Shown: positions 1-42,914 of the stretch, one piece after another
Numbering within the stretch: the first letter of the stretch is position 1
Layout: each line of letters begins with the position of its first letter
Source: Candidatus Jorgensenbacteria bacterium
GTDB taxonomy: Bacteria; Patescibacteriota; Minisyncoccia; UBA6257; GWB1-50-10
Direction: 5' to 3'
Length of the DNA: 42,914 nt
Assembly (NCBI GenBank): GCA_011050075.1
Contig: DRGK01000004.1
Coordinates: 1 to 42,914 of the forward strand
Translations under genes and position numbers: made by a program
Notes under the pieces: model-generated
What the model saw: only the letters and a program-made list of their open reading frames with translations
Database searches by the model: none
What the model was told of the DNA's origin: nothing

Positions 1-360
1 CCCATATATGGCGAAGAGTATCGCCGAGTTATGAACTCAAGCAAGATTGCACTTGCGTTTTTGGGTAAGGTGATGCGCGACCAACACACACACAGAAGCC
101 TTGAAATACCGGCTTGCGGAACCTTTATGCTTCATGAAAGAACTCAAGAGATTTCTGCTTTGTATAAAGAAGGAGAGGAAGCCGAGTTTTTTGGTTCATT
201 TGATGAACTGGTTGAGAAAGTTGATTACTACCTTAAGAATGAATCAGAGCGTAAGAAAATAGCTTTGGCTGGTCACAAAAAAGCTATATCGTTTGAATAT
301 TCTTATCTTGCAAGGGCGCAAAAAATATTGGATGTTTACGAAAATTTAAAAAACTCATGA
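1..360 (+). CDS. Glycosyltransferase, C-terminal part (CgeB/GT1-like), 5' truncated by window edge
   Basis: Reading frame open from base 1 (PIYGEEYRRVMNSSKIAL...); motif HTHRSLEIPACGTFMLHERT...YYLKNESERKKIA typical of the CgeB-like GT C-terminus; TGA stop at 358-360. Confidence 0.7.
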   Translation, partial: PIYGEEYRRVMNSSKIALAFLGKVMRDQHTHRSLEIPACGTFMLHERTQEISALYKEGEEAEFFGSFDELVEKVDYYLKNESERKKIALAGHKKAISFEYSYLARAQKILDVYENLKNS

Positions 361-1154
361 GGCAAATTTTAGAGAATTTTTTAAGGAAAGTTAATTTTAA
401 AGGAAAAAGGAGATTAATTAATTTTTTATTCAAGGAACACCGCTATAAAGGGGTCGCGTTCTTAAATGGTTATTCGTTAAAAATAGATACAAAGTTTTCT
501 ATAGATTGGGAAATATATTGGATGGGTGGGTATGAACAGGAATCAATATCGTTATTAGACCAATTTATTCATAAAAATTTTGTGTGTATTGATGTGGGTG
601 CGAATATCGGAGTTTATACAATCCCTCTATCCCAAAAAGCATGCAAGGTGATTGCTTTTGAACCGTATTTCCAATCTCTTCTGAAAGAAAATATCGTCCT
701 TAATAAAGCAAATAACATTTTAGTAAGAGAAGTTTTTTTGTCCGATAAAGAAGGGGAAGCCGATTTATTTACGTCTGCTGTACCCAGTACCAATAATACA
801 AGAACAATTGTCCCAATGTTTTCTGGTATAGTTAAAGAAGCAAGGGTTAAGGTTAGCACATTAGACAAAGAGATTAGAGTAAAAGTAGATTTTATTAAAA
901 TAGATACTGACGGAGCAGACCCGAATATTATTTTGGGGAGTAAGAACCTCATCGAAAAGCATCATCCGATCATTCTTTTTGAAATTTGTGGTTCTCGAAC
1001 GGAGGAATATGAAAATGTGCTCAATAGAGCGATAGAATACCTAAAAAAACAGAAATACTCTTTGTCTTTAATCAGTAATAAAGGGCACCTAACTCCATTT
1101 TTCTTTCCGGTCGTTGGATGTGAAACAAATGTGTTGGCGTTACCAGCCAAATAG
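357..1154 (+). CDS. FkbM family methyltransferase
   Basis: FVCIDVGANIGVYTIPLSQKACKVIAFEPYFQSLLKENIVLN and VDFIKIDTDGADPNIILGS motifs. Confidence 0.85.
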   Translation: MRQILENFLRKVNFKGKRRLINFLFKEHRYKGVAFLNGYSLKIDTKFSIDWEIYWMGGYEQESISLLDQFIHKNFVCIDVGANIGVYTIPLSQKACKVIAFEPYFQSLLKENIVLNKANNILVREVFLSDKEGEADLFTSAVPSTNNTRTIVPMFSGIVKEARVKVSTLDKEIRVKVDFIKIDTDGADPNIILGSKNLIEKHHPIILFEICGSRTEEYENVLNRAIEYLKKQKYSLSLISNKGHLTPFFFPVVGCETNVLALPAK

Positions 1155-1193
1155 AACACTATAGAGTGACAATATGTCTGGAACAATCAATAT

Positions 1194-2522
1194 ATGTTTA
1201 ATTCAATTAAGGGAAACAAGTCAGACACTTTTAAAAGTGAAATTTTTGGAAGAGTTGTAGATTCTTTTAAGGAAAAGAATATACCGTTTTGTGTGTTTCG
1301 GAATTACGAGCGATACCCCGAAGAAATTGGCGGCGATATTGACGCCCTTGTCTTGCCCGAATTATTGGATCAAGTAGATAGGGTAATACAAGAAGTTGCA
1401 AATGATACTGGTTCGGAGATTTGGGATCATTGCCGGAAGAGAGAAGCGTCGCGAATGCCACGAGCGATTTTATGGTTTGGAGAAAAACAGGAAATTAAAG
1501 CAATACACTTTGACTTCTTTTATCAACTGGAGGCATCTGATGTAAGGTATGAAAATGTTTATTCGGTGATTGAGCGGATTAAACCATTCAAAAAATTTTT
1601 TATCTTGGATAAGAAAACCGAGTTTTTACATATCATTATGCATGGAATGTTTACCGCAACCACCGATTACTATACAAAAAGATATACCGATAAAATAAGA
1701 AAGTATTTAGATGAAGGAAGAAAAATTCCCGAGAATTCTCTACGGCGGATCTTCCCTTCTTTTATTGCATCATCAATAATTAAAAATCTTAAAGATGGGA
1801 AAGTAAATAATATTTTCAGATGGAGGAGAATCAAGAAAATTTTATTTATCGTCAAAGGCGGTTTATTTTTTAAAAAATTGATACCTTATTCCCTAAGAAA
1901 ACTAAAGAAAATTCTAAATATCTTTTATCCTCCCGGAGAGTTTGTAGTTATCCTTGGTCCGGATGGTGTTGGTAAAAGTACTACTGCGGAGCTTACCAAT
2001 CAATTGTTAGAGTGTTTTAGTATTCCATCTCATCATTTCCACTTAGGATTTCGGCCCGCGCTTCTTCCAAGCAGGCAGAGGATTGGCTTGAAAGAACCGC
2101 GGCAAAACTCCGCTTTTTTGGATTTATTACGCTATTTTTATCATTTTTTTGATTATGTATTTGCTTACTATGTCCGCGTACGTCCACGTCTTGTACGAGG
2201 AGAGATAGTGATTGCCGAGAGATATTTTTATGATTACATTCTTCATCTTCCAAGAAAGCAAATGACCATAAGTAAAAAACTTGTGTGGTGGACGTTTCGC
2301 CTTTTTATGCCAAAGCCGACCGCCTGCGTTTTACTCACCAATAGTTCGGAGGAAATTCTCAAAAGAAGACAGGAACTTACCAAAGAAGAAATAGTGGAAG
2401 TGCTGCAAAAAGGAGAAGAACTTGGGAAAACCGTCCGTAGATTTATCAAACTAAAAACCGACAAGCCGCCAGAGAAAATTGCTCTTCAGCTTATAAAGTG
2501 GCTTTTGTGTAAAAATTCGTAG
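1194..2522 (+). CDS. Nucleotidyltransferase-like domain fused to thymidylate-kinase-like P-loop domain
   Basis: N-term FRNYERYPEEIGGDIDALV (NTase-like GDxD); C-term VVILGPDGVGKSTTAELTNQLL Walker A. Confidence 0.65.
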   Translation: MFNSIKGNKSDTFKSEIFGRVVDSFKEKNIPFCVFRNYERYPEEIGGDIDALVLPELLDQVDRVIQEVANDTGSEIWDHCRKREASRMPRAILWFGEKQEIKAIHFDFFYQLEASDVRYENVYSVIERIKPFKKFFILDKKTEFLHIIMHGMFTATTDYYTKRYTDKIRKYLDEGRKIPENSLRRIFPSFIASSIIKNLKDGKVNNIFRWRRIKKILFIVKGGLFFKKLIPYSLRKLKKILNIFYPPGEFVVILGPDGVGKSTTAELTNQLLECFSIPSHHFHLGFRPALLPSRQRIGLKEPRQNSAFLDLLRYFYHFFDYVFAYYVRVRPRLVRGEIVIAERYFYDYILHLPRKQMTISKKLVWWTFRLFMPKPTACVLLTNSSEEILKRRQELTKEEIVEVLQKGEELGKTVRRFIKLKTDKPPEKIALQLIKWLLCKNS

Positions 2523-3904
2523 TGCCGCATTATATTATGAATATTTTAGGTTTTATTTTAGGCAAAAAAGATTCTTTGGAGGCAATTCCAGCTTCTTCTT
2601 TCGATTTTTCCAATCTCCTACCTTTCCTAGAACAAGAAGGCGCTTTTGTCATTTACGGAACCGGGAGAGAAATAAAAAGTTTTTACCGTAGGGCGAATGC
2701 AGTAGAGGGCACAAAACAACTTCTTATTAAAAAATTTGCCATTTTGACCGGCGAGGTAGATAAATTAATTACCGCTATTCCCCTTGACTCGCGGGAGGTT
2801 CTTGATTCTGCTCTCGCCCATCTTTGCTTGGCTAAACGCCCAAGTTTTGAAAAAAGACTTATGATCGGTGTTTTTAGGATTTTAAACCAACCCCTTCTCT
2901 ACCGATTCGTTTTTCGCAGACAATTTTGTTTGGTTGTTAATAAGGAGACAGAAACTCTTTTTTCATTCTTGTTACAAGGACTTAATATCAGAGATATTAA
3001 GTTATCTTTTTCTATCTACAAAAGTTCAGGAAAATTTGTCGTGCCGCTCTTTAACTCCGAAACAGGAGAAAATATCGGCTATGCAAAAATATACGCCTCA
3101 AAAAAAGATAGCGAGCATTATGGTAAAACAGAAGCGCGCGCCCTGCGTTTTTTGAAGCAATTCCCATTTAAAAGCGCAGAGGTGCCCAGTGTGCTCTTGA
3201 GTAATTATTTTGGTGATAATCTTGTAACAGTAATCTCTTCAAAGAACGGATTAAGAAACTTTAAAAGTGTAAGCAACGAACACATAGAGTGGATTAAAGA
3301 ACTGGCAAAGGAAACTGGAGTGAAAGAACTCTTTAAGGATTCTTCTTTTGCTATAGTCATCAAAGGAGAAATGGAGCTAATAAAAAACAAAATAGGCAAG
3401 GACGATTTTTGGATAGTTAACCAACTCTATGAAGAAGCCGTAAAATCGTTGAGTGATAAGGAATTTATTTTTTCCTTTACAAATCGGGACTTTGATTATC
3501 ATGAGCTTCTACATCATAAGGATGGGAATCTTGTTATTGATTGGGAATACGCTCATGCCAAATTTCCGCCTCTATTCGATGTTTATAGTTTGCTTTTAAG
3601 CGAGGGGGCGCGGGGTAACGGTGACTATGTAGAAATGCATGTCCGGAATTTGGAAGCAACTTTCTTTCGCGAAAATAGAAAAACCAGTGAGATTGTCGTA
3701 AATTTTTTGCGCAAATGGGGAATTAAGAAAGATGATGCGTATTTTGTATTCTTGTTTTTTCTTGTTGACCGACTTTATCTTTCTCTTTATGTAGGTTCTT
3801 ATCGCAATAGTGAACCGGCGAACAGCGAAATAGCGGTTCAATTTCTAAAGAAGATACACAATGAACCAAAATACCAAGAAAATTGGCTATTGTATAAGAA
3901 ATAA
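2522..3904 (+). CDS. Aminoglycoside phosphotransferase/kinase-fold-like protein
   Basis: GTG start overlapping previous stop (TAGTG); NRDFDYHELLHHKDGNLVIDWEYAHAKFPPLFDVYSLLL resembles the APH catalytic/DWE region. Confidence 0.5.
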   Translation: MPHYIMNILGFILGKKDSLEAIPASSFDFSNLLPFLEQEGAFVIYGTGREIKSFYRRANAVEGTKQLLIKKFAILTGEVDKLITAIPLDSREVLDSALAHLCLAKRPSFEKRLMIGVFRILNQPLLYRFVFRRQFCLVVNKETETLFSFLLQGLNIRDIKLSFSIYKSSGKFVVPLFNSETGENIGYAKIYASKKDSEHYGKTEARALRFLKQFPFKSAEVPSVLLSNYFGDNLVTVISSKNGLRNFKSVSNEHIEWIKELAKETGVKELFKDSSFAIVIKGEMELIKNKIGKDDFWIVNQLYEEAVKSLSDKEFIFSFTNRDFDYHELLHHKDGNLVIDWEYAHAKFPPLFDVYSLLLSEGARGNGDYVEMHVRNLEATFFRENRKTSEIVVNFLRKWGIKKDDAYFVFLFFLVDRLYLSLYVGSYRNSEPANSEIAVQFLKKIHNEPKYQENWLLYKK

Positions 3905-3915
3905 AGAAAATACGT

Positions 3916-5040
3916 TTAGAGACCCAATGTTTCTATGTATTTATCGGTTGAATTTTTGACCGAGAAATATTTTGCTCTTTCGCGCAGTTTTTGTGAATCA
4001 ATAGGATTATCCAATGTTTTCTTAATAGCTTTTGCCAAAGCAGCCGCGTCGTCCACAGGTACAAGCTTACCGTATCTCCCATTTTCTAAAATTTCAGCCG
4101 GACCACTCGGGCAATTCGTACTTACAACCGGAGTACCGCATGCCATTGCTTCTATGAGAACGGTGGGGAGTCCTTCTCTTCGAGAAGAAAGCACGAAAGC
4201 ATCCGACTGTGCCATATAAGCATAGGGATTATCTACAAATCCTGGCATTGAGATGAATTTCTTTAGGTTCAAATCTCGAATCTCTTTCTCTATTTTTCCC
4301 CTATCTTCTCCTTCTCCAAGTATTATTAATCTGACGTCTTTGCTTCTTATCAAAATTGAAAAAGCCTTTATGAGATTAGAATGATTCTTTTGCTCGTTTA
4401 AATTTGCTACATTTATCAGAACGCCATCTGATTTATTCTCAAAAAACGGATGGGATATTTTTTCTTTCGACCTCCTATAAATCTCGGGCGTAACTACGGG
4501 ATTGTATATAACGACCATTGATTCTTTTGGGAGACCGACGGCTTCGGACAAATCGTCAGCCATACCCTTTGTTGTGGCAATAACAAAGGTCGCTTTAGGG
4601 TAAAAGAATTTTATTAAATGAGGCATCACCTTTCTTCTTATTAAGCCCATAGATGCTTCTTCTAGGGAAAAGGTATTGTGTTCGCTAACCGCAATTTTCG
4701 TATCGGACATTGAAAGACCCGCCGATATAATAGCGACGAGATTGCATGGGTTCATTGCAGAAAGCAACACGTCGGGTTTTTCTCTCCTAAGGTAAAGAGC
4801 CAAAGGAATAACCTGTTGTGGCATTTTGAATCTTCGCTTTGTGAGCGTTCTAAAGCTCAAGACATTAATTTCTTTCGGGACGTCCTTTAGGTAGGCGCCC
4901 TCTTTATGTACGAGGACAAAATCTACCCTATACCCTCTTTTATGAAGCTCCACTGCCAGGTTAAGCATGACTTTTTGGGCTCCACCCCCGCCAAGGTTTG
5001 GTATAAATATGGCTATGTGTTTTGGTTTTGTTTTTGGCAC
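3916..5040 (-). CDS. Glycosyltransferase family 4 (GT-B)
   Basis: IPNLGGGGAQKVMLNLA ... GEGEDRGKIEKEIRDL ... SSRREGLPTVLIEAMACGTPVVSTNCPSGPAEIL. Confidence 0.9.
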   Translation of the reverse strand: MPKTKPKHIAIFIPNLGGGGAQKVMLNLAVELHKRGYRVDFVLVHKEGAYLKDVPKEINVLSFRTLTKRRFKMPQQVIPLALYLRREKPDVLLSAMNPCNLVAIISAGLSMSDTKIAVSEHNTFSLEEASMGLIRRKVMPHLIKFFYPKATFVIATTKGMADDLSEAVGLPKESMVVIYNPVVTPEIYRRSKEKISHPFFENKSDGVLINVANLNEQKNHSNLIKAFSILIRSKDVRLIILGEGEDRGKIEKEIRDLNLKKFISMPGFVDNPYAYMAQSDAFVLSSRREGLPTVLIEAMACGTPVVSTNCPSGPAEILENGRYGKLVPVDDAAALAKAIKKTLDNPIDSQKLRERAKYFSVKNSTDKYIETLGL

Positions 5041-5045
5041 GATTA

Positions 5046-7043
5046 TTAATCAATAATAAGTCTGACGATATTTTTTGCAGATGACACTGCGTTCACAATT
5101 TTTCCGCCTAAAATGGAAAAACAGCCGAATCCATGTTCAGTAGTATTTGAAATTCTGGCATCATCATACTCGTGATAAGCATTAACGCTGCGTAAAACAT
5201 AGTGAACCTTAAGTACTTTTGCTTCTTTTACTATCGGGAACCATTTGGCGCTATACGAAATAATTTTTTGCACACGAGAATTCCGGGAACTTAAGAAAAT
5301 ATCTTTTGGCACCAGTCCATTTTTAGGAACAAACCGCCTTAAAATAGACTCTTTTATGTGTACAAGCGTGAATACGTTTTCCTTGTGGGTGGGCACTATG
5401 TTTGTAAATGGTCCATCCATGACTGCAAGCGAAATTCTGGGAATATTTAGTTTTACCCATAAAGTTTCTACAAGATCTATACGAACAGGCTTTCGTGGGA
5501 AATTAAGCCATGCGCAGAAATCATTATATCGAGCGTAGGTTACATTAATTACATAATCAAAATATTCTTCATGAACAACCCCATCTTTTTTGACTCGCAA
5601 TGCCTTACGTCCATCTTGAAGAATGCTTGCGCCGACCACCTCACGGCCCAATCGCAACTTTACGCGATGTTTTTTGAGAAGTTGCTCGGTAATACTTTTT
5701 AGCTTCGCATAGTTATATATTGGTTCATAAGTTTTAATGCAAAGAGCTATCTTTTCTTTGTTAATAAAACGCTCGCCGGGGCATTCAATGGTGAAAGGCA
5801 GATTGTTTCGTTTGCAGAATTCCAGGTAGCGTTTTGGGGTTACCTTTGAACCTTCTTTTGCAACGCTATAGTATGTAGGGAATTCAGTAATGATTGCTTC
5901 CTTATAGCGGTTTTCAAAATCGGCAATTGATGACGCAATGTCGTTTACCGTTTCCTGGCTTCGCGGATAATGGTATCCCCAGTGGTGCCTATACTGGTTG
6001 ATATATGAAGCCTCGGAAAGGATACTTTTATTTTTTTCAAAAAGCGTTACGTTACAAAAAGGTGCTAATTCAATTGCGCAATTTGTACCAAAAATACCAG
6101 CCCCGATTATCGCAACTTTCTTTTTTGCGGATACAGGAACCCTGTCTGCTTGTTTTGTTGTAGCAATTTTCACGATGCGATGACCCACCTCCGCGTCCGG
6201 ATATTCGCTGTTGGGCGTATGTATAGCGCGTACAAAGGCGCGTAACTCGGTCTCGAGTAGTTCTACTGTGTTATTACAATTGATGTGTTTTTTAATCAAG
6301 CCATTTTCGTAAACTGTAATAGTATTTTCTTCAAAATTGCATACTATCTGATTGCGTCTGAACAAGAGACTTAAGGTTCTTTTTTTCTCCTTACCAGACC
6401 ATCCAAGCCTTACGACTGCATGTATACCTCTGCGGTAGACAAGGCTGACAACTTTTAATCGACCCTTATCCTCCACATGTTTTTTAATAAGGGCCTTTCC
6501 GAATAAGTAATCAATAATGTCGAATGGGTGCAGCATTTCGAGCTCAACATCTCTCCCGTTATCGGTAACAATAGGATTTATAAATGTACTTTCTATAGAA
6601 TGCGGAAGTTCTTTTGTTGCTTTAATAATTTTTTTAAGTTGTATAGTCACTGGATGAAAACGAAAAATATGTCCCACCATAAGAATGTGAGGCGAAGCTT
6701 TTGCGTGCCTTTTTATAAGAGATGCTTCTTTAACCGTTACAGCAAGTGGCTTTTCAACGAGTATGTGTGTTCTAGGAAGACATTTCAGAACAAGCTCGAA
6801 ATGTGTTTCCGGAGGAGTAACAATATCTACAGCATCAACGTCATCAAGTAGTGTGTTAGAAATTTCATTATATACTGGGAAAGCATACTTTCTTTTAAAC
6901 TTTTGTTGAGAGCGTTTTGTTTTTACTACCACGCCGGCTAATTTAATTAACCTTTTCTGTTCTAAATTAAGCAGCACCTTGAGATGCTTGTTTCCAAATT
7001 TGCCGACGCCAATAAGTAGAATGCGGGGTTTCTTAAAATTCAT
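5046..7043 (-). CDS. Gfo/Idh/MocA oxidoreductase fused to FAD-dependent (DAO-type) oxidoreductase
   Basis: N-term ILLIGVGKFGNKHLKVL...VDAVDIVTPPETHFELVLKCLPRTHILVEKPLAV; C-term VAIIGAGIFGTNCAIELAPFCNVTLFEK Rossmann dinucleotide motif. Confidence 0.8.
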   Translation of the reverse strand: MNFKKPRILLIGVGKFGNKHLKVLLNLEQKRLIKLAGVVVKTKRSQQKFKRKYAFPVYNEISNTLLDDVDAVDIVTPPETHFELVLKCLPRTHILVEKPLAVTVKEASLIKRHAKASPHILMVGHIFRFHPVTIQLKKIIKATKELPHSIESTFINPIVTDNGRDVELEMLHPFDIIDYLFGKALIKKHVEDKGRLKVVSLVYRRGIHAVVRLGWSGKEKKRTLSLLFRRNQIVCNFEENTITVYENGLIKKHINCNNTVELLETELRAFVRAIHTPNSEYPDAEVGHRIVKIATTKQADRVPVSAKKKVAIIGAGIFGTNCAIELAPFCNVTLFEKNKSILSEASYINQYRHHWGYHYPRSQETVNDIASSIADFENRYKEAIITEFPTYYSVAKEGSKVTPKRYLEFCKRNNLPFTIECPGERFINKEKIALCIKTYEPIYNYAKLKSITEQLLKKHRVKLRLGREVVGASILQDGRKALRVKKDGVVHEEYFDYVINVTYARYNDFCAWLNFPRKPVRIDLVETLWVKLNIPRISLAVMDGPFTNIVPTHKENVFTLVHIKESILRRFVPKNGLVPKDIFLSSRNSRVQKIISYSAKWFPIVKEAKVLKVHYVLRSVNAYHEYDDARISNTTEHGFGCFSILGGKIVNAVSSAKNIVRLIID

Positions 7044-7063
7044 AGCTTTTAATAGCTTTTATA

Positions 7064-7906
7064 TCATTCTGAGTTACTGCCTTGTTTTGTGGAGCGGACC
7101 GAGAGTCGATTTCGTACTGTCACAAAAGTAATGGCAATGATGGGAATATATAATATAAGCAGTGCCACGATATATACGCGGTAAGTGTCAATTAAGTATA
7201 CCCGAAGAGACAGTTTCTGAACCTTGTCTTCACCTGTTAAGATTTTGAGTGTCAATCTTAAGGCGGGGGTAATAAATGGTATTTTTTCCCAGTTGGTGTA
7301 TCGTACGCCTAAATATTTATACATTTCTCGAGGATACTCGGGGGGTGTTTGCGATTTAAAATAATCCCAATCGTTTCGCACATCAGCAAAACTTGCAAGC
7401 GTACCATCCGGATTGATAAAATAGAAATCATATAAGGGATCAAGCACAATCCATTGTTCGTCAATTTTTGTTTCAAGAACAATATGCGCGCCATAATGCC
7501 CGCCGTACTCATCTCCAACTTTCATCTGCGCGATACGGATATCATAACCGGCTTCTTGCAGTGATCGTCCAAGAACGTGGACAAAGTTGCCGCAGGCCCC
7601 GCCCTTGATTAAAATAGATGGCGTTTTTCCAAAGAACCTTTCTTTGAGAGTGGGATTTTGTGGCCAGTTACCGAAAATTCCCCAATCATCTTCGTTTGTT
7701 GGGATAAGATCGTGCGTGGCATGTAGAAGCGCAATAGCACCCTCCTCCTGACTCATTCCCGACTGAATTGTAGAAGAAACAATGTGTTGATATATACTTT
7801 GGGTGTGACTTTGCAGCGTGATAAGAAAAAACAATGCTGCTAAAATTATGCCGTGCAGAAATAAGAGTACGTATATATTGAAGATTTTTTTCACCATAAC
7901 TGCCAA
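7064..7906 (-). CDS. Membrane protein with transglutaminase-like domain
   Basis: N- and C-terminal hydrophobic segments; C/H/D triad context GGACGNFVHVLGR ... YGAHIVLE ... WIVLDPLYDF. Confidence 0.65.
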   Translation of the reverse strand: MAVMVKKIFNIYVLLFLHGIILAALFFLITLQSHTQSIYQHIVSSTIQSGMSQEEGAIALLHATHDLIPTNEDDWGIFGNWPQNPTLKERFFGKTPSILIKGGACGNFVHVLGRSLQEAGYDIRIAQMKVGDEYGGHYGAHIVLETKIDEQWIVLDPLYDFYFINPDGTLASFADVRNDWDYFKSQTPPEYPREMYKYLGVRYTNWEKIPFITPALRLTLKILTGEDKVQKLSLRVYLIDTYRVYIVALLILYIPIIAITFVTVRNRLSVRSTKQGSNSE

Positions 7907-7976
7907 AAACGCGTTGAATTGATTACTGTTTTACTATACTATGCTTACTTATTGTCATTGTAAACCTTGTGCTTCG

Positions 7977-9143
7977 ATGAAAATTCTTCACGTAGTTTCT
8001 AGTTATTTACCCGCTTATCGCCACGGTGGGCCTATTTGGAGCGTTCATAATCTTAATAAATGGCTAGTGAAAAAAGGCGTTGATGTTACGGTTTACACCA
8101 CAAATGCCAGTTTAAAGAAAGAAAGTGATCTACTTCTCGGAAAGGAAGTTAAAATTGACGGCGTAAAAGTTATTTATTTCCCATCTTATGGTTATATCCA
8201 TTTCACTTTCTCGTCGGCAATTTTTTTCGCCTTGAAGAAAAATATTAAAAATTTTGACGTTATTCACACTACCGGTCTTTGGAATTTTCCAATCTGGGCT
8301 GCAGCTTTTTGGGCAAAAAGACATGGCAAGCCCTACATTATCTCACCTCGCGGAAGTTTAATGGAAATACCGCTTACAAAGAGAAGTTTTCTAAAGAAAA
8401 TTCACTTGACTCTGCTCAGCAAAAATATTTTAAGAAAAGCAGCTCTTATTCATTTTACTATGGAAGAAGAAAAGGAAGATTATTTTTCTGCTGAATACCC
8501 ATTTTTTAAAACAGCCGTTATTTTTAATGGTATTGATATGGACACATCAGATGTCCAAAGATTGAACTTCAGAAAAAAATTTAATATTCCAGAGAAAAAA
8601 AAGATCGTTTTATTTTTAGGCCGCTTAACCTGGATAAAAGGCTTTGACACTTTAATCCCAGCATTTGCGAAAGTAATTAAAAAAGAATCAAGGGCGGTTT
8701 TAGTTTTGGCTGGGCCGAATGATGAAGACTACAAGAAAGAAATTGAGAAATTAATAGAGAAATATGAAATTGATAGAAATAAAATTATTTTTACTGGCAT
8801 GATTTTAGGAGACGATAAGATTAGTGTATTACAGGACAGTGATGTGTTTGTTTTGCCTTCATATTCAGAAAATTTTGGTATGGCGGTGATTGAAGCGATG
8901 TATTTCAGATTGCCAGTCGTGATTACGAAAAACGTCGGTGTTGCTTCGTACATTGAACATGGTAAGGCGGGACTTGTGGTAGAAAAAAATGTAGAAGAAA
9001 TTGCGACTGCAATAATGCAAATTTTAGATAATAAAAAATTTGCTCAAGAAATAGGTGAGAAAGGAAGAAATGTGGTGGAGGACAAATTTACTATGCCTAA
9101 AATAGCAGAAAAGTGGATCAAGGCATATAATGAACTCACATAA
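7977..9143 (+). CDS. Glycosyltransferase family 4
   Basis: MKILHVVSSYLPAYRHGGPIWSVHNL...LFLGRLTWIKGFDTLI...LPSYSENFGMAVIEAMYFRLPVV; preferred start is the second Met of the provided ORF (7941). Confidence 0.9.
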   Translation: MKILHVVSSYLPAYRHGGPIWSVHNLNKWLVKKGVDVTVYTTNASLKKESDLLLGKEVKIDGVKVIYFPSYGYIHFTFSSAIFFALKKNIKNFDVIHTTGLWNFPIWAAAFWAKRHGKPYIISPRGSLMEIPLTKRSFLKKIHLTLLSKNILRKAALIHFTMEEEKEDYFSAEYPFFKTAVIFNGIDMDTSDVQRLNFRKKFNIPEKKKIVLFLGRLTWIKGFDTLIPAFAKVIKKESRAVLVLAGPNDEDYKKEIEKLIEKYEIDRNKIIFTGMILGDDKISVLQDSDVFVLPSYSENFGMAVIEAMYFRLPVVITKNVGVASYIEHGKAGLVVEKNVEEIATAIMQILDNKKFAQEIGEKGRNVVEDKFTMPKIAEKWIKAYNELT

Positions 9144-9145
9144 GA

Positions 9146-10003
9146 ATGAAATTACCTATTTCAGTAATTATATTGACTCTAAACGAGGAGATTAACCTCG
9201 TGCGTTGTTTAGATAGTATTGGCGAGCATGTTGACGAGGTTATTGTTGTTGACTCACACAACACTACCGATAAGACGCTCGATATTGCGAAAAAGTATGG
9301 CGCTAAGATACTGCGACACAAATTTATAAATCAAGCTCAACAGCTTAACTGGACGCTGGATAATGTGGGTATAAAAAACGAATGGGTATTTCGCTTGGAC
9401 GCAGATGAAAGGGTTACGTCTGAGTTGTGGAAAGAGCTTGAAGGAAATTTATCGGAAACACCTAACGAAGTGACCGGTTTTTACATTAAACGGCGCGTCT
9501 ATTTTATGGGTAAATGGATAAAACATGGAGGATATTACCCGACCTGGATTCTGCGTCTTTTCAGAAAAGGAAAAGCACGTTCGGAAGAGCGGGAGGTGGA
9601 TGAACATATTGTTTTATTAGAGGGTAAGGCGGGGAAATTAAAATACGACTTTATTGACGACAATCAAAAGAATCTTGAGTGGTGGACAAATAAACATAAT
9701 AATTTTTCCACTCGAGAAGTAAGAGAAAGATTGAAATCAAAAAAGAAGGCCGGAGACGCACGGTTGGTAGAAGGCCAGGCAAGCAAAAAGAGGTGGCTGA
9801 AGGGGAATGTGTATCTTAGATTGCCGCTTTTTTTAAGGGCATTTCTCTATTTCACATACCGCTATATTTTCCGGCTCGGCTTTTTAGATGGGAAAGAGGG
9901 GCTGATTTTCCACTTTCTTCAGGGATGCTGGCATCAGTTTTTGACGGACGCTAAATTGTATGAACATGAACGCAAAAGAGAGAATAAAAAAATTTTGGAA
10001 TAA
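9146..10003 (+). CDS. Glycosyltransferase family 2 (WaaE-like)
   Basis: ISVIILTLNEEINLVRCLDSI...VIVVDSHNTTDKTLDIAKKYGA...RLDADERV. Confidence 0.88.
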   Translation: MKLPISVIILTLNEEINLVRCLDSIGEHVDEVIVVDSHNTTDKTLDIAKKYGAKILRHKFINQAQQLNWTLDNVGIKNEWVFRLDADERVTSELWKELEGNLSETPNEVTGFYIKRRVYFMGKWIKHGGYYPTWILRLFRKGKARSEEREVDEHIVLLEGKAGKLKYDFIDDNQKNLEWWTNKHNNFSTREVRERLKSKKKAGDARLVEGQASKKRWLKGNVYLRLPLFLRAFLYFTYRYIFRLGFLDGKEGLIFHFLQGCWHQFLTDAKLYEHERKRENKKILE

Positions 10004-10733
10004 TAAACCTTGTGGAACTTTTGGAGTGATTCCAGAGGAGGTTGACCTGCCTTATTTTGAAAAAATAAGAGATAGAAGATATAAGCTGGAACCCTTTATT
10101 AAAACCGTTGTCGATTTCCTATCCTTGAAAGAAAAAAAAGTATTGGAGGTTGGATGTGGGATAGGCATTGATGGTATGGAGTTTTCGAAGGCCGGAGCAG
10201 ACTATACCGGTATTGATGCTTCCGAGACATCCATAAATCTGGCAAGAAGGTATTTTGAATTTGAAAAGAATAACTCACCACTTATAGTAGCAGACACCGA
10301 TAGTTTGCCATTTGTAGATAACAGTTTTGACTATGTATTCTCTTGGGGTGTTATCCATCACACACCCAATATTCGTAAGGCGGTTGAGGAGATATACCGC
10401 GTCTTAAAACCGGGGGGTGAGTGCTGTATTATGGTCTATAATCGTCGCTCCATTGTTGGTGCACAGCTTTATGTCCTATATGGACTGTTTAGATTAAACC
10501 CTTTTGCTAATTTCAAAAAACTTTTTGCTGAGCACCACGAAAGCCCTGGGACAAAAGCATTTACTAATAAAGAGACATTATTGCTTTTCAAGAAATTTAA
10601 AGACGTTAAGATAGTAAACATAGTTACTCCGTACGATTTAAGAATCGGTCGGAATCGATATCTCCCAAATCTTTTTAAATATCTCATCCCAGCCATTGTT
10701 GGGTTCTTTAAAGTGATTAAAGGAAGGAAATAA
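9960..10733 (+). CDS. Class I SAM-dependent methyltransferase (Methyltransf_11-like)
   Basis: KKVLEVGCGIGIDGMEFSKAGADYTGIDASETSINLA...FDYVFSWGVIHHTPN. Confidence 0.88.
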   Translation: MNMNAKERIKKFWNNKPCGTFGVIPEEVDLPYFEKIRDRRYKLEPFIKTVVDFLSLKEKKVLEVGCGIGIDGMEFSKAGADYTGIDASETSINLARRYFEFEKNNSPLIVADTDSLPFVDNSFDYVFSWGVIHHTPNIRKAVEEIYRVLKPGGECCIMVYNRRSIVGAQLYVLYGLFRLNPFANFKKLFAEHHESPGTKAFTNKETLLLFKKFKDVKIVNIVTPYDLRIGRNRYLPNLFKYLIPAIVGFFKVIKGRK

Positions 10734-10798
10734 AATAAAGAAATGTAGGCATTGGCATCGGTTTATTATTGATGCTAAGGTGTACGAATAGGAAAAGA

Positions 10799-11509
10799 AT
10801 GAAAAAAGAAAATAATCAACAGCATTTAATAATTGGTGCAGGAGAAGTGGGAAAGTCGCTGTATAACGTTCTAAAGCCGCACTATAGCGTTACTCTCCGA
10901 GATGTAGATGGACACACGAAGGAAACGTTTGAGATACTGCATATTTGTTATCCTTACGTTGATAATTTTATTGAGACGACAAAAGGCTATATCAAAAAAT
11001 ACAATTCTGAACTTGTTATTATCCATTCAACAGTGCCCGTTGGCACAACAAGAAAAATTGCTCAGTTTGCGGTGCATAGTCCAATAAGAGGTGCGCACCC
11101 CAACTTAGAGAATAGTATTAAAGTATTTGTTAAATATTTTGGAGGACAGAATGCTGAAAAGGCGTCGCGTTACTTTTCTGATATTAATATAGAAACAAAA
11201 GCGTTTGATAAGTCTGAGACAACGGAACTTTCTAAGATTTTAAGTACTACGTACTATGCGTGGAATGTACTGTTTGCTAAAGAGGTAAAACGAATATGTG
11301 ATGAGTTTGGATTGGACTTTGGTGATGTTTATACGGTTCCGAACCAAGATTATAATAAGGGATATACGAAACTTGGACTTGAGCGAGTTGTTCGTCCTGT
11401 ATTAAAGTATGTTCCTGGATCAATAGGTGGGCATTGTCTTATACCAAACTGTGAGCTCTTAGATGCCTGGATCACAGATATAATTAAAGATAGGAATAAA
11501 GAATATTAA
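10799..11509 (+). CDS. Short nucleotide-sugar (UDP/GDP-sugar) dehydrogenase-like protein
   Basis: GAGEVGKSLYNVL Rossmann; IIHSTVPVGTT; VPGSIGGHCLIPN resembles the catalytic-Cys motif GxGGHCIP; start moved from 10769 to Met at 10799. Confidence 0.65.
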   Translation: MKKENNQQHLIIGAGEVGKSLYNVLKPHYSVTLRDVDGHTKETFEILHICYPYVDNFIETTKGYIKKYNSELVIIHSTVPVGTTRKIAQFAVHSPIRGAHPNLENSIKVFVKYFGGQNAEKASRYFSDINIETKAFDKSETTELSKILSTTYYAWNVLFAKEVKRICDEFGLDFGDVYTVPNQDYNKGYTKLGLERVVRPVLKYVPGSIGGHCLIPNCELLDAWITDIIKDRNKEY

Positions 11510-11515
11510 ACACTG

Positions 11516-13699
11516 ATGAAACAAGTTTTCCAGAATCTGAAATCAGGTGAAACAAAAGTTGATGAAATAGTTTCTCCTAAACTTAAGAGAGGAGGAGTTT
11601 TAGTTAGGAATCACTTTTCGCTTATTAGTCCCGGCACCGAACGAGGTATCATTGAACTTTCAAAAAAAGGATTATTGCAAAAGGCACGAGAGCGCCCTGA
11701 TTACGTCCGCAAGTTTGCTATGCTAGCGAAGACCAAGGGTATCTTTGCGGCGTGGAAAGTAGCACAGTCAAAGCTTACAACCGATATAGCTTTAGGGTAT
11801 AGCACAAGCGGTGAGGTAATTAAAGTTGCTTCAGACGTTGAAGAATTTCGGGTAGGAGACAGGGTTGCTTGTGCCGGACAGAATTATGCGTCTCATTCCG
11901 AGATAATTTTTGTGCCCAAGAATCTTTGCGTGAAAATTCCTAAAGGTATTTCTGATAAAGAAGCGGCGTTCGTTACTTTGGGGAGCATCGCACTACAGGG
12001 AATTCATCAGGCAAAGTTGAGTCCGGGAGAAAAAGTGGCCGTAATAGGACTAGGTTTCTTGGGCCAGTTGGCAGTTCGTATGCTGAGGGCATATGGACAT
12101 CCAACAATAGGATTTGACATAAGCGAGAAAAAAGTTGAATTTGCCAAAAAACACAGCGGATTAGATGCGGGGGTGGTGGTTGGTAAAAAAAATTATGAAA
12201 CTGCCGTTACCAGGTTCACTGAGGGAATAGGTGTTGATGCGGCGTTAATCTACGCTTCAAGCAAAAGCGAAAGCCCTCTGGAGCTTGCAACAGCTGTTTG
12301 CAGAGATAAGGGTAGGATTGTGCAAATCGGCAATATCCGCAGCAATATTCCGTGGCGTGATTTTTATAAAAAAGAACTGAGCTATCACGCCTCACGTTCC
12401 TATGGGCCAGGGAGGTATGACCCAACTTATGAAGAAGGAGGAAACGATTATCCAGTAGGACATGTGCGGTGGACCGAAAAACGAAATATGGAAGAGTTTC
12501 TGCGGCTTGTAGATGAGAAAAAAGTTATTGTTAATGACCTAATAACTGAAGTATTTGATATTAAAGAAGCACACAAAGCATATGAACTTGTGTTCAAGGG
12601 TGGAAAGCTGCTTTTTGGGATTCTTCTCTCATACCAGCAGAAGAAACAGGAAAAGGACACACTCGTTTTGAAGCCACGCCAAGAACAACAACCGGGTGTG
12701 CAGGAAGTACGAATAGGATTTATTGGGGTAGGTTCGTTTGCTCTTTCAACCATTTTCCCACACCTTAAAAAAATACAAGACAAAGATGTAAAATTGATAG
12801 CAGTCTGTAGTGCTACAGGCAAAAAAGCAACAGATGTAGCAAGAAAATGGGGAGCAGAATATGTAACAAATGACTATCGCAAACTTATAAAAGACAAGAA
12901 TATTAACCTCATTATCTGTGCGACTCGCCACAGCTCCCATGCACAAATTGCCAAAGAAGTACTCAAGGCAGATAAAAATCTTTACATGGAGAAGCCGCTT
13001 GCTCTGAACCAGAATGAATTAAAAGAAGTAATGAAGGTTGCTGGAATGTCAAAAGGACGTCTCTTTATAGGTTTCAATCGACGATTTGCTCATCACTTTA
13101 TAAGAGCCCGTGAGGAGTTCCAGAATTCGCCGACACCACTCATGATACTCTACCGTATCAGCTACCCGTTTGCAGAAAAAGATCACTGGAGTTATGACCT
13201 TAAGGAAGGGGGGAGAATTATAGGCGAGGAGTGTCACTTTATTGATTCACTTAACTTTATTACCGGTTCTTCTCCTCGTCGGGTGTATGCGAGTGTAATT
13301 CCAGTAGGAGGAGGAGTAGAACGTGAGGAAAATACTTCAATAACAGTTGAGTATGATAATGGCTCATTGGGCACTATATTTTACAGTGCTCTTGGAAGCT
13401 ACAGATTGCCTAAGGAGTACATTGAAATATACGGCGATGGAAAGGCAATGCTTATTGATAACTTCAAAAATGGAAAGATTGTCTATGATAATAAAGTAAA
13501 GAAAGAAAACCTTCCTCACCAGGATAAAGGATATGATGGTGAGCTTGAGGCGATATTTGATGCGATACGTGAAGGGAAACCGTCGTCTATGTCGCTCAAG
13601 GAGATTTGGGAAAGCCACATTGCTACATTTGAAGCATACAACTCATTTAAAGACGGAGAAGCCAAGAAGCTGGGCAATGAAATACAGTTTAAAAAATAG
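11516..13699 (+). CDS. Bi-domain oxidoreductase: zinc-type alcohol dehydrogenase + Gfo/Idh/MocA
   Basis: FSLISPGTERGIIELSKKGL...VAVIGLGFLGQLAVRML followed by RIGFIGVGSFALSTIFPHL...KNLYMEKPLALNQNEL. Confidence 0.88.
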   Translation: MKQVFQNLKSGETKVDEIVSPKLKRGGVLVRNHFSLISPGTERGIIELSKKGLLQKARERPDYVRKFAMLAKTKGIFAAWKVAQSKLTTDIALGYSTSGEVIKVASDVEEFRVGDRVACAGQNYASHSEIIFVPKNLCVKIPKGISDKEAAFVTLGSIALQGIHQAKLSPGEKVAVIGLGFLGQLAVRMLRAYGHPTIGFDISEKKVEFAKKHSGLDAGVVVGKKNYETAVTRFTEGIGVDAALIYASSKSESPLELATAVCRDKGRIVQIGNIRSNIPWRDFYKKELSYHASRSYGPGRYDPTYEEGGNDYPVGHVRWTEKRNMEEFLRLVDEKKVIVNDLITEVFDIKEAHKAYELVFKGGKLLFGILLSYQQKKQEKDTLVLKPRQEQQPGVQEVRIGFIGVGSFALSTIFPHLKKIQDKDVKLIAVCSATGKKATDVARKWGAEYVTNDYRKLIKDKNINLIICATRHSSHAQIAKEVLKADKNLYMEKPLALNQNELKEVMKVAGMSKGRLFIGFNRRFAHHFIRAREEFQNSPTPLMILYRISYPFAEKDHWSYDLKEGGRIIGEECHFIDSLNFITGSSPRRVYASVIPVGGGVEREENTSITVEYDNGSLGTIFYSALGSYRLPKEYIEIYGDGKAMLIDNFKNGKIVYDNKVKKENLPHQDKGYDGELEAIFDAIREGKPSSMSLKEIWESHIATFEAYNSFKDGEAKKLGNEIQFKK

Positions 13700-14663
13700 A
13701 ATCAATTACTGGCGTCGCATTTTTAAGGTATACCTTACAAAAATTCCCAGTTATCTTAATTTTTGGCACGAAGTGCCAAGGGTACATGAAAATATAACCC
13801 CTGATAGACTCGGGGTTTATTACATGACGTTTGAGGATAAGGCAGGATATTCAGGTCCTAGAGATAAAGATGGCGTGATTCTATTTGAATATCACGCCCA
13901 AATTGGTACACAGTACAACCCCGTGGCAATCGCGCAGTATGGGCTTGGTAATTACAACCTATTTCTTGATTCTGGAGACAAAAACTTTTTAAAAGAGGCA
14001 AAGATACATGCCCGGTGGCTCGTTGAGAATCTGGAAAAGAGCGAAAAAGGTATTTTGGTTTGGAAGCATCATTTTGAGTGGCAATACAAAGAACTCCTTC
14101 CTTCGGGCTGGTATTCCGCATTATCTCAAGGATCGGGTATATCCTTGCTTACAAGAATGTACAAGGAAACAGGAGACGATAAATATATAAAAGCTGCAAA
14201 GGACGCTATGTCGTCTATGTTTATAGAGATGGAGAATGGAGGTGTAATGCATACAGATAAAAGTGGAAATGTATGGCTGGAGGAATATATGGTATATCCT
14301 CCTACACATATTCTGAATGGATTTATCTGGGCAATATGGGGTGTTTGGGATTACTATCTTGTAACAAAGGATAAGCAAGTGCTTGAACTTTTTAAAAAGT
14401 GCATGGAAACGCTTAAGTTGAATATAGATAATTATGATACAGGTACTTGGTCGCTCTACGACCTATCTAAACAGGCAATGAAAATGGTAGCTAGTCCGTT
14501 TTATCATAGCTTGCATATAGTCCAGCTTAAGGCAACCTATGTACTTACGGGAGATAAAATATTTGAAGATTACGCGGATAAATTTTATGAGTATCAGAAT
14601 AGCCGATGGAAAAGATATGGAGCATTGGTATATAAATCGGTTTTTAAACTTCTATACTTTTAG
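13677..14663 (+). CDS. D-glucuronyl C5-epimerase C-terminal domain-like protein
   Basis: DRLGVYYMTF...FEYHAQIGTQYNPVAIAQYGLGNYN...ALSQGSGISLLTRMYKETGD...YPPTHILNGFIWAIWGVWDYY; start preferred at 13677, 23-nt overlap with the upstream CDS. Confidence 0.75.
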   Translation: MKYSLKNRINYWRRIFKVYLTKIPSYLNFWHEVPRVHENITPDRLGVYYMTFEDKAGYSGPRDKDGVILFEYHAQIGTQYNPVAIAQYGLGNYNLFLDSGDKNFLKEAKIHARWLVENLEKSEKGILVWKHHFEWQYKELLPSGWYSALSQGSGISLLTRMYKETGDDKYIKAAKDAMSSMFIEMENGGVMHTDKSGNVWLEEYMVYPPTHILNGFIWAIWGVWDYYLVTKDKQVLELFKKCMETLKLNIDNYDTGTWSLYDLSKQAMKMVASPFYHSLHIVQLKATYVLTGDKIFEDYADKFYEYQNSRWKRYGALVYKSVFKLLYF

Positions 14664-15910
14664 TGAACATACTTGTATTTCAACAATTTTATACAAACTC
14701 AAAAGAAGCGGGCATCTCTCGCTTCAGTATTTTTGCTGATGAGTGGGCAAAACAAGGCATAAAGACAACAATTATAAGTGGTTCAATAAACTATATGGCC
14801 GGTGAAAAGAAAAGAAATTCCGCATTCAAGCTCTTTTGGAAAGAAATAGAAGAAGACAATATAACGGTTATCAGAGTTTATGCCTCTTCTGTTGGATATA
14901 GGACGTTTATTGGAAGAGTATTTTCATATATTACCTTCATCTTTTCCGCATTCATTGCCGGAATGTTTGTAGAAAAGCATGATGTTGTGATAGCTTCGTC
15001 TCCACCAATATTTATTGGATTTGTTGCGTATGCAGTTAGTTTTTTCCGAAGGAGTAAATTTGTATTTGAGGTTCGCGATCCATGGCCGGATGTAGCGGTA
15101 GCTCTTGGATATGTAAAGAGCAAGACAATTATTTCTTTCATTAATTCAATAGCAAGATTGTTCTACAGAAAAGCTAAGCTTATTATAGTTAACTCTCCCG
15201 GATTAAAAGAATACCTTATTGGCAAAAAAGGTATTAGTGAGAATAAAATAGGGATTGTCTTAAATCCCGTGACTACCACGCCGTTGAATAGTAAAAAAAT
15301 AGCTGAAGAAATGAGAACAGAAATGAACTGGAATAATAAATTTGTTGTTATATACAGCGGAGCTATGAGTGCTGTTTATGACTTTGATACAATTCTTAAC
15401 GTGGCAAAAAAACTTTCTAAGTATCCAAAAATCTTATTCGTTTTTGTGGGTGACGGACGACAGAAATCACACATAATTGAACGTGTTAAAAATGAGAAGA
15501 TAGCTAACGTTTTGTTATTACCATCAGTCTCGTACCAAAAAGTAAAATGGCTCATAGCATCCGCTGATATAGGAATTGCCGTATTGAAAGATTTGTCAAC
15601 ACTGAAGCATGTTTATTCAACAAAAACCTTTGATTATATGTCAGCAGGAAAACCTGTTGTATTAGCAATGAAAGGTGTTAATGCTGATTTGATATGTAGA
15701 GATGCTAATGCTGGAATATGTCTCAATCCGGGTGACTCTCATGGAATAGAAATGGCAATCCTTGAGCTTTCTAATAACCCAAATAAATTGGATAAACTGG
15801 GGAAAAATGGATATGAATTTGCAGCTAAGAATCTATCAGCAAGAAAATTATCTACCGACTATATAAACCTACTTAAACCAATAGTCGTACCACAACGAAA
15901 GAGTAATTAA
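14663..15910 (+). CDS. Glycosyltransferase family 4 (WbuB-like)
   Basis: MNILVFQQFYTNSKEAGISRFSIFADEWAKQGIKTTIISG...FEVRDPWPDVAVALG; GTG start overlapping stop (TAGTG). Confidence 0.85.
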   Translation: MNILVFQQFYTNSKEAGISRFSIFADEWAKQGIKTTIISGSINYMAGEKKRNSAFKLFWKEIEEDNITVIRVYASSVGYRTFIGRVFSYITFIFSAFIAGMFVEKHDVVIASSPPIFIGFVAYAVSFFRRSKFVFEVRDPWPDVAVALGYVKSKTIISFINSIARLFYRKAKLIIVNSPGLKEYLIGKKGISENKIGIVLNPVTTTPLNSKKIAEEMRTEMNWNNKFVVIYSGAMSAVYDFDTILNVAKKLSKYPKILFVFVGDGRQKSHIIERVKNEKIANVLLLPSVSYQKVKWLIASADIGIAVLKDLSTLKHVYSTKTFDYMSAGKPVVLAMKGVNADLICRDANAGICLNPGDSHGIEMAILELSNNPNKLDKLGKNGYEFAAKNLSARKLSTDYINLLKPIVVPQRKSN

Positions 15911-17806
15911 ATTCCAGAGCCGGAAAATATGAGCATTGTCTTGATAGCGGTCAGAGGCAATCATTTTTTCAATATATTCATAATTAAGAATGTTTCTTTC
16001 CTTGATTCTCGATTTAGAGATGTAGCCGAGAATTTCCTTTGAAACCGGTGAACTTAGTTTAAGCCATTCATTCATCGGAGTTGAAAAGCCCTGTTTGGGA
16101 CGCCGGATTATTTCCGGCGGGAGAATTCCCTCTACACTTTTCTTGAGAATGTATTTTGGTTCGTTGTTTTTGAATTTGAGGTCGGTTGGTGCTGCAAGCA
16201 TTAATTCAACCAGATTGCGGTCTAAGAAAGGAACCCTACCTTCAATAGAGTGTGCCATTGTCATTTTATCTGCTCTCGCCAGAAGGAGTTCGGGTAAACG
16301 ATGTTTAATTTCCAAATAAGTAATTTTTTTTAAGAAATCGGCTTGAGGATCAATACTTGTTACTTCGTCATAGTAGTTTTTGACAATGGAATAACTTAGC
16401 GAAAGCGGAATTTTCTTTTTGAATTCTGGAGTGACTAATTTTTCTTTTTGGTAGTCAGAAAAAGCTATAGCCAGTCCCCAGAACGGTTCCTGATTGAACA
16501 CTAAGCGGCGGAGGTATTCTTTGTAAAAATCAAATTTGGGTGCCGTGAAAAGCTTGTTAATTTCCCAAACACCCCTCCTTATTGGACCTGGAAACCGGCG
16601 CAGCTTCCGCCACCATTTTTGATAAAGTTTGAAAGCCGTAAGGTAAGTTCCGTAGCCGGCAAAAATCTCATCCGCGCCTTCACCGATCTGGACAACAGTG
16701 ACACCTTTTTGGCGGGTGAGTTGAGCCAGATAGAACATTGGAAAACAAACGTAATCTCCGTTTAAGTCGTCAGCGTGGTAAGCAAACTTTGTTAAGAAGT
16801 GACGTAGATCATTTTCATCAATTACAATTTCGTGATTCTTAGCACCCAAAAATTCAGCCATTTTTCTGGAATACTGGAATTCATTGTATTCTTCAAAATG
16901 TGAACCGATTGAAAAAGTTTCTACCGGGTGCCCTAACGTTTCACTCATCAAAGCGGCATTTGTTGAAGAATCAATGCCGCCGGAAAGAAAACAACCGAAC
17001 GGCACATCTGAAACCATCTGCTTCTTTATTGAATTTCTAAGTAGACTTTTCACTTGTTCTATATAGTCATTTTCGGTAAGAGAATCTACCCCGTAACTGA
17101 GCAAGGATTCTGATACGGGATTCCAGTATTCTTTTTCTTCAATGATTCCATTTTTAATAATCATATAATGAGCTGCTGGGAGTTTCTTAATATCCTTGAA
17201 CATCGTGAAAGGGGCCGGAACAGAAGAAAAAGTTAGATAATACGACAATCCCTCTTCATTGAGTTCTTTTTTAAAATCCGGATGTGCTAAAATTGCCTTA
17301 ATTTCCGAGCCGAAATAAAAAGCCCCGTCTTGAACGGCATAATAAAAAGGCTTGATACCGAGATGATCGCGGGCGGCAAAAAGAATTTTTTTGTTCTCGT
17401 CCCAGATGGCAAATGCGAACATGCCGTTAAATTTGTTGACACAGTTAAAACCCCATTCAAGGTAACTTTTTAAGATTACTTCTGTATCAGTTCGCGATTT
17501 GAATTTATGTCCCCTTTTCTCCAAATCTCGGCGCAATTCTTGGAAGTTATAAATTTCCCCGTTATAGGTTATCCAAACACTTAATTTTGAATTATGGGAG
17601 CAAATTCCCATTGGCATATGTCCGGCGGCCGTCAGGTCTATTATTTTAAGTCGTCTTGTCCCTAATCCAATCTTTTTATCAGATGAGATATAAATTCCAG
17701 CGTCGTCCGGTCCGCGATGAATCAAAGTGTCGCGCATTTTTACAAGCTCGGCTTCTTTTATCGTCTTGGAATTATTGAAATGATATAGGCCGTTGATTCC
17801 ACACAT
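15869..17806 (-). CDS. asnB: Asparagine synthase (glutamine-hydrolysing)
   Basis: MCGINGLYHF class II GATase N-term; RGPDDAGIY; FGCFLSGGIDSSTNAALMSE PP-loop. Confidence 0.93.
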   Translation of the reverse strand: MCGINGLYHFNNSKTIKEAELVKMRDTLIHRGPDDAGIYISSDKKIGLGTRRLKIIDLTAAGHMPMGICSHNSKLSVWITYNGEIYNFQELRRDLEKRGHKFKSRTDTEVILKSYLEWGFNCVNKFNGMFAFAIWDENKKILFAARDHLGIKPFYYAVQDGAFYFGSEIKAILAHPDFKKELNEEGLSYYLTFSSVPAPFTMFKDIKKLPAAHYMIIKNGIIEEKEYWNPVSESLLSYGVDSLTENDYIEQVKSLLRNSIKKQMVSDVPFGCFLSGGIDSSTNAALMSETLGHPVETFSIGSHFEEYNEFQYSRKMAEFLGAKNHEIVIDENDLRHFLTKFAYHADDLNGDYVCFPMFYLAQLTRQKGVTVVQIGEGADEIFAGYGTYLTAFKLYQKWWRKLRRFPGPIRRGVWEINKLFTAPKFDFYKEYLRRLVFNQEPFWGLAIAFSDYQKEKLVTPEFKKKIPLSLSYSIVKNYYDEVTSIDPQADFLKKITYLEIKHRLPELLLARADKMTMAHSIEGRVPFLDRNLVELMLAAPTDLKFKNNEPKYILKKSVEGILPPEIIRRPKQGFSTPMNEWLKLSSPVSKEILGYISKSRIKERNILNYEYIEKMIASDRYQDNAHIFRLWNLITLSLWYDYWFK

Positions 17807-17810
17807 ATTA

Positions 17811-19274
17811 TTACTTCTTAATCGACAAAGCGATTAGTTTTAATTCATTCACCGTACTTTCCTTTAGTATGAGAAGAACCGCGAAGTAAACGAGCGCCGA
17901 GGTTATTATATTTAGAATGACATGAATGCCAAGCCAATTGATAATGAAGGTGAATATTCCCATAATTACGGCGGCGACGATTATTTTTTTTAGATATTTA
18001 AGAATTAAAAACTTGTTTACTTTTTTTATGATAACTATCAAGAAAAAGTTATAAAAAACCTGAACGGCGAAAGTGGCAATGGCGGCGCCTACTATCCCAT
18101 AGATTGGTATGAGAATAAAATTCAAAGCCACGTTGGCAATTGCTGATCCCACAACGAATTTGGTCATTTTTCTTTGTAGATCATAGGCGAGGATTGAATT
18201 CCCCAAGACATTTCCCACAAAAACAAAGATAATCGCGACTATGAGGATTTTAAAGGCGTTAACGCCTGGCAAATATTCCGCGCCAAAAACAATCTCTATA
18301 AGAGGAAAACCTAAAATGACCCCACCGACAGCTATCGGAAAAGCCATTAGGAGAACCACGGTTATTACTTTCTCCATGAGTTTTTTTGCTTTTTCGTGAT
18401 TATTTTCTCCGATTAACTTTGAAAGGGAAGGAAAAATACTTACAGCGATAATGGACGGTAGAATGTAAAGAAGTTGAACTATTCTCAATCCACCAGAATA
18501 AAACCCGATCTCCTCGGCGCTCCTAAACCAGCCGAGCATAATAATGTCTATATTGATCATAAATATCCCGAATATGCTAAAGAGGGCAATTGGCAATGCA
18601 GATTTTATTAAAGGCCTTATAAGTTGTTTTCTAAAATTGCTGACTACCCGCATAAACTCTTCTTTAAGAATAAATATTGCGGCGATGGTGCCAATACCAG
18701 CGCTTGCAACATAGCTTAAGGTAAATGCTTTGGCAGTGGCAGAGAAGTAGAGGATTATAAAACCAAAAACCGTTATAGCAATATTAGTTATAACAATAAT
18801 AAGCGCTTCAATTTCCATTTTGTTTTTAGCTCGCACAAAGGCGATAGTTAGGTCTCTTACTCCATCAAAAATCACTAGAAGAGCGACAAATGGGACTATT
18901 GCTTTTGCTGCTTCAATTCCCGAAAATTGAGGGGCTAGAAAAATTACCAAAAGCGAAGTTACGGCAAGGAGAATAATTTTCATCCAGAAAGTTGTTGCAA
19001 AATAATACGATCCTCTCCCCGGTTTTTTTGCTACCTCCCTCGTTAATATTGGAGATAGGCCGATGTCGGCAAAAACCGTGAAAAATCCGGCAAGCCCTAA
19101 AGCATAGGAAAAAACCCCGTATTCGGCCGCACCGAGCAGCCTGGCGGCGTAAATGATAATGAAAGCTCTAATGATGCGGCTACCCACTTGGCCGACACCG
19201 AGCCAGAAAACGTTTTTAGCTATTATCTGCTTAACGTTTTTGTTTTTGAAAAGGAAATCTTTAATTTTACTCAT
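17811..19274 (-). CDS. Oligosaccharide flippase (Wzx/RfbX-like, MOP superfamily)
   Basis: IAKNVFWLGVGQVGSRIIRAFIIIYAARLLGAAEYGVFSYALGLAGFFTVFADIGLSPILTREVAK. Confidence 0.9.
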   Translation of the reverse strand: MSKIKDFLFKNKNVKQIIAKNVFWLGVGQVGSRIIRAFIIIYAARLLGAAEYGVFSYALGLAGFFTVFADIGLSPILTREVAKKPGRGSYYFATTFWMKIILLAVTSLLVIFLAPQFSGIEAAKAIVPFVALLVIFDGVRDLTIAFVRAKNKMEIEALIIVITNIAITVFGFIILYFSATAKAFTLSYVASAGIGTIAAIFILKEEFMRVVSNFRKQLIRPLIKSALPIALFSIFGIFMINIDIIMLGWFRSAEEIGFYSGGLRIVQLLYILPSIIAVSIFPSLSKLIGENNHEKAKKLMEKVITVVLLMAFPIAVGGVILGFPLIEIVFGAEYLPGVNAFKILIVAIIFVFVGNVLGNSILAYDLQRKMTKFVVGSAIANVALNFILIPIYGIVGAAIATFAVQVFYNFFLIVIIKKVNKFLILKYLKKIIVAAVIMGIFTFIINWLGIHVILNIITSALVYFAVLLILKESTVNELKLIALSIKK

Positions 19275-20586
19275 ATCGTACGGTGAAAAAGTAGCGAATT
19301 GTTCTGATAAGAATTATCAGATCGAGCAGTAGCGACCGATGTTTGATGTAATAGATATCGTAACGTAGCTTTTCCCGCGCCTCTTCCAGTGAGGCGCTCG
19401 GTCGATAGTTCACCTGTGCCCAACCGGTAATGCCGGGCTTTACGATGTGCCGGATGTCGTAGTAAGGGAGGTCTTTGAACTGCTCTGCGAGCTCTACGCG
19501 TTCCGGTCGTGGACCTATAAATGAGATATTACCCTTCAGTACGTTCACAAGTTGCGGCAGCTCATCAAGATGGGTAATGCGCAGGAACTTACCAATTGGT
19601 GTTACGCGCACATCATTTTTTTCAGTCCAGAGAGGTCCGCTGTGATTTTCACGCATCGTGCGGAACTTGTACAATGTGAATGGTTTATTATTCCTTCCGG
19701 CGCGCTCCGCAGCATACAGTATTGGTCCCGTTGAGGACAGTTTAATAAGGATAGCGCTGAGAAGCATTAGTGGCAGAAGTACTACGAATAGAATTGCTGA
19801 AAATAATATATCAATAATCCGCTTAACTCTTTCGTAAAGCGGCCGGTGTGCTGATATGTTTTCCATGAACCACCCCTCTCTAAGTTCTTCAAGTGGTATT
19901 TTTTCAAATACGTTCTCATAGAAGTGCCAAAAATCGGTTACGTTTATCTCATGCGCTAAAAGTTTGTAAATAAGACGTGTGCTCGGAGTACCTTGTTCAA
20001 GGTGATTTTGAATTACGAGGTGGTGAACGTTATGTTTAGTAATTGCTTCTCGTATCATGCCGGGGTCAATACTTATAACATTCTTAATCCACTCGGCAAT
20101 CCGGTAGCCGATATGAGGATGCATCTCAATGTGCTTTATTGTTTGTTGTATTAGCGGGGAATCTCCGAGAATGATAATTTTCTCTGCACCGGATGAGAAT
20201 ACAGTAAACACTATTAGACGATGCCAACTATACGACAGTATTAAAAATATAAATGCGAAAAGTGCAAAGTTCGTTTTTGGAGTAAGGCCGAACGTATCTG
20301 GAAAGAGGTAGAAAGCCGTAACGGAGAGAAATCCGGATGTGACAACTGCGTAAACAACCGTCTTGAGAAGTTCTGGGGCACGGCTGGTTTTATACTGATA
20401 TAGATTGAAGAGGTAAAAGACGAATATCCACAACAGGAAAATAATTGAGAATGGAACGAAGTGTGCTTCCCAACGCGATGTGAAATCAACGCCGGCGTAC
20501 CGGATGAACAGAGTAGAAATAAGTGAGAGGTAAAGCAACCCGACGTCTCCAAGAAATAGTACAAGTTTTTTAAACAAGCTGGACAT
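19267..20586 (-). CDS. Polyprenyl-phosphate sugar phosphotransferase (initiating sugar transferase, WbaP/WcaJ-like)
   Basis: YERVKRIIDILFSAILFVVLLPLMLLSAILIKL...PFTLYKFRTMRENHSGPLWTEKNDVRVTPIGKFLRITHLDELPQLVNVLKGNISFIGPRPERVELA. Confidence 0.93.
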   Translation of the reverse strand: MSSLFKKLVLFLGDVGLLYLSLISTLFIRYAGVDFTSRWEAHFVPFSIIFLLWIFVFYLFNLYQYKTSRAPELLKTVVYAVVTSGFLSVTAFYLFPDTFGLTPKTNFALFAFIFLILSYSWHRLIVFTVFSSGAEKIIILGDSPLIQQTIKHIEMHPHIGYRIAEWIKNVISIDPGMIREAITKHNVHHLVIQNHLEQGTPSTRLIYKLLAHEINVTDFWHFYENVFEKIPLEELREGWFMENISAHRPLYERVKRIIDILFSAILFVVLLPLMLLSAILIKLSSTGPILYAAERAGRNNKPFTLYKFRTMRENHSGPLWTEKNDVRVTPIGKFLRITHLDELPQLVNVLKGNISFIGPRPERVELAEQFKDLPYYDIRHIVKPGITGWAQVNYRPSASLEEAREKLRYDIYYIKHRSLLLDLIILIRTIRYFFTVRYE

Positions 20587-20591
20587 GATGA

Positions 20592-21503
20592 TTAATAAGA
20601 AGCAATAGTTTTTTCAATACCATCTTCAAAATCAGTTACCGGTTGCCAACCGAGCTCGTTGTGTGCTGCAGAAGTGCTCAGTGCACTCCTAAGCATTTCT
20701 CCTGCACGTACGGGCGCGTACTGCGGATGTTGTGTGTACTCTAATGCACGAGCAATAGTATCGAATACCACCTGGTCTTTTATTTCTTCTCCGCGTCCCA
20801 GATTTACGAGAATATTTTTATCACAATCGAGTGCGCGCATATTTGCATCCACGATATCCTCCACGTATACGTAGTCGCGTGTTTTATTCCCATCACCGAA
20901 GATAATAGGCTGTTTATTCTGCTTCATGGTTTCTGCAAAAATAGCGATAACCCCAGCTTCACCGTGGGGGTTTTGGCGTGGTCCATATACATTAGCATAA
21001 CGAAAGATAACATACGGTAAGCTGTATTCCTTTCCATAGTAGCGAATTACGCGCTCTGCGAGAAGTTTTGAGAGACCATATGGTGATGGGGGCTGTGCTT
21101 CCACGGTTTCTGGCGTAGGAATGTGCTCAATATCTCCATATATAGCACCACCTGTAGAGGAAAAGATGAACTTTTGCAGGCCGTGTGCAACCCCAGCGAC
21201 CAGTAGATTCACTGTGCCGACCACATTGACTTCCAGTGTTTCCGCGGGGTTTTCGACTGACTCAGTAACACTCGCAAGCGCCGCGTGGTGGTTTACAATA
21301 TCTGGCTTCTCTTTGCTGAATATGCGAGCAACCCGTTTCGTGTCGCGTATATCTGCTTTATAAAATACTGCATTTTTGTGCACATTATTACGTGTTCCTG
21401 TAGTAAGATTGTCGATAATAACAACTTCGTACCCCTTATTGAGGCACGCGTCTGCAATATGAGACCCAATAAATCCGGCTCCACCGGTAATGAGTATTTT
21501 CAT
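20592..21503 (-). CDS. galE: NAD-dependent epimerase/dehydratase (UDP-glucose 4-epimerase-like)
   Basis: MKILITGGAGFIGSHIADACL...YGLSKLLAERVI...YGPRQNPHGEAGVIAIF; start moved to the Met before KILITGG. Confidence 0.82.
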   Translation of the reverse strand: MKILITGGAGFIGSHIADACLNKGYEVVIIDNLTTGTRNNVHKNAVFYKADIRDTKRVARIFSKEKPDIVNHHAALASVTESVENPAETLEVNVVGTVNLLVAGVAHGLQKFIFSSTGGAIYGDIEHIPTPETVEAQPPSPYGLSKLLAERVIRYYGKEYSLPYVIFRYANVYGPRQNPHGEAGVIAIFAETMKQNKQPIIFGDGNKTRDYVYVEDIVDANMRALDCDKNILVNLGRGEEIKDQVVFDTIARALEYTQHPQYAPVRAGEMLRSALSTSAAHNELGWQPVTDFEDGIEKTIASY

Positions 21504-21550
21504 AGTCGCTTGAGATTGTACCACTTCCTTGGTAATCAGGGAAGATTACG

Positions 21551-21578
21551 TTGACTTTGGTATGCTCGATGGTATAGT
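21551..21578 (+). promoter_or_regulatory. Putative promoter of the DsbA-like gene (TTGACT-N16-TATAGT)
   Basis: TTGACT 21551-21556, TATAGT 21573-21578, 7 nt before ATG 21586. Confidence 0.6.
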
Positions 21579-21585
21579 GCGTATC

Positions 21586-22299
21586 ATGACAAACAGTAAC
21601 TCAAAACGGCGAGATTACTTTTTACCTGCAAGTATTCTTATTGCCGCAGTATTAGTATCAGGCGCAGTGATTTATAATGCGGGCAAGGGTACAGGAGAAC
21701 CCGAAAAGGCTGCAGTGCCGGTTAATACGAACAATCCAGCTGCGAACGTGGCTGCGGTGACTGCGGATGACCATATTAGCGGGTCGCTCGGTGCTCAAAT
21801 CACTATCGTAGAATTTTCCGACCTTGAGTGCCCATTCTGTAAAGGTTTTCATGAGACGATGCAGCGTATAGTAGATGACTATGACGGACAGGTTGCATGG
21901 GTGTATCGTCATTTTCCACTAGACAATCTTCATTCTAAAGCACGTAAAGAAGCAGAGGCTACGGAGTGTGCCGGTGAACTGGGAGGCAATGAAGGATTTT
22001 GGCGATATATAGACCGCCTGTTTGAAATTACGCCATCAAACGATGGTCTCGACCTTAGCCTCTTACCACAGATTGCTGAAGATGTTGGACTCAACCGAGC
22101 AGATTTTGAATTGTGTTTGGAGAGTGGTAAGTATGCAAATCATATAGAAGCAGATTACCAAGACGCGGTACAGTCCGGTGGTCAGGGAACTCCGTACTCA
22201 GTGGTTATTACGAATGACGGTGAGTATCAAACTATTCCGGGCGCATTGCCATATGAACGCATTAAACTCTACATTGACGAAGTATTAGCGTCACAGTAG
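21586..22299 (+). CDS. DsbA-family thioredoxin-fold exported protein
   Basis: N-terminal TM; VEFSDLECPFCKGFHETMQRIV (CPFC); GGQGTPYSVV; start preferred at ATG 21586. Confidence 0.88.
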   Translation: MTNSNSKRRDYFLPASILIAAVLVSGAVIYNAGKGTGEPEKAAVPVNTNNPAANVAAVTADDHISGSLGAQITIVEFSDLECPFCKGFHETMQRIVDDYDGQVAWVYRHFPLDNLHSKARKEAEATECAGELGGNEGFWRYIDRLFEITPSNDGLDLSLLPQIAEDVGLNRADFELCLESGKYANHIEADYQDAVQSGGQGTPYSVVITNDGEYQTIPGALPYERIKLYIDEVLASQ

Positions 22300-22300
22300 T

Positions 22301-22465
22301 ATGCGTTGGAATTACTGGGTACTTATTGGTCTCGGACTGTGGTCTATACTATCACCATGGATACTCGGATTTTCTAGTCTAAACTTAGTAACCTGGAATA
22401 GCATCACAGTGGGAAGCTTGGTAGTTGTCTTTGTTCTTTGGAACCTTGCGCCACCTGAAAATTGA
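22301..22465 (+). CDS. SPW-repeat-like small membrane protein (54 aa; below the ORF-track cutoff)
   Basis: Translated by eye: MRWNYWVLIGLGLWSILSPWILGFSSLNLVTWNSITVGSLVVVFVLWNLAPPEN*; SPW motif. Confidence 0.65.
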   Translation: MRWNYWVLIGLGLWSILSPWILGFSSLNLVTWNSITVGSLVVVFVLWNLAPPEN

Positions 22466-22525
22466 GCAGAAGTATGGTAGAATGGAGGCAAAGGTCGTTT
22501 CATAAAGAAATGGACAAAGAGATTT

Positions 22526-22804
22526 ATGTTTTTTAAGTTTCTAAAAGGTCGCTTATCTAGTAAGACAAACGACAAAAATACTATGGACACCACACAAATG
22601 CCTGATACGCCTGTGACTCCTACACCAGGAGAAGGTGATGTTTCACCAGCGGTTCCAGCAGCTACACCGAGTCCAGATGGACAGCCGGCTGAGCCGCAGA
22701 CGGAACCGTCTACACCACAGCCTGAAGCAGCTCCGGAGTCCCAGCCAGAGCAGCCAGCTGCTCCTATGGGAACTGAGCCGCAGACACCTGGACAAGCGGG
22801 TTAG
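22526..22804 (+). CDS. Pro/Thr/Gln-rich low-complexity small protein
   Basis: 92-aa ORF, PxP/QPE-rich, followed by a terminator at 22825. Confidence 0.55.
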   Translation: MFFKFLKGRLSSKTNDKNTMDTTQMPDTPVTPTPGEGDVSPAVPAATPSPDGQPAEPQTEPSTPQPEAAPESQPEQPAAPMGTEPQTPGQAG

Positions 22805-22824
22805 TAGATAAATGATATGCAATT

Positions 22825-22855
22825 AAACCCCTCCGCACTTTTTCGGAGGGGTTTT
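22825..22855 (+). terminator. Rho-independent terminator
   Basis: AAACCCCTCCG-cacttttt-CGGAGGGGTTTT. Confidence 0.85.
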
Positions 22856-22930
22856 GCGCCCACGTAAGTAAAACTTGCGTGACTGGCACTCGGAAGAAAT
22901 AGAAACTCCGTTTCAACTTCTTCCTCGTTT

Positions 22931-23003
22931 GCCCACGTAGCTCAGTTGGCAGAGCGATACTCCCGTAAAGTATAGGCCGTCGGTTCGATCCCGACCGTGG
23001 GCT
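22931..23003 (+). tRNA. tRNA-Thr (anticodon CGU), CCA not encoded
   Basis: GCCCACG/CGTGGGC acceptor, GCTC..GAGC D-arm, ATACT-CCCGTAA-AGTAT anticodon arm, GTCGG-TTCGATC-CCGAC T-arm; G1-C72 and C2-G71 fit Thr identity. Confidence 0.9.
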
Positions 23004-23005
23004 CA

Positions 23006-23716
23006 GTGAATTACAACCCAGACATTATTCATATCTCGGTATACGCCGGTGCTGGCGGCGAGGATGCAAAAGATTTTGCACGGATGCTCTTGCGCATGTA
23101 CCGTAGGTTTGCGGAGAAGAAGAAATGGAAGGTGAGGTATGTGCATGACGATACAATAGAAGTCCGCGGAAAAGGCACATATGACCGTCTTCGAGAAGAA
23201 GCAGGCGTGCACCGATTGGTGCGTATTTCCCCTTTTGATGCAAAGAAGCTTCGCCATACCTCGTTCGCGCTCGTGGAAGTATTGCCGGAACTTCATTATG
23301 TGAAAGCATCACAGGTGCATATTCCTGATAAGGATTTGAAAGTAAGTTTTTTCCGTTCGTCAGGCCCCGGTGGCCAGAATGTTAATAAGGTTGAGACAGC
23401 GGTGCGTGTAGTACATATACCGACCGGCATGAGTGCTTCTTCTCAAGTGGAACGTTCGCAGGCGGGGAATCGGGAACACGCCATGAGTTTACTAAAAGCT
23501 AAGTTAGTAAAGCTCATGGAAGAAAAGCGCGAAGAAGATCTAGGTAAATTGCGCGTGAAGGTGACACCTGAGTGGGGACATGAGATTCGTTCATATGTGC
23601 TTCATCCATATAAAATGCTTCGCGATGAGCGGCTGGGAATTAAAATAACAAAGGTAGAGGATGTACTCAATGGGGATTTGGACTTATTGATTACAAAATC
23701 TAAGAAGGTACAATAA
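23006..23716 (+). CDS. prfB: Peptide chain release factor 2-like protein lacking the N-terminal domain 1
   Basis: SPF anticodon-like motif (VRISPFD), GGQ motif (SSGPGGQNVN), prfB-ftsE-ftsX order; GTG start at 23006 preferred over 22997, which lies inside the tRNA. Confidence 0.85.
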   Translation: MNYNPDIIHISVYAGAGGEDAKDFARMLLRMYRRFAEKKKWKVRYVHDDTIEVRGKGTYDRLREEAGVHRLVRISPFDAKKLRHTSFALVEVLPELHYVKASQVHIPDKDLKVSFFRSSGPGGQNVNKVETAVRVVHIPTGMSASSQVERSQAGNREHAMSLLKAKLVKLMEEKREEDLGKLRVKVTPEWGHEIRSYVLHPYKMLRDERLGIKITKVEDVLNGDLDLLITKSKKVQ

Positions 23717-23729
23717 GGTAAGTGCTCAT

Positions 23730-24419
23730 ATGATAGTTTTTAAGAACGTCAGTAAAATCTACCACCAGAATGGCCGTGAATCGATAGCCCTGGATAAAGT
23801 TACGTTTAAAATTCAGCCGAATGAGTTCGTGTCTGTTGTAGGTCGTTCCGGTGCTGGTAAGTCCACTATTATTCGCTTACTGACCGGAGAAGAGAAGCCC
23901 TCAAAAGGGCAAGTTTTTTTTGGATCGTACGAGGTGGATAAGTTGAAGTCTAGTGAGTTACCGGAGTTTCGCCGCAATATCGGTGTCGTGTTTCAAGACT
24001 TCCGTCTACTTGAGAAAAAAACAGCATTTGAAAATGTTTCATTTGTACTTGAAGTGGAAGGAGTTCCGCAGCAAGAAATTAATGAAATTGTTCCTCAGGT
24101 ACTCAATTTAGTGGGTTTAAAAGATAAGATGTTTAGACTGCCGGCAGAACTCTCCGGTGGTGAACGGCAACGTGTGGCAATTGCCCGAGCAATGATTAAC
24201 CGACCGGAGGTTATTATCGCTGATGAGCCGACTGGAAATCTCGACCCGCTTAATAAGTGGGAAGTCATCAAGCTCCTGACCAAGATTAATGAGCTGGGCA
24301 GCACTATACTATTGGCCACACATGATAAAGAAATTATAAATTCACTGGGGCAGCGTGTCATAACCCTCAGTGACGGTCAGGTTATCAAAGACGAAGCGAG
24401 CGGTAAATTTATTGTATAA
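23730..24419 (+). CDS. ftsE: Cell division ATP-binding protein FtsE
   Basis: [49 protein letters not shown]; followed by ftsX. Confidence 0.95.
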
Positions 24420-24424
24420 ATACC

Positions 24425-25330
24425 ATGATTACGATTTGGCGCATTATTAAATACGGATTTCAGAATTTGTTGCGTAACAAGTGGCTGTCGATTTCGACAG
24501 TGAGTATTATGATATTAACCCTCGTGGTGTTTGAGGGCGTGGTGCTCTTTAATGTGTTTTCCACGAACGCGATTGAGGCGGTTAAGGATAAGGTTGATAT
24601 CAGCGTCTACTTTAGAAGTAATGTTGCTGAGGACGATGTACTGAACGTGAAGCAAATTTTAGAGAGCTTTGATGAAGTAAAGGAAGTTGAGTATGTCTCC
24701 CGTGATGAGGCGCTGAAGCGCTTCAAGGAGAACCATGCTGGAGATGAGGTTATTACGCAAACTTTGGAGGAGCTTGATAGTAATCCTCTCTTAGCATCAC
24801 TGAATGTACGAGCGCTGGAGTTGAGTCAATACGACGCAATTGCTTCATATTTGAGCTCAGCATCTCTTAATGGAATGGTGGAAAAAGTTACGTATGCTCA
24901 GAACGAACTAGTTATTAAGCGCCTTGAATCAATTGTTGGTGGTTTAAATACTGCTATTTTAGTGCTGACGTTATTCTTAGCATTCTTATCGGTTATGGTG
25001 ACATTTAACACGATTAGCTTAGCGATATTTTCTAATAAGGAGCAGATAGCGATTATGCGTATCATTGGTGCTGATAATAAGTTTATTAGGGGTCCGTACA
25101 TTATTGAGGGCTTTATGTACGGAGTTGTCGGTGCGGTGATTAGTATAATGCTGTACATCCCTATAGTAAGTGCCGCTACGCCGGCGCTGGCTAATTTTGT
25201 GCCGTCGTTTAGTTTAGAAGAATACTTTAACAACAACATCGGATATCTACTGATGTATCAACTCTTTGTCGGTGCCGGTCTTGGTGTGCTCTCAAGCGTC
25301 GTTGCAATACGTCGCTATCTGAAATCTTAA
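24425..25330 (+). CDS. ftsX: Cell division permease FtsX
   Basis: Adjacent to ftsE; NLLRNKWLSISTVSIMILTLVVFEGVV; ISVYFRSNVAEDDV. Confidence 0.94.
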   Translation: MITIWRIIKYGFQNLLRNKWLSISTVSIMILTLVVFEGVVLFNVFSTNAIEAVKDKVDISVYFRSNVAEDDVLNVKQILESFDEVKEVEYVSRDEALKRFKENHAGDEVITQTLEELDSNPLLASLNVRALELSQYDAIASYLSSASLNGMVEKVTYAQNELVIKRLESIVGGLNTAILVLTLFLAFLSVMVTFNTISLAIFSNKEQIAIMRIIGADNKFIRGPYIIEGFMYGVVGAVISIMLYIPIVSAATPALANFVPSFSLEEYFNNNIGYLLMYQLFVGAGLGVLSSVVAIRRYLKS

Positions 25331-25357
25331 AACACCCGCTATTCAACGGGTGTTTTT
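25329..25357. terminator. Bidirectional terminator between convergent genes
   Basis: AACACCCG-ctattcaa-CGGGTGTT with T-run on + and A-run upstream. Confidence 0.8.
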
Positions 25358-26105
25358 AGTTGTAAATTCTTTTAATTTCTGCAACTACTGCACAGTGATC
25401 ACTGACGCCGCATTGGAGAGACACATTCTTAGTTTTGTAATGAGGAGTACTGAATAGTCCGTCTACCATAAGCGTGAGCGGTCTGGCGCGATGTAGTGTG
25501 CCGTCAATGCTCGTAGTGTACTGTTTTGGAATATTGTCTGTATATTGCTGTGCAATTGTGGTAAAAATTTCTCCACCGCGCGGTGCGTTAAAATCACCAC
25601 AGAACATAATGTCTTGTATATCAGCAAGAATGATTAAGAGTTTTTGAACTTCTTCTCTCTGGCGATCATTGGCTATTCCGTCTGGAGTCCAAGAAAAGTG
25701 TGTGGTGCCGATGGTAAATGCAGCACCGTTTTTTGTGACGGTGGTATAAAGCAGCATACGGTTTACCGTTTTCATATCTGCCCATACGAAGTTCGGAAGT
25801 GAATCTGGGTTGCCATAGTAGTAACGTATGGAGGGTTCAGTCATTGGCAGCGCGCTCATAATACCGATACCCATCGTCAAGGGTGTGCCAACTCCCTTTT
25901 CACCCTGGCCACGCAGAGTCATTGGCACGAACCGTGTCTTCATACCAAGTCCACGTTCAAAATGTGGTATATCCTTTTCAAACAGTTCCTGTATACACAC
26001 CACGTCCGGTTTACACTTTTGCAGGAAGTGGAGCACGAGATCAAGGTGCTTGCGTCCTTCAATATTAAGAGATACGAGCCGTATTGATGGATTTGTCACT
26101 GCCAT
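25356..26105 (-). CDS. Endonuclease/exonuclease/phosphatase family protein
   Basis: RLVSLNIEGRKH...PDVVCIQELFEKD...MFCGDFNAPRGGEIF...GVSDHCAVVAEI. Confidence 0.88.
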   Translation of the reverse strand: MAVTNPSIRLVSLNIEGRKHLDLVLHFLQKCKPDVVCIQELFEKDIPHFERGLGMKTRFVPMTLRGQGEKGVGTPLTMGIGIMSALPMTEPSIRYYYGNPDSLPNFVWADMKTVNRMLLYTTVTKNGAAFTIGTTHFSWTPDGIANDRQREEVQKLLIILADIQDIMFCGDFNAPRGGEIFTTIAQQYTDNIPKQYTTSIDGTLHRARPLTLMVDGLFSTPHYKTKNVSLQCGVSDHCAVVAEIKRIYN

Positions 26106-26231
26106 GGTTATTTTTCTTCAAATTCAAATGGAATACTTATTCCTTTTCCATCACATTCGTTTGGGATGATGCGTGTGATTAGAAGTATGATATTGATGAG
26201 AGTATTATATGGGTAATAACTAAAGAACACC

Positions 26232-26699
26232 ATGAACCAAAAAAGATTTTCAACTATACATAGTATCATTGTCGTTGTAATAATCATTGCCGCAGTAGGT
26301 TATTTTTCATTCATGCGGGAAACAGCAAAACCATTACTCATTGGCAACAACGCAATTTATGTATCAAGCGTAAAACCTGCCACAAACATAAAGGTAGGGT
26401 TTGCGGTTCTTGCGGCGGGCGGATACGTAATTATTCATGAAGATAGTAAAGGAAGTCCTGGAGCGATTATAGGAAGCAGTGATAGATTATCTCCAGGTGA
26501 AAACAGAGGTTTTGATATAGCTCTATCACGAGAAAGTGTTGATGGTGAAACCCTTCATGCAATGCTTCATTCCGATAATGGCGATGGCGTATTTAATGCA
26601 ATAGATGATCCGCCCATCAAAGATAGTCAAGGAAACATTATTTTAATGAAGTTTCAAATTTCAAATAGAGCGGAGGAGCCGGAGGCAATCAGTCTTTAA
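26232..26699 (+). CDS. Exported DUF7282-like protein
   Basis: Signal/TM N-term; GFAVLAAGGYVIIHEDSKGSPGAIIGSSDRLSPGENRGFDIAL. Confidence 0.5.
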   Translation: MNQKRFSTIHSIIVVVIIIAAVGYFSFMRETAKPLLIGNNAIYVSSVKPATNIKVGFAVLAAGGYVIIHEDSKGSPGAIIGSSDRLSPGENRGFDIALSRESVDGETLHAMLHSDNGDGVFNAIDDPPIKDSQGNIILMKFQISNRAEEPEAISL

Positions 26700-26726
26700 T
26701 TAGGACAACTTCACCAGAGCGCATAA

Positions 26727-26758
26727 ACAAACTCCCCTAAATTAATAGGGGAGTTTGT
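26727..26758. terminator. Bidirectional terminator between convergent genes
   Basis: ACAAACTCCCCTA-aattaa-TAGGGGAGTTTGT, perfect 13-bp stem. Confidence 0.75.
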
Positions 26759-26789
26759 GTTAATACAGTTTATTCGAAACTCTATTATT

Positions 26790-27623
26790 CTAGTTTGCCC
26801 AAATAACGTGAGTTATGAGCACTTGACCATTCTCTAAATCGCGCTGAAAGAGTGAGTTGTTTCCCTGCGCGTCTTGTTTAATGGCCTGACCCCACGAAGA
26901 CGGGTCATTAAGATCAATGTTTGCTCCAGCCAACGATGGCTTTCCTTTACCGCCACCATTTCCTTTACCATTTCCTTTTCCAGGCCCACTTCCACTATCT
27001 GTCGAATTCAGGTGTGCATATATTTCGGTCATCATATCCAAATCATGCTGATTCGGATGCTGATTATCTAATTGACCAAAAAGCGTACCGTCCGGGTCGT
27101 TTGTGTAATCCATACAAGTACCCAAGTTAGCATTACTAAAGTCTTCATCTTGATGACCTAGCCCAAATGTGTGGCCAACCTCTTGGCACATTACTAAGTT
27201 CCTCCAAGCCTGAGTATCATACGGAGAAGTATTAAAGTAAGTGTCATTTACCATAACCACTCCTTGTACAATGTGACCACTTCTACCTCTTTTAACCCAA
27301 ATAGAGGCTACGCCTAGCCACCCGTTATTTCCATACTCACCGTTGCAAACTTCAACGCGTCCACTGGTAGGATCGCAATTTGCGTTGCTTGCTCCCGCTA
27401 CAACCTGATTTCTTAGAACTGAAAGATTCCAGTCAGAAGATCCTCCAGCGAGACTATTGTCCCAAGCAAGAGAAGTTAAGTTATCGCCGAGTTCAAGCGG
27501 GCTAGCTATTGAATCATCGGTGGAAATGTCCCAGTGATATTTCCCCCATGAATGGCTAGCACCTGCTGTGCCTGCTACTAGAAGTAGCGCAAGAAGTGAA
27601 ATTAAAAATATCTTTTTCATCAT
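26790..27623 (-). CDS. Secreted matrixin-like metalloprotease with variant zinc motif
   Basis: Signal peptide; CQEVGHTFGLGHQDEDF...TCMDYTNDPDG...HPNQHDLDMM; HExxH present as QEVGH. Confidence 0.7.
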   Translation of the reverse strand: MMKKIFLISLLALLLVAGTAGASHSWGKYHWDISTDDSIASPLELGDNLTSLAWDNSLAGGSSDWNLSVLRNQVVAGASNANCDPTSGRVEVCNGEYGNNGWLGVASIWVKRGRSGHIVQGVVMVNDTYFNTSPYDTQAWRNLVMCQEVGHTFGLGHQDEDFSNANLGTCMDYTNDPDGTLFGQLDNQHPNQHDLDMMTEIYAHLNSTDSGSGPGKGNGKGNGGGKGKPSLAGANIDLNDPSSWGQAIKQDAQGNNSLFQRDLENGQVLITHVIWAN

Positions 27624-27698
27624 TATTGTCTATATTATTATCGACCTTGCTTTTATGTATTATAGCACATTGAGTATTTAGCGTATTTGGTAGATGTA

Positions 27699-27720
27699 CT
27701 CAGTAATCATAATTACTGAG
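27699..27720. repeat. Short perfect inverted repeat (9-bp arms)
   Basis: CTCAGTAAT-cata-ATTACTGAG. Confidence 0.7.
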
Positions 27721-27753
27721 CGATGGTTTTGTGATCAAATTATACTTTGTATT

Positions 27754-27822
27754 CCCTCATCACTTCGCTCCTCGGGATGATTGAAATTCTATGCTTTGCC
27801 TCTGGGCTCAGCATGAATTTCT
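27754..27822. repeat. Intergenic repeat-like element 3' of tRNA-Gln
   Basis: Minus strand reads GAAATTCATGCTGAGCCCAGAGGCAAAGCATAGAATTTCAATCATCCCGAGGAGCGAAGTGATGAGG, with GAAATTC/GAATTTC and ATGCT/AGCAT inverted repeats. Confidence 0.5.
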
Positions 27823-27828
27823 AATCAG

Positions 27829-27899
27829 CTGCCGGACAGGGATTCGAACCCCGATACCATGCTCCAGAGGCATGTGTCCTACCATTAGACGATCCGGCA
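27829..27899 (-). tRNA. tRNA-Gln (anticodon CUG), CCA not encoded
   Basis: TGCCGGA/TCCGGCA acceptor, GTCT/GGAC D-arm, CATGC-CTCTGGA-GCATG anticodon arm, CGGGG-TTCGAAT-CCCTG T-arm, G73. Confidence 0.92.
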
Positions 27900-27905
27900 A
27901 TTATA

Positions 27906-28154
27906 TTAAACGTTTTCAAGGTCTCTAATTATATACTCTTTTTCTTTTCTACATTCTTTAAGTTTTCGCTCGTAAGACCTTGCTTCTTTCTCTGATTTGA
28001 ATTGTTTTGAGAAAACTAATTCAAGTGGTGCGTAAAACTTTGTTGAAATAACAAGTTTTTTATTATGTTCTTCCAACCTTTCAGTAAGTCGGTTGGTACT
28101 ACCAACATAGTACCAACTTTTCTTAGAGCTTTTAATTATATAAACGTACCACAT
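27906..28154 (-). CDS. Small GIY-YIG nuclease domain protein
   Basis: MWYVYIIKSSKKSWYYVGSTNRLTERLEEHNKK...SEKEARSYERKLK; start preferred at 28154. Confidence 0.9.
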   Translation of the reverse strand: MWYVYIIKSSKKSWYYVGSTNRLTERLEEHNKKLVISTKFYAPLELVFSKQFKSEKEARSYERKLKECRKEKEYIIRDLENV

Positions 28155-28156
28155 TT

Positions 28157-28194
28157 TACCATTAGACCTGCCTGCGCAGGCAGGCGATCCGGCA
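28157..28194 (-). repeat. Duplicate of tRNA-Gln nt 1-20, split by an 18-bp perfect palindrome
   Basis: + strand taccattaga-[CCTGCCTGCGCAGGCAGG]-cgatccggca versus taccattagacgatccggca at 27880-27899. Confidence 0.95.
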
Positions 28195-28225
28195 TGCACC
28201 ACCGTATTGTGATATATAGCTGCGT

Positions 28226-28783
28226 TTATATCAAGATATTAAAGATACCGATGATGCCGCTCGCGACAAGAGTATTGAAAACAAGATTGCCCAGAAACGC
28301 AACAGGCAGAACCTGTCTTAATCGCATTCCCATAAACCCGAAAGGTATTAACAGTACCTCATTTGGTAAAGGAACGAATGAGGCAAATAAGAAAAGGGTT
28401 ACAAGGAGTGTTTTGGGACGTTCTTCGCGAAGCCGTTCCATCTTTTTCATGAATGGGCGTTTATCTGAATCAAATAAGGCGTGTCCGCCACGACCGACGT
28501 AAAACATGACTAAATCACCTAATGTAAGTCCGGCAGAAATAGCAAAGACCACAATAATGATATTAAGGCCAAGTTCGGTGAATAGGGGTGTGAATATAAC
28601 GATGGGAACCGGCACAAGGAGATTAAACCCACTGAGGATTGATGCGAAAAATATTCCCACATACCCATAGGTAGTTACGGCGATACGAATATAGTTGCTT
28701 TCGGTAATAGCGTTAAAATGCAGGAAGACAACAATAATAACTCCGATAGCAATAGCCACATTGATAAGTATTTTTTTGTTCAT
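28226..28783 (-). CDS. VTT/DedA-like (YqaA-type) membrane protein
   Basis: Multi-TM; GLTLGDLVMFYVGRGG...FVPLPNEVLLIPFGFMGM; start moved to Met at 28783. Confidence 0.7.
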   Translation of the reverse strand: MNKKILINVAIAIGVIIVVFLHFNAITESNYIRIAVTTYGYVGIFFASILSGFNLLVPVPIVIFTPLFTELGLNIIIVVFAISAGLTLGDLVMFYVGRGGHALFDSDKRPFMKKMERLREERPKTLLVTLFLFASFVPLPNEVLLIPFGFMGMRLRQVLPVAFLGNLVFNTLVASGIIGIFNILI

Positions 28784-28824
28784 GCGTAAAGGGGTACTAT
28801 AATAGTATAACGGTAAAAAAATTA

Positions 28825-29685
28825 ATGAACTATATATTTTTCGGCACACCACGCTTTGGTGCGCTGGTGTTAAAAAAGCTTATAAGTGCCGGTATGCCGC
28901 CGCTATTAGTAGTATGCAACCCGGATAAACCGGTTGGCAGAAAGCAGATAGTTACCGCTCCACCGGTAAAGCGCATTACTGAGATACACGACATTCCAGT
29001 GTATCAACCGAAGACGTTGAAGTCAGAGGAGGTTATACAGGAACTTTCACGTCACAATATCGATACGGCGGTTGTCGCCGCATACGGGAAGATCATCCCC
29101 GATAATCTCTTGCGGCTGCCGAAGCACGGAATGGTCAATATTCATCCGTCCCTCCTACCAAAATATCGTGGTGCCACGCCGATTCAGTCAGTCATACTAG
29201 AAGGTGATAGCGTGACTGGGGTCACGATCATAGTACTGGATAAAGAACTTGACCATGGTCCGATTATTGCTCAGCGCACCGTTACTATTGATGGGCGAGG
29301 GTATGAAGAACTGGAGCAGTTGCTCGCTGAAGAGGGAGCAGAACTCTTAGTAACGACACTGCCGCGATATCTCTCGGGTGACATACAACCAAAACCGCAG
29401 GAACACGCTGATGCAACGATGACTAAAAAATTCACCGCAGAGGATGCTTACGTACCGTACGATGATTTACGTGCGGCGGTAACAGGAGATGCTGCGGCCG
29501 CGTCGCGCATTGACCGCATGGTGCGCGCATTTACTCATGAGCCTGGTGTCTGGACTGAACCGGCAGACACAACACTTAACCTTCCGGTGGGGAAACGGGT
29601 AAAGATTTTAGAGACAAGACTTGAGGAGGGTTTATTGCATCTCGTACGCATTCAGGTTGCCGGCAAAAAACCGCAACTGTACTAG
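28825..29685 (+). CDS. fmt: Methionyl-tRNA formyltransferase
   Basis: MNYIFFGTPRFGALVLKKL...VNIHPSLLPKYRGATPIQSVILEGD...TGVTIIVLDKELDHGPI. Confidence 0.95.
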   Translation: MNYIFFGTPRFGALVLKKLISAGMPPLLVVCNPDKPVGRKQIVTAPPVKRITEIHDIPVYQPKTLKSEEVIQELSRHNIDTAVVAAYGKIIPDNLLRLPKHGMVNIHPSLLPKYRGATPIQSVILEGDSVTGVTIIVLDKELDHGPIIAQRTVTIDGRGYEELEQLLAEEGAELLVTTLPRYLSGDIQPKPQEHADATMTKKFTAEDAYVPYDDLRAAVTGDAAAASRIDRMVRAFTHEPGVWTEPADTTLNLPVGKRVKILETRLEEGLLHLVRIQVAGKKPQLY

Positions 29686-29691
29686 TATGAT

Positions 29692-30198
29692 TTATGTAGA
29701 TTCACGATCACGCAATTCGGTGTCAAATGTTTGTGTTGCACTGTCGATATATAACATACCGTCGAGGTGATCAGTTTCATGCTGGAATACCTGTGCGAGA
29801 AATCCCCATGCTGTTATCTTTACTTTCTTCCCATTAATATTCAGACCCTCAATAGTGACTTTTTCAGACCGTTCTATTGTACCGCATGTGTGCGGCACGC
29901 TTAGGCATCCTTCTTCAAATAACTTCCTTTTGCGGGAGCGTTTGGTAATTTTTGGATTGATAATGGTGTAGAACTTTGAAGTACCCTGCTCATTAGGAAT
30001 TTCAGCGATGAATAAACGTTTATTAATCCCAACTTGGTTAGCTGAAAGTCCAACCCCATTTGCTCCCTGCATAATGCGGCGCATATCTTTTACAAGTGCG
30101 CGCAGTACTTTTGTATCCTCATGCTTCAAATTAATCTTTGGTAGCTTAGTGCGCAGCACTTCTTCTTCTTTTTTGTTATCAGTTGTGTATACGTGCAT
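29692..30198 (-). CDS. def: Peptide deformylase
   Basis: GVGLSANQVGINKRLFI, EEGCLSVP, FQHETDHLDGMLYID. Confidence 0.95.
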   Translation of the reverse strand: MHVYTTDNKKEEEVLRTKLPKINLKHEDTKVLRALVKDMRRIMQGANGVGLSANQVGINKRLFIAEIPNEQGTSKFYTIINPKITKRSRKRKLFEEGCLSVPHTCGTIERSEKVTIEGLNINGKKVKITAWGFLAQVFQHETDHLDGMLYIDSATQTFDTELRDREST

Positions 30199-30200
30199 GA

Positions 30201-30473
30201 TTACCGCTTCTCCTTTGTTTTTGTGGTGAGCATGCGCATAAAATATGCACCCTTATTTATAACGTTCGGTTTTTCAGCAATGTTCTTCGCGAGTATGATG
30301 AGTGAATGATTGTCGTGTTCCTTCGCGAGCTTGATGTAGAGTGATTTGTGCCGTTCGTCGTCTAAAATCTTGGCGAGTTCAAGACCGATGAGCTGATGTG
30401 GCGTTGTAACCCTGCTCTGCTTGCGTCGCTCTTCAATAAGTTCCATATATGATTGTTCATCAGACTTTTTCAT
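30201..30473 (-). CDS. Hypothetical protein, probably co-transcribed with def
   Basis: 90-aa ORF with ATG, 2-nt gap to def. Confidence 0.6.
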   Translation of the reverse strand: MKKSDEQSYMELIEERRKQSRVTTPHQLIGLELAKILDDERHKSLYIKLAKEHDNHSLIILAKNIAEKPNVINKGAYFMRMLTTKTKEKR

Positions 30474-30545
30474 TGTGTATTGCTATCATACCACGCCACC
30501 CTATTTCTTGCGTTGCGCTGTATAATCAAGTAAAGTGAAGAAGTT

Positions 30546-31784
30546 ATGAAGCAGCAAAATAAGGCGCAATTAACTGTACTCATCCTCGTATTACTGGGAG
30601 CTGTTTTTTATGGCGGATATATGTTCGGTGTTCGGGAAGTGGAGCCTGTTGAAAACATCGTTGTTTCTAAAGACGCGAACGGCATTATTGATGCCGACTT
30701 TTCACTTTTCTGGGACTCGGTGAAGATTATAAAAGACCGATTTTATGAACCGGGAGAAGTGGATGACCAAGAGTTGGTGTACGGTGCGATTCGCGGCGTA
30801 CTCGGCGCGCTCGGGGATCCATACTCAACATTTTTTGAGCCGGAAGACGCAGAGAAGTTCCAACAGGACATAACGGGTAACTTCGGCGGTATCGGCGCAC
30901 AGATTGGTATTCGTGACAATCAGTTGATTGTCATTGCCCCGCTTAAAGGTAATCCTGCAGAAGCAGCTGGCTTGAAAGCAAAGGACAAGATTTTGCAGGT
31001 AGACGATACGGGAACTACCGGACTTTCTATTAATGACTCAGTCAAGATAATTCGTGGTGAGACTGGTACGGATGTTCGTCTACTGATAATGCGCGACAGT
31101 TGGGATGAATCGCGTGAGATTGTAATTACGCGGGCAAATATCCAAGTGCCGACCCTTGATTGGGAAGTGAGAGATGGGGACATTGCCTATATTCAGCTGT
31201 ATAGCTTTAACTCGAATGCTCCGACATTATTCTACAAAGCATCGTTCTCTGCGCTGCTGAAAGGTGTAAGCGGGCTCGTGCTTGACCTGCGCAACAACTC
31301 AGGTGGTTTTCTGGAGGTCGCGAACAATATTTCCGGCTGGTTCTTGGAGCGCGGTGACGTTATTGTGCAGGAGAAGTTTCCGGACGGTACGGTACACAAA
31401 TTCTATGCGAACGGTAACGGCGCATGGCGGCATATACCAATTATAGTTTTGGTTAATGGCGGCTCTGCATCTGCATCCGAAATTCTCATTGGAGCAATTC
31501 GTGACCATCTTGGCTCTACCGTCGTCGGTGAGCAGACCTTTGGTAAGGGAACCGTACAGGAAATAGAGACGCTGGCTGATGGTTCAAAGATAAAGATATC
31601 GGTTGCCGAATGGTTAACCCCGAACGGCACGCATATTGATGGTGAGGGCATTACACCGGATGTAGAAGTTGAGTTCACTGACGAGGATGTTGAGAACGAG
31701 CGCGATCCGCAGCTTGAACGGGCATTTGAGCTTATTAAGGAGCAGACTCAAGGCATGACTGCAATTCAAACTATTATTTTGTAA
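30546..31784 (+). CDS. ctpA: S41 family C-terminal processing peptidase (PDZ)
   Basis: GDPYSTFFEPEDAEKFQQDITGNFGGIGAQIG, PDZ region, VNGGSASASEILIGAI, EQTFGKGTVQ. Confidence 0.92.
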   Translation: MKQQNKAQLTVLILVLLGAVFYGGYMFGVREVEPVENIVVSKDANGIIDADFSLFWDSVKIIKDRFYEPGEVDDQELVYGAIRGVLGALGDPYSTFFEPEDAEKFQQDITGNFGGIGAQIGIRDNQLIVIAPLKGNPAEAAGLKAKDKILQVDDTGTTGLSINDSVKIIRGETGTDVRLLIMRDSWDESREIVITRANIQVPTLDWEVRDGDIAYIQLYSFNSNAPTLFYKASFSALLKGVSGLVLDLRNNSGGFLEVANNISGWFLERGDVIVQEKFPDGTVHKFYANGNGAWRHIPIIVLVNGGSASASEILIGAIRDHLGSTVVGEQTFGKGTVQEIETLADGSKIKISVAEWLTPNGTHIDGEGITPDVEVEFTDEDVENERDPQLERAFELIKEQTQGMTAIQTIIL

Positions 31785-31786
31785 CT

Positions 31787-32239
31787 ATGAAAAAGAAAGT
31801 AACCGTTATATTACACGACACAGTCCCGCACGTTGGCCAAAAAGATGAGGTGCGTGAGGTGGCAATAGGTTTTTTCCGAAACTATCTGCGTCCAAGAGGC
31901 CTCGCGATAATCGCAACACTGGCCGAGCAGGAGAGATTGAAAACAAAGAAAGCGCGTGCCGTGGAGGAGAAGACCGAGCGTATTGCTGAAGCAAAGCAGG
32001 AAGTACAGCAAACAAAAGAAACAACACTTACCTTTACGAAGCGCGCTGCAAAACAAGAAGGTCATATCTTCGGTTCGGTAACTGCTAAACAGATTGAAGA
32101 AGCGTTGAAAGAGCAGGGTATTGAGCATGCACAGGCGAAGTTATTGAAACCAATTCGTGAGATTGGTGAGCATGAGATTTCTGTTGACTTTGGCGACGGT
32201 ATTACAGGGAAAGTAAAAGTAGTTATCAAAGCAGAGTAA
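31787..32239 (+). CDS. rplI: 50S ribosomal protein L9
   Basis: KVTVILHDTVPHVGQKDEVREVAIGFFRNYLRPRGLAIIAT. Confidence 0.94.
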   Translation: MKKKVTVILHDTVPHVGQKDEVREVAIGFFRNYLRPRGLAIIATLAEQERLKTKKARAVEEKTERIAEAKQEVQQTKETTLTFTKRAAKQEGHIFGSVTAKQIEEALKEQGIEHAQAKLLKPIREIGEHEISVDFGDGITGKVKVVIKAE

Positions 32240-32263
32240 GAAAGTAGGGTATTAAAAAGAAGG

Positions 32264-32288
32264 ACAGCGCTCAATGGTTGAGCGCTGT
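32264..32288 (+). terminator. Hairpin downstream of rplI (terminator-like, weak T tail)
   Basis: ACAGCGCTCAA-tgg-TTGAGCGCTGT, 11-bp perfect stem. Confidence 0.5.
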
Positions 32289-32397
32289 TGTGATGAGGTA
32301 GGTGAGGTGGGAAGAAAGGAGAGATATGGGGTGGAACATATCGTAGGTAAGGATCTTCTGTGAGGATAGCATATATCTATAAAAAAGTCAAGTGTAA

Positions 32398-32425
32398 GAA
32401 AAACCCCCGTTTGGTAACGGGGGTT
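32398..32425 (-). terminator. Rho-independent terminator for the 32431-32856 gene
   Basis: AACCCCCGTT-tggt-AACGGGGGTT with T-run on the minus strand. Confidence 0.8.
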
Positions 32426-32430
32426 AGTAA

Positions 32431-32856
32431 TTATACTGTTTTGTCTACATTTCCCTTCACTTCGCGGGGTAAACCATTTTCGTAGCACGCTATAAAAAGT
32501 GAACGTGATGGCGCGTCCGGATCGATGCACCGCCTAAAGTGTCCTGCGAGAGGAACACGTTTAGACAAGATGTACGCACGCGTAATGTTATCTGGTCCTG
32601 TTGCAACCATGAAGAAACCGAATAAACGATCTCCGCCGTCCACGGTTCCATAATTGTAGTACACGGTGTCCAGACTGAGATCTGATTCCCCCAATGGTTC
32701 CATGTTGCGTGTGAGAATTACCCACAGAACCAAACCGGAGAAGGAAATAGCGATGAAAAATAGTAGTATAGCAACACCAGTTTCTCTCTCAGCAAACCTG
32801 TGTCCACTATAAGCTGCAATTACAAGGAGAAGGATTATAACTAACCAACTCTTCAT
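32431..32856 (-). CDS. Small membrane protein (paralog A)
   Basis: Strong SD AAGGAGGTG before ATG; two TM segments then soluble domain with LSKRVP. Confidence 0.75.
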   Translation of the reverse strand: MKSWLVIILLLVIAAYSGHRFAERETGVAILLFFIAISFSGLVLWVILTRNMEPLGESDLSLDTVYYNYGTVDGGDRLFGFFMVATGPDNITRAYILSKRVPLAGHFRRCIDPDAPSRSLFIACYENGLPREVKGNVDKTV

Positions 32857-32932
32857 CTAACACCTCCTTGGTGATTTTATGATGTGAAAAATAACTTCCC
32901 TTACAATAGGATACTTCGCGCGTTTTGTCAAG

Positions 32933-32960
32933 AAAAAAGGCCTCATAAGAGACCTTTTTG
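32933..32960 (-). terminator. Terminator downstream of the 32993-33424 gene
   Basis: Minus strand GGTCTC-ttat-GAGGCC-TTTTTT. Confidence 0.65.
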
Positions 32961-32992
32961 ATTTGTGAGATTATAATATTTGTCCGGTGTAA

Positions 32993-33424
32993 CTATCCTT
33001 CTGGCTCTGGTTCTGGGTACGGTTCGTACTGTCGTTCGCCATCTTTGCCTAATACCACCTTAAAGATAGATGGTACATGCTTGGACAGGCGGAATGCGCC
33101 AGTACATCCATCTCTGTCTCTCAGGAAGGTATGAAAAATCTTTACCTCTTCATGTTCCTGGGAGATGACAGGTGGACCCACTAACTGATAGATCTCATTT
33201 TCCACCAAATCCTTTTCTGTGAGTGATTTACCTTTCGACTCAACATCTCCTACAGCTGAAATGAATAGAAAAAGGAAAATCGCAGCAATGAGAAAAACAA
33301 ACCCTGAACTAAAGGGGGTTGTAGTTTTGTATAACATAACCGCGCCGATAGCGATTGAGAGAATACCAACCGTTGCGAGTATAATGGATGCATTGCTCAA
33401 CCTATTCCAGCGTTTACCGATCAT
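32993..33424 (-). CDS. Small membrane protein (paralog B)
   Basis: SD AAGGAG before ATG; two TM segments then soluble domain with LSKHVP. Confidence 0.75.
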   Translation of the reverse strand: MIGKRWNRLSNASIILATVGILSIAIGAVMLYKTTTPFSSGFVFLIAAIFLFLFISAVGDVESKGKSLTEKDLVENEIYQLVGPPVISQEHEEVKIFHTFLRDRDGCTGAFRLSKHVPSIFKVVLGKDGERQYEPYPEPEPEG

Positions 33425-33516
33425 CTTTCATCTCCTTGTTTTATTCAGTTATCAACAAAATTATGCTGGTCAAATAATACCAATATCCCTTTTTATTGTC
33501 AAGCACTTACCACAAA

Positions 33517-33540
33517 CAAAAAACCGCTCCTGTGAGCGGT
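33517..33540 (-). terminator. Rho-independent terminator of rpmA
   Basis: Minus strand ACCGCTC-acag-GAGCGGTTTTTT. Confidence 0.8.
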
Positions 33541-33573
33541 CCCTAAAACTCCTGCCTATCGGGCAAGTAACAC

Positions 33574-33846
33574 CTATTTAACACTAACCACCTTCACGCG
33601 TCTCCGAGATCCGTCAAATCTCGTTCTCAGTTTCGTGCTGAACGTAACGATACCTTCCTGTACGGCGTATAGTGTATCATCTTTCCCGCGCCGCACGTTC
33701 TCGCCGGGATGCATCTTCGTGCCGCGCTGGCGTACGATAACCATCCCCGGGCGCACCTTCTGCCCGCCAAAAAGCTTTACCCCGAGCCGCTTGGATATCG
33801 AGTCACCGCTTCCTTTAAATCCTCCTTTTTGTTTTACGTGTGCCAT
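33574..33846 (-). CDS. rpmA: 50S ribosomal protein L27
   Basis: [61 protein letters not shown]; start moved to Met at 33846. Confidence 0.95.
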
Positions 33847-33884
33847 AGTCTGTAATGGTAGAATAATAGGGGAGAGAAAAACGT

Positions 33885-34061
33885 ATGTCAATAAAATTTA
33901 GAATACGTGAGTGGTGGAAACAGAACAGAGGATGGATGATAGTGGTATTAGTACTTGTGCTTGTGATAACACTCAGTTTTGGTGTTGGGTACCTTGTTGC
34001 TCGTGAGACCAATCCAGCCCCTATTGTCATTAAGCAGTGTCCCAGTAGAATTTTCAAATAA
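33885..34061 (+). CDS. Short single-TM protein (58 aa), possible N-terminal part of a frameshifted gene
   Basis: Translated by eye: [58 protein letters not shown]. Confidence 0.5.
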
Positions 34062-34395
34062 ATCTGAGCTAGAAGGAGAACTTGAGTTCAGTATAGATTC
34101 TCCTTTTAATTCCATTTCTATTTCTCCAGAAAAAACGCTCTTTTTTGCGCGACACTGGGATAACCCTATTGCAATGACCAATAGCACTGGCACTGCTTAT
34201 GTCTGTAGGATAGGAGATCCGCCACATAGATTTGATTTTGATGTGCTTTCCTTTTGCTTGAATGAAAGAGGCGTACCAGTAGTTATTCACGTGTATACAG
34301 GCTATCATAATACCAACGAGATTCCGCAGTTTATAGAAGCTAAAATGCCCGAAGATATTAAAACAAGAATTCAAGCCTATTTAGACGAACTATAA
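34062..34395 (+). CDS. Hypothetical protein; C-terminal reading frame without a convincing own start
   Basis: Continuation of ORF 33979-34395 (TTG start inside the preceding ORF): SELEGELEFSIDSPFNSISISPEKTLFFARHWDNP...AYLDEL. Confidence 0.4.
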
Positions 34396-34434
34396 TCAAC
34401 AAAAAATAGCAATACTAGATTTAGGTTTGTAAAT

Positions 34435-35226
34435 ATGCAAAAAAAAGTATTTAAGCATAAATTTAACAAAGGCAAGAACAAGGTATCTATTGAGAAAAAC
34501 GATGTCTTCCATTTCTTGAAAGCACAACCAGCTGGTAGTATAGACCTAATCATAACTGACCCCGCCTATTCTGGTATGAATAATCACCTATCTCTAGGCA
34601 AGGGCAGGATTGTTGGTAAATATTCCGAAAAAGGGACTAGCAACGGCAAGTGGTTCGAAGAATTTGAAGACACTGAAGAAAATTATAGAAAGTTTCTTTC
34701 TTTGTGCAAAAAAACCTTGAAGAGTAATGGTCATTTATATATTATGTTCGATGCTTTTTCATTGCTTTCTCTGGGGCACATTGTCCGTGATTTTTTTGAT
34801 GTCAAGAACGTTATTACTTGGGATAAGGTTAACATTGGAATGGGGCACTATTTTAGAAGAAGGCACGAGTTTATACTTTTTGCGACTAATGGAAACAACA
34901 TAAAGATAAAGCACAGGTCATTTCCTGATGTCTGGCGAATTAAAAGAATACATCGGGCAAGTTATCCTACCCAAAAACCAGTTGAGTTATTTGACATAAT
35001 GGTTAGTGCGAGCTCGAAGCCTGGTTATACAGTTTGTGACCCATTTTTAGGAAGTGGCTCTGCCGCTATTTCTGCAATTAAATACGATTGTGATTTCGTG
35101 GGTTGTGATATTTCAAAGAAGGCAGTGGAAATATCGCAAAAAAGGATAAGTGAATTTATTAAGACTGAAATTGACTGTCTACAAAACAAAACCAGCGTCC
35201 CTGAAAATGAAAAACGTTTTTGGTAA
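34435..35226 (+). CDS. Beta-class DNA methyltransferase (R-M system)
   Basis: IDLIITDPAYSGMNN (motif IV DPAY) precedes VCDPFLGSGSAAISAIKYDCDFVGCDIS (motif I); overlaps the REase start. Confidence 0.88.
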   Translation: MQKKVFKHKFNKGKNKVSIEKNDVFHFLKAQPAGSIDLIITDPAYSGMNNHLSLGKGRIVGKYSEKGTSNGKWFEEFEDTEENYRKFLSLCKKTLKSNGHLYIMFDAFSLLSLGHIVRDFFDVKNVITWDKVNIGMGHYFRRRHEFILFATNGNNIKIKHRSFPDVWRIKRIHRASYPTQKPVELFDIMVSASSKPGYTVCDPFLGSGSAAISAIKYDCDFVGCDISKKAVEISQKRISEFIKTEIDCLQNKTSVPENEKRFW

Positions 35227-36923
35227 TTATGGCTAGTATCACAGATAAGAAAACTATATTTTTTGTAACCTCTCCGAGGTCTCCTGATAAGCTTATCAAT
35301 GAGATACGCACGCTGGTAGAAAACTTTGAAGGCGAGAAATGGAACGAAAAGACCCAAAAAGATTTCTATCTCCACTTGTCGAAGCAGGATTTTTTCAAAG
35401 GCTCTACAACTGGAGACCTTGCCTTTAAGGCAAGGGACCGAATAAACAGAGCCCCTAAGGCGCTTGGTTTTGTAGACCTTTCTCCTGTTATCAAGCTAAC
35501 CAATGCAGGTAAGTTGTTTTTGACGGGAAAAAGATCGGAAGAAGTGTTTTTGAGACAATTGATTAAATTTCAGCTTCATTCGCCATATCACACAGATAAA
35601 AACGACGCATTTAGAGTGAAGCCTTATTTGGAGTTGATGAGACTTGTATACGAACTAGGCGGTTTGAGTAAACACGAAATAGGTTTGTTTGTAATAGGAC
35701 TTACAAGCTATAAAAAATATGATGATGTAAAATCTAGAATACTTGATTTTAGAAAAGAAAAGTCTGGTCTTCGAAAACGTAAGGTGAGTTACAAACAATT
35801 TATCGCAGAAGAATTTGAAAAAGAATTATCTAGGTTATTTGCAGAAAAAATAAAAGGCGGGGAAATCTTTATAAGACAAAACAAGAAGCAGTCGCTGGGA
35901 AAGTTTATCAGAGCCAAGAAGAGCAATCATCTTGATTATTCAGATGCATCTATTCGCTATCTCCGAATGACGGGTTTGTTCTCTATGAACCCAAGAAGCT
36001 CTAAGGTTTATGTGCTAGAAGAGCGTAAAAAAGACGTAGAGTTTATCTTGGAAAATACCCCGCGAGATATTTTTAAGTATAAAAATGAAGATGACTATAA
36101 GACCCAACTCTTTGCTGCAACGGAACCGAAACTCTTTGTTGATGACAAGGAACGTATTATTTCAAAAATACTGCGGAAGAGCAATGAATTTAACACTGGA
36201 GAGCTAGAAATTAAAACGACTGAAGAACTAAAAGATATTTATAAAAGTATTTTGCAAAAAAGTCTGACCGAGCTTGTTGAAAATGAACAAAGCAAACTTA
36301 AAGACTATGAAGATTTTGATGATGTTGATGAGGTCTTTTCAAGTATTACAAACAGAGAGGCTGTTGACCCATCTCTATTTTTCGAGTGGAACGTGTGGCG
36401 TGCTTTTTCAATGCTAGACGATGGAGATATACAAGGAAATTTCAAAGTTGATGACGACGGAGTTCCTCTGTATACGGCTCCAGCAAATACTCCAGACATT
36501 GTGTGTAAATACAAAGATTTTGACACAATCGTAGAAGTAACGCTTTCGTCTGGTCAGAAACAATATGAAATGGAAGGTGAGCCGGTGGCTAGGCATTATG
36601 GGAATTATAGAAAAGAGACACAGAAAGATGTTGTTTTTGGGATTTTTATTGCTCCAAAGCTAAACGATGCGGCGGTGGCGCATTATTATGCATTATATCG
36701 AATAAACATCGAGCATTATGGGGGGAAAGCAAAAATTATACCGCTAAGCCTAGACGACCTTAAAACACTACTTAAAAATGCATATCAATCAAAGAAAAGA
36801 CCGAAAGCTGCTGACATTAAAACGCTTTTTGTTCATCTATCTGATTTAGCACTAAGCACAAGTTCTGAAAAAGAGTGGCGTCAAAAGATATCAGAGACAG
36901 TCCAAGGCGCGTTTATTCAATAA
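35220..36923 (+). CDS. AlwI-family type II restriction endonuclease
   Basis: VTSPRSPDKLINEIRTLVENFEGEKW...ARDRINRAPKALGFVDLSPVIKLTNAGKLFL; catalytic region NTPDIVCKYKDFDTIVEVTLSSGQKQYEMEGEPVARHYGNY; paired with MTase. Confidence 0.85.
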   Translation: MVIMASITDKKTIFFVTSPRSPDKLINEIRTLVENFEGEKWNEKTQKDFYLHLSKQDFFKGSTTGDLAFKARDRINRAPKALGFVDLSPVIKLTNAGKLFLTGKRSEEVFLRQLIKFQLHSPYHTDKNDAFRVKPYLELMRLVYELGGLSKHEIGLFVIGLTSYKKYDDVKSRILDFRKEKSGLRKRKVSYKQFIAEEFEKELSRLFAEKIKGGEIFIRQNKKQSLGKFIRAKKSNHLDYSDASIRYLRMTGLFSMNPRSSKVYVLEERKKDVEFILENTPRDIFKYKNEDDYKTQLFAATEPKLFVDDKERIISKILRKSNEFNTGELEIKTTEELKDIYKSILQKSLTELVENEQSKLKDYEDFDDVDEVFSSITNREAVDPSLFFEWNVWRAFSMLDDGDIQGNFKVDDDGVPLYTAPANTPDIVCKYKDFDTIVEVTLSSGQKQYEMEGEPVARHYGNYRKETQKDVVFGIFIAPKLNDAAVAHYYALYRINIEHYGGKAKIIPLSLDDLKTLLKNAYQSKKRPKAADIKTLFVHLSDLALSTSSEKEWRQKISETVQGAFIQ

Positions 36924-36927
36924 ACCA

Positions 36928-36945
36928 ATCTACCGTTGTGTAGAT
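36928..36945. repeat. Hairpin just after the REase gene
   Basis: ATCTAC-cgttgt-GTAGAT. Confidence 0.5.
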
Positions 36946-36986
36946 AGGTCTGGTATATAGATATATCCATTTTGCCTCTGTAAAAT

Positions 36987-37014
36987 GGTTCTAACGTCGT
37001 CCACGGTGGGGAGC
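36987..37014 (+). repeat. 28-nt direct repeat, copy 1
   Basis: GGTTCTAACGTCGTCCACGGTGGGGAGC. Confidence 0.8.
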
Positions 37015-37040
37015 TATGATTTTCGCTTTACAGTGCTGTT

Positions 37041-37709
37041 ATGCGGCACTATTGTTTTGGTATGGATGAAAAACACTACGTGACTCTTTTACACGAACGT
37101 GACGAGTGTCTCAAAAAAGATATTCCTGGATCTTTAGATCTATCTATCGGACTAAAAAGCTTTCCTACAAAACCAGCAAAAGATTGGATTCCACGCATTC
37201 ACCTTACAGAGGTAGTGAGGGCTAACTTTCGAAGAGCAGCGATTCAAATGAAAACTTTTAGAAAACACTTCAATGAGTATCTTGTTGTCGATGATGACCC
37301 TGTAGAATCACAAAAGACCGATAATTACATTTGCTTTTGTATAGCCATGTATTTTTTTGGAACTGCTGCTCTTAAGGCAGCAAAACGTTTATGTGAAATC
37401 ACAGAGTGTCCATCAAAAGAACTTACACAAGAATTATCAAATCATAGACAACGTTATCGAAGTTGGACAATAAGATTTGCAGGGTTTCGGAATAAAATTG
37501 GAGCCCATGGGTATGATCCTGTAAGGGGGGGCCACGAGTATTCTTCAGTGGGTAGTGATGGAGTGTTCGCTTTTTATACTTATTCTATGAAAACATTGAA
37601 GCCAGATAAAAGACTTGAGATTGTTCCAGAAATTGATTTTTTTAAGCTGGAAGAATATCTTAACGGTCTATTCAAGATTCTCTATAATGTGTGGGATATA
37701 AAGCCATAA
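37041..37709 (+). CDS. Hypothetical protein with possible HEPN-like RNxxxAH motif
   Basis: 222-aa ORF; RFAGFRNKIGAHGYDP; start could also be Met at 37062. Confidence 0.6.
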   Translation: MRHYCFGMDEKHYVTLLHERDECLKKDIPGSLDLSIGLKSFPTKPAKDWIPRIHLTEVVRANFRRAAIQMKTFRKHFNEYLVVDDDPVESQKTDNYICFCIAMYFFGTAALKAAKRLCEITECPSKELTQELSNHRQRYRSWTIRFAGFRNKIGAHGYDPVRGGHEYSSVGSDGVFAFYTYSMKTLKPDKRLEIVPEIDFFKLEEYLNGLFKILYNVWDIKP

Positions 37710-37723
37710 TTTTTCACTAAACA

Positions 37724-37751
37724 GGTTCTAATGTCGTCCACGACGCGGAGC
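37724..37751 (+). repeat. 28-nt direct repeat, copy 2
   Basis: GGTTCTAATGTCGTCCACGACGCGGAGC; 24/28 identical to copy 1. Confidence 0.8.
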
Positions 37752-37766
37752 CCAATTGGATATTTT

Positions 37767-37806
37767 TTTGCTACTGAATTAATTCATGAATTAATTCAGT
37801 AGCAAA
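37767..37806. repeat. 40-bp perfect palindrome (putative operator)
   Basis: TTTGCTACTGAATTAATTCATGAATTAATTCAGTAGCAAA equals its own reverse complement. Confidence 0.95.
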
Positions 37807-37809
37807 GTA

Positions 37810-37815
37810 TATAAT
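37810..37815 (+). promoter_or_regulatory. -10 element TATAAT of the AbrB-like gene
   Basis: TATAAT followed by 6 nt then ATG at 37822; the palindrome ends 3 nt upstream. Confidence 0.7.
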
Positions 37816-37821
37816 GAAAGC

Positions 37822-38001
37822 ATGGCACGAAGAAAATTAAGTGAAAAAAATATAAGAAAACTTACAAGAATGGGTGGAGGCAGAAGCATGGGTCTAACCT
37901 TGCCGATTGAGATTTTGCATAAATTAAAATGGAGAGAACGACAAAAAATCGTCGTTCGTCAATCGGGAAAGAAGATAATTTTAGAGGACTGGAAGAAGTA
38001 A
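37822..38001 (+). CDS. AbrB/MazE/SpoVT-like swapped-hairpin DNA-binding protein (59 aa; missing from ORF track)
   Basis: Translated by eye: MARRKLSEKNIRKLTRMGGGRSMGLTLPIEILHKLKWRERQKIVVRQSGKKIILEDWKK*. Confidence 0.75.
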   Translation: MARRKLSEKNIRKLTRMGGGRSMGLTLPIEILHKLKWRERQKIVVRQSGKKIILEDWKK

Positions 38002-38085
38002 ATTTGTCTGGTATAAAAAACTTAGACGGAAACGAGGAGATTATACTAAAGTACTGCTGTTTGTAGCTAATCGCCTTACTCTTAG

Positions 38086-38370
38086 ACAAACAGGGAGCGT
38101 CTCTCATTCACTAATCAAGTTTCGGTTACTTCGGGAAACATATACTGGCTCGTATTAGATATAGCGGCATCCGGTTCAAACGGGAATAGAGGCATGTTCA
38201 GGAACGATTGGAAGAACGCGATTATCTTGGGTGGGTCTGCGTACGATGGCGGCGTGGCGGGGAAGGGGTACGGGCAGGGGCGGAACGCGTCGTGCGACGG
38301 CATCTGCTCGTTTTCCGGGAGTTACACTTCCGGCGCAGCGGACTGGTATTTCAAATTAGGGTTGGAGTAG
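38086..38370 (+). pseudogene. C-terminal fragment of a surface-type protein (no plausible start)
   Basis: Open frame TNRERLSFTNQVSVTSGNIYWLVLDIAASGSNGNRGMFRNDWKNAIILGGSAYDGGVAGKGYGQGRNASCDGICSFSGSYTSGAADWYFKLGLE*; only Met is mid-domain. Confidence 0.45.
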
Positions 38371-38376
38371 GGAGTA

Positions 38377-38410
38377 TCCTCAATTTGTTGCATATGCAAC
38401 AAGTTGAGGA
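38377..38410. repeat. 34-bp near-perfect palindrome (putative operator)
   Basis: TCCTCAAtTTGTTGCATATGCAACAAgTTGAGGA, one mismatched pair. Confidence 0.9.
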
Positions 38411-38414
38411 AGGT

Positions 38415-38449
38415 GATGTTTGTTGTAAGTATAAGAGATGTTTGTTGTA
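38415..38449 (+). repeat. Two direct copies of GATGTTTGTTGTA, 22-bp phase
   Basis: 38415-38427 and 38437-38449. Confidence 0.8.
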
Positions 38450-38521
38450 TTGATGGGATAACGTAGTGGGTAATTATGCGAGTCCTCATTCATGCGTGGT
38501 TTGCTATAATATATGTATACA

Positions 38522-39058
38522 ATGAAATACGTGAAGAAGCACAAGCAGGCGATCATTCTCGTAGCGTTGGCGGTGTTTATTGTTGCCGAAATTATTATTT
38601 TCGGCGTGCTTGATTTTGGTGAGCGGGATGGGATATTTTCTAGAATACCAGCTGATGTGACGCAAGAAGGAGATGAGGAAGATGTTGAAGTTCTCCCACC
38701 AACTTATACTTCCGATGTTCCTAAGGATGCGCAATTGGACGAACCTGAAACTGAAGTTCCAGCTGCGCCTGGTACTGATGAAACACTCGGAATTTTCAAT
38801 ATAAAGGTTAGTAAGGACGGGTATGAACCATCAACCCTCACCGTTAAAAAAGGTAATCTTATTCAGATAAATCTCACGGCTGTTGACGGTGACTTTGATT
38901 TCAATATGCCATATAAGAGTCTGTATCAGTTCGTTAAAAAAGGCGAGACCAAACAGATTAGTTTTGGCGTAAAAACGAGCGGTACATATAATTTTATGTG
39001 TCGTGATTATTGTCCTGGAAATAAAGTCATAGAGGGAAAGTTGATTGTAATGCCTTAG
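38522..39058 (+). CDS. Membrane-anchored cupredoxin-fold protein with degenerate metal site
   Basis: TM N-term; ISFGVKTSGTYNFMCRDYCPGNKVIEGKLIVMP; TGCTATAAT extended -10 at 38502-38510; ORF track start 38513 is also possible. Confidence 0.75.
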   Translation: MKYVKKHKQAIILVALAVFIVAEIIIFGVLDFGERDGIFSRIPADVTQEGDEEDVEVLPPTYTSDVPKDAQLDEPETEVPAAPGTDETLGIFNIKVSKDGYEPSTLTVKKGNLIQINLTAVDGDFDFNMPYKSLYQFVKKGETKQISFGVKTSGTYNFMCRDYCPGNKVIEGKLIVMP

Positions 39059-39061
39059 GTT

Positions 39062-40468
39062 ATGAAAGCAAAAAAAAGCACTCTTGTTTACGTAATCGCC
39101 ATTGTTGTGCTGTTTGGTGTTTTTAGCTATGTTTATGCGTTTATTGGTCCTTCCCAAAACCCTCCCGGCGGCAACGGGATTTTAGTTGCCAGCTCCACCC
39201 GCGCCTTGGGTATTGCTACCACCACGGTCTACTCAACAGAGTCACAGCTGCTGTTTAAGACGCTTGGCGGATCAAATCAGCACATTATTTTCAGTCCAAA
39301 CGGCTATGTTGGCATTGCAACAACCACTCCTTCCGAAATGCTATACGTATTTGGGAACATTGGGGTGAGCGGGAATGTTGAAGCTAGCGGCTCGTTTGTT
39401 GGTTCGCTTTCAGGCTCTCTTTCAGCAGCCAATGTTTCTTCTGAGGTTTTTGGCAGGTTGCAGGGCGAGGGTAATTTTGCTTTTCCGGCGAGTTTGGGCG
39501 TAGCTACATCTTCGGAGGACGGACTTCCTCAGTCGCTCTCTGTATATGGAGGTGGATACTTTTCCGGAGATGTCGGCATCGGGACGGTGAGTCCAAGTGA
39601 GAAATTAGAAGTTGTTGGGAATATATTATTAGGAGAAGCAACAACTAATAATATTATTGAATTTCAGAGACAAAATTATGGGATTAGTAAAGCAAATGAA
39701 ATTCAATTTGATAGTGGGGATGGTCTCCAATCAACAATAAGATGGGAAAGAGATAACACTAATCTTGGAGTGATAGGAAGAGCTAATTTATACTTGATAG
39801 CTGATGCAGACAATAGTGAATCTGCTTCTATAATTTTTCAATCACATCATTCTACATTTGGTGGTGGAACTGAATTAATGAGAATTGAAGATACAGGAAA
39901 CGTCGGCATCGGGACGGCGGGTCCAAGTTATAAACTTGAAGTTATTGGTGATTTGAGAGTATCGGCTACTTCAACTTTTTCCGGCAACTGGTCGCTTGGT
40001 GGTGGAGCTATGACCAACCTCAATATGAATAGTCAAAATATCACTGCTGTGAATAAAATTTCCGTAACCACCATAGACCCGCTATATAATATCGGGGGTA
40101 CAAAATATGCAACGTATGTTGCGTCAATTGTCGGAGGTGTAAAAGAGGAATATATCGGCAAGGGCCGACTTGCAGTAGGTGATAGCGGTAATAGTTACGT
40201 AATTGATTTTAATAAGGTAAAGAAGGGTTCGGACTTATGGGTATGGTATAAGACAATTGATTTTTCAAAAGAAAATGTTGATGTTCTCGTTACGCCGTAC
40301 GGTCAGCTGGCGAATATTTATTATGTTATTGAAGGCAATAAGCTAATTTTCCGAGGTGACAAAGCGACTGAATTTTCCTACCGTCTCATTGGCAAGCGGT
40401 TTGACTGGAGAGCGTGGCCTACGTTGGCGTCAGACCAGAGTGAGTGGACGAATCTTATTATTAAGTAA
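39062..40468 (+). CDS. Exported tail-fibre-like/surface repeat protein
   Basis: Signal/TM N-term; repeated VGI(A/G)T..P(S)..(L)YV/LEV.G(N/D) motifs. Confidence 0.7.
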   Translation: MKAKKSTLVYVIAIVVLFGVFSYVYAFIGPSQNPPGGNGILVASSTRALGIATTTVYSTESQLLFKTLGGSNQHIIFSPNGYVGIATTTPSEMLYVFGNIGVSGNVEASGSFVGSLSGSLSAANVSSEVFGRLQGEGNFAFPASLGVATSSEDGLPQSLSVYGGGYFSGDVGIGTVSPSEKLEVVGNILLGEATTNNIIEFQRQNYGISKANEIQFDSGDGLQSTIRWERDNTNLGVIGRANLYLIADADNSESASIIFQSHHSTFGGGTELMRIEDTGNVGIGTAGPSYKLEVIGDLRVSATSTFSGNWSLGGGAMTNLNMNSQNITAVNKISVTTIDPLYNIGGTKYATYVASIVGGVKEEYIGKGRLAVGDSGNSYVIDFNKVKKGSDLWVWYKTIDFSKENVDVLVTPYGQLANIYYVIEGNKLIFRGDKATEFSYRLIGKRFDWRAWPTLASDQSEWTNLIIK

Positions 40469-40480
40469 TAAAGATGTGGT

Positions 40481-41896
40481 GTGAGACAGGTTTTAAAAAG
40501 AATTAGGAAATCTTCACAAGAGTTTGTTAAGAGATTAGGAAAGGTTACTCGTCTATCTGATAAAATTCTTGCAAGAGCAGGCGTTATTTTTGGCGTAATT
40601 TTACTCGCATTAACACTCCTTTTTGCTGGAGGATGGGTTGCAGACAGAGTTCTCGAATTACTTGATCGTTTAGCCAATCAAGTTGTTTTTAAAATTCCTC
40701 CTGAGCAGGAGACGGAGAGAGAAGAATTCGTTAGAGATGGCGAACCTTTAGTCGCTTCAAGTTTTACAGACCTTTTTTCTGGTGACGGGTGGCTAAACAA
40801 GAATTCGACTACCCTTTACCAAAATCGTGTTACTACCGTGTTTACCTTTCCTCCGGAATTTGAGTGGCAAAAAATTGAGTCTACTGAATTACCTTATGGT
40901 ATTGATAGATTTGTTGAGCGGAGGGAAGACGGAAGCGATGCTCGTTGCCTTAACAATTCGTGCTTGGTGCAGAAAGAGCTGAACCTTTCTCTTGATGCAT
41001 ATAACGTGGCATTGCCTAAGAGTGTGCGAGTAGAAAGCTTGGTAGATGTATCTATAGGTGCGCTTGACACAGTATGGCTTATAGGAACAGTAGAGCAGAA
41101 AGATAATACATTTATCGGCAGAGCGTTTTATTTTAACGGAAGGCAGTTTGAAGAAATATTTGAAGAGGATGCGCCTTTTCGCTCCAAGTATGAAGGAAAG
41201 ATTGGATTTGGCGGGAGTGATGAGAACTTTCTCGTTGTCTATGGCGCCTATGAGGGAATGGCGTATCATATTCGTAAAGGAAAGGAACCCGTGGACATAT
41301 CCCGTTTCTTTGGTATTAGAGTGATGAGAAGAGGTTTTCAGCCGGTAGTGGTAAAGAGCGGTTCGGGGGAAGACACCGCGTGGTACGTGTTTAGTATGAC
41401 CGAGAATAATCCGAAATTCATAAAACTTTTCCAAAACGGCACTGATGAGATTGTCGGTGTATTTGATCTGACCAAGTCGCTTTTTATTACGCCAGTAAAA
41501 AGTGCCTCATTCTATCTCAACAAAAACGTAAATACGCTGAACGCAAAAATTATGACTCTTTCAAGTGAAGAGGAGTTCTGGGAATTTACTGACAAAGGAT
41601 TTGATAAATCGGAGACGTTTGAGATAGTTTCAGTCAATATTAATAACTATTCGGCAGAAGTAAGGCGAGCCGCTATATCCGGCCATGATTTTTCGGACAG
41701 AGGTACTCGAGTTGAATTTTATCTCTCAAATAACGGCGAGGACTGGTTCCAGGTAGAATTAGGTGAGATGTTTGAGTTTCCACAAAAAGATGGGCGTCAG
41801 CTCCTCTGGCGTGCTGAATTTATTCCTAATGGAGGACCACACACCTCACCGTTCTTGGACAGCATACGACTGGATTATTGGGTGAGGTTTCTATAG
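40481..41896 (+). CDS. Membrane-anchored hypothetical surface protein (beta-rich)
   Basis: 471-aa ORF, N-terminal TM, GTG start, same direction and spacing as neighbours. Confidence 0.7.
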   Translation: MRQVLKRIRKSSQEFVKRLGKVTRLSDKILARAGVIFGVILLALTLLFAGGWVADRVLELLDRLANQVVFKIPPEQETEREEFVRDGEPLVASSFTDLFSGDGWLNKNSTTLYQNRVTTVFTFPPEFEWQKIESTELPYGIDRFVERREDGSDARCLNNSCLVQKELNLSLDAYNVALPKSVRVESLVDVSIGALDTVWLIGTVEQKDNTFIGRAFYFNGRQFEEIFEEDAPFRSKYEGKIGFGGSDENFLVVYGAYEGMAYHIRKGKEPVDISRFFGIRVMRRGFQPVVVKSGSGEDTAWYVFSMTENNPKFIKLFQNGTDEIVGVFDLTKSLFITPVKSASFYLNKNVNTLNAKIMTLSSEEEFWEFTDKGFDKSETFEIVSVNINNYSAEVRRAAISGHDFSDRGTRVEFYLSNNGEDWFQVELGEMFEFPQKDGRQLLWRAEFIPNGGPHTSPFLDSIRLDYWVRFL

Positions 41897-41954
41897 TTTA
41901 CAGAGGACTTTATTTATTATGGTATAATAAATGATATAGAAAGGTGTGATATGT

Positions 41955-41960
41955 TATAAT
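41955..41960 (+). promoter_or_regulatory. Extended -10 (TGTTATAAT) of the downstream gene
   Basis: TATAAT 41955-41960, 6 nt before ATG 41967. Confidence 0.65.
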
Positions 41961-41966
41961 AAAAAC

Positions 41967-42422
41967 ATGGAGACAGAGAATAAAAATATCAAAAATATAG
42001 TCCTTATTGTGGCGATTGTTATTGTAGTAGGAGTAGTGGTTTTGTGGCTGGTGTACGATAAAGGGGCTATGGGAAGCTTGCTAGATGTGGAGGAAGGAAC
42101 GCCTGAGCAACAGGGACAAGTAGTAGAAGATATGTTAGCAGTAACTCACGAAGCCATAAATCAGAACGATATCTCCGTTTGTAAAAAGCTTGAGAATGAG
42201 GATAATCGAATGCTGTGTGAAGTAAGTTTTATTACACAGCAAGCCCAAGCAAAGAACGATCAGACGATTTGTAATAAACTTGACGGGTTTTACCGTTCCG
42301 ATTGTAAAGATCAGGTTCTTGTTTACAACGCGATTAGCAATCAGGATCCGAGCTTGTGCGAGAAGGTAGTTAACGAACTAAAGAAAGAGCAGTGTTTAGA
42401 GAAATCAGGAGCTAGCCAGTAG
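41967..42422 (+). CDS. Membrane-anchored Cys-repeat protein
   Basis: METENKNIKN-TM segment then repeats NDISVCKKLENEDNRMLCE / NDQTICNKLDGFYRSDCKD / QDPSLCEKVVNELKKEQCLE; ATG 41967 preferred over GTG 41946. Confidence 0.7.
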   Translation: METENKNIKNIVLIVAIVIVVGVVVLWLVYDKGAMGSLLDVEEGTPEQQGQVVEDMLAVTHEAINQNDISVCKKLENEDNRMLCEVSFITQQAQAKNDQTICNKLDGFYRSDCKDQVLVYNAISNQDPSLCEKVVNELKKEQCLEKSGASQ

Positions 42423-42454
42423 ACGACAGGAAAAACCAAGCTTGTTAAAAGGAA

Positions 42455-42914
42455 ATGTTTAAAAGGAGCAAAGCAATTATTATTACCTCGATTGTCGTTG
42501 CGGTTTTAATGTCGGCTAGCTTAATTTTTATAGTTCGAGCGCAACAACTTGAGTCCATTAACTTTGTTCCTCAGGCCACTGCTCCTATAACCTGCGATAC
42601 TAATAGTAAGGGCGCTGTATATTTTGACAGCGGCACTAATAGTCTTTTCAAATGTAATGGAACCACTTGGGCCAATGTGGATGTTGACACAAACACAGAC
42701 ATCTACTGGACAGGAACAGCCACCAACTTGACTGCTTCTACTGCAAGAACATCGCTTGGACTGGTGATTGGTACAAACGTTCAGGCATATGACGCTGACT
42801 TGACCGACTTAGCTGACGGTACGTTAACCGCCACCAAGGTTCAGTATGGCGCTAACTTCATTACTGTCGCAGGCTCAAGCGGACAGGTCTGGAAGTCAGA
42901 CGGCGTTGGCGCAG
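42455..42914 (+). CDS. Exported tail-fibre-like protein, 3' truncated by window edge (not in ORF track)
   Basis: Translated by eye: MFKRSKAIIITSIVVAVLMSASLIFIVRAQQLESINF...ARTSLGLVIGTNVQAYDADLTDLADGTL...QVWKSDGVGA, no stop to 42914. Confidence 0.75.
   Translation, partial: MFKRSKAIIITSIVVAVLMSASLIFIVRAQQLESINFVPQATAPITCDTNSKGAVYFDSGTNSLFKCNGTTWANVDVDTNTDIYWTGTATNLTASTARTSLGLVIGTNVQAYDADLTDLADGTLTATKVQYGANFITVAGSSGQVWKSDGVGA

Follow-up and report, generated by a model that had tools for sequence, protein, structure and literature searches.

A release factor 2 lacking domain 1 behind tRNA-Thr in Candidatus Jorgensenbacteria, and the apparent parallel loss of this domain from release factors of Paceibacteria

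Results

Organization of the prfB locus

The window, a stretch of 42,914 nucleotides from a Candidatus Jorgensenbacteria genome (contig DRGK01000004.1), contains a gene for release factor 2 (RF2), the four-domain protein that terminates translation when the stop codon is UGA or UAA. This gene, prfB, stands between a tRNA-Thr gene and the ftsE and ftsX genes, the latter two identified by Pfam, and the prfB-ftsEX order given in a preliminary description of this DNA is thus as stated (Table 1). ARAGORN extends the tRNA over 22931-23004 and the Rfam tRNA model over 22931-23003; the acceptor stem ends at 23002 and is followed by the discriminator T, the dinucleotide CA and the GTG start codon. A further in-frame GTG lies upstream at 22997, inside the tRNA; the choice of the later start is backed by relatives, as the ATG of one of them (L009, MNYNPNIITISVLAGAGG) aligns with the GTG of the window gene, (M)NYNPDIIHISVYAGAGG. 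The reading frame is, as first described, closed by a TAG at 22973-22975 within the tRNA.

Table 1. Features at the tRNA-Thr-prfB-ftsEX locus (window coordinates)
Feature	Coordinates	Strand	Basis or remark
Terminator-like hairpin, CCCCTCCG-CACTTTTT-CGGAGGGG-TTTT	22828..22855	+	End of upstream unit; read from sequence
tRNA-Thr(CGU), discriminator T at 23003, then CA	22931..23003	+	ARAGORN; Rfam RF00005, 64.2 bits; tail analysis
Spacer CA, 2 nt, tRNA discriminator to start codon	23004..23005	+	
prfB, RF2 without domain 1, 236 aa	23006..23716	+	GTG start; SPF and GGQ intact; shortened D2 hairpin loop
ftsE, ABC transporter ATPase	23730..24419	+	Pfam PF00005
ftsX	24425..25330	+	Pfam PF18075, PF02687

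The terminator previously placed near 22825 is borne out in part: a hairpin with four T residues can be read there, but it is absent from the list of the terminator scanner, which needs at least five. A promoter scan of the tRNA-prfB junction gave one weak match, near the point where the upstream ORF stops. Right after the hairpin there is a second copy of GCCCACGTA, the sequence with which the tRNA begins (its first nine bases, 22931-22939), about 72 nt upstream of the tRNA copy.

The tRNA had also been described as lacking an encoded CCA. The CCA is indeed incomplete, but CA is present after the discriminator, as it is behind most tRNAs of this genome. All 26 of its tRNA genes (L065-L090) have a C after the discriminator, followed mostly by A or T (N-CA or N-CT), and two of the 26 encode CCA. 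A CCA-adding enzyme was not found in the draft genome and is present in 40 of the 43 genomes of the family.

The encoded RF2 lacks domain 1

In the window RF2 the Pfam RF-1 domain is complete, and the PCRF domain is matched only at profile positions 102-194 of 194, its domain 2 (D2) part. The prfB model TIGR00020 is matched at positions 120-350 of 353 with 283.1 bits, below its full-length cut-off of 370 bits, and we therefore class the protein as an RF2 variant without domain 1 (D1) rather than as a canonical full-length member. Both matches begin past D1, and a PCRF search of the genome for a separately encoded D1 hit RF1 and RF2 alone, each in its D2 part, in agreement with the original claim. 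The genome, a draft MAG of 526 kb in 18 contigs and about 91% complete, has exactly two genes with an RF-1 domain: the window RF2 and an RF1 on contig C13, which begins MTQKIILEIRAGTGGDEAALF and is also without D1. A search for a second or full-length RF2, proposed in the preliminary description as a check, found none in this genome, where the window gene is the only prfB.

The two functional motifs are intact, as first noted. SPF (residues 75-77) lies in RISPFDA, which is invariant in the RF2 alignment, and GGQ (residues 122-124) lies in SGPGGQNVNK, of which GPGGQNVNK is invariant. The structure prediction that had been suggested gave an AlphaFold2 model with a mean pLDDT of 80.8, which matches ribosome-bound RF2 with a TM score of 0.81-0.82 over the query length and contains the core D2/D4 and D3 fold; because the alignment behind the model is shallow, we attach no meaning to its open conformation. 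Compared with canonical RF2 (TIGR00020; Escherichia coli, Thermus), the window protein is alike in this fold, in its motifs and in its gene order, with about 40-45% identity over the core. It differs in the absence of D1, in a shorter D2 hairpin and in the absence of the programmed +1 frameshift, there being no D1 region to carry a CUUUGA.

The tRNA-Thr-prfB junction

The adjacency of tRNA-Thr and prfB, whose conservation in relatives had been proposed as a check, is conserved in the family. At 22 of 31 family loci a same-strand tRNA-Thr(CGU) precedes prfB, within 25 nt at 11 and within 5 nt at seven. The spacing ranges from 2 to 1124 nt; away from the tight loci it is 44 nt or more, or another ORF intervenes. 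The same order also occurs beside full-length RF2 (L041, L042, L044, L063 and L064), which indicates that it is older than the loss of D1; together with the variable spacing, this argues that adjacency was neither required for nor caused by that loss.

The preliminary description had proposed that RNase Z-type cleavage at the tRNA 3' end generates a nearly leaderless message and so couples tRNA maturation to RF2 expression. In this form of tRNA punctuation, maturation of tRNA-Thr would cut a shared transcript, and RF2 supply would track maturation in place of frameshift control. Several observations are compatible with it: the 2-nt gap in the window, the similarly short distances (2-22 nt) seen in ten relatives, the rarity of Shine-Dalgarno (SD) motifs in the genome, the shared A of CCA and AUG in three relatives (L011, L028 and L032, with T-CCATG) and, as a hint, the ORFs inserted between tRNA-Thr and prfB, which begin 1-15 nt past the tRNA (L009, L006, L012 and L020). 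A comparable arrangement exists in animal mitochondria, where mRNAs with little or no leader lie directly behind tRNAs and the junctions are cleaved by RNase P and RNase Z. However, no RNase Z exceeded its cut-off in any of the 43 family genomes; the weak partial matches fall in frames of about 450-650 aa, the size of RNase J/beta-CASP proteins. Adjacency is missing or distant in many relatives, and in those with overlapping CCA and AUG the start codon would not survive cleavage at the CCA end.

Equally tight spacing is also found elsewhere in this genome. Among same-strand neighbours in the window, 14 of 25 gaps are at most 15 nt, and behind five other tRNAs of the genome an ORF begins no more than 25 nt away; clear Pfam families were assigned to four of these ORFs (amino-acid kinase, NlpC/P60, nucleotidyltransferase and ParA-type ATPase). 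The preliminary description was right that prfB lacks an SD motif, but this is nothing unusual here, as only 4 of 38 ORFs are preceded by an SD-like motif, which is near the background of 7% at random positions. Tight spacing and a missing SD are thus ordinary in this genome and, given the old synteny, we read the junction as a compacted old gene order. Special tRNA-RF2 coupling finds no footing in these data, and we consider tRNA punctuation unlikely.

In a stricter version, with the frameshift gone, the RF2 message would have tRNA-Thr(CGU) as its 5' end, so that each transcript could give either mature tRNA or message, the two being mutually exclusive in relatives whose CCA overlaps AUG. If true, it would be an RNase Z-free tRNA punctuation in a bacterium and a replacement control of a release factor. 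In L011, L028 and L032, CCA-end maturation and RF2 translation would compete for one transcript; we find this version more doubtful still. At two further loci, L024 (about 1385-1490) and L027 (about 1346-1400), the opening codons of prfB are also present as a decayed extra copy directly behind tRNA-Thr, with the real prfB next. This copy is apparently what remains of a tRNA and prfB that once abutted, and of a small duplication.

The window gene as a probable general release factor

The D1-less architecture is shared with RFH (PrfH), which naturally lacks D1, and so the window gene could be a rescue factor of the RFH or ArfB kind. This is very unlikely. The protein scores 283 bits with TIGR00020 but 77.5 bits with the RFH model TIGR03072 (cut-off 166.65) and 53.8 bits with that of ArfB (cut-off 100), and it has a D2, unlike ArfB, which consists of the GGQ domain only. 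RFH is an extra factor beside RF1 and RF2 and is paired with an rtcB-like gene, whereas the window protein, with its normal SPF motif, is the sole RF2 of a genome that uses UGA, and its neighbours are tRNA-Thr and ftsEX, none of them rtcB-like. PrfH is also the weakest PDB fold match among the matches listed. That D1 is encoded but was lost from the contig by misassembly or a frameshift error, a concern with a draft of 18 contigs, is refuted by the 43-genome survey, in which the D1-less gene recurs in many independent genomes, as well as by the intact, conserved tRNA upstream and the D1-less RF1, and its probability is negligible.

Distribution of domain 1 in RF1 and RF2

None of the 43 family genomes, which represent 25 genera, has an RF2 above the full-length TIGR00020 cut-off; the matches begin near profile positions 105-118. 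Among named relatives, Candidatus Colwellbacteria comes closest in RF2 similarity, and the others are Paceibacteria/Parcubacteria groups. One family genome (G001, L005) has an extra RF2 with half of D1 that groups with Nomurabacteria-type sequences, from contamination or transfer. In a phylum-wide draw, RF2 exceeded the cut-off in 346 of 383 genomes, and the low scorers came mostly from the window's own class and order.

Within the order, all combinations occur. RF1 is full and RF2 is D1-less in families f12 and f18; RF1 is D1-less and RF2 is full in f5, f7, f10, f14, f17, f22, f24 and f27; both are D1-less in f1, f3, f15, f16, f19, f21, f23 and f25; both are full in f4 and f13; and D1 is shortened in f6 and f9. 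Elsewhere in the same class, the RF2 of Nomura-, Taylor-, Vogel-, Adler- and Zambryskibacteria, among others, differs from the window RF2 in keeping half of D1, about 60 residues, and CUUUGA is missing in nearly all such half-D1 RF2. On a tree of the RF2 core, built with D1 excluded, no fewer than four changes are required to account for the D1-less state, two of them forced by well-supported branches. These results suggest that RF1 and RF2 lost D1 separately and several times across the order and the Paceibacteria. Such parallel loss in both release factors of one bacterial class, together with that of prfB frameshift control, is a stronger finding than the junction.

The D2 hairpin loop is about 10 aa shorter in all RF2 of the family (window residues 40-60, for example). 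The distance from AGxGG to GVHR is accordingly 55-56 residues, not 65-66, in f1, f3, f16, f19, f21, f23, f25 and f6, but D1-less members of f12, f18 and f9 have 65. Family f6 combines the short loop with a D1 that still carries the frameshift site, so trimming of the loop probably preceded the loss of D1, which would have occurred more than once.

We found no published description of D1-less release factors in CPR bacteria in open-access full text, and the passages that term searches retrieve from a 2019 release-factor review and a 2025 prfB frameshift survey report none.

RF3 and uL11

In vitro, D1 is dispensable for codon recognition and peptide release, and truncated RF1 works in vivo; D1 is required for stimulating nucleotide exchange on RF3 (PMC1586002). 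No RF3 exceeded its cut-off in 60 genomes of the order, whereas uL11 is present in 57 of them, including the genome studied here. D1 is thus without its known partner in this order. Full-length RF2 relatives also lack RF3, so its absence is permissive but not sufficient, and we reject RF3 loss as the full explanation; a missing docking site on uL11 is likewise rejected as the cause, since uL11 is present. Regarding other release-factor genes, the GGQ methyltransferase PrmC exceeds its cut-off, within the 43-genome family, only in the genome studied here (G000:C11:12103-12807, L173), with G013 close; release-factor methylation seems to be missing from most of the family.

Frameshift autoregulation and stop-codon usage

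The programmed +1 frameshift of prfB is common, though not universal. Among relatives with a full-length or partly reduced RF2, seven carry CUUUGA(C) (L040, L042, L043, L044, L047, L056 and L063), 18 to 24 codons into prfB. Because this site lies within the D1 coding region, RF2 autoregulation is gone in the D1-less genes. A survey covering over 12,000 genomes describes loss of the frameshift motif in other phyla and links most of it to high UGA usage (PMC12421855). UGA ends only 9 of 87 mechanical ORFs (about 10%) in the sampled loci, from which both the stop-codon and the tRNA statistics were drawn, and the D1-less case therefore falls off this high-UGA trend. In the window alone, UGA is 1 of 38 stops. 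Avoidance of UGA as the driver of D1 loss was rejected, given the share in the wider sample and the lack of a clear difference between D1 groups.

In another family of the order, f26, UGA is found in frame at conserved Trp positions of RF1 and EF-G in genomes G067, G101 and G085 (L174-L177; in EF-G, for example, D-UGA-MEQERERGITI), and no RF2 was found in these three genomes. UGA appears to be reassigned to Trp in this family of Paceibacteria.

Discussion

We think it probable, with good confidence, that the window gene is the organism's working and sole RF2, reduced by a lineage-wide loss of D1, and that its junction with tRNA-Thr is a compacted old gene order. Given the intact motifs and fold, the SPF loop of D2 would read UGA and UAA and the GGQ loop of D3 would free the peptide, after which RF2 would leave the ribosome without RF3. 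As D1 serves mainly in RF3-linked recycling and the order is without an RF3 gene, D1 could be lost; where RF2 was affected, this would have taken the autoregulatory frameshift along. Compaction would have brought tRNA-Thr(CGU) beside prfB, which is probably expressed from a tRNA-Thr-prfB-ftsEX unit by SD-independent initiation, as are most genes of this genome.

That D1 is dispensable was already known, both through laboratory constructs carrying truncations and through the side paralogue RFH. The lineages described here offer a natural bacterial set in which D1 is complete, halved or missing and in which a cell's sole RF1 and RF2 manage without it. A role of D1 beyond RF3, in uL11 docking, in the change from compact to open form or in recycling, thereby becomes testable by comparison. 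Since the NCBI full-length release-factor models score D1-less genes below cut-off, such genes may be misread as fragments. For these ultrasmall bacteria, the D1-less genes point to a route by which the otherwise widely kept frameshift control of prfB can be lost.

Follow-up and report, generated by a model that had tools for sequence, protein, structure and literature searches.

Organization of the tRNA-Gln(CTG) locus

The window analyzed here, a 42,914-nucleotide stretch of the genome of a Candidatus Jorgensenbacteria bacterium, harbors on its minus strand an intact tRNA-Gln gene with anticodon CTG (27828-27899; ARAGORN). This is the sole tRNA-Gln gene with that anticodon in the genome, the second one being a tRNA-Gln(TTG) on contig C17 (locus L002). 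Read along the minus strand, the locus consists of a tRNA-Gln remnant split by a palindrome, a GIY-YIG endonuclease gene, a 6-nt spacer (27900-27905, minus strand) and the intact tRNA-Gln(CUG), which we interpret as a restored target. The endonuclease gene (27906-28154, minus strand; PF01541) runs from an ATG at 28152-28154 to a stop codon at 27906-27908 and encodes an 82 amino acid protein of the group referred to here as family A. The remnant comprises tRNA nucleotides 11-20 (28157-28166, minus strand; an exact match, which reads as nucleotides 10-20 when extended) and nucleotides 1-10 (28185-28194, minus strand; an exact match), the latter probably marking the 5' end of the ancestral tRNA gene. 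Between them, after tRNA nucleotide 10, lies a perfect 18-nt palindrome, CCTGCCTGCGCAGGCAGG (28167-28184, no strand assigned), hereafter PAL.

Nucleotides 1-20 of the tRNA (27880-27899) and of the remnant are identical at 20 of 20 positions, and the fragment scores above all 200 dinucleotide shuffles, which excludes chance. An earlier note on this DNA, made by reading the sequence, had described an exact duplication of tRNA-Gln nucleotides 1-20 whose copy ends at nucleotide 1, a self-complementary 18-bp insert after nucleotide 10, and a GIY-YIG gene of about 250 bp as the only gene between the copies, ending 6 nt from the tRNA; our coordinates bear out all of these points. It had also remarked that the duplicated end is the 5' one, unlike the 3' duplication made by integrative elements, and a 5' copy is indeed what the window holds. 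Since homologous loci retain tRNA nucleotides 1 to about 25, the length of 20 at the window represents a decayed boundary. PAL occurs once in the window even when up to three mismatches are allowed (0 copies expected) and twice in the 526-kb genome, answering the genome-wide count that the earlier note had called for; in relatives, copies lie near GIY-YIG genes and also within protein genes.

Downstream of the tRNA, a 132-bp trailer module (27696-27827, minus strand) is found only at the two tRNA-Gln genes of the genome, with 82% identity between the copies. Its first part in the window is similar to the left end seen in downstream-type cassettes, for instance at L010, and both in L010 and at the TTG locus the module sits between the tRNA and a GIY-YIG gene of a second family (family B). 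The trailer of the window is therefore probably a relic, lacking a GIY-YIG gene, of a second insertion of this downstream type. At the TTG locus, nucleotides 1-20 of that tRNA are copied directly upstream and split after nucleotide 10 by a different hairpin; this remnant is separated from the tRNA by a 15-nt spacer without an ORF, and a different GIY-YIG gene lies downstream. Nucleotide 7 of each remnant matches its own tRNA, being A at one locus and G at the other. Because of the hairpin-split remnant without an ORF at the TTG locus and the trailer module common to both, the two loci look like mirror images, with the upstream cassette intact at CTG and a probable relic at TTG, and the downstream cassette the reverse.

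It should be noted that the trailer of the CTG tRNA contains a stretch, CCAGAGGC (27790-27812, minus strand), complementary to the anticodon loop GCCTCTGG, which may be due to chance; at the equivalent place of the TTG locus the sequence is changed to CCAAGGGC, an imperfect match to the anticodon loop of that tRNA. The genome's third match to GIY-YIG is fragmentary and short, lying by an apparent tmRNA 3' end, as judged by eye (L003:1501-1590), and at L120 a GIY-YIG gene lies directly downstream of a tmRNA (ARAGORN).

The endonuclease belongs to a clade located upstream of tRNA-Gln

The window protein matches PF01541 over positions 1-74 of 78 (E=1.9e-15) and thus carries a GIY-YIG catalytic domain. 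Its profile also matches the UPF0213 structures 1zg2 and 1ywl and SLX1, and the family alignment (A1) shows an invariant Y5, the Y16-x-G18 motif and further motif residues. GTDB genomes were scanned with A1, yielding loci L126-L189. Family A was defined as the window protein plus its 20 closest relatives, all from Patescibacteria-type genomes, whose hosts include Nealson-, Nomura-, Jorgensen-, Wildermuth-, Kaiser-, Sung- and Levybacteria; L134 and L135 are the Levybacteria, and Parcubacteria-type lineages are among the remaining hosts. Pairwise protein identity within the family is only about 50-70%. In a tree of 83 columns that is mostly unresolved, all 21 proteins form one clade, 20 of them labelled as upstream of tRNA-Gln and one as lying at a contig end.

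The genomic setting is equally uniform, with 20 of the 21 family-A genes located just upstream of a tRNA-Gln gene on the same strand; in the remaining case (L145) the contig ends inside the gene. Among the 20 relatives, 19 genes lie within about 80 bp upstream of the tRNA, and 17 of the 20 loci show the same three parts in the same order as the window. At homologous loci the copies likewise consist of tRNA-Gln sequence, including at L141, where the local tRNA has an unusual D-arm, contrary to the outcome that the earlier note had named as counting against its reading. In a number of family-A loci, the AGGA with which the remnant ends on its D-arm side falls, by eye, where a ribosome-binding site for the GIY-YIG gene would lie.

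A phage origin of the gene was considered and rejected. The window protein had no match in phage records at E<=1e-3, and two weak viral contigs had no tRNA in the stretch covered around the gene.

PAL is a recurrent part of the cassette system

PAL interrupts the broken tRNA-Gln copy after nucleotide 10 at all 21 family-A loci, that is, at the same nucleotide as in the window in 20 of 20 relatives. The 18-mer is exact in 17 of the 21, carries one substitution in L134 and L140 and two in L144, and forms an expanded hairpin in L130; of seven base changes counted by eye in PAL variants, six preserve a G-U pair. Given the low protein identity, an exact 18-mer at a fixed position points to constraint or repeated renewal. 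In L133, L137 and L142, PAL is carried by a more extended copy of the tRNA that lies downstream of the intact one, and L139 has both arrangements.

The association extends beyond family A. PAL is otherwise rare, being present in 15 of 59 related genomes, and in three of them (G018, G029 and G038) the sole copy is the one in the tRNA remnant, which in G018 is a tRNA-Leu remnant accompanied by another GIY-YIG gene. L221 combines a GIY-YIG gene with a 5' remnant bearing an exact PAL in the tRNA-Leu D-arm. An open search for any insert of 12-42 nt at nucleotides 10/11, performed in 244 genomes of the order, returned four matches, all of them PAL or one base off. PAL is thus a recurrent part of the cassette system. 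The earlier note had left the palindrome as either a second insertion or a cassette-end signal; the first of these, an accidental second insertion, is ruled out by the recurrence of the same 18-mer at the same tRNA position across the clade.

As for its function, PAL may mark the cut site, block re-cutting or block recombination between the repeats that would delete the cassette. A further idea, that PAL prevents misfolding by pairing of the remnant with the tRNA 3' strand, found no support: static folding of 15 loci with PAL present, removed or shuffled gave mean acceptor pairing of 0.22, 0.20 and 0.25, respectively, with no difference.

tRNA-Gln loci of related genomes and empty sites

We next considered tRNA-Gln loci taken from the 59 related genomes, counting a piece of tRNA as significant when it beat 200 dinucleotide shuffles on its side. 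A piece of the locus's own tRNA was found within 450 bp at 27 of 84 distinct tRNA-Gln loci, against about 0.8 expected; for other tRNAs the figure was 9 of 53 loci. Upstream pieces at the Gln loci were mostly 5' portions and downstream pieces mostly 3' portions. Some 86 distinct tRNA-Gln loci include about 22 with a GIY-YIG gene within about 500 bp, and this gene almost always shares the strand of the tRNA. Genes matching PF01541 occur in 58 of the 59 genomes, and nearly half of 30 loci around the best GIY-YIG matches adjoin a tRNA or tmRNA, including tRNAs for Ala, Cys, Glu, Lys, Thr and Gln.

The search for empty sites across relatives that the earlier note had proposed revealed syntenic empty and occupied sites in two gene contexts, in comparisons between species rather than between alleles of one species. 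In the first context, the distance from one upstream gene to tRNA-Gln(TTG) is 42-74 nt in L034 and L067 versus 284-354 nt in L055, L127 and L130; a GIY-YIG gene accounts for the extra DNA and, in L127 and L130, has a remnant on its upstream side. In the second, another upstream gene lies 7-42 nt from tRNA-Gln in L019, L086 and L092 versus 314 nt in L126, where the extra DNA consists of a remnant and a GIY-YIG gene. The gene upstream of the window cassette, a DedA-like membrane protein by reading, was found in no other genome of the family, and fmt plus one further gene link the window only loosely, with rearrangement, to L010, L022 and L087. With its synteny anchors absent or rearranged, the window itself has no clean empty-site partner.

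Other tRNA fragments were seen as well. At L017, L018, L030, L039, L049, L070 and L122, an inverted T-arm piece (of the GGATTCGAAC type) lies 3' of the intact tRNA, followed by hairpins and then by a sense 3' tRNA end; at L122 it amounts, by eye, to a nearly whole inverted pseudo-tRNA-Glu. In addition, L094 (G000:C3:37606-37627) is an orphan 22-nt copy of the tRNA-Gln 3' end (nucleotides 51-72) with no tRNA gene called nearby.

Outer tRNA copies and an extended acceptor stem

Pairing between leader and trailer beyond the acceptor stem divides 106 distinct tRNA-Gln loci into two groups, with 0-2 pairs in 92 loci, 6-15 pairs in 14 and 3-5 pairs in none. By reading, the 14 paired loci (L133, L137, L082, L055, L027, L023, L139, L058, L028, L071, L047, L040, L015 and L013) are those where an outer copy of the tRNA extends on the downstream side of the intact one. 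The consensus is a 14-pair extension of the acceptor stem, TTTGTGnnCAnnGC-[tRNA]-GCnnTGnACGGAAA. This helix covaries, with 42 compensatory cells, a value reached in 0 of 500 shuffles and lost when the alignment was slid; the loci were chosen by a minimum of six contiguous pairs, so that the inner six are inflated, while the outer eight pairs lie beyond this cut-off and hold 28 of the 42 changes. Rfam identified only tRNA at the extended-stem loci L042, L055, L058, L071 and L082.

At L027/L080 and L082, a complete tRNA-Gln is nested in a second, split tRNA-Gln. The outer halves of L027 and L082 match the inner tRNA of the same genome, though the two genomes differ from each other, which reflects either concerted evolution or recent events. 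Mosaic copies were found elsewhere: the inner and outer tRNAs of L133 differ in the acceptor and T-arm, and the outer copy of L139 combines TGGGAG at its 5' end with CCCGCA at its 3' end, both being tRNAs too short for trees. Such mosaics are expected if foreign tRNA sequence came with the cassette; at the window, remnant and tRNA are identical, and a foreign origin of the carried part is not evident there.

GIY-YIG genes adjoin other tRNAs in other phyla

More distant GIY-YIG proteins are encoded next to tRNA-Ser, Tyr, Glu, Leu, Val, Gly, Arg and Met genes, in Bacteroidota, Ignavibacteriota, Balneolota, Omnitrophota, Armatimonadota, Chloroflexota, Fidelibacterota and other Patescibacteria; clades located at tRNAs other than Gln span at least six phyla. 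A fragment of the neighboring tRNA on the far side of the gene was detected at p<0.05 for 45 of 57 tRNA-adjacent GIY-YIG genes (30 of the 37 located upstream of the tRNA, 15 of the 20 located downstream), leaving 7 of 37 upstream and 5 of 20 downstream loci without a significant fragment. With the exception of L137, upstream genes are accompanied by 5' fragments and, with the exception of L154, downstream genes by 3' fragments, as would be predicted for an insertion that interrupts the tRNA and itself provides the lost portion. On the tree, genes with a common target and side group together: the labels change 34 times, compared with 56.6 times when shuffled, and none of 200 shuffles gave so low a number.

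Among Balneolaceae, a GIY-YIG gene is present at 4 of 30 tRNA-Ser(GCT) loci, the others having no GIY-YIG match, and some of the gene-less loci retain the left-end hairpin. In Fodinibius salsisoli (L167, L241), the GIY-YIG gene lies at tRNA-Ser, with a 3' remnant at L241. Downstream-type cassettes at tRNA-Ser and tRNA-Leu (L149, L153, L155, L167, L168 and L170) have similar, partly inverted ends, for example ACTACGCTAAAGCTTCGTC close to the tRNA and GACGAAGCTTTAGCGTAGT ahead of the 3' remnant.

A putative self-restoring cassette and alternative explanations

Taking these observations together, the GIY-YIG gene is most probably a free-standing, intron-less homing-type cassette that invaded the D-arm of tRNA-Gln. 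The anatomy, empty sites, polarity and clade specificity are observed directly, and from them we infer cutting, repair and transfer. The small nuclease would cut an unoccupied tRNA-Gln gene, and repair would copy the cassette in. Behind the nuclease ORF, the cassette would carry a replacement for the displaced part of the tRNA, here its 5' part, so that the old 5' end would stay upstream as a remnant of nucleotides 1 to about 25 and an intact tRNA would lie downstream of the ORF. The cut would fall in the D-arm for family A and in the T-loop for downstream clades, and sister clades would either insert at the T-loop and restore the 3' end or carry a whole tRNA within the covarying extended stem. 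That a GIY-YIG cassette targeting tRNA-Gln restored the tRNA on insertion had been suggested in the earlier note, and the empty sites, the same or a closely similar arrangement in 20 relatives (one truncated by a contig end) and the polarity argue for it. Several points count against this model: the tRNA of an occupied locus still has nucleotides 1-25 unbroken, leaving the whole target available for self-cutting; GIY-YIG proteins are widespread among the relatives, where some small ones may do other jobs; some upstream and downstream loci lack a significant far-side fragment; the empty sites are compared between species; and the tree is mostly unresolved. We consider a broader version rather doubtful, namely that there is a single cross-phylum class of tRNA parasites, each lineage using one tRNA and one side and swapping part or all of the host tRNA for its own copy and then relying on that copy being essential, with PAL at the cut site killing the original tRNA-Gln copy and guarding it from re-cutting, and the extended stem allowing the enclosed tRNA to fold and be matured within the disrupted outer copy.

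Alternatively, the GIY-YIG protein could be a host enzyme co-transcribed with the tRNA and involved in its processing, repair or quality control, the remnant and PAL forming an RNA leader that senses or regulates the tRNA. With few exceptions the genes share the strand of the tRNA and lie no more than tens of base pairs away from it, which would fit such a role, as would the strong conservation of PAL in sequence and position and the G-U pairs kept by most of its variants. However, the sporadic distribution with syntenic empty sites, the dependence of the far-side fragment, 5' or 3', on which side of the tRNA the gene lies, the clade differences in tRNA and side, and the position of the PAL copy downstream of the tRNA rather than in a leader in L133, L137 and L142 make this explanation improbable. 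Still less likely is that the duplications are scars of tRNA-integrating elements of the tyrosine recombinase type, with the GIY-YIG gene as a passenger or later arrival. Such elements restore the tRNA 3' end and carry an integrase; tRNA genes are their classic sites, they too leave a restored tRNA, and downstream-type loci with a 3' remnant resemble small attL/attR pairs. The window, in contrast, has a 5' duplication and a cassette of about 0.3 kb, the loci read contain only a GIY-YIG gene of about 250 bp and no integrase between the copies, and the side of the remnant is predicted by that gene. Finally, PAL-like palindromes are dispersed in some of these genomes, and one could have landed by chance in a local tandem duplication next to a bystander GIY-YIG gene. 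Such a coincidence is exceedingly improbable in view of the three parts and their order shared by most family-A loci, the fixed position of PAL, its exact occurrence in the tRNA-Leu D-arm remnant of L221, and the open search at nucleotides 10/11, in which nothing other than PAL or its one-base variants was returned.

Relation to known systems

The closest counterpart of the cassette is found in fungal mitochondria, where mORFs with a carboxy-terminal duplication have been described in Allomyces atp6 and in Glomus atp6, atp9, cox2 and nad3 (PMC3630166). There, an intron-less endonuclease ORF is accompanied by a duplicate of the gene end, frequently of foreign origin, which makes the gene whole again, and the native end persists past the ORF as a remnant; the Glomus atp9 enzyme is likewise a GIY-YIG protein (PMC3630166). 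The window matches this type in having its endonuclease ORF between a native remnant and the restored tRNA with no intron, and relatives provide the empty sites, compared between species. mORFs differ in that they occupy mitochondrial protein genes and restore the 3' end, whereas the cassettes described here occupy bacterial tRNA genes and involve 5' or 3' ends or whole tRNAs. The fixed palindrome in the broken copy is a further feature that sets these cassettes apart from fungal mORFs.

A second parallel is SegB of phages T4 and T6, a free-standing GIY-YIG homing endonuclease that cuts within tRNA genes (PMC13096335; PMC2988022) and, as here, is encoded beside them; its motif RAWTSGAAC matches the T-loop on the opposite strand (PMC13096335). 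Unlike the present system, SegB is a phage enzyme, and remnants and replacement tRNA halves do not appear in these two papers. In CPR bacteria, rRNA genes are rich in group I introns (PMC8172020, PMC10714607). Group I introns with homing endonucleases also place an endonuclease gene inside an RNA gene, but splicing restores their RNA, whereas here the tRNA is restored at the DNA level with no intron RNA. At gathering thresholds, Rfam returned tRNA and nothing else for the window locus and for 13 loci like it; a group I intron or other known RNA family was rejected, there being no catalytic intron RNA in the 14 loci.

We found no description of tRNA-restoring GIY-YIG cassettes in bacteria in the literature, our coverage of which was short on subscription papers and preprints. 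The comparative data support the view that the cassette in the window is a well-preserved representative of a clade of self-restoring GIY-YIG cassettes that invade tRNA-Gln, within a wider bacterial tRNA pattern. Self-restoring tRNA cassettes would be a widespread, apparently undescribed way to parasitize essential genes. Being essential, short and conserved, tRNA genes would suit a selfish nuclease ideally, provided that the break can be mended with no intron involved; the comparative record points to the use of such a solution in many bacterial phyla, by nuclease clades specialized by tRNA and end. If true, this would account for many functionally uncharacterized small GIY-YIG proteins and for the broken copies found beside tRNA genes in Patescibacteria. 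The family also offers natural, isoacceptor-specific candidate nucleases, and at least one carrier, Fodinibius salsisoli (L167, tRNA-Ser), being a named strain and not a metagenome bin, may allow the cassette idea to be tested in culture.

PAL itself is a dispersed palindromic repeat in some Patescibacteria genomes, with 11 copies each in G019 and G022, and it apparently lies in frame in protein genes, reading LPAQAG (L004:1501-1518; L225, L230, L232, L236 and L239). It may thereby resemble palindromic elements of the Rickettsia type, which are repeats inserted in frame in genes. PAL differs from these in occupying one fixed tRNA position in family A and, in some genomes, occurring nowhere else.
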